Source: Paracoccaceae bacterium (GTDB lineage: Bacteria; Pseudomonadota; Alphaproteobacteria; Rhodobacterales; Rhodobacteraceae). Taken from it: a stretch of DNA of 45,327 bases. A program made the position numbers and the translations under genes. How positions within the stretch are numbered: position 1 is the stretch's first letter; the number at the start of each line of letters is the position of its first letter. The stretch covers positions 1 through 45,327 of the forward strand of contig JAFIEF010000023.1 of the NCBI GenBank assembly GCA_020832655.1, read 5' to 3'. Below, piece after piece: positions 1-45,327 of this stretch. Below the pieces are notes generated by a model. It was not told the DNA's origin and ran no database searches. It was given only the letters and a program-made list of their open reading frames with translations.

Positions 1-157
1 TCGGAAAAAATCTGTCACCTGCCCGTCATAACCGCCTGTTTGGCAAGAATGCTGCCGGTTTGGGCGCACGTTCTGGGTGGCCTGGAGATGCGTTTTGGCT
101 CTGGTCTTTCCCAATGCCGAGTCGCACTCTTGCGATGATTCCCTTTTTCGAGGCATC

Positions 158-1381
158 ATGCGGCTCCTGGTTTCCTTCGCAGCGCTTTTCCTGTCAGTCA
201 TCCTGTTGCAACTGGGCCTGGGCGGGGTGGCGCCGCTTGATGCACTCTCGGGCGTGGCGCTCGATTTCACGGCAGGCGAGATCGGACTTCTGGGCTCGGC
301 GCATTTCCTCGGCTTCTTCATCGGGTGCTAGTGGGCGCCGCGCCTGATGGGCCAGGTCGGCCATTCGCGCGCATTTGCTGCGCTGACAGCGGCAGGAACG
401 ATCGGCATCCTTGCGCATATGCTGGTGATTCATCCGCTGGCCTGGGCCTTGCTGCGCATGGCCTCTGGGCTGGCAGTTGCGGGATGCTACACGATCATCG
501 AGGCGTGGTTGCAGGCCAAGCTCACCAATGAGACACGCGGGCGGGCGATGGGGGTCTACCGGGTGGTCGATATCGCGGGTTCGCTCGGTGCCCAGCTTCT
601 TATCGCGGTGTTGGAGCCGGCCTCCTATGTCTCCTACAACCTGCTGGCGCTGTTGTGCTGTGCCGCACTGTTTCCGCTCGTTCTGACGCGCGCGCAGGCG
701 CCGAGCGTGGGTGAGGCCCCGCGCCTGCGCCCCTTGCTTGCCTTGAAGCGCTCGCCACTCGCGGCAGCGGGTGTCGTGGTCTCGGGCATCACCGGGGCCG
801 CCTTCCGAATGGTCGGACCGCTCTATGCGCTCTCGGTGGGGCTCAGGGCCGAAGTGATCGCGCTGTTTCTGTCGGCCTATGTGCTTGGCGGGGCGCTCGC
901 GCAGATCCCCGTGGGCTGGCTTGCCGACAAATACGACCGGCGCGTGGTGCTGACATGGCTCTCTGTTGCTTCACTTGCGGCCTGTGCGGCGACCGTGGCG
1001 AGCGCCGATCAGGGCGTGGTGGCCATCTTCATTGCGGCAGGGTTCTTCGGGCTCACGACCTTTCCGATCTATTCGATCTCGGCCGCCCATGCACATGATT
1101 TCACCGACCCGTCCGAGGCGGTCGAACTCTCTGCCGCGCTCATGTTCCTCTATGCCGTTGGCGCCATCGCGAGTCCCCTGATCGCGGCATGGCTGATCGA
1201 TCTGCGCGGACCGGCTGCGATGTTCACCTTCATCGCGCTCGCGCATCTGTTTCTGGTCATCTTCGGGCTGATCCGGATGCGGATACGCCCAGCGCCCAGC
1301 AACCGCACACGATATACCTATGTGCCGCGCACATCCTTCCTGATCGGAAAGCTGCTGAAGCGGAACAAACGCGACCAGTAG
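158..1381 (+). pseudogene. MFS transporter interrupted by an in-frame TAG
   Basis: This reads as a 12-helix major facilitator superfamily permease of the YcaD-like type. It would move a small solute across the inner membrane; the substrate is unknown. The ATG at 158 follows a GAGG ribosome-binding site and opens a clear first helix. The frame is broken at codon 58 by TAG (329-331) and continues without a shift to 1381 for about 350 more residues of good MFS sequence, including the loop GWLADKYDRR. The base next to the stop suggests a single TGG-to-TAG change. Explanations are a real nonsense mutation, a sequencing error, or readthrough. The downstream ATG at 347 would lack the first two helices, so a working protein from it is unlikely. 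Confidence 0.8.
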
Positions 1382-1399
1382 CGCCCCTGAGATACCGCA

Positions 1400-1457
1400 C
1401 CTCGCGCGCGCGCCGCGCGCAGCGAGGGCGGGTGGGCGGGTGGGCGGGTGGGCGGGG
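1400..1457 (+). repeat. GC hairpin followed by (GGGCGGGT)n tract
   Basis: This lies between the convergent ends of the MFS gene and the extensin gene. An inverted repeat CCTCGC (1400-1405) / GCGAGG (1422-1427) encloses alternating CG. It runs straight into eight G-runs of 3-4 bases at 1426-1457, built from an 8-bp unit GGGCGGGT repeated about four times. The tract has the form expected of a G-quadruplex on the plus strand. It could end transcription of the MFS gene or be a slippage-prone simple repeat. Confidence 0.75.
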
Positions 1458-1506
1458 ACGTTTGCGCGCGCGGGGCCGAATATCAAGCTGGCCGGACAGG
1501 CGCGCC

Positions 1507-2244
1507 TCAGCGGCAGATCGGACCGTTGCGGCGCTGCGCCAGATCGTAATGGAAATGGTCTTCATGCATCCCGTCTGAGCCGGGACCCAGCGTGGTGGTG
1601 AAGGTGCCACAGGCAGCGCGGTGCATCCGGCGCAGCGCCGCCGAGTGTCGCGAACCGCGCCAGTCATCGAGGACCGAAACATGCTGGCCATTGGCCAAAG
1701 TCATCCCGCTGATATCGATCGCGCGCCCGCGCCCATGTTCCGAAACCGGCGCACCGGGGCGATGATTCATCGGGCGACAGGCATAATGCGCGGGCACATG
1801 CAGTTCGGCGATGCCCCCGCCCCTGCGTCCGATTGCGGGCTTGGCCCCTTTGCGCACCCATTTGTGCAACGCCCGCGCGGTATCGCAATCCATGATTGCC
1901 GATTGCGACAGCTTCACCCCGTCAACATGGGTCACACGCACCGGCTGCGCGACCCCGCAGCCCGCTATTTCCGAGGTGATCGGCGCGATGGTCGTGCCCT
2001 CGATCCCGCGCGTGCCGCACAGGCTGCCAGAGGCGCGCCCACCAGTGGCGCTGCGCGGGGGATGGCTGCGATAAGAGGCCGGTCGCGACGGGGTGACACG
2101 GCCCAGCAGCCTGCCCGCATCCGAGCTGATCGCCGCGCCGATCACCGGCAGCACCTGCGCGCCGCGCGCCACCACCCCGTCGGAAGAGCCGCAGCCCGCA
2201 ATGACAAATACCGAAAAAAGCGCGGCTGCGCCGATAGCCTTCAT
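1507..2244 (-). CDS. extensin-like C-terminal domain lipoprotein
   Basis: The protein has an N-terminal hydrophobic stretch ending in a lipobox (FVIAGC), so it is probably an outer-membrane or periplasmic lipoprotein. The last 150 residues match the extensin-like C-terminal family of proteobacteria. Conserved pieces are GCGVAQPV, the SEHGRGRAIDI block and HEDHFHYD near the end, a His/Asp arrangement that recalls zinc-dependent M15-type peptidases. A cell-wall role is therefore plausible but not shown. I use the ATG at 2242-2244; a GTG directly before it is the alternative. It is 18 bases beyond the end of tyrC on the same strand and may be its operon partner. Confidence 0.8.
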   Translation of the reverse strand: MKAIGAAALFSVFVIAGCGSSDGVVARGAQVLPVIGAAISSDAGRLLGRVTPSRPASYRSHPPRSATGGRASGSLCGTRGIEGTTIAPITSEIAGCGVAQPVRVTHVDGVKLSQSAIMDCDTARALHKWVRKGAKPAIGRRGGGIAELHVPAHYACRPMNHRPGAPVSEHGRGRAIDISGMTLANGQHVSVLDDWRGSRHSAALRRMHRAACGTFTTTLGPGSDGMHEDHFHYDLAQRRNGPICR

Positions 2245-2262
2245 CACCTTCTGCCCCGAAGC

Positions 2263-3180
2263 CTATTTTTTTTGCGCGCGCCCGAAATCAGGCGCTGCGG
2301 TATCTTGCCCGGCCTCGATGATACCACGGCGAATCGCTCTTGTCCGCTCGAAATAATCCTGCAGCAGCGCACCATCGCCCTGACGGATGGCACGTTGCAG
2401 GGCAAAGAGTTCTTCAGTGAAGCGGCCAAGGATTTCCAGCGTGGCATCCTTGTTGGTCAGGAACACATCACGCCACATCACCGGATCCGACGCCGCGATG
2501 CGCGTGAAGTCGCGAAAACCGGCGGCGGAATACTTGATCACCTCGCTATCGGTGACGCGGCGCAGATCATCGGCCACGCCCACCATGGTATAGGCAATCA
2601 GATGCGGGGTGTGGCTGGTTACGGCCAGCACCAGATCATGATGCGGGGCATCCATCACATCGATACTGGCCCCGACCCCCTGCCACAGCCGGCTCAGACG
2701 GTCGAGCGCATCGGGGTCGGTGCCCTCTATCGGGGTCAGGATGCACCAGCGGTTTTCGAACAGCTCGGCAAAGCCGGCGCGGGGGCCGGAATGTTCAGTG
2801 CCCGCCAGCGGGTGGCCGGGAATGAAATGCACATGACCCGGCAGGTGCGGGGCAACCGCGTCGATCACCGCCTGCTTGACCGAGCCGACATCGGTTACCA
2901 CCGCACCTTGCGCCAGATGCGGCGCGATTTCGTGCGCAACCGCGCTCATCGCGCCCACCGGCACGCACAGCACTACCAGATCAGCGCCCTGCACAGCCTG
3001 TGCCGCAGTTTCATGCACCGTATCGACCAGCCCCAGTTCCAGCGCGGTCTGGCGGGTCTCAAGGGTCCGGGCAGTGCCGCTGATCTTTTGCGCCAGCCCG
3101 GCGCGGCGGATGGCCAGTGCCATTGACCCGGCAATCAACCCCAGCCCGATAAAGGCGACATGGCGAAACGGCGCGCTCAT
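2263..3180 (-). CDS. tyrC: prephenate/arogenate (cyclohexadienyl) dehydrogenase
   Basis: This cytosolic NAD(P)-dependent dehydrogenase of tyrosine synthesis oxidatively decarboxylates prephenate and/or arogenate. The 305-residue protein opens with a Rossmann nucleotide loop ([17 protein letters not shown], residues 12-28). It carries the [10 protein letters not shown] segment that is typical of the family. No ACT regulatory domain or chorismate mutase domain is attached, as is usual for the TyrC type. Its start overlaps the hisC stop by four bases (ATGA), so translation is coupled. Pairing with hisC is common in alphaproteobacteria and fits a shared aromatic-acid and histidinol-phosphate aminotransferase step. 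Confidence 0.92.
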
Positions 3181-4265
3181 CTCTGCGCCTCGATGAAGCC
3201 CGTGATGACATGCAGCACGCGGCGGCAGGCGGCTTCGTCACCCACTGTGATGCGCAGCGCTTCTGGCAGGCCATAGCTGGCGACCTGCCGCACGATCAGC
3301 CCATCCGCCAGAAGCGCGGCATTGCAGGCCTCGGCCTGGGGCGCATTGGCGAAGCGCGCCAGCACGAAATTGGCATGCGAAACGTCAGTGGCCACGCCCA
3401 GCGCGTTCAGCTTTTCGGTCAGCCAGCTGCGCATGCGCGCATTTTCCGACAGGCTGCGCGACAGATGCGCGTCGTCGCCCAGCGCCGCCAGCGCGACCTC
3501 TTGCTGGGTGGTGGACAGGTTGAACGGCCCGCGCACACGGTTGAGCACATCAATCACATGCTGCGGCCCATAGCCCCAGCCCACACGCAAGCCCCCCAGC
3601 CCGAACAGCTTGGAAAAGGTGCGCGTCATCACCACATTCTGGCGCGCATCAACCATTGCCGCGCCGCCATCATAGCCATCAACATATTCGGCGTAAGCCC
3701 CATCCAGCACCAGCAGCGCCTGGTTGGGCAGGCCATCTGCCAGCCGTTCCAGTTCCGACAGCGGCACCATTGTTCCGGTGGGGTTGTTGGGGTTGGCGAT
3801 GAAGACAAGCTTTGTGCGCTTGGTGCAGGCGGCCAGAATCGCTTCAATATCGGTGGTGCGGTCCTGTTCAGGCGCAACCACCGGCGTGGCCCCGGCCACC
3901 AGCGCGGAAATGCGATACATCAGAAAGCCATGCTGGCTGTAAAGCACCTCGTCACCGGGTCCGGCATAGGCCTGACACAGGAAGCTGATGATCTCGTCCG
4001 AGCCTGCCCCGCAGATGATGCGCTGCGCCTGCAGCCCGAACCGCCCCGCGATCGCGGCGCGCAACTCGGCATGGTCACCGCCGGGATAACGATGCAGGTC
4101 ATGGCCTGCCCGCGCATAGGCTGCGCGCGCCAGATCGCCCGGCCCGAACGGGTTTTCATTTGATGACAATTTCACAACATCTTCCCGACCGGCGATGCTG
4201 GCCTTGCCCCCCTGATAGAGTTCGATCTCCAGAATGCCGGGGCGCGGACGAATGGCGGTGCTCAT
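3177..4265 (-). CDS. hisC: histidinol-phosphate / aromatic aminotransferase
   Basis: This 362-residue PLP-dependent fold-type I aminotransferase transfers an amino group from glutamate to imidazole-acetol phosphate in histidine synthesis. Members next to tyrC are known to act on aromatic keto acids too (for example in Zymomonas). Visible motifs are SSNENPFGP near the N-terminus, NPNNPTGT, and the PLP-lysine segment [18 protein letters not shown]. The open frame runs further upstream, but the ATG at 4263-4265 has a good AAGGAAG ribosome-binding site and matches the normal start ([10 protein letters not shown]). It overlaps tyrC by four bases. Confidence 0.93.
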
Positions 4266-4401
4266 ACAGGCTTCCTTGCGCGTGGTCTTGCGCGCATGAC
4301 ATAGCCCTGCCACTGCGGCGAAGCCAGAGCAGATGCACTCTGCAATGCCCGCCAGCAACCGGGCGTTGCAGAACTGCCGCGAGGGACGCAGCCGGGGGCG
4401 G

Positions 4402-5388
4402 TCACTCGCGCTGCGCTGGTGCCTCGTCAAACCGGCCAAGCTGGCTGGCGCGGGGGAAGGTTCCGGTCTCTGTGCGGGTGCGGGTCGCCAGAACCGGGCG
4501 GTTCTCGGACACGTTCTGGCGCGATTCACGATGCAGGATATAGACGCCGCTGGCGATGATCACCGCTGCGCCGATGATGGTTGCCAGATCCACCCCTTCG
4601 CCAAAAAACAATGCGCCGAACAACACGGCCCAGACGATCTGCGAATACTGCATCGGCGCAACCGATGCGGCAGAGGCGCGCTTATAGGCGGCGATCACCC
4701 CGAGGCTGGCAATCAAGGCCAGAAATGCCATCGCGGCCAGTGCCCCCAGATCGACCAGCGGCATGGGCTTATAGACAAAGGGCAGCACTGCGCCCATCAC
4801 CACCAGACTGGCCATCATCGGATAAAGCAACAGCACCACATTGCGTTCTTCCTGCCCGATCTTGCGCACGATGATCGACGCGAACGCACTGGCAAAGGCC
4901 GCCACCAGTGCGGCCAGATGGCCAAGGCTCAACCCATCTGCCTCGAACGGGCGCAACACAATGATCACCCCGGCCAGCCCGGCAATGACTGCCCCGCCGC
5001 GATGCAGGCCGACCTTTTCGCCCAGTATGGGCACGGAAAGCAGCGTGATCAGTAGCGGGGTTGCAAACAATATGGCATAGGTCTGCGCCAGCGGCAGCAC
5101 AGAGAAGGCATAGAACACCGTCACACCCGTGACCACGGCAGCCCCGGTGCGCAGCACGGTCCAGCCAGGGCGGCGGGGCAGAAGATTGCCATCCGTGGGG
5201 TCGCGCATCAGCATCAGCGTGGCCAGCGGCAGACCCAGCAACACGCTGAAAAACACGATCTGTACCGGGCTGTAAGTGCCGCCCAGCGACTTGACGATCA
5301 CATCATGCACCGAGAACAGCGCGAATGCGCCCAGCGCCAATCCCGGCCCGGCCAATCCCGGTGTCAGAGATGATTTTCCAAACCTCAT
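4402..5388 (-). CDS. EamA/DMT-family inner-membrane exporter
   Basis: A 328-residue protein with about ten hydrophobic helices arranged as two EamA repeats (drug/metabolite transporter superfamily). Such proteins usually export amino acids or other small metabolites; no substrate can be read from sequence. The repeat signature is visible in the two similar halves ending in [18 protein letters not shown] and [18 protein letters not shown] chose the ATG at 5386-5388 because AAGGGGGTG sits just before it; an upstream GTG/ATG start would add eleven residues. About 33 residues of polar tail follow the last helix. It lies 54 bases downstream of ygfZ on the same strand. Confidence 0.85.
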
Positions 5389-5442
5389 AGCACCCCCTTG
5401 CTGCGATGATACCGCTATCATGGCCGCAAGGGGCAGATCAAG

Positions 5443-6189
5443 TCAGCCGCGATCTGCCGACCAGACGATGCGGGCCTCGGCCGCGCGCATTTCAGGCGCG
5501 GCACGGTCAAGGCGCAGGCTGGCAATCGCCTGCCCGCCTGCCTGGGTATAAACCGTGCCAACAGGCTTTTCTGCGGCCATGATCGTGGTGCCGACGGGGG
5601 CTTTGCCGTCAATCCCCACTGTCACCAGCCCTTTTCGCAGCGCGGTCTTGTGATGCATCCGCGCAGTGACTTCCTGCCCGACATAGCAGCCTTTCCTGAA
5701 ATCCACGCCATTGAGGCGCGCAAAGCCTGCCTCCAGAATAAATGCTTCGTTCGGGATCAGTTCAATTCCGGTTTCGGGAACGCAATGGGCCACGCGCAGC
5801 GCGTCCCAATCGGTGCCGTCATCTGGCAGCGCCTGCCCGTAAAGCCGCCAGCCCAGCGCGGGGTGGCGCGGATCGGCATGGGCACCGTCCGGGGCAGGGC
5901 CAGTGCCGCGGCTGACCGGCATATCATCGCGCGAAAGGGTAATCGGTGCGCGCAGCTTGTACATGCTCAGCCGCTTCAGCAGATCCTCTGCCAGCGCGGG
6001 CGAAACATCAATCAGCACGTCATTGCCATCCGGCACCAGAAAGAAATCAGCCAGATACTTGCCCTGCGGGGTCAGAAGCGCGGCATAGACCAACTGCCCC
6101 CGCGCCAGCACCCCGGTGTCGTTGCTGACCAGGGATTGCAGGAATTTGGCCGGTTCCTTGCCGGACACCCGGATGATTGCGCGGTCCAC
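5443..6189 (-). CDS. ygfZ: YgfZ-like folate-binding Fe-S maintenance protein
   Basis: This GcvT-fold protein of the YgfZ/IBA57 family helps assemble or repair [4Fe-4S] enzymes using tetrahydrofolate. The diagnostic signature KGCYVGQEVTARMHHK, with its essential cysteine, is present in the second half. The protein would be 248 residues. The open frame extends another 300 bases upstream without family similarity. I therefore take the GTG at 6187-6189, which is preceded by a near-perfect AAGGAGGA Shine-Dalgarno. A non-ATG start this well supported is worth noting, because an ATG-only gene caller would misplace it. Confidence 0.9.
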   Translation of the reverse strand: MDRAIIRVSGKEPAKFLQSLVSNDTGVLARGQLVYAALLTPQGKYLADFFLVPDGNDVLIDVSPALAEDLLKRLSMYKLRAPITLSRDDMPVSRGTGPAPDGAHADPRHPALGWRLYGQALPDDGTDWDALRVAHCVPETGIELIPNEAFILEAGFARLNGVDFRKGCYVGQEVTARMHHKTALRKGLVTVGIDGKAPVGTTIMAAEKPVGTVYTQAGGQAIASLRLDRAAPEMRAAEARIVWSADRG

Positions 6190-6739
6190 GGCATCCTCCT
6201 TCACGCTTGCATCGCTGCCTTGGGGCCATATAGGCGCTTGGGCAGGGGCTGAACAGGGTTCGCGTGACACCGCCCGCCCTACCGTTACCCCCTCGATTGC
6301 CGCAACGGCACCATATGCGGGCGCAACTGTTGCTCTGCAACGCGATGGGGCGCGCAAATTCCGGGCATATAGCTGTTGTCGATAGCTGTATCGGTCGTGA
6401 TGCGTACCGCGCCGCCAAACGGGCACGCCAGCATAGTCATGGCGCGAAGGACGCGCTGACGCGGTATTGGCAAAGCGGCAACATCCCGGCAGTTCAATGA
6501 CATGCACGCATGATGCGCGGCATGACGCGGAAAACCGGACGGGGCGGCAGGTTCGCCGATCAGCAATGCTGGCTGCCGCACGGCCCGATCATGACTCCAT
6601 CGCCCATATTTTGATCGGACTGATCAATATTTCACCAATGCGCCGCCAAGCGCCTCGCTGGCGCTGCCCGAATTCAGTCCCGAATTGACCCGCGCCACCG
6701 CCGCCATAGGGTGCTGGACAAAGCGGAAAATCGGGACCG
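6190..6739. other. intergenic region between ygfZ and ureD
   Basis: About 550 bases separate the divergent ygfZ and ureD genes. Several short open frames cross it on both strands, but none has a recognisable protein family, a ribosome-binding site, or a coding pattern like its neighbours. It must hold the promoters of both units. The only clear sequence feature is the dyad at 6611-6627, listed separately. The rest looks like ordinary non-coding DNA or decayed sequence. Confidence 0.6.
6611..6627. promoter_or_regulatory. candidate operator upstream of the urease operon
   Basis: An inverted repeat TTGATC-GGACT-GATCAA with AT-rich flanks lies about 112 bases before the ureD start. Its size and position suit a dimeric repressor or activator site. 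The regulator is not in the window next to it, so its identity is open; a GntR- or LysR-type protein is possible. Confidence 0.4.
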
Positions 6740-7564
6740 ATGGGCATCGCGCACTCTTTCCAGACCATGCAACGCAGCCACGGCGCGGCCCGTATCGGGC
6801 TTGGCCCGGCGCGGGGCGCGCGCACGCAGGTGACCGCGCTGCGCCAGCAGGGCTGTGCCAAGGTGATCGTTCACACCGCCCCCAACCAGTGGCCCGAGGC
6901 GGTGTTTCTGAACACCTCTGGCGGGCTGACCGGGGGCGACAGCCTGGGTTATGCCGCCTGTCTGGGCAAGAATACCCGCGCAACTGTCACCACCCAGACC
7001 GCCGAACGCGCCTATCGCAGCGCGGATGGCGCAGCGCAGATGCGCGTGGTGTTGCAGGTGGGCGCGGGCGGGTTTCTGGACTGGCTGCCGCAGGAAACAA
7101 TCCTGTTTGACGGCGCGGCACTGGAACGGCGCACCGAACTGACACTGGCCGAAGGCGCAGGCGCGCTGATGCTGGAAACCATCGTGCTGGGCCGCGCGGC
7201 GATGGGCGAAACCGTGGCCCGCATCCGGCTGCGCGACTGGCGTGTGGTCGAACGCGCGGGCGCGCCGGTCTGGCTGGAACCGCTGGCGCTGGACAATCGC
7301 GCACTGGGCACCGGACCGGCGGGGCTGGACGGGCAGCGCGCCTTTGCCACGCTGGCACTGATCGCACCAGAGGCAGAGGCGCTGCTTGCGCCGCTGCGCC
7401 GGGTGCTGGATCAGGCCGGGGTGGTGGCCGCGGCCTCGGCCCTGCCGGGGCGGCTGATCCTGCGCGCCCATGCCCCCGATGCCTGGCCCTTGCGCCAGCA
7501 GATTGCGCGCGCACTGGCCGTGCTGCGCCCCAACCGCGCCCTGCCGCGCGTCTGGCAAATGTGA
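6740..7564 (+). CDS. ureD: urease accessory protein UreD
   Basis: UreD is the scaffold on which UreF and UreG dock to load nickel into apo-urease in the cytosol. The 274-residue protein has the family core [14 protein letters not shown] (about residues 55-68) and [14 protein letters not shown], both strongly conserved in UreD/UreH. It is the first gene of the ureDABCEFG operon, ten bases before ureA. The start is uncertain: the ATG at 6740 has only a weak ribosome-binding site, and the ATG at 6767 is an alternative that would remove nine residues. Confidence 0.93.
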
Positions 7565-7574
7565 AGGAGCGTTC

Positions 7575-7892
7575 ATGAATCTGACCCCTCGGGAAAAGGA
7601 CAAGCTGCTGGTCAGCCTTGCCGCGATGGTGGCGCGGGGGCGGCTGGCGCGCGGCGTCAAGCTCAACCACCCCGAAGCGATTGCGCTGATCACCGATTTC
7701 GTGGTCGAGGGCGCCCGCGACGGGCGCAGCGTCGCCGATCTGATGGAAGCGGGCGCGCAGGTCATCACCGCCGATCACTGCATGGAAGGCGTGGCTGCGA
7801 TGATCCATTCCGTGCAGGTCGAGGCCACTTTCCCCGATGGCACCAAGCTTGTCACGGTCCACCACCCCATCCGCGAGAGGGCAGAGCCATGA
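7575..7892 (+). CDS. ureA: urease subunit gamma
   Basis: This is the small gamma subunit of the nickel enzyme urease, which splits urea to ammonia and carbamate in the cytosol. The 105-residue protein has the usual opening [12 protein letters not shown] and the segment [24 protein letters not shown] in continuous form. A GAAGGAGC ribosome-binding site precedes the ATG at 7575. Its stop overlaps the ureB start by four bases. Gamma and beta are separate polypeptides here, the usual bacterial arrangement, unlike Helicobacter where they are fused. Confidence 0.97.
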
Positions 7893-8205
7893 TCCCCCCC
7901 CTGATCCCCGGCGAAATCATCACCCCTGACACCGACATCGAAATCAATACGGGCGCGCCTGTCACGCTGCTGGTGGTCGCCAATACCGGCGACCGGCCCG
8001 TGCAGGTGGGCAGCCATTACCATTTTGCCGAAGCCAATGCAGGGCTGGAATTCGACCGCCTGGCCGCGCGCGGGCTGCGGCTGGACATTCCCGCAGGCAC
8101 GGCGGTGCGGTTCGAACCCGGCCAGAGGCGCGAGGTCCGGCTGGTGCCCTATGGCGGGGCACGGCAGGTTTACGGATTCAACGGGCAGGTTATGGGGGCA
8201 ATCTG

Positions 8206-8206
<1 letters not shown>
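7889..8206 (+). CDS. ureB: urease subunit beta
   Basis: Beta subunit of urease, 105 residues. It forms the (alpha-beta-gamma)3 holoenzyme with UreA and UreC. The conserved parts are [17 protein letters not shown] at the start and [12 protein letters not shown] in the middle. It overlaps ureA by ATGA and its TGA overlaps the ureC ATG by one base (TGATG), so the three structural subunits are translationally coupled and should be made in equal amounts. Confidence 0.97.
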
Positions 8207-9927
<1,721 letters not shown>

Positions 9928-9935
9928 GGCGCAAC

Positions 9936-10463
9936 ATGACCGACCTGCCCCCGGCCCGAAAGCTGCTGGAAACCGCCCCGCCCCGCTGCGACGCGGTGGT
10001 GGTGCTGAACTATGATGAACGCCTGCTTCGCCGCAAACGCCTGCAAACAACCAGCGGCGCTGGGTTTCTGGTCGATCTGCCGGAAGTCACCAATCTGGAT
10101 GGCTATTGGGGGCTTGAACTGGAAGACGGCCGCTGCGTGCAGGTGCAGCCCGCCGCGGAACACGTGCTGATCATCACCGGCGCGGGGCTGGCGCGCTTTG
10201 CATGGCATATCGGCAACCGCCACACGCCTTGTCAGATCGAAGCCGAAAGGCTGGTGATCCGCGCCGATCATGTGCTGGAAGCCATGCTGCGCCAGCTTGG
10301 CGCGACGGTCAGCACGGATAGCGCCCCCTTCACCCCGGAACTGGGTGCCTATGGCATGGGCCGCCCGATGGGGCATGACCACGGCCATTCGCATGACCAT
10401 TCGCAGGGCCATTCCCACGGGCACCAACATGACCATGCACACAGCCATTCCCATCACGGATGA
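9936..10463 (+). CDS. ureE: urease accessory protein UreE, His-rich tail
   Basis: UreE is the nickel metallochaperone that passes Ni(II) to UreG. The 175-residue protein has an N-terminal peptide-binding domain, a metal-binding domain with a conserved histidine in HIGNRHTPCQIE, and a C-terminal tail of about 30 residues rich in His-Asp/Ser pairs. That tail can bind several extra nickel ions and may act as a store. I use the ATG at 9936 rather than a TTG at 9924 because GAGGCGC precedes it. The end of ureE overlaps the start of ureF by 35 bases, so the His-tail DNA also encodes the UreF N-terminus. Confidence 0.95.
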   Translation: MTDLPPARKLLETAPPRCDAVVVLNYDERLLRRKRLQTTSGAGFLVDLPEVTNLDGYWGLELEDGRCVQVQPAAEHVLIITGAGLARFAWHIGNRHTPCQIEAERLVIRADHVLEAMLRQLGATVSTDSAPFTPELGAYGMGRPMGHDHGHSHDHSQGHSHGHQHDHAHSHSHHG

Positions 10464-11094
10464 TCTGGGGCTTCTGGCCCTTGTGCAATGGCTCTCGCCT
10501 GCCTTTCCGACCGGGGGGTTTGCCTATTCGCACGGGCTGGAAACCATGATCGCCAGTGGCGCTGTGGGTGACGCGCCCGCGCTGGCGCGCTGGCTGGCCG
10601 AGGTGCTGGAATTCGGCGCAGGCCGTCAGGATGGCATTCTGCTGGCCCATGCCCTGCGCGCGGGTGCCGATCACGCCGCGCTTGATGCGCTGGCGCGCGC
10701 GCTGCAACCCGGCGCCGAGCGGCTGAGCGAGACGCTCGATCAGGGCACGGCCTTTGCCCGCACTGTCGCGGCGATTACCGGGCGCGCGCTGCCGCCCCGC
10801 TGCCTGCCCGTGGCGGTGGGTCAGGCCGCAGCCCCCCTTGGCCTGCCCGCCGCTTGCGTCATCACCCTTTACCTGCACAGCTTCGCCACCAATCTGACCG
10901 GGGTCGCGATGCGCTTCATGCCGCTGGGGCAAGAAGCAGGCCAAGGGGTGCTGGCGGGGCTGCACCCGCAAATCACCGCGCTGGCCGAGCACTGCGCACA
11001 GGCCGGCCTTGAGGATCTGGGCAGTGCCGCGCTGGGGGCGGATATGGCCGCGCTGCAACATGAAACGCTTCAGGCAAGGATTTTCCGCACATGA
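10429..11094 (+). CDS. ureF: urease accessory protein UreF
   Basis: All-helical UreF (about 221 residues) binds UreD and acts as a checkpoint for UreG during nickel insertion. The family hallmark [21 protein letters not shown] is split here only by naming: [17 protein letters not shown] is visible near residue 23. The true start lies inside the ureE His-tail; ATG at 10429 and ATG at 10435 are both possible in the same frame. The longer open frame upstream is only the shadow of ureE. The stop overlaps ureG by four bases. Confidence 0.93.
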
Positions 11095-11711
11095 GCATGA
11101 ACGGACCCTTGCGCGTGGGTATTGGTGGCCCGGTGGGCGCAGGCAAGACCACGCTGACCGAACATCTGGCGCGCGCGCTGGCAAATCGCTATTCGATGGC
11201 GGTCATCACCAATGACATCTATACCCGCGAAGATGCCGATTATCTGCTCCGCGCGCAGGTTCTGCCCGAGGCACGCATTCGCGGTGTGGAAACCGGCGGC
11301 TGCCCACATACAGCCATTCGCGAAGATGCCAGCATCAATCTGGCCGCCGTGGCCGATCTGCGCCAGAACATCCCTGATCTGGATCTGATCCTGATCGAAT
11401 CGGGGGGCGACAATCTGGCCGCGACCTACAGCCCCGAACTGGCGGATCTGACGATCTATGTCATCGATACGGCAGCAGGGCAGGACATTCCGCGCAAGCG
11501 CGGGCCGGGGCTGACGCGCTCGGATCTGCTGGTGGTCAACAAGATCGATCTGGCCCCTTATGTGGGCGTTGACCGCGCGCTTCTGGAAGCCGACACCGCA
11601 CGGGCACGCGGGGCGCGCCCCTATGTCATGGCAGAGCTGCGGCGCGCGCAGGGCGTGGCAGAGATCATCACATTTCTGGAACGCGAAGGCGGGCTGGTGC
11701 TGAGGGGCTGA
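11091..11711 (+). CDS. ureG: urease accessory GTPase UreG
   Basis: UreG is a SIMIBI-class GTPase, 206 residues, that carries nickel and drives its delivery to urease by GTP hydrolysis. Visible motifs are the P-loop GPVGAGKTT (about residues 13-21), the metal-binding GCPH in [14 protein letters not shown], the ESGGDNL switch and the base-recognition NKIDL. It closes the ureDABCEFG operon. No urea transporter or nickel transporter gene follows, so these must be elsewhere. Confidence 0.97.
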
Positions 11712-11763
11712 GCGCTCTGGCGCCTTCCCCGATCAGCGTGCGCCAGATCAGACCCTCATCCAC

Positions 11764-11820
11764 CCAGACTTCATCTTGCCCCAAATACTCTTGCCGAAGG
11801 CAACGGGCCGCAAGGCCCGT
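11764..11820 (-). terminator. hairpins plus conserved extragenic tail
   Basis: Between the convergent ureG and thioesterase genes lie two hairpins: ACGGGCC-GCAA-GGCCCGT (11803-11820) and TTGCC-GAA-GGCAA (11791-11803). Read on the minus strand they are followed by GAGTATTTGGGGCAAGATGA, which resembles a segment downstream of the GNAT gene (14263-14287). There is no T-run, so this is not a standard terminator. It may mark the 3' end of either gene. Confidence 0.45.
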
Positions 11821-11856
11821 CTGCGCAAACACGGCCAGGGCAATGCCGCCGGCTGC

Positions 11857-12264
11857 TCAGCTTGGTTGCGAGTCACTATTTCCATGATCGGGTAGCGGGC
11901 GGGGGCGGCCCTCGACATCCAGGGCCACGAAGGTAAAGGTCGCATCCGTCACCTTCACGCTGCGCTCGACATAGCGGTTGCGGCGCCAGGCCTCGACATG
12001 GATGCGCATGGAACTGCGCCCTGTCTGCACCAGATCGGCATAAAGCGAAACCTCGTCACCCACTTTCACGGGCTTGAGGAAGCTCATGCCTTCAACGGCA
12101 ATGGTGGCCGCGCGCCCGCGCGCCAGCCTTGCGGCCAGATTGCCTGCGGCCAGATCCATCTGCGCCATCAGCCAGCCCCCGAAAATGTCGCCCGAGGGGT
12201 TTGTATCGGCGGGCATGGCAATGGTGCGGATGACGGGTTCACCCTTGGGCTGATCAGAAGACAT
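11857..12264 (-). CDS. YciA-type hotdog-fold acyl-CoA thioesterase
   Basis: A 135-residue single hotdog-domain protein that should hydrolyse acyl-CoA thioesters in the cytosol. Family marks are ADTNPSGDIFGGWLMAQMD, where the conserved Asn and Asp of the YciA/BACH group sit, followed by EGMSFLKPVKVGDEV. Physiological chain length cannot be read from sequence. The ATG at 12262-12264 is chosen; a GTG two codons upstream is an alternative. It is convergent with ureG and is not part of the urease unit. Confidence 0.88.
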   Translation of the reverse strand: MSSDQPKGEPVIRTIAMPADTNPSGDIFGGWLMAQMDLAAGNLAARLARGRAATIAVEGMSFLKPVKVGDEVSLYADLVQTGRSSMRIHVEAWRRNRYVERSVKVTDATFTFVALDVEGRPRPLPDHGNSDSQPS

Positions 12265-12434
12265 GATCACAAGCCATTGCCGGTTCTAGCGTGGTCATGT
12301 CATGCCCTCCATGCTGCTCATTCGTCGGATATTGCCGCACCCGCGACCATGCCCGCTGGAATTCCTGCCGTAAAGACCCGTGTTTTGTCGCCGTCATCCC
12401 CCTGCAACGCGGCATCCGGCAGCAGCGATGGCCG

Positions 12435-13301
12435 TCATCCCCCGGTCAGCCCAAGCGCCGCCAGCAGCGCAGCCTGATGGCCTGCGCCCAGAATCCAGCC
12501 CTCCTCGATCAGCGTGGCAGGGTCAGCCGGGGCATCCAGCAGCGCGCCAAGGTCCACCAGACCCAGCGCGCGGGCGAACAGATCGACCTGCGCGGCATCC
12601 TTGCAGGGATAGCCGCGCGCGGCCCTGACTTCCGTGTCGATCAGGCTCAGATAGGTCTCGGCCAGCACCAGCTGTGCCGCCGCCCCTTCCATCGGCCAGA
12701 CCCCGATACCCGGCGCGAATTCGCGACGCAGCCGCGCCAGATGCGCCTGCCCCAGCAGGCTTTGCGATCCCACGGCACCAGTGGTGTAAAGCTTCCACAT
12801 CGGATGCGCACCCGAACAGATCAGCTCGGTCTGGCGCAACTCGGCCAACCCATGCCCGACGCGCGCGCGCCCTTTGGCTGGCAGGTCGGGCAAAGCGCAG
12901 CCATTGGGGCGCCCCCAGAACGGACCAGTGCCGGGGAAGTGGGCATTGATGCGGGCCGCAACCTGAAAGCGGTTGTTGCGGTTTTGCGTGTCATCTTCGA
13001 TGCGCGCCTCCAGCCAGTCCCAGACTGCCAGTGCACGGGGCTGACCGGTCAGGGTTCGGGCAAAACCGCGCGGAAAGCCGAAACCGATATCAAAGGCAAT
13101 CAGCAGCCGCGCCCCCTGCCCCAGCGCATCGGTGATCTGCGCGCGCAGCCTGTCCATTGCGGCGGCGCGGGTGGGCGGATTTTCGAGGGGCTGCGCGCGC
13201 CCCTTCTCCGACGCGCCGATCCAGATCGAATCGGCCCCGCGTTTCGGGGTGGAACTGGCCGACCAGTCCACCACGATGATGCGGTCAAATGCTGCGGTCA
13301 T
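12435..13301 (-). CDS. conserved protein with RNase H-like fold features
   Basis: A 288-residue cytosolic protein without a signal peptide. The N-terminus RIIVVDWSASSTPKRG followed later by LLIAFDIGFGFPRG resembles the repeated aspartate strands of RNase H-fold families such as DUF429. Relatives in this bacterial order have at times been annotated as molybdopterin guanine dinucleotide synthesis proteins; I do not see a MobA or MobB motif supporting that. The ATG at 13299-13301 follows GGGAGGT and is preferred over upstream in-frame starts. Function unknown. Confidence 0.7.
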   Translation of the reverse strand: MTAAFDRIIVVDWSASSTPKRGADSIWIGASEKGRAQPLENPPTRAAAMDRLRAQITDALGQGARLLIAFDIGFGFPRGFARTLTGQPRALAVWDWLEARIEDDTQNRNNRFQVAARINAHFPGTGPFWGRPNGCALPDLPAKGRARVGHGLAELRQTELICSGAHPMWKLYTTGAVGSQSLLGQAHLARLRREFAPGIGVWPMEGAAAQLVLAETYLSLIDTEVRAARGYPCKDAAQVDLFARALGLVDLGALLDAPADPATLIEEGWILGAGHQAALLAALGLTGG

Positions 13302-13519
13302 CGCGACCTCCCAGACCGGGCCAGCCCCGGATATCAGCGCATCCATTGCACCAGCCCGTGTGCAGGGCCGCAAGGACAATGTCCTCGCAGCGCCGTGCAT
13401 AGTTGACACTTCATTAACAACGCCAGCGCGTGATCCGTAACATCGCTGCGAGTCCTGTCGGTTTCAGCAGCCTCGATCCGCGTGCTGTGATAACAATGGC
13501 ACAAGGAAAAGGGGATTTC

Positions 13520-14170
13520 ATGGCCTTGGACAATCACGACTATCCACCACAAGCGGGCAAGCAGGGCAAAACCGGCGTGCCCGACCAGCTTCGCGGCAAG
13601 CGCATCACGCCTGCCGCCCCGGCCCCGCCCGAAGCGCTGCGCGCGGCGTTTTCCTATCGGTCGTGGCACAGCGCGGATGCGCCCGCCTATCAGCAAATGC
13701 TGGATGATCCCGATCTGTGGCGCTTCATGCATGAGGATTATCCCGACCCGCTGACGCCTGAGCTGGCCGAAGAACTGATCGCCTTGTCGCAGGAGGCCGC
13801 GCATCATCTGGTGCGCGCGGTGCAGTGGCAAGGCCAGCTTGTCGGGCAGGTCCGGCTGCAATGGGCCAGCGGGCCGACCCCGCCTGCCAGCGGCGAAATC
13901 AGCTACTGGCTTGGACGGGCCTATTGGGGTCAGGGGCTTGCGGCGCCGATGGTCGGGCTGTTTGCCGATCAGTGCTTTCGCGCCTATCCCGCGCTGCGCC
14001 GGATCGAGGCGCGCATCCATCACGACAACACGCCCTCGCTGCGGCTGGTGGAACGGCTGGGCTTTCGCCCCCAAGGCGCAGTGGCCGATCAGCCGGGCTG
14101 GCAGCGCCATGTGCTGACGCGCGGGCAGGGGCCGGACTGGACAGCGATCAGCCTGCCGCGAAAAAGCTGA
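13520..14170 (+). CDS. GNAT-family N-acetyltransferase (RimJ/RimL type)
   Basis: A 216-residue acetyltransferase that would use acetyl-CoA to modify an amine or a protein N-terminus. The acetyl-CoA loop is seen in SYWLGRAYWGQGLAAPMV, and the motif HHDNTPSLRLVERLGF is typical of the RimJ/RimL branch. The first 45 residues are rich in proline and polar residues and look disordered. The start at 13520 has AAGGGGA before it. It is followed by three GC-rich hairpins. The substrate is unknown. Confidence 0.85.
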   Translation: MALDNHDYPPQAGKQGKTGVPDQLRGKRITPAAPAPPEALRAAFSYRSWHSADAPAYQQMLDDPDLWRFMHEDYPDPLTPELAEELIALSQEAAHHLVRAVQWQGQLVGQVRLQWASGPTPPASGEISYWLGRAYWGQGLAAPMVGLFADQCFRAYPALRRIEARIHHDNTPSLRLVERLGFRPQGAVADQPGWQRHVLTRGQGPDWTAISLPRKS

Positions 14171-14181
14171 AACAATATGTT

Positions 14182-14287
14182 GCGCGCAGATTGCTGCGCG
14201 CGGCAAAAGGGGGGCTGTCTGCCCCCCTCACCAGCCCCTGTTCGGGGCTGGCTTCACCCCCCGAGGATATTTCAGGCAAGAATGAAA
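14182..14287 (+). repeat. three hairpins and extragenic tail after the GNAT gene
   Basis: Three perfect stems follow one another: GCGCGCAG/CTGCGCGC (14182-14201), AGGGGGGC/GCCCCCCT (14208-14228) and CCAGCCCC/GGGGCTGG (14231-14251). They end with GAGGATATTT, then CAGGCAAGAATGAAA (together 14263-14287). The same order, hairpins then a GAG(GA)TATTT...GGCAAGA(A)TGAA tail, occurs in opposite orientation at 11764-11820. Probably a family-level extragenic element at gene 3' ends. Confidence 0.6.
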
Positions 14288-14329
14288 CGAGGCCCGGTGC
14301 AGTTTTTCTGCCCCCGCTACTGTGCCCAT

Positions 14330-14360
14330 CTTGCAACAGGCTTGAGGGCTTCCCACATAA
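14330..14360 (+). promoter_or_regulatory. candidate sigma-32 (RpoH) promoter of clpB
   Basis: CTTGCAA at 14330-14336 and CCCACATAA at 14352-14360 are separated by 15 bases. They resemble the heat-shock promoter pattern CTTGAAA / CCCATNT. The site is about 80 bases before the clpB start. ClpB is a classical RpoH target. Confidence 0.4.
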
Positions 14361-14437
14361 GCGTCAAGGCCCATTCAGGGCAGTGCTGCAACGCAGGCTG
14401 TCCTGCATTTCCGGGCGCTTGTGAAGGAGAGAGACGA

Positions 14438-17053
14438 ATGAATCTGGAGAAATTTACCGACCGCGCCAAAGGCTTTCTGCAAGCCGCACAGACCATCGCA
14501 TTACGCGAGGATCACCAGAGATTGCTGCCCGCGCATCTGCTGAAAGCCCTGCTGGATGATGATCAGGGGCTGGCGGCCAATCTGATTACCCGCGCGGGCG
14601 GCGCGGCCGAGCAGGTGGCGCAGGCCAATGACATTGCGCTGTCGAAGCAGCCCAAGGTGCAAGGCGGGGCGGGGCAGATCTATATGGACCCGCAAACTGC
14701 CAAGGTGATCGATCAGGCTGAGCAGATCGCACAGAAGGCAGGCGATTCCTATGTCACGGTCGAACGGCTTCTGACCGCGCTGGCGCTGGTGAAGTCGGAT
14801 GCGAAGGACGCGCTGGATGCAGGCGCCGTCACCGCGCAGGGGCTGAATGCCGCAATCAATGATCTGCGCAAGGGGCGCACTGCCGACAGCGCCAGCGCCG
14901 AGGACAGTTTCGAGGCGCTGAAGAAATATGCACGCGACCTGACTCAGGCCGCGCGCGATGGCAAGATCGACCCGATCATCGGTCGCGACGAGGAAATCCG
15001 CCGCGCGATGCAGGTGCTGAGCCGCCGCACCAAGAACAACCCGGTGCTGATCGGCGAACCGGGCGTCGGCAAGACCGCCATCGCCGAAGGGCTGGCGCTG
15101 CGCATCGTCAATGGCGATGTGCCCGAAAGCCTGGCCGACAAGACGCTGATGGCGCTGGATATGGGCGCGCTGATTGCAGGCGCGAAGTATCGCGGCGAAT
15201 TCGAGGAGCGGCTGAAGGCCATCCTGTCGGAAATCACCGCCGCGAATGGCGAGATCATCCTGTTTATCGACGAGATGCACACGCTTGTAGGCGCGGGCAA
15301 ATCCGAGGGCGCGATGGATGCCGCCAACCTGATCAAGCCTGCGCTGGCGCGCGGTGAATTGCATTGCGTCGGCGCTACCACGCTGGACGAATACCGCAAG
15401 CATGTGGAAAAGGATGCAGCCCTTGCGCGGCGCTTCCAGCCGGTTTTCGTGTCCGAACCCACGGTCGAGGATACGATTTCCATTCTGCGCGGCATCAAGG
15501 AGAAATATGAGCTTCACCACGGGGTGCGCATTGCCGATTCGGCGCTGGTGGCCGCAGCGACGCTTTCGCATCGCTATATCACTGACCGCTTCCTGCCCGA
15601 CAAGGCGATCGATCTGATGGATGAAGCCGCCAGCCGGTTGCGCATGGCGGTTGACAGCAAGCCCGAGGAACTTGACGCGCTGGACCGCGAGATTCTGCAA
15701 AAGCAGATCGAGGCCGAGGCGCTGCGCAAGGAAGATGACGCCGCCAGCCGCGACCGGCTGGACGTGCTGGAAAAGGAACTCTCGGATCTGCAGCAGCGCA
15801 GCGCCGAACTGACCGCCACATGGCAGGCCGAGCGTGACAAGCTGGAAGAAGCGCGCAAGATCAAGGAAGCGCTGGACCGCGCGCGCATCGACCTGGAAAC
15901 CGCCAAGCGCAGCGGTGATTTCGCCAGTGCCGGACGGCTGCAATATGGCGAGATCCCCGAACTGGAGCGCAAGCTGACCGAGGCCGAGGCGCGCGAGGCC
16001 GAGAAGATGGTCGCCGACGCCGTGCGCCCCGAACAGATCGCCGAAGTGGTCGAACGCTGGACCGGCATTCCCACCAGCAAGATGCTGGAAGGCGAGCGCG
16101 AGAAGCTGCTGCGCATGGAAGATGAGTTGCACAAGCGCGTGGTCGGCCAACATTCCGCGCTGCGCGCCGTCGCCAATGCCGTGCGCCGCGCCCGCGCGGG
16201 GCTGAATGACGAAAACCGCCCGCTTGGCAGCTTCCTGTTCCTTGGGCCGACCGGGGTGGGCAAGACCGAGCTGACCAAGGCTGTCGCCGAATATCTGTTC
16301 GATGATGATCAGGCGATGGTGCGCATCGATATGAGCGAGTTCATGGAAAAGCACGCCGTAGCGCGGCTGATTGGCGCGCCTCCGGGTTATGTCGGCTATG
16401 AAGAAGGCGGCGTTCTGACCGAGGCCGTGCGCCGCCGCCCCTATCAGGTGGTGCTGTTCGACGAGGTCGAGAAGGCGCACCCGGAAGTCTTCAACGTGCT
16501 GTTGCAGGTGCTCGATGACGGGGTGCTGACCGACGGGCATGGCCGCACGGTGGATTTCAAGCAGACGCTGATCGTGCTGACCTCTAATTTGGGCAGTCAG
16601 GCGCTGTCGCAACTGCCCGAGGGGGCCGATGCCGGTCAGGCCAAGGCCGACGTGATGGAGGCCGTGCGCGCCCATTTCCGCCCCGAATTCCTGAACCGGC
16701 TGGATGAAACCATCATCTTCGACCGGCTGGCGCGGGCCGATATGGATACGATTGTCGATATCCAGATGGGCCGGTTGCTCAAACGCCTTCTGGCGCGCAA
16801 GATCACGCTGGAGCTGGATCAGGATGCGCGCGCATGGCTGGCCAACAAGGGCTATGACCCGGTCTATGGCGCGCGCCCGCTGAAGCGGGTGATCCAGCGC
16901 TATCTGCAAGACCCGCTGGCTGAAATGCTGCTCGGGGGCGAGGTGCTGGATGGCAGCACGGTGACGGTCAGCGCAGGGGCGGACGGGCTGATCATCAATG
17001 GCCGCGTGGCGCGCGCCGAAGATGACGAACCCCGCATCAAGCTGGTTCACTAA
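14438..17053 (+). CDS. clpB: ATP-dependent disaggregase ClpB
   Basis: ClpB (871 residues) is a hexameric AAA+ chaperone that, with DnaK, pulls proteins out of aggregates. Order of parts: Clp N-domain ([13 protein letters not shown] onward), first AAA module with Walker A GEPGVGKT and Walker B ILFIDE, a long coiled-coil middle domain (about residues 400-530) that separates ClpB from ClpA/ClpC, and a second AAA module with GPTGVGKT and [19 protein letters not shown]. The open frame extends upstream, but ATG 14438 has a strong GAAGGAGAG site and starts the family sequence. No ClpP-binding loop is expected. It ends at a strong bidirectional terminator. Confidence 0.98.
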
Positions 17054-17085
17054 GCACGCTGCCGGGCGCATCGCCCTGAACGTCA

Positions 17086-17113
17086 AAAGGCCCGGTCATG
17101 TGACCGGGCCTTT
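17086..17113. terminator. bidirectional terminator between clpB and amtB
   Basis: A perfect 13-bp stem, AAAGGCCCGGTCA (17086-17098) and TGACCGGGCCTTT (17101-17113), with a 2-base centre. It has A's on one side and T's on the other, so it works as a rho-independent terminator for both convergent genes. Confidence 0.9.
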
Positions 17114-17139
17114 CAGTTTATCGCGGTTCAGATACGGGT

Positions 17140-18489
<1,350 letters not shown>

Positions 18490-18528
18490 CTGTCCTTTTG
18501 GATATGTTCCACAGTGTCGGACGCGCGC

Positions 18529-18867
18529 TTACAGCGCTTCGTCGCCGGTCTCGCCTGTGCGCACGCGCACTGCCGCCGCCAGATCAAGCACGAAGATCTT
18601 GCCGTCCCCGATCTTGTCGGTCCGCGCCGTCTTTTGCAGCGTGTCGACCACCTGGTCGGCCATGCTGTCGGAAACGGCGATTTCCAGCTTCAGCTTCGGC
18701 ACGAAATTCACGGCATATTCGGCACCGCGATAGATCTCCGTATGGCCGGATTGCGCACCAAATCCCTTGATTTCGGTGACCATCATTCCGCGCACACCGA
18801 TTGAAGTCAGCGCTTCGCGGACCTCTTCCAGCTTGAACGGTTTTATTGCCGCTATGATGTATTTCAC
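18529..18867 (-). CDS. glnK: nitrogen regulatory protein PII (GlnK)
   Basis: A 112-residue trimeric PII signal protein that senses 2-oxoglutarate and ATP/ADP and controls AmtB and nitrogen genes. The uridylylation site Tyr51 is present in the T-loop GHTEIYRGAEYAVNF. At the base of the T-loop the E. coli GRQKG is GAQSG here; Gln39, which helps bind Mg and 2-oxoglutarate, is kept. Pairing with amtB makes GlnK the better name than GlnB. A candidate NtrC site lies about 145-160 bases upstream. Confidence 0.95.
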   Translation of the reverse strand: MKYIIAAIKPFKLEEVREALTSIGVRGMMVTEIKGFGAQSGHTEIYRGAEYAVNFVPKLKLEIAVSDSMADQVVDTLQKTARTDKIGDGKIFVLDLAAAVRVRTGETGDEAL

Positions 18868-19179
18868 GGTTTTCCCCTTTCACTTTGCAGGCACCCATCG
18901 GGTCGCGCCTGTCAGTCAGGGGCGTTTCGGCGGCAGTCTCAATCAAATGCCGCACCGCAGCTTGGGCAAAACCGAAAGCTTTCATTAAACACGCACAAAA
19001 AAGCGCCACTGCACAAAATTTGTGCGCAATCGGAATCCCTTTCAGACGCTGAACCATCACATCCGCGCTGGATGGCGCGCACAGAACCTCGGACAGGCTG
19101 GCAAATGCGTGTGGTTTTGTTATGACAGACAGCAATATCGCCGACAGGCGAAGGGGCAGGTGTAGTCGGGGCTGATGTG
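18868..19179. other. divergent promoter region of glnK and the PBP gene
   Basis: This 312-base gap separates two divergent genes. It holds the NtrC-like palindrome at 19011-19025. On the glnK strand TGGCGC-N6-GTGC next to it resembles a sigma-54 element but has the wrong spacing. No open frame here looks coding. Confidence 0.6.
19011..19025. promoter_or_regulatory. candidate NtrC binding site upstream of glnK-amtB
   Basis: GCACAAAATTTGTGC has perfect arms GCAC...GTGC with seven bases between, the spacing of the classical NtrC site (GCAC-N7-GTGC). It is next to the nitrogen-regulated glnK-amtB pair. In Rhodobacter capsulatus NtrC acts with the housekeeping sigma factor, so a sigma-54 box is not required. 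Confidence 0.55.
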
Positions 19180-21351
19180 ATGAGTGGTTCAGGGCAGGGT
19201 CGCGGCCGGCTGGTGGCGGACAAACGCAAGACCGGGGCCAAGGCCGCGCCGAAACGCGCAGCGGCCAAACCGGCCCGGCGCAAACCCGCTACCGCACGCC
19301 GCAGGAAATCCGGCGGCAATGTCATCACCCGCTTCTTCGGTGGGCTGTTTCGCCTGATCTGGCGTGTGATCTGGGGCGTGACGTGGCGCCTGGGCGCAAC
19401 TGCGGCGCTGATCCTTGCCGCCGCGACCTTCTATTTCCACACCACCATGCCGCCGCTGAATGAACTTCTTGATGCGCGCGCGCGCGGGTCCGTCACGATG
19501 ATGGACGAAAATGATGTGGTGTTTGCATGGCGCGGGGACACATTTGGCGGGATCATCACGGCGGACACGGCTTCGTCCCATCTGGTCAATGCCATCATCG
19601 CAACCGAAGATCGCCGCTTCTATCGCCATTTCGGCATATCCCCGCGCGGCATCATGGGCGCGGTCCGGTCGAATATCGGGTCAGGGCGCAGCGCCTTTAG
19701 CGGGGCGGGCGGGTCCACCATCACCCAGCAGGTGGCAAAGCTTCTGTGCCTTGGCGTGCCCTATGATCCAGATGAATGGTCATCAGAGGCCGCCTATGAA
19801 GCCGATTGTCGGCGCGGCACGGTCTGGCGCAAGGTCAAGGAACTGCCCTATGCCTTCGCACTGGAAGCGAAGTTTTCCAAGGATGAAATCCTGACCATCT
19901 ATATGAACCGCGCGTTTCTGGGCGCGGGCGCACGCGGGTTCGAAGCTGCCGCGCAACGCTATTTCGGTCGTTCCGCCACAGAAGTCGGCCCGTCGGAAGC
20001 CGCAATGCTGGCCGGGCTGCTGGTCGCGCCCTCGCGCTTTGCCCCCACGCGCAACCTGGAACGCGCGCAGGCGCGCGCCAATGTCGTCATCGGGCTGATG
20101 GCCGAACAGGGCTATCTGACCGAATATGAAGTTTCCGAGGCCCGCGCTTATCCCGCGACCCTGTCCGAATCCGCCGAATCGCAAAGGGGCACCCATTTCG
20201 CCGATTGGCTGATGCAAAGCGGCCCCGCCTATCTGACCCGCGACACCACCGAAGATGTGCTGCTGCGCACCACTTTTGACGCGCGCATCCAGACCGCAGC
20301 CGAAGACGCCGTGCGCCATGTCTTCGAAACCCGTGTGCGCGACGGCTCTGAAGCAGAGGTCGCGGTGGTGGTGATGTCCGCCGATGGGGCCGTGCGCGGC
20401 ATGGTGGGCGGGCGCAATGCACAGGTCGGCGGCTTCAACCGCGCGACACAGGCGCTGCGCCAGACCGGATCGGCGTTCAAGCCGTTCCTCTATGCCGCGG
20501 CACTTGAAAGCGGCTTCGAGCCTTTCGACATTGTCGAGGATGCGCCGCTGACCATCCATATTCCCGGCTCTGGCGCGTGGTCGCCGCGCAATTATGATGG
20601 TGAATTCTACGGCTTTGTCACCCTGACAGAGGCGCTGGCGCGCTCGCTCAACACGCCTGCGGTTCGCATATCTGAAGCGATGGGGCGTGATCAGGTGCGC
20701 GCTGTGGCCAATCTGTTCGGGCTGCGCTCGGAACTGGCGGAAGGCCCGGCGCTTGCGCTGGGGGCATCGGAATCAACCCTGCTGGACATGACCGCAGCCT
20801 ATGCGGGCATCCTGAACGGCGGCAGCGCCGTGCGCCCCTATGGCATTCGCGAACTGACCCTTCTGGGCGAAGATGTCCCGCTGTTCGGGGCTTCGAGCGG
20901 GATCGGGGACCGGGTGATCTCGGAAGCCTCGGCAGAGTTGCTGACATGGATGATGACCCGCGTGATCGAAGACGGCACCGGCGCGCGCGCGCGCCTGCCC
21001 GGTCGACAGGCCGCAGGCAAGACCGGCACCACGCAGGCCGCGCGCGATGCGTGGTTCATCGGCTTTACCGCAGATTATGTTGCGGGCGTCTGGATGGGTT
21101 ATGACGATAATTCGCCCCTGACAGGAGTGACCGGCGGCGGGCTGCCTGCCACGATCTGGCAGGAAGTGATGACCCGCGTGCATGACGGCGTGCCCGCGCG
21201 CCCGCTGCCGATGAAGGAACCTGCGCGCCCGCTGCAGCAGGACTGGCATGACGAAGCCCCGGCCCCCGGCACAAGCGCGCCGAGGCAAAGCCCGTCATCG
21301 CTGGATGACACCATTCGCGGCATTCTCGGATCAATCTTCGGCGGCAATTAG
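19180..21351 (+). CDS. class A penicillin-binding protein (GT51 + transpeptidase)
   Basis: A 723-residue bifunctional peptidoglycan synthase. A basic cytoplasmic tail (first 50 residues, Lys/Arg/Ala-rich) leads to one membrane anchor (about residues 55-85). Then comes a GT51 transglycosylase with ATEDRRFYRHFGI and GGSTITQQVAK, and a penicillin-binding transpeptidase with SAFK (SxxK serine), SLN (SxN) and KTGTT. All catalytic motifs are intact. The C-terminus is short and proline-rich. I use ATG 19180; a GTG directly before it is possible. It resembles PBP1A/1C-type enzymes, and I cannot assign the paralogue. Confidence 0.93.
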   Translation: MSGSGQGRGRLVADKRKTGAKAAPKRAAAKPARRKPATARRRKSGGNVITRFFGGLFRLIWRVIWGVTWRLGATAALILAAATFYFHTTMPPLNELLDARARGSVTMMDENDVVFAWRGDTFGGIITADTASSHLVNAIIATEDRRFYRHFGISPRGIMGAVRSNIGSGRSAFSGAGGSTITQQVAKLLCLGVPYDPDEWSSEAAYEADCRRGTVWRKVKELPYAFALEAKFSKDEILTIYMNRAFLGAGARGFEAAAQRYFGRSATEVGPSEAAMLAGLLVAPSRFAPTRNLERAQARANVVIGLMAEQGYLTEYEVSEARAYPATLSESAESQRGTHFADWLMQSGPAYLTRDTTEDVLLRTTFDARIQTAAEDAVRHVFETRVRDGSEAEVAVVVMSADGAVRGMVGGRNAQVGGFNRATQALRQTGSAFKPFLYAAALESGFEPFDIVEDAPLTIHIPGSGAWSPRNYDGEFYGFVTLTEALARSLNTPAVRISEAMGRDQVRAVANLFGLRSELAEGPALALGASESTLLDMTAAYAGILNGGSAVRPYGIRELTLLGEDVPLFGASSGIGDRVISEASAELLTWMMTRVIEDGTGARARLPGRQAAGKTGTTQAARDAWFIGFTADYVAGVWMGYDDNSPLTGVTGGGLPATIWQEVMTRVHDGVPARPLPMKEPARPLQQDWHDEAPAPGTSAPRQSPSSLDDTIRGILGSIFGGN

Positions 21352-21402
21352 GACGCGGATGCAAGGCTGACTGTGACGTGACAGGGATTGTCCTGCGTCG
21401 TG

Positions 21403-21954
21403 TCAGATCAGGCCTTCGGCGCGACCGATTGCAGTGACCCGCGCCAGATACTCCTCTACCCTGCGTGAAATCATCGGTCCACGCAACGCAGCACTCGCGG
21501 CGCGCACCGCGTCAAGGTTTCTGGTGAAATCCCCGACCAGAATATAGCCGATCATCCCCATCGCCTGATGCGGGCGACAGAAATACCCATAGCTTCCTTC
21601 TATATCGAATGTGACATCAAACTCTTGGCCGATCCCCGCGCCGAAGGCTGTGGCCCCATCGGGAAGCATGTCATCATAGCTTTGAACATTATGCCCGCGA
21701 TCTGCATGCCGGAAGCGTATGGTTTGTCCCGCTGATATGCGCAGAATTGCGGGCGCGAACGCCATTTGCGCCCCATCCGGCGCGCGGTTATGCGCTGTGA
21801 CCAGATGCCGCGTCTGGCCCAGAAGCGCTGTGGGATGCAGCGCAAGCGCAGATGCCCCCAGACCCAGCAACATCAGGCTGTGCCGCCGCGACAGGGCCGG
21901 TTGTCTTGCAAGCCTGCGACTGGCAATCTGGCCGTGAATGCAAGTGAATGTCAT
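21403..21954 (-). CDS. pseudoazurin-like type 1 copper protein
   Basis: A 183-residue periplasmic cupredoxin, probably an electron carrier. The N-terminus has a twin-arginine-like signal (SRRHSLMLLGLG, about residues 22-33), consistent with export of a folded or cofactor protein. Copper ligands match pseudoazurin: His88 in RGHNVQS, then Cys126, His129 and Met134 in FCRPHQAMGM. In denitrifiers pseudoazurin feeds nitrite or nitrous-oxide reductase, but no such gene is in the window. The ATG at 21952-21954 has AAGGAGAG before it and is preferred to the longer frame. Confidence 0.9.
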   Translation of the reverse strand: MTFTCIHGQIASRRLARQPALSRRHSLMLLGLGASALALHPTALLGQTRHLVTAHNRAPDGAQMAFAPAILRISAGQTIRFRHADRGHNVQSYDDMLPDGATAFGAGIGQEFDVTFDIEGSYGYFCRPHQAMGMIGYILVGDFTRNLDAVRAASAALRGPMISRRVEEYLARVTAIGRAEGLI

Positions 21955-22121
21955 TCCTACTCTCCTTGTTGCTGTCTTGGGACTTTTCGTTGCCACGATA
22001 CAATTGATACGGCTTGAAAGGCGCACATTCGCGTGAAGCGCGCGAATGCTGGCTGTTTTGCTGTAACCTGTGGGGGCATGTGCGGCGAAATCTGTGATAT
22101 GTTTCAGGAAGGCAGCCAAGG

Positions 22122-22982
22122 ATGAATGCGCCCCAAACCCGTGATCTGCCCGATACGATCCTCGACCGGATCGGCAAGCGTCTGGCGCGCACGCTCAACA
22201 GCCCCGGCAGCGGCTACCGGCCCTACACATCATCGGATTTCCGCACCTTGTGCCGGGTTCTGCGGCCCGGCGATGTGTTGCTGGTTGAAGGCGGCGCGCG
22301 CATTTCTACCGCGATCAAATACCTGACCCAATCGACCTGGTCCCATGCGGCCATGTATGTCGGCGAAATGCTGCCGCATACCGGATCAGGCGTGTCACGG
22401 CACCGGCTGGTGGAAGTGAACCTTGGCGAGGGGTGCGTTTCGGTGCCACTGCAGAAATATGCCAGCCACAATACGCGGATCTGCCGCCCCGTAAGCCTGC
22501 GACCAGAAGAGATCAAGGCGGTCACGACCTATATGATCGACCGGATCGGTGTGAAATATGACCACCGCAACATCTTCGATCTGCTGCGCTATTTCTTTCC
22601 CACCCCACCGGTTCCGGTCAGGTGGCGGCGGCGCATGCTGGCGCTGGGATCTGGCGATCCGACGCGTGCGATCTGTTCATCCATGATCGCATTGGCGTTT
22701 CAATCCGTCCGCTATCCGATACTGCCGAAAATCACCATTACCCGCGACAAGGGTGTCCGCCGCGAGATTCTGCAAATCCGTCATCACGCCCTGTTCGTGC
22801 CGCGGGATTTTGATCTTTCGCCCTATTTCGCCATTGTGAAACCGCATCTTGTCGGCGAATTCGATCATCATGCGCTGACCTGGGCAACCGAGGATGCGAG
22901 TGCCACGCACATATCGGAGCCGCCATCGGTCAACGCATCAACGGCCAGCACGTCAATTGTCGGCAGACAGTCAGGCGCATAG
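22122..22982 (+). CDS. YiiX/YebB-like permuted papain-fold protein
   Basis: A 286-residue protein with the circularly permuted NlpC/P60-like cysteine hydrolase fold. The order of catalytic residues is reversed as expected: His first in STWSHAAMYVG, Cys later in AICSSMIA. The conserved opening LRPGDVLLVEG is also present. Such proteins act on peptides, amides or lipids; no substrate can be assigned. No signal peptide is visible, and the last 50 residues look disordered. It is divergent from the pseudoazurin gene. Confidence 0.8.
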   Translation: MNAPQTRDLPDTILDRIGKRLARTLNSPGSGYRPYTSSDFRTLCRVLRPGDVLLVEGGARISTAIKYLTQSTWSHAAMYVGEMLPHTGSGVSRHRLVEVNLGEGCVSVPLQKYASHNTRICRPVSLRPEEIKAVTTYMIDRIGVKYDHRNIFDLLRYFFPTPPVPVRWRRRMLALGSGDPTRAICSSMIALAFQSVRYPILPKITITRDKGVRREILQIRHHALFVPRDFDLSPYFAIVKPHLVGEFDHHALTWATEDASATHISEPPSVNASTASTSIVGRQSGA

Positions 22983-23024
22983 CCCCATATGCCAGCCACC
23001 GGCAGCGGCGCGGCGCGCGGCGCG

Positions 23025-23897
23025 CTACAATTCTTCGGTCATCAGCCTGCGCCCAAGCGCGCGCCCGACCTGATGTGACAGCGCCACAAAGACCGTATCG
23101 AAGGCGCGAAACATGGCGCGATTGAACGCATCACCTTCAGGGCTGGCGGCATAAGCAATATAGGCGCGCATTTCCTCGTCGCTCAGCGGCTGATAGGCCA
23201 TCAGGAAATAAGATTCGATCCAATCGATGATATCGTGGCGGATATCTTCTTCCTGCGCCTGCACAAGCGCCAGCAAATCCAGCGGCCCAAGCCCGCTGGC
23301 AGCCCCTTCGGTCGCCATTCCAGTGTAATAGGCGTAGCTGGTGTTCAGCCCCAGCGACACATTCATCTCGATCAAATCATTGACCGCAATGCGCTCTCGC
23401 ACCAGTGCCAGCCTGTGCGCGGCCGGGGCGTCCGGCCTGTCGTGCCGCGCATGCATCAGGGCCGATCGCGCGGCATCGTCGATTTCAGGCTCCAGCAGGG
23501 CTTCGCGGGCCGAAACTTCAAGTCGCAACACCCGCCGCCCCAGCGCAGATGCGGCAAAATCCAGCGCATCCGTGGTGATTTCCGGGTGGGATGCCAGCGC
23601 ATCAGCCAGCGCTTCCATGAAGCGCTGATGCATCCGATCCGGGTCATAGATTGCCGCCAGCTCGGCCCGCCACTCGACCAGTCCGGCGTCAGACAGGGGC
23701 GATGCCCCCTCCGCGCCGATGGCCGCGATGCTTTCATCGGACATGATCGCGAACAATTCCGGCAGCAGATAGGCCTCGGACAGGTCTTGTGCCTGTACCG
23801 GGCGCGCAGTGCCGACCGACAGAACCAGCACGACAAGCACCGCGACCAGCAGCAAAGTCGCGCGAGCGATACGAAGCGGTGAATAGCTTATGCTCAT
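23025..23897 (-). CDS. DUF2059-domain exported protein
   Basis: A 290-residue protein with an N-terminal hydrophobic signal (about residues 13-36, ending in ARPVQAQ), so it is exported or anchored. The mature part is helical. Its C-terminal half has the DUF2059 pattern, including SDEEMRAYIAYAASPEGDAFNRAMF. Function unknown. I use the ATG at 23895-23897; the open frame extends 20 residues further upstream without support. Confidence 0.72.
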   Translation of the reverse strand: MSISYSPLRIARATLLLVAVLVVLVLSVGTARPVQAQDLSEAYLLPELFAIMSDESIAAIGAEGASPLSDAGLVEWRAELAAIYDPDRMHQRFMEALADALASHPEITTDALDFAASALGRRVLRLEVSAREALLEPEIDDAARSALMHARHDRPDAPAAHRLALVRERIAVNDLIEMNVSLGLNTSYAYYTGMATEGAASGLGPLDLLALVQAQEEDIRHDIIDWIESYFLMAYQPLSDEEMRAYIAYAASPEGDAFNRAMFRAFDTVFVALSHQVGRALGRRLMTEEL

Positions 23898-24032
23898 GCT
23901 TTCTTGATATCCGAGCGACGGGCCAACGCAAACAGTATTCTTCGGGGATTCACGCATGCGCGAAGATCTCGATGGGGTGGTCAGAAAGCACTTGCACCTC
24001 TGCGCGTGTTTCAGTAACCACCCCCCGACTAT

Positions 24033-24122
24033 GGAGAGGTGCCGGAGTGGTCGAACGGGGCGGTCTCGAAAACCGTTGTCCCTTCACGGGGACCCAGGGT
24101 TCGAATCCCTGTCTCTCCGCCA
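24033..24122 (+). tRNA. tRNA-Ser (anticodon CGA)
   Basis: A 90-base class II tRNA. The acceptor stem is GGAGAGG paired with TCTCTCC, followed by G-CCA, encoded in the DNA. The anticodon loop CTCGAAA (24065-24071) gives anticodon CGA at 24067-24069, reading UCG. A long variable arm and the T-arm GGGTTCGAATCCC are present. Its 3' end is the likely integration site of the downstream island. Confidence 0.97.
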
Positions 24123-24212
24123 CTTGATTTCTGGATAGAAATTAAATTGTCCTTCAATAACAGAGCCTTGGAGTGCAATTGCCCGCTTGGCGGATGATCG
24201 GCTGCTTGAATC

Positions 24213-24248
24213 GCTACCCAATTCGCTACACATTCTGCTACACAAGCC
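24213..24248 (+). repeat. three 12-bp iterons before the integrase
   Basis: GCTACCCAATTC, GCTACACATTCT and GCTACACAAGCC follow each other without gaps. They sit between the tRNA end and the integrase ribosome-binding site. Their phase of about one helical turn and place near the attachment site suit arm-type binding sites for the integrase or a regulator of it. Confidence 0.6.
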
Positions 24249-24265
24249 ATGCTTGAGGAGGCGGG

Positions 24266-25540
24266 ATGTTCATTCACAAACGCGGGGAAATCTGGGCGTT
24301 GAAGCGTCGGGTCCCGGCGCGGTACGCCAGGGTCGAGAAGCGCCCGGTCGTCTGGGTCAGCCTCAAGACCGACTCGGAAACCACGGCGCGGCACAAGGCC
24401 GATCAGGTCTGGCAGGGGCTGGTGGCCTCGTGGGAGGCGCGGCTGGTCGGGAATTCTGCGGATGCTGATCGGCGCTATGCAGCGGCTATGGCCCTGGCCG
24501 ATCAGCGCGGGTTCTCGTTTCTGCCTGCGAGTGAGGTGGCCCAGCTGCCGGCGGAGGACCTCTCGGCACGGCTTGAGGCCGTCCTGAAGCAACCGCCCGC
24601 CGCCCAGCCCGCCGAGGCCAGTGCGATACTGGGCGGCGCAGCCATGGCCTACCCGACGCTGTCGGAGGCGTTGACTCAATACTGGGCGCTGTCTGCCTCT
24701 GCGATCCGCAAGAAGTCGGATGACCAACGCCGCCGCTGGGCAAACCCCCGCAAGAAGGCGATCAACAACCTGATTGCCGTGATTGGGGATAAGCGGCTTG
24801 ATCAGATCACCCCGGATGACATGCAGGATTTTCATGATTGGTGGCATGAACGTCTGGAAACCGAAAACCTGACTGCGAATTCCGCGAACAAGGATCAGAC
24901 CCATATCGGGGCGATCCTTGAACTTGTGAACGAACGCAAGCGCTTCCGGCTTGACCTGCCGCTGTCGGGATATCGCTTCAGGGAGGATGAGAAAGAACAA
25001 CGCCCTGCCTTCTCGGATGACTGGATCAGGACAAGGCTGATGGCCAAGGGGGCGCTGGACGGGCTGAACCCGGAGGCGCGTGGTATCACTCTGGGCATGA
25101 TCAACACGGGCTACCGACCGTCGGAAGGCGCGGCCTTGCGCGCAGAGCATATCATGCTGGACGCCGATGTACCCCGCATCGTGATCACGCCAGAGGCGCG
25201 GCGCGAAATCAAGAACAAGGTCTCCAGACGGTATATCCCGCTGACAGGGATCAGCCTTGAGGTTTTCAGGGCTTTCCCGGCCGGATTTGCACGTTACCGC
25301 GAAAACGCATCGAGTTTGTCGTCAACGGTGAACAAGTTCCTGCGCGAGAACGGACTGATGGAGAGCGACAAGCATGTGATGTACAGCTTGCGTCACAGTT
25401 TTGAAGACCGGATGCTGCGCGCAGGCTTCGATGGACGCGTGCGCCGCGATCTGATGGGGCATTCGCTGAAACGGGAGCGCTACGGCGATGGCGGCGGACC
25501 GGCCTTCAAGCGCGATCTCCTGCAGAGGATCGCCCTATGA
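24266..25540 (+). CDS. tyrosine-type site-specific integrase
   Basis: A 424-residue phage-type integrase that recombines the island into tRNA-Ser. The N-terminal part (DUF6538-like start FIHKRGEIWALKRRVP) is followed by a SAM-like core-binding domain (about residues 130-230) and a C-terminal catalytic domain. Catalytic residues: the first Arg in NTGYRPSEGAAL, the box II Arg in YSLRHSF (Tyr replaces the usual first His), His in MGHSLKRERYG and the nucleophile Tyr there. The strong GAGGAGGCGGG site fixes the start. Complete and probably active. Confidence 0.93.
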   Translation: MFIHKRGEIWALKRRVPARYARVEKRPVVWVSLKTDSETTARHKADQVWQGLVASWEARLVGNSADADRRYAAAMALADQRGFSFLPASEVAQLPAEDLSARLEAVLKQPPAAQPAEASAILGGAAMAYPTLSEALTQYWALSASAIRKKSDDQRRRWANPRKKAINNLIAVIGDKRLDQITPDDMQDFHDWWHERLETENLTANSANKDQTHIGAILELVNERKRFRLDLPLSGYRFREDEKEQRPAFSDDWIRTRLMAKGALDGLNPEARGITLGMINTGYRPSEGAALRAEHIMLDADVPRIVITPEARREIKNKVSRRYIPLTGISLEVFRAFPAGFARYRENASSLSSTVNKFLRENGLMESDKHVMYSLRHSFEDRMLRAGFDGRVRRDLMGHSLKRERYGDGGGPAFKRDLLQRIAL

Positions 25541-25542
25541 GT

Positions 25543-25896
25543 TTATCTGATGCCCCCACTGGCGATCTTGCGGGCGCGGCTGATCACATCCTCCTGCTCG
25601 GCTGACCGGGCAATCTCAGCCTCGATCCGCTTGAAGATCGGGATGTAGACAGGATCTTCGATCACCAGACGGGCGAGCAGTTCCAGATAGGTCTCCCAAT
25701 CCCGCAAGGTTGGTTTGGTCCCTGATGGCCGGACACTGTGCCCCCGCGCTCGCCCCACGCCTGATGCGCCCGGCGGAACCGGTCGCGTGGGGGGATGTGC
25801 GGCGGGCTCAACCATAGGGCACAGCTTTGCTGGTCGCGCAGGCGCGTTACTTGAGAAGCGACAGACCACAGGCCTGACGCGGGTTTGCGGGGTCAC
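25543..25896 (-). CDS. small hypothetical protein, convergent with integrase
   Basis: The C-terminal 58 residues (KPTLRDWETYLELLARL onward) look like a genuine small helical protein; the first 60 are Pro/Arg/Ala-rich and look like read-through of non-coding DNA. The true start is probably internal (an in-frame TTG at the LRDWE segment is possible), or the gene has lost its 5' end. It ends two bases from the integrase stop. No function is recognised. Its place beside the integrase suggests an island accessory gene. Confidence 0.35.
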   Translation of the reverse strand: MTPQTRVRPVVCRFSSNAPARPAKLCPMVEPAAHPPTRPVPPGASGVGRARGHSVRPSGTKPTLRDWETYLELLARLVIEDPVYIPIFKRIEAEIARSAEQEDVISRARKIASGGIR

Positions 25897-26201
25897 GGCA
25901 AAGGGTGTGCTGGGGTGCCGGACGCCTCATATATAACAAAGCTCAGCGTGCGCCTCACGGCCAAACCTGTCCGGGAAATCAGATAATTGTGGATTGTCAT
26001 AAGCTTATGCCGATGGCGGCTCACAACTCCGGAACGCAAATCCGCGTGAGAAGAAGGGTTTCTCCACGAAAACCCGACAAAGGGCAAACCCGATGGGGTT
26101 GACAAATGAGAACTTCGCGCGCGCCGAGGGCTGAGTGTTCAGAGGCACCGCGCCCGGCCTCCTTGGTGCTGTGTGGGACAGACCTAAGCTCATCAGGAGT
26201 G

Positions 26202-26320
26202 TCTTGACAGGATCAGGATCACCCCTTTTTCAGCGCCTGCCACAGGCCCCGAGGCCAGGCAGGCGCGCGCACTGCGTGCGCAGTTCGAGATCCTTCCATG
26301 ACTTTGTTTTGTTTTTTTGG
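26202..26320. ncRNA. structured element copy 1 (strand uncertain)
   Basis: Order on the plus strand: TCTTGAC (26202-26208), a short T-run, hairpin GCGCCTGCC/GGCAGGCGC (26233-26266) with an inner GGCC/GGCC stem, hairpin GCGCAC-TGC-GTGCGC (26267-26281), GTTCGAGATC (26283-26292), then T-rich DNA with TTTTTTTGG (26312-26320). Copy 2 keeps this order with different stems. It could be a structured RNA or a DNA-level element. Confidence 0.5.
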
Positions 26321-26420
26321 TTTCTTTGGGCGGATAGGTGCGTTCGGGTGATGGGGGATGAAGAATTGCCTGCGGCCCTTGTGTGCGGAGGCTATCCTTC
26401 GATTGGTAGGGGGTGTCGCT

Positions 26421-26526
26421 TCTTGACTGGATATTCCTTTTTTTGCCCCGCTGCCCTTGTGCCATTCGGCGGGCAGCGGGGGCGCCTTGCGGCGCATGTT
26501 CGAGATCGTTCGTTTGATTTTTTTGG
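26421..26526. ncRNA. structured element copy 2 (strand uncertain)
   Basis: Order on the plus strand: TCTTGAC (26421-26427), a T7 run, hairpin CCCCGCTGCCC/GGGCAGCGGGG (26446-26481, 11-bp stem), hairpin GCGCC-TTGC-GGCGC (26482-26495), GTTCGAGATC (26498-26507), then TTTTTTTGG (26518-26526). Stem sequences differ from copy 1 but still pair, which argues that the fold is selected. Confidence 0.5.
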
Positions 26527-26648
26527 TTTTTTTGGGTTTGAGTTTGTGCGTTTGGTCCTTGCAGGCCGAGGGCATCGGATCGCCTTCGGCCCCATTTCAT
26601 GAAGGATTGTCCCTCTCTTTTCAGGGTTGTCCGGAATGGTTTGCAAGG

Positions 26649-28685
26649 TCACCCTGCGGACGACAGGGGGTGGTCTGTCTTGTCCGCGTTTCCCGGGATT
26701 GGCACCGCCGCAAGCAGTTCGGACAGGCGGTCGCGGTCGAGTTCGCGTTCGTCCATGAGGGCTTGAGCGATCCGCTCCAAATCCCGCACATGCGGTGCCA
26801 GTGCTGCCCGCACTGCGGAGTCGGACGCTTGCAGCCTTTTTTCGACAGCAATCCGGATTTCATGCGAGTGCAGGTTCGGCGGAATTGTCGGATCGTGCCA
26901 TGTCAGCCGATCCGCAAAGCCGAAATTCACCTCGATCTGCAGTGCCATCGCGGTGGCCAATGCCAGATCGCTCGCCCGGCCGGCGCCGCCGGCACCAGAC
27001 GAGATTTCGTTGAAAAACATGGCTTCTGTCACGCGGCCAGCGAGGTAGATCTTGAGCATCCCGTTCGCCAGCGAGGGGGTCAGGACATCGGGCATCTCAC
27101 GCAGAATCTCGCCCCCTCTACCCTGCAAAGCCGCCCTTTTCGGCGTGGAAAACCCGGACAAATGCCCCATCAACAGATGCCCCGCCTCGTGGAGTGCGAC
27201 CCTGCGCAACAGCTCGGGATCGGGCACGGGCGCCACGGCTTCTGCTGCGTCGAAGATGTGCCGGGCAGTCATGGGGATGCGGTCACGGCGGGACTTTGTC
27301 CGGGCATCCCGCAGCATCGCGGCGACCGTCGCACCGGTTTGGCCGATCAGTTGATCCGCCAGCATTTGCGCCTCATCATCGTTCAAAATGTCCGGAATCT
27401 GTGCGGCGATCATCGCCATCACGCCGCTTCGATCCAGCGGATCGACAGGGATATGACAATCAAACCGACCCGGCCGGATGATCGCGGGATCGATCATCGA
27501 CAGATGGTTTGTCGCACCGATGACGATCACGCCCGGCGTGCTGTTCAACCGATCAAGAAGGGTCAGCAGACCGTTGACGACGCCGGTCATGTAACCAGAG
27601 AAACGCGTGTCCCCGGTCCGACTGTAGAAACTGTCGATCTCGTCAATAAACAGGATCGCGGGGGCATTCGTGATCGCTTTTTCGACGGTTTCCGTGAGCA
27701 CACGCAGCATGTCCCCTTGATGGCCATGGCGCTGACAATCCGAGTAACTTGTCCGGATGAAGCTCACCCCGGCAGAACCCGCAAGGGCCTCGGACAACAT
27801 CGTTTTTCCAGTCCCGGGCGGGCCATGAAAGATAAAGGAAGAGGTCACTTCTGACCAGTCCAGACTGCCTTTGCGCCAGTCATTCAGATCATCCAGAAGC
27901 TGCTGAAATGCCGCTTTCGCACCGGGCTGACCATGGACTTTGTCAAGGGTGATCGTGGGCGCTCCAGCCGTGGAAGCGACCATCGGTTTGAGGGCGCGGA
28001 GCGCTTTGCGCGCCCCCGCTGCGCCATCGGCGGCGAAAACGCGCGCGAGTTGCAGCTCGCCCATGCCGCTCAGATCCACTTTCGGGGTCGACTGGCGCGA
28101 CCCCGGAAAAAGGAGCTTCAGGACCGCTTCCAACATCTGCGACGTCGCGGGTTCCAGCCGCAGTGTCGCAGATGCGATGCGCTCGATATCGGGATCGACC
28201 GCGCGCTCCGAGCCCGCGATCACCAACGCCGGGTTGCCGCGCAGCGCAACGTCGCGAATGCTCTCGTTGAAGCGGCGCATGTCATGAACCGTGGCGCCGG
28301 CACTGGGCTGAGCGATGATGTCAAGATTGACGAGATGCTGCGGCCGGGTCTTGCCGGAGCTCATCAATTCGACATTCAGCTTCTCCATCAGAGGCCGCAG
28401 GCGTTTCACATCATCAAAGCCGGGAACAAAGATGAGCGTGACGGCGCCCGGCTGCGGAAGCATCGACGGGCTACCCGCGGCAGCGTGGCTGGACATGAGC
28501 CGCAGGATCATCAGCGCATTGAGACACAGATCCGGACTGGGGCGCTTCCGGCGTGTTCCCGTTTCCGGATCGTCGATGTCACAGCCGTCGAGCGCGTCAT
28601 CATAAAGCGCATCAAAATCACGCGCTGTTTCAGACATGATGCGTTGCGCGAGGGGATAACCGGGAAGAGAGGTATGTTTCGGCAT
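26649..28685 (-). CDS. soluble AAA+ ATPase with FtsH-type M41 protease domain
   Basis: A 678-residue protein. Residues 1-230 form an uncharacterised domain with a helicase- or AAA-like feel (ALVIAGSERAV). Residues 240-440 are an AAA+ module: Walker A GPPGTGKT (288-295), Walker B ILFIDEID (344-351), and a second region of homology ending IIRPGRFD. Then comes an M41 peptidase domain with HEAGH (499-503) and a later Asp in RASDLALAT, as in FtsH. Unlike FtsH it has no membrane helices, so it should be a cytosolic ATP-fuelled zinc protease. The ATG at 28683-28685 has GAAAGG before it. It is the last gene of a three-gene island operon. The target is unknown. Confidence 0.88.
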   Translation of the reverse strand: MPKHTSLPGYPLAQRIMSETARDFDALYDDALDGCDIDDPETGTRRKRPSPDLCLNALMILRLMSSHAAAGSPSMLPQPGAVTLIFVPGFDDVKRLRPLMEKLNVELMSSGKTRPQHLVNLDIIAQPSAGATVHDMRRFNESIRDVALRGNPALVIAGSERAVDPDIERIASATLRLEPATSQMLEAVLKLLFPGSRQSTPKVDLSGMGELQLARVFAADGAAGARKALRALKPMVASTAGAPTITLDKVHGQPGAKAAFQQLLDDLNDWRKGSLDWSEVTSSFIFHGPPGTGKTMLSEALAGSAGVSFIRTSYSDCQRHGHQGDMLRVLTETVEKAITNAPAILFIDEIDSFYSRTGDTRFSGYMTGVVNGLLTLLDRLNSTPGVIVIGATNHLSMIDPAIIRPGRFDCHIPVDPLDRSGVMAMIAAQIPDILNDDEAQMLADQLIGQTGATVAAMLRDARTKSRRDRIPMTARHIFDAAEAVAPVPDPELLRRVALHEAGHLLMGHLSGFSTPKRAALQGRGGEILREMPDVLTPSLANGMLKIYLAGRVTEAMFFNEISSGAGGAGRASDLALATAMALQIEVNFGFADRLTWHDPTIPPNLHSHEIRIAVEKRLQASDSAVRAALAPHVRDLERIAQALMDERELDRDRLSELLAAVPIPGNADKTDHPLSSAG

Positions 28686-28718
28686 GGTGTGGCCTTTCAT
28701 GGGGCAATAGGGGGTTGT

Positions 28719-28739
28719 CCTGTCCCCGAAAGGGGCAGG
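28719..28739. promoter_or_regulatory. hairpin in front of the AAA+ protease gene
   Basis: CCCC-GAAA-GGGG with imperfect outer pairs lies in the gap between the nuclease and the protease genes, about 35 bases before the start codon. It may tune stability or translation of the mRNA. Confidence 0.35.
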
Positions 28740-28767
28740 TTTTCGGGTGTTTTGAGGGTGGGCCGGA

Positions 28768-29313
28768 TCAGATCGCCGCGGGCGTCGCGCAGGTTCCGGA
28801 CAAGCCGAGGTCGGACAGGGCCAGCTGCAAACTGGCGCCGGGAGAGGCCCGCAAGCGGGCTATCTCGGACAGCGCAACCCGATGAGTGTTGCGCCAATCT
28901 GCGGTGAACTTGATCGCGTTTTCGGGCAGGATCACCAAGGCAAGCAGGTCAAAATCGGCGGGGTCATAAGGCTTGGTGCCGGTCGGCCCACGCTGATAGC
29001 CCTTTTTGATATTGAACACATATTGCCCGTCACTGATCACATGCCGGGTCTTGATCTGAACCCGCACCAAAGCGTCAGGCAGCCAGAGGATGCGATCAAA
29101 CGGCTCGTGTTCGCTGCACGGGATCGTGCGTTCGCCCAGCCGCATCATGGTGCTGTCGAACAGCAATTCGCCAGCAGTTCCAAGCTGTTTTGCAAAGCGT
29201 GCCATCACGTTGCCGCCGATTTTGGGATAGTTCCTCAAGGCTTCACGGGCTTCAAAAGCTTCAGGGGCGGGCTCGGGCGGACAAAGCCCGGGGAAATAGA
29301 GTTGCTGGGCCAT
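28768..29313 (-). CDS. PD-(D/E)XK-like nuclease
   Basis: A 181-residue protein. GTAGELLFD (Glu49), then PFDRIL (Asp73) and VRVQIKT (Gln86, Lys88) give the E...D...QxK pattern of small PD-(D/E)XK nucleases. Gln stands where the usual acidic residue would be, a variant also seen in active members of the superfamily. The downstream segment YDPADFDLLALVIL fits the core strand after the active site. The ATG at 29311-29313 follows GGAAAGG; an upstream ATG adds five residues. It lies 82 bases before the AAA+ protease start and likely shares its mRNA. DNA or RNA cleavage is inferred. Confidence 0.7.
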   Translation of the reverse strand: MAQQLYFPGLCPPEPAPEAFEAREALRNYPKIGGNVMARFAKQLGTAGELLFDSTMMRLGERTIPCSEHEPFDRILWLPDALVRVQIKTRHVISDGQYVFNIKKGYQRGPTGTKPYDPADFDLLALVILPENAIKFTADWRNTHRVALSEIARLRASPGASLQLALSDLGLSGTCATPAAI

Positions 29314-29344
29314 AGGCGGCCTTTCCATGTTTGATAGAGGGATG

Positions 29345-29369
29345 GACGGGGCGCATGACGGGCCCCGTC
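29345..29369. promoter_or_regulatory. hairpin in front of the nuclease gene
   Basis: GACGGGGC (29345-29352) and GCCCCGTC (29362-29369) form an 8-bp stem with a 9-base loop. It sits in the gap between the 168-residue gene and the nuclease gene. Both gaps in this operon therefore carry GC-rich hairpins. Confidence 0.4.
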
Positions 29370-29386
29370 AATTGGACTGCGCCGGA

Positions 29387-29893
29387 TCAGGCCGGGATCG
29401 GCATCGCCGGATCAAGCATGGGCGGCTCATGCCCCGGCCCTCCGAATTCCCTCAGCTCTGCCATGTCTGAAAAGACGGAGAAAAATTCCGTCTGCATCCG
29501 GAAAATGCGGTGCTTCGAGGGATCGGTGAGAAAGATATCCTGATGATCCCGGACGCGGGCAAACAGATGCTGTTTGTCATCATCATCTGTTGTTTCGAAC
29601 AGGGTTTTCAGGAGGAAAGCCAGGCGCATCAGGCCTTTGTCCGCGGGAATTTCCGGAATGTGTTCGAGGATATCAAAGCAGCCCTCAATCAGCCGCTCCC
29701 GAAGGGTTTCCGCACGGCGCAGATCATTGCCGAAATGCTGCGACATCGGGTCGACATCGCTGTGATCGATCAGCATCTCGGCATCAATCGCAGCCCGGAA
29801 CAGCCGAAGAAACGCGGGGAATTCATGCACGATTGTGCTCGCGGGGGAGTCTTTCGGGTCACGCGAGGGCGTGTTATCACTGGCATCAGCCAT
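29387..29893 (-). CDS. helical protein of unknown function, first gene of island operon
   Basis: A 168-residue acidic, mostly helical protein; I do not recognise a family. The middle part (FRAAIDAEMLIDHSDVDP, later ERLIEGCFDILEHI) suggests an all-alpha bundle. The tail is rich in Pro and Gly. No signal peptide or membrane helix is present. GAGGAGG before the ATG gives it the strongest ribosome-binding site in the operon. It is divergent from the RHH regulator, with the dyad at 29925-29958 between them. It could be an adaptor, sensor or immunity partner of the protease-nuclease pair; that is a guess from position. Confidence 0.7.
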   Translation of the reverse strand: MADASDNTPSRDPKDSPASTIVHEFPAFLRLFRAAIDAEMLIDHSDVDPMSQHFGNDLRRAETLRERLIEGCFDILEHIPEIPADKGLMRLAFLLKTLFETTDDDDKQHLFARVRDHQDIFLTDPSKHRIFRMQTEFFSVFSDMAELREFGGPGHEPPMLDPAMPIPA

Positions 29894-29924
29894 GGGGGCC
29901 TCCTCAATAGGTCCGTGTGGTTAG

Positions 29925-29958
29925 AGCCTTGGCAAGGGCTGCAACCCTTGCCTTGGCT
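29925..29958. promoter_or_regulatory. candidate operator between RHH gene and island operon
   Basis: A 34-base dyad: AGCC-TT-GGCAAGGG (29925-29938), spacer CTGCAA, CCCTTGCC-TT-GGCT (29945-29958). The inner 8 and outer 4 bases pair; the two TT positions do not. It also contains the direct repeat GCCTTGGC at 29926 and 29950. Ribbon-helix-helix repressors bind such paired half-sites. An AT-rich promoter-like stretch follows at about 29960-29995. Confidence 0.55.
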
Positions 29959-30001
29959 CGCAATACTTGGTATCAAAAATAATAAAATACAAGAGGGGCG
30001 G

Positions 30002-30184
30002 ATGAAAAAAGTTGGCAGACCGAAAACTGACACCGAAGGCGTGATGGTTCGCCTGCCTCGCGAAATGATAGACTGGTTAGACGATCTGCGCCGGGAACAG
30101 AAAGACATACCCACTCGCCCAGAAATGATCCGCCGTATTCTTCAGGAAAAACTGGAAACAGGTGAAAACCCAAAAGCTGAATAG
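30002..30184 (+). CDS. small ribbon-helix-helix-type regulator
   Basis: A 60-residue basic protein beginning MKKVGRPKTDTEGVMVRLP. A short beta strand (EGVMVRLP) is followed by two helices (REMIDWLDDLRREQ and TRPEMIRRILQEKL), the layout of a MetJ/Arc/CopG-type DNA-binding domain. It should act as a dimer. AGAGGGGCGG before the ATG at 30002 sets the start; a longer frame upstream is the shadow of the divergent gene. It probably represses itself and the divergent operon through the dyad at 29925-29958. An antitoxin role was considered, but no partner toxin overlaps it. Confidence 0.75.
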   Translation: MKKVGRPKTDTEGVMVRLPREMIDWLDDLRREQKDIPTRPEMIRRILQEKLETGENPKAE

Positions 30185-30218
30185 GTTTTCCTCGGAAACG
30201 TTCCTTTGGCTTTCGTCT

Positions 30219-31142
30219 CTATCCCCAGGGCAGCGGCCCCTCGTCCAAAACCTGTCCGAACACCCGTTCACGATGCCATCGCAGATTTTCAGGGTGCGGA
30301 TGGTGCCGATGATCCGCTGGTTTCAGCAACCTGCCACTCGGATGCAGCAACCGGTCAATCACATCGCTTGGCACCTTGTTGCGGGAGACAAGAACCGTCT
30401 CGCAATCATCGGCAACGGAAACCAAGCCGCGGTCAAACATCCAATGCAGGGTTCCAGACAGGGCCAGCCCATTGCGGACCGAGTCACTGCCCGAGCTTTC
30501 CACCGGCCGGATATGGGCCGCCTGCACCTCGGGCCGCCCGCCGCCATTGCGCAGGCGCAGACCCGACATGGCACAGCGGTAATCATAGGCCACACGCACC
30601 TGTCGGCGAAACGCCACATCACGATACGGCCGACGGGTCAGGCGTTCGAGCACCGGGCGATCGAATGTCGTGGCTTGGTCATCCATCCCGGCGGAGATGG
30701 GGTCGTAAGCGGTGGCCTCGATCCGTTCTAGGTCCTGCGGCAGTCCCAGATTGACTATCCGGGCGAAATCGGCATCAGGCAGGCGCCGAACGGCACGTTG
30801 CACCAAACCACCCTGCTTGAGCGATCCATCGGGGGCCGCCAAGGCGCTTTCCACCGCTTGCCCCTTGTGCAACCGGGGCACGGATAGATCAAAGGGCAGA
30901 AAGCTTCCCGGCTCAATCAGGGCAAGATACCGCCCCTCAACCCCAGGCTTGGGGATCACTCTGGCAATCTTGGCCACCGCGAAATACCCCCGCGGCCCTG
31001 CCTTGACCGGCTCATAATAAACGATCCAATCCCCAATCGCTGTTTGAATGGCCTTGAGATATGCCTTGGGGAAATCATAAACCACATCGGGTTCATCATC
31101 ATAAATCGAGTCAGCCTTGTGCAGCAGAACCAGTTTTCCCAT
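30219..31142 (-). CDS. HNH endonuclease with possible EVE-like N-terminal domain
   Basis: A 307-residue protein. The C-terminal HNH_2-type nuclease core has His210 in AAHIRP, Asn224 in NGLALSG and His233 in LHWMFDRGL, the three expected metal and catalytic positions. The N-terminal 90 residues (YDFPKAYLKA, GDWIVYYEP, GYFAVAKIARVIPKP) resemble PUA/EVE-type domains that read modified bases, as in modification-dependent restriction enzymes. This suggests a type IV-like restriction role, which is inference. It is convergent with the RHH gene and has its own promoter near 31143. Confidence 0.8.
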   Translation of the reverse strand: MGKLVLLHKADSIYDDEPDVVYDFPKAYLKAIQTAIGDWIVYYEPVKAGPRGYFAVAKIARVIPKPGVEGRYLALIEPGSFLPFDLSVPRLHKGQAVESALAAPDGSLKQGGLVQRAVRRLPDADFARIVNLGLPQDLERIEATAYDPISAGMDDQATTFDRPVLERLTRRPYRDVAFRRQVRVAYDYRCAMSGLRLRNGGGRPEVQAAHIRPVESSGSDSVRNGLALSGTLHWMFDRGLVSVADDCETVLVSRNKVPSDVIDRLLHPSGRLLKPADHRHHPHPENLRWHRERVFGQVLDEGPLPWG

Positions 31143-31482
31143 GGTGTGATGGAAGGAAATTCTGAGGGGTTTGGCAAGGGGGCGTGGGTGCTGGATGGCC
31201 TATGCGGGTGAGCAACGAATGCGGATGGGAGTCTTTTCACACCAGTAACGCTGGCGTCGGGGACGACGTGATGGGCGGGAAGCCGACTGTGAGCTCGCAG
31301 CATTGCAGCTGCAGCATTCAACAAAAGCGGCCAGTCGCCGCGCCGACGTTCAGCATAGAATTAGCTTTGCAGCTATTGCTGCAGCCGGATTTTGAGCTGC
31401 CGACGCGAGAAGTCATGGCATTTCCCCGCGCGTGAAACTGATTATGTCTCTTACCGCTCCGCCACAATATAGGCCACCCTAA
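31143..31482. other. right edge of the island, before ilvD
   Basis: About 340 bases with no convincing gene. The middle (31290-31400) is dense in GCAGC and CTGCAG repeats. A 32-residue minus-strand reading (from about 31417) is Ser/Cys-rich and has no clear start signal. The possible attR copy CTCCGCCAC is at 31457-31465. The ilvD promoter should also be here; no clear -35/-10 pair stands out. Confidence 0.5.
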
Positions 31483-33213
31483 ATGAACGACCGTTTCAAC
31501 AAGTCCAAGCTGCCAAGCCGTCATGTCACCGAAGGGCCAAGCAAAGCTCCTCAGCGTAGTTATTTCTACGCGATGGGCCTGACGGAAGAGGAAATTCACC
31601 GCCCCTGGGTCGGTGTCGCGACCTGCTGGAATGAGGCTGCGCCCTGCAACATCACGCTCAATCGTCAGGCCCAATCCGTGAAGGTCGGCGTCAAGGATGC
31701 TGGTGCCACAGCGCGGGAATTCACTACCATAACCGTCACGGACGGGATCGCCATGGGGCATGAGGGGATGCGCTCTTCGCTCGCCTCGCGCGATGCGATT
31801 GCCGATACGGTGGAATTGACGATGCGCGGGCATTGCTATGACGCGCTGGTGGGGCTCGCGGGTTGCGACAAAAGCCTGCCGGGCATGATGATGGCCATGG
31901 TGCGGCTGAACGTGCCGTCAGTGTTCATATACGGCGGTTCGATCCTGCCCGGACGTCTGAACGACCAAGATGTGACGGTGCAGGATGTATTCGAGGCGGT
32001 AGGCAAGCATCAGGCGGGCACGCTGAGTGATGCGGAACTGGCCATCATAGAGCGCGTGGCCTGCCCCGGTGCAGGGGCCTGCGGGGCACAATACACCGCC
32101 AACACAATGGCCTGCGTGTCCGAAGCGATCGGGCTTGCGCTGATGAATTCCTCGGGTGCGCCCGCGCCCTATGAAAGCCGCGATGCCTATGGCCGCGCCA
32201 GTGGCGAAGCGGTGCTGAACCTTATTTCCAAAAACATCCGCGCGCGCGATATCGTCACTCGCAAGAGTCTTGAGAATGCAGCGCGCGTGGTCGCCTGCAC
32301 CGGCGGCAGCACCAATGCCGCGCTGCATCTGCCCGCGATCGCGCATGAGGCAGGGATCGATTTCGACTTGTTCGATGTCACCGATATCATGCGCGACACG
32401 CCATGGTTCTGCGATCTGCGCCCCGGCGGGAAATATGTGGCCAAGGATCTGTATGAGGTAGGCGGCGTGCCTCTCGTTCTGAAGGAATTGCGCAAGCTGG
32501 GCCTGCTGCATGAAGACTGCATCACCGCATCCGGCCGCACCCTGGGCGAAGAACTGGACGACATCAGGGGCGATGCAGATGGGCGCGTCATCTACCCCGC
32601 GGCAACCCCACTGACGGCGACGGGCGGCGTGGTGGGTCTGCGTGGCAATCTGGCCCCCGATGGGGCGATTGTGAAAGTCGCCGGTATGAGCGCCGAAGAG
32701 CAAGTGTTCACAGGCCCCGCACGCGTCTTCGAGTGCGAAGAAGACGCCTATGACGCGGTGCGCCGCCGTGCCTATGCGGCGGGCGATGTCATCGTGATCC
32801 GCAATGAAGGCCCCGCTGGCGGGCCGGGCATGCGCGAGATGCTGGCGACCACTGCGGCAATCTCGGGGCAGGGCATGGGCAAGAAGGTTGCGCTGATCAC
32901 CGATGGCCGGTTTTCTGGGGCCACACGCGGGTTCTGTGTTGGCCATGTCGGGCCAGAGGCCGCGCATGGCGGGCCGATCGCGCTGCTGCGGGACGGAGAT
33001 ATGATCACCATTGATGCAGTGAAGGGGGAATTGTCAGTTGCACTCGGTCAAGACGAGCTGACCGCGCGCAAGGCCGAATGGCCCGGCCCTAAGCCCACGC
33101 AATATGCGTCAGGCGCGATCTGGAAATTCGCCAAGCTGGTTGGTGGTGCCCGTTGGGGCGCGGTGACCCATCCAGGCGCGCGCGAAGAACGGCATATCTA
33201 TATGGACCAGTAA
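31483..33213 (+). CDS. ilvD: dihydroxy-acid dehydratase
   Basis: A 576-residue Fe-S enzyme that removes water from 2,3-dihydroxy-3-methylvalerate and -isovalerate, the third shared step of isoleucine and valine synthesis. Cluster cysteines are seen in TCWNEAAPCNI, GCDKSLPGMM (with the lysine that is carbamylated) and PGAGACGAQYTANTM. The C-terminal ITDGRFSGATRGFCVGHVGPEA is also as expected. Full length and intact. It is the first housekeeping gene after the island. Its neighbours on the other strand encode Fe-S cluster proteins, which may help keep it active. Confidence 0.97.
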   Translation: MNDRFNKSKLPSRHVTEGPSKAPQRSYFYAMGLTEEEIHRPWVGVATCWNEAAPCNITLNRQAQSVKVGVKDAGATAREFTTITVTDGIAMGHEGMRSSLASRDAIADTVELTMRGHCYDALVGLAGCDKSLPGMMMAMVRLNVPSVFIYGGSILPGRLNDQDVTVQDVFEAVGKHQAGTLSDAELAIIERVACPGAGACGAQYTANTMACVSEAIGLALMNSSGAPAPYESRDAYGRASGEAVLNLISKNIRARDIVTRKSLENAARVVACTGGSTNAALHLPAIAHEAGIDFDLFDVTDIMRDTPWFCDLRPGGKYVAKDLYEVGGVPLVLKELRKLGLLHEDCITASGRTLGEELDDIRGDADGRVIYPAATPLTATGGVVGLRGNLAPDGAIVKVAGMSAEEQVFTGPARVFECEEDAYDAVRRRAYAAGDVIVIRNEGPAGGPGMREMLATTAAISGQGMGKKVALITDGRFSGATRGFCVGHVGPEAAHGGPIALLRDGDMITIDAVKGELSVALGQDELTARKAEWPGPKPTQYASGAIWKFAKLVGGARWGAVTHPGAREERHIYMDQ

Positions 33214-33242
33214 AGCCGGGATCGGCGCGCGTGACAGCCCCC

Positions 33243-34472
33243 TCAGGCCGCAGTCTGTCCCAATTGTGCAATTTCGCGGGCATGAAACGCCTGATCACTT
33301 TCACCGGCATCTGGCCCACGACCCACGGATCGTGCGAAGCTGAAAAAGCCTTCGCCTGGAAGTCCGTCGCGCCCGCGGCTGACCGCACGCGCGGCGATGA
33401 ACGGACGGTTCTGGGCGGCATCTTCGCGCATGGTGATTTCAAGGGCGCGCGTCACCTTGCGGATTGACCCTGGTGCCCACAGCCCCAAAGCGCGGGCCAA
33501 CGCCCCATAGGTCACGGGCACAGCCTGTGGCGGTAAAGCGGCAAGATGGGCCCGGACACGTGCAGCAAGATCGCGTTCCTGCTGCGTCCCGGTCACCGCC
33601 ATGCGCGGTGGCGGGATTTCGCGGGCCGCGCCACTGGCATCTATTTCTGCCGCCCAGGATCGCGTGGCGCTGCGCATGATGATCCGTGTCTTGCCCGCAT
33701 CCGTGTCCTCGCCGGTTTCGGTCACGCCGACGACATCACCGTTGCGCAGACCCGCGCGCAGGCTCTCGGATGTCAGGCCCAGCCGTGGCGCAAGGTAGTC
33801 CGGATCGATCATGATCTGCCCATCCTGCCAGTCGATCACACCGGGCGGTAGCGGGCGGTTCAGCATCGGGGACGGCCCGTCAGCTTTCGCATAAAACGGG
33901 GTGGTGCCAGCCGCATGGTCCGTCACATCCACGATTTCGGTGATTTCGGGCAGGGCCGCGCGCAGCATGCGCTCCACCCCTTCGCGCAGGGTGGCACTGG
34001 AGGCCGCGCAGCCCTGACAGCCGCCCGACATGCGCAGATAAACCCTGCTGTCAGCGACCTTCTCGACGGCGATATGGCCACCATGGGCGGCGACAGAGGG
34101 GTTCACCTGACGGTCCAACAAATCCTCGACCGCGCGCAGAAGAGCCGCGTCGGGGTCATCGCGCGGGTCAGCTTGACCCCCCAGTGGGGCATCGGCCGTG
34201 TCAAGAGCGGTCCGGATTGCGGTGGCGATTTCGGGCTTGAGAGTGACCCAATCCGTAGTGGGCGCCTTTCTGATCCAGATCGTGGCCTGCGCAACAGTCG
34301 CGTCCGTGACCCCTGCCACGCCAAACAGAGCTTTGGAAAGCGGTGTGTCATCGCCTGCGCGCAGCATGACCTTGCCACCTTCTATGATAGGCTGGTCCAG
34401 GACGAAGCCCATCACATCGCCATCTTGCGCCGAGGGCTGCGCCCTGATGCGTCTGCGGGGGGCCTCAGACAT
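33243..34472 (-). CDS. NifU-domain protein fused to DUF6522-like and unknown domains
   Basis: A 409-residue multidomain protein. Residues 18-92 resemble the Nfu N-terminal scaffold domain. Residues 105-185 are a NifU C-terminal domain with the cluster-binding CxxC (Cys152, Cys155 in SGGCQGCAAS). Residues 210-285 look like DUF6522. Residues 290-409 are an unrecognised domain with VTYGALARALG and RPFIAARAVSRGRDGLPG. The first half implies Fe-S cluster carriage; the rest is open. It overlaps the mrp gene by eight bases and is probably co-translated with it, so the pair likely forms an Fe-S delivery unit. Confidence 0.82.
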   Translation of the reverse strand: MSEAPRRRIRAQPSAQDGDVMGFVLDQPIIEGGKVMLRAGDDTPLSKALFGVAGVTDATVAQATIWIRKAPTTDWVTLKPEIATAIRTALDTADAPLGGQADPRDDPDAALLRAVEDLLDRQVNPSVAAHGGHIAVEKVADSRVYLRMSGGCQGCAASSATLREGVERMLRAALPEITEIVDVTDHAAGTTPFYAKADGPSPMLNRPLPPGVIDWQDGQIMIDPDYLAPRLGLTSESLRAGLRNGDVVGVTETGEDTDAGKTRIIMRSATRSWAAEIDASGAAREIPPPRMAVTGTQQERDLAARVRAHLAALPPQAVPVTYGALARALGLWAPGSIRKVTRALEITMREDAAQNRPFIAARAVSRGRDGLPGEGFFSFARSVGRGPDAGESDQAFHAREIAQLGQTAA

Positions 34473-35631
34473 CTTCCATTTCCGTGCTCTGCATCAGACG
34501 CAGGGATTTCAGCGTGTAGATCCCAGTGTCATGCCCATCGCTGAACGCCATCCCCAAAGCGTAGTTGCCGACGCTCCAGATCCGGGTGATGCTGATATCC
34601 AACGGCACAGTATCGGGATCCAACAGGCGCGCGCCTGTTATCTCGTCGCGGCATTTCGCACAGGGGCAGGCAATGCGCAGGTCGCGTGCGCCAAGCGTCT
34701 GCTCGGCACCGTCGGTCCAGCGCAGCCGCAAAGCGCCCGCCTCGTCGTCCAGCGCGGCGAGCCTGTCCCCCGGCCCGTTTACTGACGCATCAACCGGCGC
34801 GGGTTTGCCGGCATCACCCGCCAACGTCCAGCGGAACGGTATTGCAATGCCGGACCGAGTATCGTCGCCGCCGATCAGTGCCGCAGCAATCTGGCGATAC
34901 GCGGCGGCGGCAGGACTGCCAGAGGCCGCCTTGATCAGCGGCACACCCTCATCACCGCAATCCACCACAACGGGGTCCAGCGGCACCTTGCCAAGGAAAG
35001 CAACACCGATCTCGCGCGCAATCGCTTCGCCTCCGCCCTGATGGAAAATATGCGTGACTGTGCCGCAGGACGGGCAGGTAAAGCCACTCATATTCTCGAT
35101 CACACCCAGAATGGGCACACTGACCTGTTCCATCATGCGCAAGCCACGGCGGGCAATCTTCAGGCTGACATCCTGCGGCGTGCTGACCACGACGGCCCCG
35201 GTCAGCGGGAAGGCCTGCGCAAGGGTCAGTTGAATATCCCCGGTTCCGGGCGGCAGATCGAGAAGCAGCACATCCAGCGTGCCCCAATCCACCTGCCGCA
35301 CAAAAGATTGCAGGTATTTCGTGACCATCGGACCGCGCAGGATCGCGGGGCTGTCATCATTGGTCAGCATACCCATCGAGATGACCTTGATGCCATGTGC
35401 CTCGGCGGGGATGATCTGGCCTTCCGGTGTCATTGCGGGTTTTTTCGCATCAATTCCAAGGATGCCGGGAATCGAGGGGCCGTAGATATCAGCATCGACA
35501 ATGCCAACCCGCAAGCCTGCCTCGACCATTGCAACCGCGATATTGGCCGTGACAGTGGATTTCCCGACACCACCCTTTCCACTGCTAATCGCAATCATTT
35601 TCGGGTTGGGCTGTTGGCCATCTAACGGCAT
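34465..35631 (-). CDS. mrp: Mrp/ApbC Fe-S carrier ATPase fused to DUF971
   Basis: A 388-residue P-loop ATPase of the Mrp/NBP35 family that carries and transfers Fe-S clusters. The deviant Walker A SGKGGVGKST is near residue 18, the Mrp core ADIYGPSIP follows, and the cluster-binding CxxC is in FTCPSCG. The last 85 residues form a DUF971 domain (GBBH-like) with ACPCAKCRDE and GNYALGMAFSDGHDTGIY. In many bacteria these are separate proteins or the DUF971 part is N-terminal. I chose ATG 35629-35631, with CAGGAGAG upstream, over a start eleven codons earlier. Confidence 0.92.
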   Translation of the reverse strand: MPLDGQQPNPKMIAISSGKGGVGKSTVTANIAVAMVEAGLRVGIVDADIYGPSIPGILGIDAKKPAMTPEGQIIPAEAHGIKVISMGMLTNDDSPAILRGPMVTKYLQSFVRQVDWGTLDVLLLDLPPGTGDIQLTLAQAFPLTGAVVVSTPQDVSLKIARRGLRMMEQVSVPILGVIENMSGFTCPSCGTVTHIFHQGGGEAIAREIGVAFLGKVPLDPVVVDCGDEGVPLIKAASGSPAAAAYRQIAAALIGGDDTRSGIAIPFRWTLAGDAGKPAPVDASVNGPGDRLAALDDEAGALRLRWTDGAEQTLGARDLRIACPCAKCRDEITGARLLDPDTVPLDISITRIWSVGNYALGMAFSDGHDTGIYTLKSLRLMQSTEMEDV

Positions 35632-36138
35632 GTGGCTCTCCTGATTTTCTATTAACCGCAACATGTCATTTGACCAAAAAAGGCTCTGCAGCTTGCCGTG
35701 CGGCTATGGCTTTGACCATATAAAAGAGATAGCGATACGCTACTATATCGGCAAGGGGTGCATAGGGGCATTCGGACGGTTTTGTGTGTGTGCTTTACTG
35801 AAACGGTGCCAAATCAGGCACCGTACGGCCATCAGCGCCATTTGACCAAGGGCCGATATGATACAATCGGGTATCGCCAGTGCGGGCTTTGGCAGTCTGA
35901 ATGAGTGCAGCATTGGTTTCGCATCACAAGGCAAAACTGCTGGTCATTATCGCAGCACCAACCGACTGCTGTATCTGTCCATCGGAGGTTCCATGAATTG
36001 CGCGTTTTTCGCAAAAACAACCGTCATGACAGGGCCACACGACCAATTGGACAGTCGATCCAGAGAACCTTGAACGGGCACTTCTTTACGCGACAGCAGC
36101 AGTTTTGCAATCGAGATGGGCGGCGCGTCACGAACCGC
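35632..36138. other. intergenic region upstream of mrp
   Basis: About 500 bases without a credible gene; short frames on both strands lack family similarity. It contains the inverted repeat ACGGTGCC-AAATCA-GGCACCGT (35803-35824) and two copies of CATTTGACCAA (35667-35677 and 35839-35849). AT content is higher than around it. It must contain the mrp promoter. A decayed insertion sequence is possible but not shown. Confidence 0.5.
35803..35824. promoter_or_regulatory. 8-bp inverted repeat, possible operator or remnant end
   Basis: ACGGTGCC and GGCACCGT are separated by AAATCA. No T-run follows on either side, so a terminator is unlikely. The distance to the mrp start is about 170 bases. Confidence 0.35.
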
Positions 36139-37188
36139 TCAGATCGCCGACAGATCGGCCCACATCGTGCGCCCGTCCTCGTCTGCAGCCAGCAGGCGGC
36201 CACCGGGGGTGCAGGTCAACACGGTGACGGGCGCGCCTGCGCTACGCTTGACCATGCGGGGTTCGGCCATGGCGTCGATTTCACTGAACACCACCTGTCC
36301 GGTGGCAAAGCCTGCAAAGACGATCTCGCGCCCTGGGACGGCGGCCACCGCGGTCACGAGCGATGGCACAGACCAGCATAATTGCAGCGGCGAACGGCCC
36401 ATCGGGCCCTTGACCCCGTCGAAGGGCCACAGGATCGCCTGATCGGCACCGCTGGTGATAAGCCAGGGCAAATCTGCAGCCCAGGCCCAACTCTTGACCT
36501 TGGATGGATAGCCCGACATGCGCAGGTCGGCCTTATCGCGCAGCCGCCATCCGTGCAGGGCGTTTTCCTGCATCATGGAAATCACGAAGCGGCCATCCGG
36601 GCTGAAGGTGACACCTGTATGGCTGCCTGCCCATTTCAGAGTACTGGGCTTCCAGCCGCGCTTCTCTTTCGACCAGACGGTAACGCCTCCGTAATGGGCA
36701 ACGGCAAGGCGCTTGCCCTTGGCGTCAAAGGCAAGGCCCGCGACAGTTGAAGGATGCTCCAGCGCATGAACATGTCGGTCTTCATCATGCAGATTCGCGA
36801 CGCGACCTACCGAGCAGGCGATACGTCCACATTTGCCCGCTGCGACATGATCGACCCAGCCGCGCTGGTGCGCGCTGAGTTCCGTTACGGTACCGTCACT
36901 GCTCACGCGCAGAAACCGACCATCGTCGCCGCCCGTCAGCACACCTTCCTCGCCTGGTAAGACCACCATCGACAGGATGGCACCGCGATGCACCTGATAG
37001 GCAGACATGTTGCCGTCTCGTGCGAAAAACCGCATCTGCCCGTCACCGCAGGCCAGTGCGATTGTCTCGCCCAAGGCCGCGCCAAGCACCGGCACCGCGC
37101 CAATATCCATATGACGCGCATTGAGCTCGATCTGCGTGGGTCCACTGCCTGAAAGCGTGGATGGATCGAGGGTCAGTCCACCTGACAT
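36139..37188 (-). CDS. WD40-repeat beta-propeller protein of the zur-cobW operon
   Basis: A 349-residue protein without a signal peptide, so cytosolic. Repeats of about 40 residues, with blocks such as VLTGGDDGRFLRVSSDG, LAVAHYGGVTVWSKEKRGW and LITSGADQAILWPFDG, indicate a seven-bladed WD40 propeller. It starts inside the end of the CobW-type GTPase gene (16-base overlap), so the two are translationally coupled and probably interact. The propeller may be a platform for the metallochaperone and its client proteins. No enzyme motif is seen. Confidence 0.85.
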   Translation of the reverse strand: MSGGLTLDPSTLSGSGPTQIELNARHMDIGAVPVLGAALGETIALACGDGQMRFFARDGNMSAYQVHRGAILSMVVLPGEEGVLTGGDDGRFLRVSSDGTVTELSAHQRGWVDHVAAGKCGRIACSVGRVANLHDEDRHVHALEHPSTVAGLAFDAKGKRLAVAHYGGVTVWSKEKRGWKPSTLKWAGSHTGVTFSPDGRFVISMMQENALHGWRLRDKADLRMSGYPSKVKSWAWAADLPWLITSGADQAILWPFDGVKGPMGRSPLQLCWSVPSLVTAVAAVPGREIVFAGFATGQVVFSEIDAMAEPRMVKRSAGAPVTVLTCTPGGRLLAADEDGRTMWADLSAI

Positions 37189-38138
37189 GCCTTGAAGCCC
37201 CCTTCGAGATCCATGGTGTCGAGGTTGCGGCCGATAAATACCAGCTTCGAAATCCGGGGGCCGGGGGGCCAGGGGCCGAGGAAGTTTGCCTCAATCAGCA
37301 TATGGACGCCCTGCATGACATAGCGCCAGTCCTCGCCCGCAAGATTCAGAATGCCCTTGGCGCGCAGGATGTCGGTGCCGAAGCGCTGGATGATCTGGCC
37401 GAACCAGAACTCGAAGCGGTTCGGGTCCAGCGGCTGATCGGCGGCAAGGGAAACCGAGGTGATCTCCTCCTCATGCTCATGGTCGTGATCGCTGGTCAGG
37501 AAATCGGGCTCAACCGCCAGCACACGCTCAAGGCTGAAGGCGTCGAGCCCAATCACCTGATCGAGCGGCACGGCGCAGCGCGCCGAATGGACGATCTTCG
37601 CATAGGGGTTGATGGTACGGATGCGCGCCTCGACCGCGGCGATGGCGGCGGCGTCGGCAAGGTCGGTCTTGTTCAGCAAGATCACATCGGCAAAGGCGAT
37701 CTGCTCGGCCGCCTCATGCGCCTCATTCAGATGGGTGGCAAGGTTCACCGCATCGACAACCGTCACGATGGCATCCAGCCGGGTCCGCGCGGCCACGTCA
37801 TCATCGACGAAGAAGGTTTGCGCCACGGGTGCCGGGTCGGCCATGCCGGTCGTCTCGATGATGATTCCGTCAAAATCGCGCCGCTTCATCAGGCCGCCGA
37901 GGATGCGGATCAGGTCGCCCCGGACGGTGCAGCAGATGCAGCCGTTGTTCATCTCGAAGATTTCCTCATCGGCATCGACGACCAACTCGTTGTCGATGCC
38001 GGTCTCACCGAACTCGTTAACGATCACCGCATAGCGGCGGCCATGCTGTTCGGTCAGGATGCGGTTGAGAAGTGTGGTCTTTCCGGCGCCGAGAAAGCCG
38101 GACAGGACAGTAACGGGAACTTGGGTGGATGCAGTCAT
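37173..38138 (-). CDS. CobW/COG0523 GTPase, likely zinc metallochaperone
   Basis: A 321-residue G3E-family GTPase. It has the P-loop GFLGAGKTTLLN, the metal-binding CICC in MNNGCICCTVRGD, NKTDL for guanine recognition, and a His/Glu-rich loop HDHEHEEE that can hold more metal. The COG0523 C-terminal domain ends in VFIGRNLD. It lies directly behind zur (four-base overlap) under a Zur-like box, the context of the zinc-starvation subgroup (ZigA/ZagA type), not of cobalamin synthesis. It should insert zinc into a client enzyme. The ATG at 38136-38138 follows CGGAG and gives the normal N-terminus. Confidence 0.9.
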   Translation of the reverse strand: MTASTQVPVTVLSGFLGAGKTTLLNRILTEQHGRRYAVIVNEFGETGIDNELVVDADEEIFEMNNGCICCTVRGDLIRILGGLMKRRDFDGIIIETTGMADPAPVAQTFFVDDDVAARTRLDAIVTVVDAVNLATHLNEAHEAAEQIAFADVILLNKTDLADAAAIAAVEARIRTINPYAKIVHSARCAVPLDQVIGLDAFSLERVLAVEPDFLTSDHDHEHEEEITSVSLAADQPLDPNRFEFWFGQIIQRFGTDILRAKGILNLAGEDWRYVMQGVHMLIEANFLGPWPPGPRISKLVFIGRNLDTMDLEGGFKACQVD

Positions 38139-38569
38139 CTTGGGGCACTCCGGGTTGGGTCGGTCTCGGACTCGCATCGGGTGCAGTGGCCATGCACCTC
38201 GATCACGGGCCGGTTGGGGTGGAAACCGCTGCGGGTCACCGCATCGGTCACGGCTTGAATGACGCCCGCTTCAGCCACTTGTTCCACCGCGCCGCAACTG
38301 TCGCAGATGGCAAGAACGCTCGGTTCTGCTGGCAGCTTGGGCGGGCGGGCGATCCAGGCGTTGAGGGTGGCAACGCGCTGCACAAGGCCTGCCTTTTCGA
38401 GCTTGGTGAGTGATCGGTAGATCGCGGTCGGCGCGATGCGAGGTTCTGCCGCGCGTCTGGCATCAAGCAGGTCATAGGCCGAAAGCGGGCGTGACGCTGC
38501 GCAAAGGCAGGCGTGGAGTGCCATATCACGGGCATTGAGCAGATTGGCTGCCATCGCATCGCACCTCAT
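38135..38569 (-). CDS. zur: Fur-family zinc uptake regulator Zur
   Basis: A 144-residue winged-helix repressor. The DNA-binding part includes the recognition-helix segment APTAIYRSLTKLEKAGLV. Two CxxC pairs form the structural zinc site: CDSCG and HCTRC. The mix of CDSCG with EVHGHC is typical of Zur, not Fur. With zinc bound it should repress genes with a Zur box; the palindrome at 38572-38590 is just three bases from its ATG, so autoregulation is likely. AATGAGG acts as ribosome-binding site. cobW and the WD40 gene follow in the same unit. Confidence 0.88.
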   Translation of the reverse strand: MRCDAMAANLLNARDMALHACLCAASRPLSAYDLLDARRAAEPRIAPTAIYRSLTKLEKAGLVQRVATLNAWIARPPKLPAEPSVLAICDSCGAVEQVAEAGVIQAVTDAVTRSGFHPNRPVIEVHGHCTRCESETDPTRSAPR

Positions 38570-38571
38570 TT

Positions 38572-38590
38572 GATGTTACTCTATAACATC
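38572..38590. promoter_or_regulatory. Zur box in front of zur-cobW-WD40
   Basis: GATGTTACTCTATAACATC: perfect 7-base arms GATGTTA and TAACATC with a 5-base centre. It agrees well with the AT-rich palindromes bound by Zur in proteobacteria. Its place over the zur translation start region would block transcription when zinc is plentiful. Confidence 0.8.
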
Positions 38591-38629
38591 TTCGGGTGTG
38601 GGTTGTCCAAGTCCGAATAGCGCATGGTG

Positions 38630-39721
38630 TCATTGCGTTCGCGACCGCCGCCGCAAAAGCCAGATGAAGAAGATGCCGCCGATCAGCCCGGTCACGATGC
38701 CGATGGGCATGTCCTCTGGGCGCATGATGGTGCGGGCGATGATATCGGCCCAGACCAGGAACACCGCGCCCGCCAACATCGACGCAGGCAGAACGCGGGC
38801 ATTGTCGCCCCCCACCACCAGCCGCACGATATGCGGGATCATCAGGCCCACAAAGCCGATCACCCCCGAAAACGCGACCATGACCCCGGTGACAAGGGCC
38901 GCGACCACGAAGGCCGTCAGGCGAAAGCGCGCGACGGGAATGCCGAGCGTGGCCGCCGTCTCGTCCCCGATGGTCATGGCGTTAAGCGATCCGGCAACCA
39001 CGCGAAACCACAGCGCGGCCCCCGCCAGCACCAGCGCGGGCCAGACCAGATGCGCCCATTGCGCCAGACCAAGCCCGCCCAGCATCCAGAACACGACCGT
39101 ATGCGCGGCGCGCGGATCGCCCAGAAAGATCAGCACATTGGCCAGCGCCATCACGATAAACGACACCGCCACGCCGGTCAGCACCAGCCGGTCGGCACTG
39201 GTGGCCTGCGCGAAACTCGCGACCGACAGCACCAGCGCCGTTGATCCCAGCGCGCCCAGGAATGCCAGCAGCGGCACCGTGGCCAGCCCCAGAAACATGC
39301 CCGTATGCAACAGCGCCAGAATCGCGCCGAAGGCCGCACCCGATGAGATGCCCAGGAGATGCGGATCGGCCAACGGATTGCGCGTGACCGATTGCAGCAC
39401 CGCCCCCACCAGCGCCAGACCTGCCCCCACCAACGCCGCCAGCAGCGCGCGCGGCAGGCGGATATCCCAGACAATCGCCGCGCGGCCCGCTGACCAGTCG
39501 GGTGTGACCAGACCGGGCGCGACCCGGTTTGCGATCACGCCCCAGACTGTGCCCAGCGGGATGGACACGGCCCCGATGCTGACAGCGGCAGAGATGGACA
39601 GTGCCAGCGCCACCAATCCCAGCCCCCACAGCCCCTGCCGGATCGGGCGCGCCAGCGCAGGCAATCTGGCCTGCGTGGCCAGAACCGGCGCGGCAGTTTC
39701 AGGGCTGGGGGTGGTGCGCAT
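38630..39721 (-). CDS. FecCD-family ABC transporter permease
   Basis: A 363-residue inner-membrane permease with about ten helices of the FecCD/BtuC family, which moves iron-chelates, haem, cobalamin or metallophores. Conserved parts are RLPRALLAALVGAGLA and the ATPase-coupling GFVGLMIPHIVRLV. It is the last of four genes (DUF1636, ATPase, binding protein, permease) and ends 60 bases before zur. Clustering with zur suggests a metal, perhaps zinc bound to a chelator, but the family alone would point to iron or cobalamin. Confidence 0.92.
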   Translation of the reverse strand: MRTTPSPETAAPVLATQARLPALARPIRQGLWGLGLVALALSISAAVSIGAVSIPLGTVWGVIANRVAPGLVTPDWSAGRAAIVWDIRLPRALLAALVGAGLALVGAVLQSVTRNPLADPHLLGISSGAAFGAILALLHTGMFLGLATVPLLAFLGALGSTALVLSVASFAQATSADRLVLTGVAVSFIVMALANVLIFLGDPRAAHTVVFWMLGGLGLAQWAHLVWPALVLAGAALWFRVVAGSLNAMTIGDETAATLGIPVARFRLTAFVVAALVTGVMVAFSGVIGFVGLMIPHIVRLVVGGDNARVLPASMLAGAVFLVWADIIARTIMRPEDMPIGIVTGLIGGIFFIWLLRRRSRTQ

Positions 39722-39724
39722 GGG

Positions 39725-40660
39725 TTACTCGCCGTGAAACGCGTCGGCCAGCGCGCGGATGGCGCGGATATTGCGCGGCCCCGGTGTGGCCTCGACATAT
39801 TCCAGCACCACGAAGCGGTCATTGACGACCGCATCCATGCCCGCGAAAGCCGGGTTTGATTTCATGAAATCGATCTTCTGCTCGGCAGTGACTTCGCCAT
39901 AGTTCACGATGACAACCACTTCGGGGTTGCGCTCGACCACAGGCTCCCACGCCACGCGGGTCCAGCTTGACTCGACATCATCCATGATGTTGCGCCCGCC
40001 TGCTGCCTTGATCATCGCTGTGGGCATGGCGTAGCGCCCGGCGGTGAAGGGCGTATCCTCGCCACTGTCATAGACGAAGACGCGCAGCGGATCGCCCTTG
40101 GGGATGGTCGCGGCAATCTCGGCCAGTTCGGCTTGCCAGCCGGTGATCAATTCTTCCGCGCGGTCATCCACGCCAAAGATTGTGCCCAGATTGCGGATAT
40201 CGTTATACATATCATCAATCGCGACCCCATCGCGGGCCATGATATGTATACAGCTTTCGGTCAACTCATAGACGGCGATCCCGAAGGGGGCGAGCGTGTC
40301 AGGCGTCACTTCACCACCCACGCGCATCCCGTAGTTCCAGCCCGCGAACCAGAAATCCAAGTCCGCACCGATCAGCACCTCGCGCGAGGGGTAGCGTTCC
40401 GACAGTTCGGGCAGTTCCGCCACGCCCGCGCTGATCTCGGGATCCAGCGTTTTCCAGCCCGAAATGCCGGAATAGCCAACCATGCGGTCTGTCACTCCCA
40501 GCACCAACATCATTTCAGTCAGGTTGACGTCGTTTGATGCGGCACGGCTGGGCGGGGCGTCAAAGGTCAGCTCGCGGTCGCAGCTTTGGACTGTAACAGG
40601 ATGGGCAAAAGCTGGCACGGCAAGCGTCGTGGTCAGGATGGCGAGGGGTAGGACTTTCAT
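39725..40660 (-). CDS. ABC transporter periplasmic binding protein (TroA/BtuF type)
   Basis: A 311-residue protein with a cleavable signal peptide (cut near VPAFA|HPVTV). The rest is a class III (helical-backbone) binding protein of the FecB/BtuF kind. It delivers its ligand to the FecCD permease. No His-rich loop as in ZnuA is present, so a free zinc ion is an unlikely ligand; a chelate or corrinoid is more likely. It overlaps the ATPase gene by four bases. A 12-bp inverted repeat lies within its coding sequence at 40204-40250. Confidence 0.88.
   Translation of the reverse strand: MKVLPLAILTTTLAVPAFAHPVTVQSCDRELTFDAPPSRAASNDVNLTEMMLVLGVTDRMVGYSGISGWKTLDPEISAGVAELPELSERYPSREVLIGADLDFWFAGWNYGMRVGGEVTPDTLAPFGIAVYELTESCIHIMARDGVAIDDMYNDIRNLGTIFGVDDRAEELITGWQAELAEIAATIPKGDPLRVFVYDSGEDTPFTAGRYAMPTAMIKAAGGRNIMDDVESSWTRVAWEPVVERNPEVVVIVNYGEVTAEQKIDFMKSNPAFAGMDAVVNDRFVVLEYVEATPGPRNIRAIRALADAFHGE
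40204..40250. repeat. 12-bp inverted repeat inside the binding-protein gene
   Basis: TATACATATCAT (40204-40215) and ATGATATGTATA (40239-40250) are perfect complements, 23 bases apart, and unusually AT-rich for this genome. They lie well inside a coding region. Chance, an mRNA hairpin or an internal regulator site are all possible. Confidence 0.5.
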
Positions 40661-41448
40661 GCGGGTGTCTCCTGTTGCATCTCGTCGAAAAGGGAAAAAT
40701 CGAAGCGCGCGGGGCCGCGTGGATGGGCCCGCACGCCAAAAGCGCGCGCGATCAAATCGGGGGTCAGAACCTGCGCCACCGGCCCAAAGGCCAGCGCGCG
40801 CCCGCCTTGTAACACCAACAGATCATCGGCAAAGCCCTGCACCAGGTTCAGGTCATGCAGCGACGCCACAACAGTGGCGCCAAGCCCGCGCACCAGCCGC
40901 AACACTTCAAGCTGATGGCGAATATCCAGATGGTTGGTCGGCTCGTCCAGCACGATCAGCCCCGGTTCCTGCGCCAGGGCGCGCGCGACCATGACGCGCT
41001 GACGCTCGCCGCCCGACAAGGTGCCAAAGGGGCGTTGCGCGAAATCCAGCAGCGACAGGCGGGCCAGCGCATGCTCGACCACATGCGCATCGCGCGCCGA
41101 CGGGCCGCTTAGCGCGCGGCGATGTGGCGCGCGACCTAATGCCACGATTTCCGACACGGTCAGGGCAAAATCGGTGGGTTGCTCCTGCAACACCGCCGCC
41201 ACGCGCTGCGCGACACGGCGCGCGGGCATGGCGTGAATATCCTGCCCATCCAGCAGCACGCGGCCTGTTTGCGGGCGGTTGTAGCGGTAGATCAGCCGCA
41301 AAAGCGTCGATTTGCCTGCGCCGTTGGCCCCCAGCACGCCCAGAACCCGACCTGCGCCAAGCTGCAGGCTGACGGGATGCAGGATGCCATCGCCCCAGGA
41401 CACATGCTCAAGTGCCAGATCGGCCGGGGTGCCGGGCGGGCAGCTCAT
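40657..41448 (-). CDS. ABC transporter ATPase (FepC/BtuD type)
   Basis: A 263-residue ATPase that drives the FecCD permease. Walker A GANGAGKST, signature LSGGERQRVM, Walker B LIVLDEPTNHLD and the switch histidine in SLHDLNL are all intact. It overlaps the DUF1636 gene upstream and the binding protein gene downstream by ATGA each, so the four-gene set is one translational unit. Confidence 0.94.
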   Translation of the reverse strand: MSCPPGTPADLALEHVSWGDGILHPVSLQLGAGRVLGVLGANGAGKSTLLRLIYRYNRPQTGRVLLDGQDIHAMPARRVAQRVAAVLQEQPTDFALTVSEIVALGRAPHRRALSGPSARDAHVVEHALARLSLLDFAQRPFGTLSGGERQRVMVARALAQEPGLIVLDEPTNHLDIRHQLEVLRLVRGLGATVVASLHDLNLVQGFADDLLVLQGGRALAFGPVAQVLTPDLIARAFGVRAHPRGPARFDFSLFDEMQQETPA

Positions 41449-41876
41449 GCCTGCACCTCACGCACCACGCCCAGATCACTGACCAGATCGGAGGCCGTTC
41501 CAAGCGGCGGGAGCCGTCCGAGGATTGTGGCGCGCAGGGGTTCGGGCCGGGCATCGCGGGTCAGAAACCCCTCGGGTGCTTTGCTGTAGAGCGGGATCAG
41601 GTCCAGGATCGCCTGCAGATGGGCGGGGTCCGTGGGATCAAGATCGCCGAACATGTAGGTGAATGCGCCGGGGGCTGTCAGCGACACGATGCAGGACCGC
41701 TTGCACTGGCTCATGCAGCGAACACCGCGCAGGCTCGCGTCGCAGCCCTGCCGGGCGACCAGACTGCACAGCGCCCCAGCCAGCCGGGCACCGCCCCGGA
41801 CATCGCCGTGATCGCCCTCGCGGCCATCGCGACAGGTCAGACAGATCGAAAGGGTGGGCGCGGGCAAGGTCTGCAT
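41445..41876 (-). CDS. DUF1636 cysteine-rich metal protein
   Basis: A 143-residue cytosolic protein with a thioredoxin-like ferredoxin layout. The four cysteines in CLTCRDG and RCMSQCKRSC could hold an Fe-S cluster or zinc. DUF1636 genes are often beside cobW-type GTPases and cobalt or cobalamin genes, but their function is unknown. Here it shares a base with the thrS stop and overlaps the ATPase gene, so it is made with both. A role in metal sensing or handling for the transporter is an inference. Confidence 0.82.
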   Translation of the reverse strand: MQTLPAPTLSICLTCRDGREGDHGDVRGGARLAGALCSLVARQGCDASLRGVRCMSQCKRSCIVSLTAPGAFTYMFGDLDPTDPAHLQAILDLIPLYSKAPEGFLTRDARPEPLRATILGRLPPLGTASDLVSDLGVVREVQA

Positions 41877-43795
41877 CAGGCCCCCTGCGGCGGTTGGGCA
41901 TCATGCAGCAGAAGCGAGATGGCCTCGGACAGGGGCAGTGTCTGCGTCTGCGTCGCGCCGTGGCGGCGGATGGTGACGGTCTGGTCGTCCGCCTCGCGCG
42001 CGCCGAGGGCGATCTGGACCGGCACTTTCGCAAGCGCGTGTTCGCGGACCTTATAGCCGATCTTCTCGTTGCGCAGATCGGTCTCGATGCGCAGCCCGGC
42101 TGCGCGCAGGGCGTCAGTCACGTCCGCCGCATAGCTGTCAGCCGCACCAGTGATGGTGGCCACCACCACCTGCACAGGCGCGAGCCACAGCGGCAAGTGG
42201 CCGGCATGGTGCTCGATCAATATACCGGTGAAGCGCTCAAGCGAGCCGAACAGCGCGCGGTGCAGCATCACGGGGGGTAGCTTCTCGCCCGAGGGCGCGA
42301 CGTAAGCGCTGCCAAAGCGTTCGGGCAGATTGAAGTCCACCTGCAACGTGCCGCACTGCCAGTCGCGCCCGATGGCATCGCGCAGGACATATTCCAGCTT
42401 TGGCCCGTAAAAGGCCCCTTCGCCCTCAAAAATCGTATAGGCATGGCCTGCAGTATCAAGCGCCGTGCGAAGTGCGTCTTCAGACCGGTCCCAGCTGTCG
42501 TCGCTGCCGATGCGGTTTTCAGGGCGGGTGGACAGTTTGATACGCACATCGGTGAAGCCGAAATCGCGGTATATCGACAGTACCAGATCGTTGACCTTCA
42601 GGCACTCCTCGGTCAGCTGCTCAGGTGTGCAGTAGATATGCGCGTCGTCCTGGGTGAAGCTGCGCACGCGCAGGAGACCGTGCAGGGCGCCGGATGGCTC
42701 GTAGCGATGCACCTTGCCGAATTCGGCCAGTTTCAGCGGCAGGTCACGATAGCTTTTCGTGCCCTGGCCATAGATCAGCATATGACCGGGGCAGTTCATC
42801 GGTTTCAGCGCGTAATCGCGATCATCCTCGGTCTTGGCCAGAAACATGTTGGCGCGGTAGTTCTGCCAATGCCCCGAGGTTTCCCACAGCGCGCGGTCCA
42901 TGATGTCGGGCGAATTGACCTCGACATATCCCGCCGCCTCCTGCCGCGCGCGCATATAGCCGATCAGGGTCTGGAACAGCCGCCAGCCGCGCGGGTGCCA
43001 GAACACCGACCCCGGCGCGACCTCCTCGAAATGAAACAGGTCCATTTCGCGACCCAAGCGACGATGGTCGCGCTTTTCGGCTTCTGCCAGCATGGTCAGA
43101 TGGGCATCGAGCGCGGGCTTGTCTGCGAAAGCCACGCCATAGATGCGGCTGAGCATCGGGTTCTTCGCATCGCCGCGCCAATAGGCGCCCGCCACGCGCG
43201 TCAACTTGAAGGCCACCCCCGCATCGCCCGTGTGGCGCATATGCGGGCCGCGGCACAGGTCCAGCCAGTCGCCCTGGCGGTAGATGGTGATCGGGGCATC
43301 GTCGGGAAGTGCCTCGATCAATGCGCATTTGTAGGGCTCTTGCGCTGCCTTGAAATGCGCCAGTGCCTGCGCGCGCGGCCAGACTTCGCGCGTGAAGGGG
43401 GTGCGCGCGGTGATGATCTCGCGCATCTTCGCCTCGATCACCGGCAAATCATCGGGGGTAAAGGGGGTTTCGCGGTCGAAATCATAGTAGAAGCCGTGCT
43501 CGATGGCCGGACCGATGGCGGTGCGGGTGCCGGGCCAGAGGGTCTGCACGGCCTCGGCCAGAACATGGGCAAGGTCGTGACGGATCAGCTCCAGCGCACG
43601 GGGATCGTCGCGCGACAAGAGTTCGACCGCAGCGCCATCGGGCAAGGGGGCCGAAAGATCGGCAAGCTTGCCATCCACGAGCGCTGCCACAGTGCGTTTG
43701 GCCAGGCTGGGGCTGATGCTGGCGGCCAGATCGGCGGCGGTGCTGGCAGGTGTCAGGGCGCGGGTGGCCCCGTCGGGCAGGCGGATATGGATCAT
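41876..43795 (-). CDS. thrS: threonyl-tRNA synthetase
   Basis: A 639-residue class II synthetase with the full domain set: TGS, editing domain (HxxxH at His73/His77 and Cys181), catalytic core and anticodon-binding domain. The zinc ligands that select threonine are kept: Cys335 in PMNCPGHM, His386 in TQDDAHIYC and His512 in MLHRALFGS. So it is a normal zinc-dependent, editing-competent enzyme. Its place in an array with zur and a COG0523 GTPase suggests it may be the zinc-stress copy; whether a second thrS exists cannot be seen here. It overlaps its neighbours by four bases and one base. Confidence 0.95.
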
Positions 43796-45237
43796 GGGTC
43801 GGTCGCTCTAGGGTGGACAGGGGGCACAGGGTCGTAGCCCGACCCGCCCCAAGGGTTGCAACGGGCCAGACGGTGCAGCGTCAGCCACAGCCCGCGCAGG
43901 GGGCCGTGGGTTTCCAGCGCCTCGATGGCATAGCCCGAACAACTGGGCTGAAACCGGCAGGAATGACCCAGCCAGGGCGACAGGATCAGGCGATATCCCC
44001 GGATCGGCAGGATCAGGAGCCAGATCAGCGCGTCGATCCGGACTGCTTCGACGGTCCCGGGCTGCGCCCAGACCTGCGGATCCTGCTGCAACAGACCAAG
44101 GAACGCCCCCGCCTGCCGCAATGCCGCGGCAAGCTCTGCCCGCCGCGCGGGATCGGAGCTGCCATGCACTTGCCCTGCCAGCGCGTGCAGGGCGGCCAGC
44201 GCAGCAGGGGTGTTAAGGTCATCGTCGAGCGCGGCAAGGACGGGGGCCATATCCTCGGGGCGCGCAATAGCCTCGGGCTGATCGCGCAGCGCGCCATAGA
44301 GTCGGTCCAGCGCAGACTTGGCCGCGCGCGGTGTTTCCGGCGTCCAGTCCAGCGGTTGGCGATACTGCGCAGACAGTAGCGCATAGCGGATTGCCTCGCC
44401 CGGGCAGTCGGCCAACAGGTCGCGCACCAGGAGGACATTCCCGAGCGACTTTGACATCTTGGCCCCGGACACTGTGACATGCCCGTTATGGAGCCAGAAG
44501 CGCGCTTGCGTCCCTTGGGCGATCTCGTTTTCGTGGTGAGGAAAGCGCAGGTCGATGCCGCCGCCATGAATGTCGATCGTATCGCCCAGATGCGCGCGGA
44601 TCATGGCGGAGCATTCGATATGCCAGCCGGGCCGCCCGAACCCCCAGGGGCTGTCCCATCCGGGTTGACCGGGGGCGGAGGGTTTCCAGAGCACGAAATC
44701 GCGCGGATCACGCTTCCACGGTGCGACCTCGACCCGCGCGCCCGCCAGCATCTCGTCAGGGTTGGCGCCCGACAGCCGCCCATAGGCCGGAAAGGCGGGG
44801 ATGTGAAACAGCACATGCCCGTCGGTCGCATAGGCCCGGCCTGCGGCGATCAACCCCTCGATCATGGCAATCATCTGCGAAATGTGGTCGGTCGCGCGCG
44901 GCTCGATATCCGGTGGGGCGACGCCAAGAGCGGACAGGTCAGCGTGATAGGCCCGCGTGAAGCGATTTGCGATCACATCGCAAGCCACGCCCTCGGCGCT
45001 CGCGGTGGCGATGATCTTGTCATCCACATCGGTGATGTTGCGCGCATAGGTGACGCGCGGGAAAAGCGCGCGCAGGCGGCGCACCAGCAGGTCGAATACC
45101 ACCGCAGGCCGCGCATTGCCGATATGGGCATAGGAATAGACCGTCGGCCCGCAGACATACATCCGCACATGGCCTGCATCCTGCGGCACAAACGGCGCGA
45201 CCCTCCGTCCCATCGAATTGAACAGGTTGAGCGCCAT
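43792..45237 (-). CDS. cysS: cysteinyl-tRNA synthetase fused to YidD
   Basis: A 481-residue fusion. Residues 1-400 are class I CysRS: HIGN (38-41), KMSKS (260-264) and all four zinc ligands (Cys29, Cys209, His234, Glu238). The part from about 400 that should finish the anticodon-binding region is missing. In its place residues 405-481 form a YidD domain (membrane protein insertion efficiency factor) with [18 protein letters not shown] and [13 protein letters not shown]. The frame is unbroken. The YidD half has an amphipathic start that could bring the synthetase to the membrane. Activity of the shortened CysRS is uncertain. It overlaps thrS by four bases and the upstream gene by one. Confidence 0.93.
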
Positions 45238-45327
45238 CAGAACGGCTGCTCCAGCGTGTGGACGGTCATACTTGCCAGTCCTGCAGCATCTTCGGCCCCG
45301 GGCAGCTTGTGCATTTTCAGCAGTGAC
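45237..45327 (-). CDS. partial gene, C-terminus only
   Basis: The window edge cuts this gene. The last 29 codons read ...[18 protein letters not shown] and end in HTLEQPF before a TGA that overlaps the cysS ATG (TGATG). The tight coupling shows it belongs to the same operon as the cysS-yidD fusion. The fragment is too short to name a family; in this context another zinc-related enzyme or a Zur-regulated paralogue would be a reasonable guess. Confidence 0.6.

Follow-up and report, generated by a model that had tools for sequence, protein, structure and literature searches.

In Rhodobacterales, a gene for a predicted soluble AAA+/M41 metalloprotease usually belongs to a larger unit made up of a divergent ribbon-helix-helix (RHH) gene, a hairpin leader and the genes of a small helical protein, a nuclease and the protease itself. 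We propose, with a probability of roughly 40 per cent, that this unit is a mobile module of the toxin-antitoxin or abortive-defence type equipped with its own protease, in which the helical protein would restrain the nuclease and the protease would remove the helical protein.

Layout of the unit and its protease

The window is the whole stretch of DNA that was analysed, 45,327 nucleotides of a Paracoccaceae bacterium (contig JAFIEF010000023.1). The relevant features are:

24033..24122, plus strand: tRNA-Ser(CGA) gene, the probable insertion point of the island
24266..25540, plus strand: island tyrosine integrase gene (Phage_integrase, 3.9e-8; phrog_1, 3.3e-28)
26649..28700, minus strand: gene of the predicted soluble AAA+/M41 (FtsH-type) zinc metalloprotease, 683 aa (Pfam, Foldseek and invariant residues)
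28768..29313, minus strand: PD-(D/E)XK nuclease gene, 181 aa, occupying the exchangeable nuclease slot (PDDEXK_5, 6.1e-7)
29387..29893, minus strand: gene of the small helical protein, 168 aa, the proposed restrainer and substrate (AF2 five-helix model)
29873..29959, minus strand: conserved leader, from covariation and a 75.2-bit match to CM R1, which is not independent, the window's own leader being among the 20 from which CM R1 was built
30002..30184, plus strand: divergent RHH (CopG-type) regulator gene, 60 aa (RHH_1, 1.4e-4)

The three minus-strand genes lie where the original prediction had placed them, and the 73-base gap that it gave between the helical and nuclease genes is correct. 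The second gap, given as 82 bases, is 67 bases for the 683-aa reading frame and becomes 82 only if the protease starts at its second methionine (28685, 678 aa), which as read from the sequence has AAAGG ahead of it and is the likelier start. The genes of the predicted three-gene operon are thus real, but they are part of a larger conserved unit whose RHH gene and leader had been overlooked. The integrase gene starts 143 bases downstream of the tRNA-Ser(CGA) gene. In a search for the far border of the island, no repeat of the 3' end of the tRNA gene was found elsewhere in the window, nor did a comparison with a single congener (G134) yield a border that could be used.

The protease matched the Pfam families AAA (1e-30) and Peptidase_M41 (7e-9), both above the gathering scores, and the AAA-M41 part of its model resembled cytosolic structures of FtsH in Foldseek (2ce7_D, TM 0.81 by target length). 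Among 49 aligned relatives K299, E354, N398, R412, H504, E505, H508 and D578 were invariant, and D353 and R409 nearly so. With the roles of these residues taken over from what is known of FtsH, the protein has both an AAA+ module with Walker A/B motifs and arginine fingers and an M41 domain in which a third zinc ligand accompanies HExxH. In the AF2 model (mean pLDDT 88.6) no membrane anchor or periplasmic region was visible, their place being taken by an alpha/beta domain at about residues 56-244; from this model and from reading of the sequence, the protease is probably devoid of membrane helices. The earlier assignment as a soluble AAA+/M41 protease is therefore supported, its solubility resting on the model, and the structure proposed for prediction, that of the N-terminal region, came out as alpha/beta. 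The possibility that this region might be a second, dead AAA domain was not supported by profile comparison with the AAA part (probability 2.7%, E 0.017). The enzyme shares with FtsH, the AAA+ protease of MEROPS family M41, the domain pair, HExxH, the third zinc ligand and the cytosolic fold. It differs in the modelled alpha/beta N-terminus that replaces the membrane part, in a score of 146 bits against the NCBIfam FtsH equivalog TIGR01241, below the cut-off of 600, and in being patchily distributed and carried by mobile elements, in most cases alongside partner genes.

Nuclease slot, distribution and mobile carriage

The PDDEXK_5 match of the 181-aa protein scored 30.0 bits (gathering score 26.1), D73, Q86 and K88 were invariant in 7/7 aligned sequences and E49 was kept in five of the seven; in a profile comparison 2ost was matched weakly (E = 0.038). 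The PD-(D/E)XK call made for this protein is upheld by the Pfam match and the conserved D...QxK motif. In other copies of the unit the same place is taken by a GIY-YIG-like zinc protein or, once, by a CoiA-like protein, and on a quick protease tree at least eight changes between PD-(D/E)XK and GIY-YIG-like occupants were counted. As judged by these comparisons the nuclease slot is exchangeable, a fact that had been overlooked. The GIY-YIG-like members gave weak matches to MUG113 (9/25, best 5.9e-4) and T5orf172 (5/25, best 1.4e-3); Y224, K239, G241, R249 and E280 were invariant in all 25, a Y, K-x-G, R, E pattern that would fit the GIY-YIG motif.

Nuclease and protease genes were found together across islands and plasmids. 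The protease gene adjoined 28 of the 31 places with a GIY-YIG-like gene (E ≤ 1e-100, 196 genomes), the remaining three being a contig end, a truncated protease and one place with no protease; among 72,556 plasmids it adjoined 7/8 PD-(D/E)XK matches. The co-occurrence that had been predicted was thus borne out, and the scattered homologues named as the result that would speak against it were not what was found. It is very improbable that these are separate genes that merely travel together on islands. Such an explanation could draw on the protease loci in which no nuclease was found, 34 of the 99 for which 3 kb of upstream sequence was available (21 in other orders, as judged by record title, and 13 in Rhodobacterales, e.g. 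L059, L066, L083, L102 and L153, which also count against the preferred reading), but it is already disfavoured by the gene order, which is fixed despite very divergent sequences, by co-occurrence when the search starts from the nuclease, and by the co-variation described below.

A protease match at E ≤ 1e-50 was present in 63/390 sampled genomes of the order (the matches were inspected in part), and a Rhodobacter capsulatus strain (L109) carries the helical, PD-(D/E)XK and protease genes. A class-wide search for the GIY-YIG-like nuclease, in a sample poor in Rhodobacterales, gave one of 289 genomes, the query's own.

Copies of the unit occur on plasmids and beside genes of integrases or recombinases. 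A recombinase-like cluster (C3, which on inspection looks like a serine recombinase) was near it in 10/41 sources, an integrase-like cluster (C6) in 5/41 and a relaxase-like cluster (C11; Mob_Pre 5.7e-5, below the cut-off) in 4/41. Recurrence of these three clusters would suit a maintenance or mobility module, in which the nuclease aids the spread of the element or excludes rivals in the manner of a homing endonuclease, while the protease and the RHH protein time expression during transfer. PD-(D/E)XK and GIY-YIG folds are both found in homing enzymes, plasmid annotation labels some PD-(D/E)XK copies 'group I intron-associated', and leader-like matches lie ahead of a small number of phage- or transfer-like genes. 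We nevertheless hold this explanation to be unlikely, as one cassette adjoins differing recombinases and occurs also on plasmids, and we know of no homing system that requires a protease.

Carriage by phages was considered and rejected: P0001 had six matches among 50,697 phage records, at 28.1-32.9% identity, which were taken for FtsH-like genes (one annotated ftsH, five in unannotated records). In IMG/VR the protease alignment matched at least 25 loci, with 23-36% identity among the matches listed and most covering the AAA part only, the PD-(D/E)XK alignment matched 11 loci (26-33% identity), and the GIY-YIG-like query protein none.

Helical protein, leader and RHH gene

The 168-aa protein, previously described as an unknown helical protein, was modelled by AF2 as five helices (mean pLDDT 86.6), which supports its description as helical. 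It had no Pfam match, and none of its 528 Foldseek matches to the PDB at E ≤ 10 reached E ≤ 0.001; no fold was assigned. Sixteen of 60 helical proteins end in -AA, compared with 10/237 other genes (p = 1.4e-6). As this pattern was noticed first and tested afterwards, held-out helical clusters were compared with the same 237 genes, and -AA was found in 8/16 at 60% identity (p = 1.1e-6) and in 4/8 at 40% identity (p = 4e-4). Such ends resemble protease degrons and would be compatible with degradation, of which enrichment is not proof. Half of the first set (30/60) have a non-alanine C-terminus, the window's own protein ends in -PIPA, i.e. in -PA rather than -AA, and 7/46 GIY-YIG-like nucleases also end in -AA.

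Similarity among helical proteins follows that among proteases (Mantel r 0.655, n = 57), and at GIY-YIG-like loci it also follows nuclease similarity after correction for the protease (partial r 0.53, n = 34, 0/999); the two together are as expected of a helical protein that acts as a go-between. With nuclease type, again allowing for the protease, the partial r was 0.10 (3/999), a slight dependence that one would not expect of an inhibitor specific to its nuclease. The pairing of protease and helical protein while the nuclease changes would also fit a scheme in which the protease is the antitoxin and keeps nuclease levels down by unfolding and degrading the enzyme, the helical protein being a delivery adaptor, and the nuclease builds up once the protease is lost or blocked. 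Proteolytic adaptors can bear degron-like tails. RosmerTA offers a precedent, in that a protein with a metalloprotease domain is described as the antitoxin to varied toxins (PMC10440598). Three loci (L241, L263 and L265), however, lack an intact protease yet retain the helical gene together with an open nuclease gene, which on that scheme should be lethal unless a copy acts in trans. The L265 genome has a complete second copy (L079), the L263 genome (G045) has no protease at E ≤ 1e-50, and it is for L263 only among the three that a second copy was excluded at this threshold. On balance we think the antitoxin role of the protease somewhat unlikely. Action of the protease on either the nuclease or a helical inhibitor, as originally envisaged, would be compatible with the degron-like tails, the co-variation and the protease-less loci.

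Upstream of the helical gene the leader contains, in this order, a long hairpin (29924-29959), the Shine-Dalgarno region and the first codons. A first alignment (A9, 50/60 leaders) gave a consensus fold without any pairs, which we attribute to differing hairpin lengths. Covariation was found in the hairpin of the 20 leaders that pair best in a 36-nt register; this register was picked by how well the six outermost positions pair, which favours the outer pairs in the counts, and in one covariation test permuted arms were given the identical register search. G-U pairs occupy only 3/248 paired cells; with so few, the hairpin may also be a DNA dyad, such as an RHH operator. A second helix around the Shine-Dalgarno region is weak (pairs in 63.8% of cells, region median z -1.18). 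Folding is more stable in the gaps between helical and nuclease genes than in control gaps (median z -1.49 versus -0.52, p = 0.007), but not in those between nuclease and protease genes (p = 0.44). The best overlap of the leader with Rfam was RF00043, at 33.1 bits (gathering threshold 55). Leader-like matches were also seen upstream of a few phage- or transfer-like genes.

The RHH_1 match of the window's regulator is above the gathering score, and the family profile gave E = 9e-25. Of the 99 protease loci that had 3 kb of sequence upstream, 53 showed an RHH match in the corresponding position.

Proposed mechanism and related systems

In the preferred reading, restraint of the nuclease by a helical protein that the protease destroys, the RHH protein may act as an autoregulator at the divergent promoters and the helical protein would hold the nuclease in check. 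The cytosolic AAA+-M41 protease would recognise the helical protein, often via its Ala-Ala tail, and destroy it; if synthesis of the helical protein failed or the protease were triggered, the nuclease would be freed to cut nucleic acid. The binding partners, the direction of control, the trigger and the benefit (phage defence or element retention) are those that we infer. More tentatively, and with considerable doubt, the unit may stand for a new class of mobile conflict systems in bacteria, in which an effector-independent control chassis (RHH protein, structured leader, degron-tailed helical guard and a dedicated FtsH-like unfoldase-protease of the cytosol) accepts unrelated plug-in nucleases that are armed by ATP-driven proteolysis of the guard.

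The unit had been put forward as a defence-system candidate, for which its neighbourhood gave no support. Known defence genes (PADLOC, E ≤ 1e-15) made up about 5 of 100 neighbours and roughly 8 of 100 control genes, the hundreds being taken from 127 and 159 eligible genes, respectively, with recombinase- and relaxase-like clusters excluded from the neighbours, and the counts being approximate because matches were listed by family; there is thus no guilt by association with defence. The PADLOC matches among the control genes look generic. PADLOC 2.0.0 had no model that matched either the 181-aa protein or the 168-aa one (E ≤ 0.1), nor any that matched 25 GIY-YIG-like members (E ≤ 0.01).

Several known systems share parts of the design. 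IetAS pairs the AAA ATPase IetA with the subtilisin-like protease IetS and is not known to have a nuclease slot. PADLOC models of IetA match the module protease (2.4e-22), but the match is confined to its AAA domain (residues 284-469), the two systems use different types of protease, and no IetS match was found among five window proteins scanned. In classical type II toxin-antitoxin operons a labile partner is degraded by Lon or ClpP; a labile partner protein, an RHH-type regulator and a possible nuclease toxin would be common features, whereas here the operon itself would supply the protease, and three to four genes stay linked. With RosmerTA and Panacea the unit shares a common control protein, in RosmerTA with a metalloprotease domain, combined with exchangeable unrelated toxins (PMC10440598), and it differs by its AAA+ motor protease, separate helical protein, RHH gene and leader. 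ImmA- or Panacea-type Pfam matches were absent from six window proteins scanned.

The unit is not described by any PADLOC, NCBIfam, Pfam or Rfam entry, and a partial open-access literature search, without preprints or most subscription papers, returned no account of it. Its gene content suggests, as a candidate function, an undescribed self-defence or addiction device of marine-type bacteria. If the preferred reading is true, a toxin-like nuclease would be triggered by an operon-encoded AAA+ protease instead of the housekeeping proteases Lon or ClpP, its effectors would be interchangeable, and the unit would be a clean system for learning how proteolysis controls the choice between restraint and cell death. 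It is common enough in the order, and in a strain of Rhodobacter capsulatus, to be studied, and it would provide a new lead for the discovery of defence genes in alphaproteobacteria.

Genes of the module in the window

The features of the island are listed below by window coordinates.

Module genes and surroundings
24033-24122, tRNA-Ser, at one end
24266-25540, tyrosine integrase, at the same end as the tRNA-Ser
26649-28700, minus strand, protease gene P0001 (Pfam AAA 1e-30, Peptidase_M41 7e-9)
28768-29313, minus strand, nuclease gene P0002 (Pfam PDDEXK_5 6.1e-7)
29387-29893, minus strand, helical gene (ORF; no Pfam match)
29873-29959, minus strand, conserved leader between the RHH and helical genes
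30002-30184, plus strand, divergent ribbon-helix-helix (RHH) gene (Pfam and family profile)
30219-31142, minus strand, HNH gene, at the opposite end from tRNA-Ser and integrase
from 31483, ilvD-like gene, opposite end from the tRNA-Ser (translation read by eye)

The three minus-strand genes of the original prediction are present, and the Pfam matches agree with its AAA+/M41 protease and PD-(D/E)XK-like nuclease. The 168-residue protein was modeled as five helices (pLDDT 86.6), helical as claimed, and the model had no significant structural match in the PDB. The proposed three-gene operon was right in these genes but had overlooked the RHH gene and the conserved leader. The tyrosine integrase of the island lies close to tRNA-Ser; no second copy of the tRNA-Ser end turned up in the window to mark the far border of the island. 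In its C-terminal part the HNH gene product is similar to restriction enzymes for phosphorothioate DNA (NF045808; 86.7 bits, cut-off 180), and the gene clustered with no other gene from the fetched neighbourhoods.

At a further locus of the same genome, C33, helical, GIY-YIG-like and protease genes are present and neither RHH gene nor leader was found; the genome also has a solitary helical gene with leader (C34). It has one copy of each nuclease kind, GIY-YIG-like (cluster C2) and PD-(D/E)XK (cluster C5).

The nuclease slot of the protease loci

P0001 matched at E<=1e-50 in 33 of 196 Rhodobacterales genomes and in 63 of 390 genomes of a larger draw including the first 196, where the four congeners listed were all without a match. 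The 196-genome search had given 42 protease places, of which 38 were fetched (leaving out the window, one duplicate in G181, G071 and G143) plus two further places; to these were added the best 80 of 201 relatives in named genomes and 40 of 48 places counted as new in the larger draw. ORFs were called by a home-made codon score and clustered, and home-made profiles were scanned over six frames. Removal of 8 duplicates left 114 protease loci, some near-copies included; architecture counts use the 99 that extend 3 kb or more upstream.

The C2 nuclease was present in 42/99 loci and C5 in 20/99; one locus (L062) had a CoiA-like protein (DUF7830 2.8e-4, CoiA_nuc 0.13, both below cut-off). In two others a GIY-YIG-looking ORF, judged by eye, lies downstream of the protease (L145, 8371-9195; L171, 7809-8321), another arrangement of the nuclease-protease pairing. 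No nuclease was found at 34/99 loci, 21 from other orders (by record title) and 13 from Rhodobacterales (including L059, L066, L083, L095, L097, L102, L138 and L153). The nuclease-less AAA-M41 relatives of other alphaproteobacterial orders have different neighbours (e.g. L092, L147, L150, L157, L160, L166) and occur in Sinorhizobium, Nitrospirillum, Rhodopseudomonas, Microvirga and Azospirillum. RHH matched at 53/99 loci, and RHH, helical and nuclease genes were all present at 45 (32 with C2, 13 with C5). At nine loci the nuclease was present and the helical gene went undetected; seven of these have in its place an ORF of helical size that scores positive for coding, and L111 and L149 have none.

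Among 25 aligned C2 members ten Cys, including four CxxC pairs, are invariant, as are Y224, K239, G241, R249 and E280 of the C-terminal part. Pfam matches of C2 were weak (MUG113 in 9/25, best 5.9e-4; T5orf172 in 5/25); for C5, P0002 and L077 score above the gathering threshold. The C2/C5 label must change at least 8 times on a quick tree of 87 proteases.

Co-occurrence, on which the original prediction hung, was also seen from the nuclease side. The C2 search of the 196 genomes gave 31 places at E<=1e-100 (excluding five weaker rows: G020:C70, three pieces in G051, one in G064), and the protease adjoins 28. The other three are a contig edge (L266), a shortened protease beside a transposase-like ORF (L263) and a locus with no protease in 10.5 kb (L265). 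In the excluded G020:C70 (L270) the nuclease is partial, RHH and helical genes are present, and there is no protease. The C5 profile found 8 strong places in these genomes (two with an internal stop), seven with protease and the eighth at a contig edge, and a weak partial match without protease in G125. In 72,556 plasmid records C5 had 8 matches, 7 adjoined by the protease. The eighth, from Paracoccus jeotgali (L241), kept the helical and nuclease genes; no protease was seen within the 10.4 kb read, and a divergent 59-aa ORF looks RHH-like by eye, with no RHH profile match.

The helical protein and the leader

The helical protein is the least conserved part of the module (median normalised similarity 0.000; protease 0.178, nuclease 0.246, RHH 0.500). 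Ala-Ala C-termini are a known degron type for AAA+ proteases (ssrA). Helical proteins end in -AA in 16/60 cases against 10/237 other genes of the same loci, a pattern noticed first and tested afterwards, with L068 and L140 each counted twice; for -A the values are 30/60 and 34/237. Among later-fetched loci, clusters absent from the first set had -AA in 8/16 at 60% identity (p=1.1e-6) and in 4/8 at 40% identity (p=4e-4), against the same 237. The window protein ends in -PIPA.

Across 57 loci helical similarity followed protease similarity (Mantel r 0.655, 0 of 999; partial 0.646) and was hardly linked to nuclease type (partial 0.102, 3 of 999). Within C2 loci (n 34) the helical-nuclease value given protease was 0.53 and the helical-protease value given nuclease 0.35; for C5 loci (n 17) they were 0.25 (14 of 999) and 0.57, all figures that shared ancestry may inflate.

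The leader set was drawn only from RHH-matched loci: 60 of 68 regions were kept after removal of L086, L148 and L216 by hand and of five without an aligned start codon. An anchor was found in 53/60 leaders, with 44 distinct arm pairs. Own arms pair at 4.92/6 positions against 4.18 when permuted (sd 0.08, maximum 4.49 of 200). Hairpin energies had a median z of -3.52 against mononucleotide shuffles (46/53 below -1.64), and eight whole leaders gave z of -1.37 to -4.41 against dinucleotide shuffles, five at -3.43 or lower. In 20 equal-length leaders, with the register chosen on their own outer pairs, 197/240 pairs form against 145.2 permuted (sd 5.8, maximum 166 of 2000). Including a second helix gives 77.5% paired cells against 60.0% shuffled, and both-side changes number 58 cells against 17.2 (slid controls at most 20). 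Only 3/248 paired cells are G-U, so the pattern may reflect either a DNA dyad or an RNA hairpin. In the first alignment (A9) of 50 leaders, wobble-position residue 93 in the first helical codons is T in 50/50 and residue 81 in nearly all, a nucleotide-level constraint inside coding sequence (window 29873-29959). A sub-threshold Rfam match to an R1162-like plasmid antisense RNA lies at 29886-29960, minus strand (33.1 bits, gathering 55).

In 56 further sources the leader model matched 28 at E<=5.3e-6. It matched at the protease-less L241, L263 and L265 and at a lone helical gene (L089), and did not match at nuclease-less proteases such as L059, L066, L083, L095 and L097, nor at L084, L152, L213 and L228, though these have the helical gene. 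In 101 genomes it gave 44 matches in 26 genomes (E<=0.01), and 13 new places (L271-L283) were inspected. L271, L274 and L279 look like module remnants, L272 and L273 are cut off by the contig end, and L280-L283 (E 2.9e-4 or worse) seem to be chance matches. L276-L278 lie ahead of phage- or transfer-like genes (by eye); together with L275, which has only a weak RHH-like match, they scored 8.8e-6 to 5.8e-8 ahead of phage- or conjugation-like genes. The hairpin leader may therefore serve more widely in the regulation of Rhodobacterales mobile elements. At L271, L274 and L089 leader and helical gene survive without nuclease and protease, beside recombinase- or transposase-like genes.

Mobility and proposed action of the module

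Among 41 clustered sources a recombinase-like gene (C3) recurs in 10, an integrase-like gene (C6) in 5 and a relaxase-like gene (C11) in 4, the Pfam check covering only the C6 window member and C11. The protease is on 18 plasmid records (Sulfitobacter, Paracoccus, Roseovarius, others). These recurring genes and the plasmid carriage show that the module travels. Known defence genes (PADLOC) were not enriched among its neighbours.

Gene content and order, catalytic-residue conservation, nuclease exchange, tail enrichment and hairpin covariation are observed directly. The best reading of the module is that a guard protein is paired with the nuclease and that the protease, dedicated to the pair, would act as the switch. 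The helical protein would bind the nuclease, the protease would degrade the helical protein, and the released nuclease would kill the cell or stop the phage. The less favoured alternative, that the protease is the antitoxin to the nuclease, is opposed by the three loci without an intact protease (L241, L263, L265), which favour the direction of guard degradation, a second protease being excluded (E<=1e-50) only for the genome of L263.

PADLOC, NCBIfam, Pfam and Rfam have no entry for the unit as such, and no account of an RHH/helical/nuclease/protease unit was found in the part of the open-access literature searched; plasmid records name the products 'AAA family ATPase', 'hypothetical protein' and 'group I intron-associated PD-(D/E)XK endonuclease'. 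We rate the putative module as a new form among protease-controlled toxin modules rather than a separate category.
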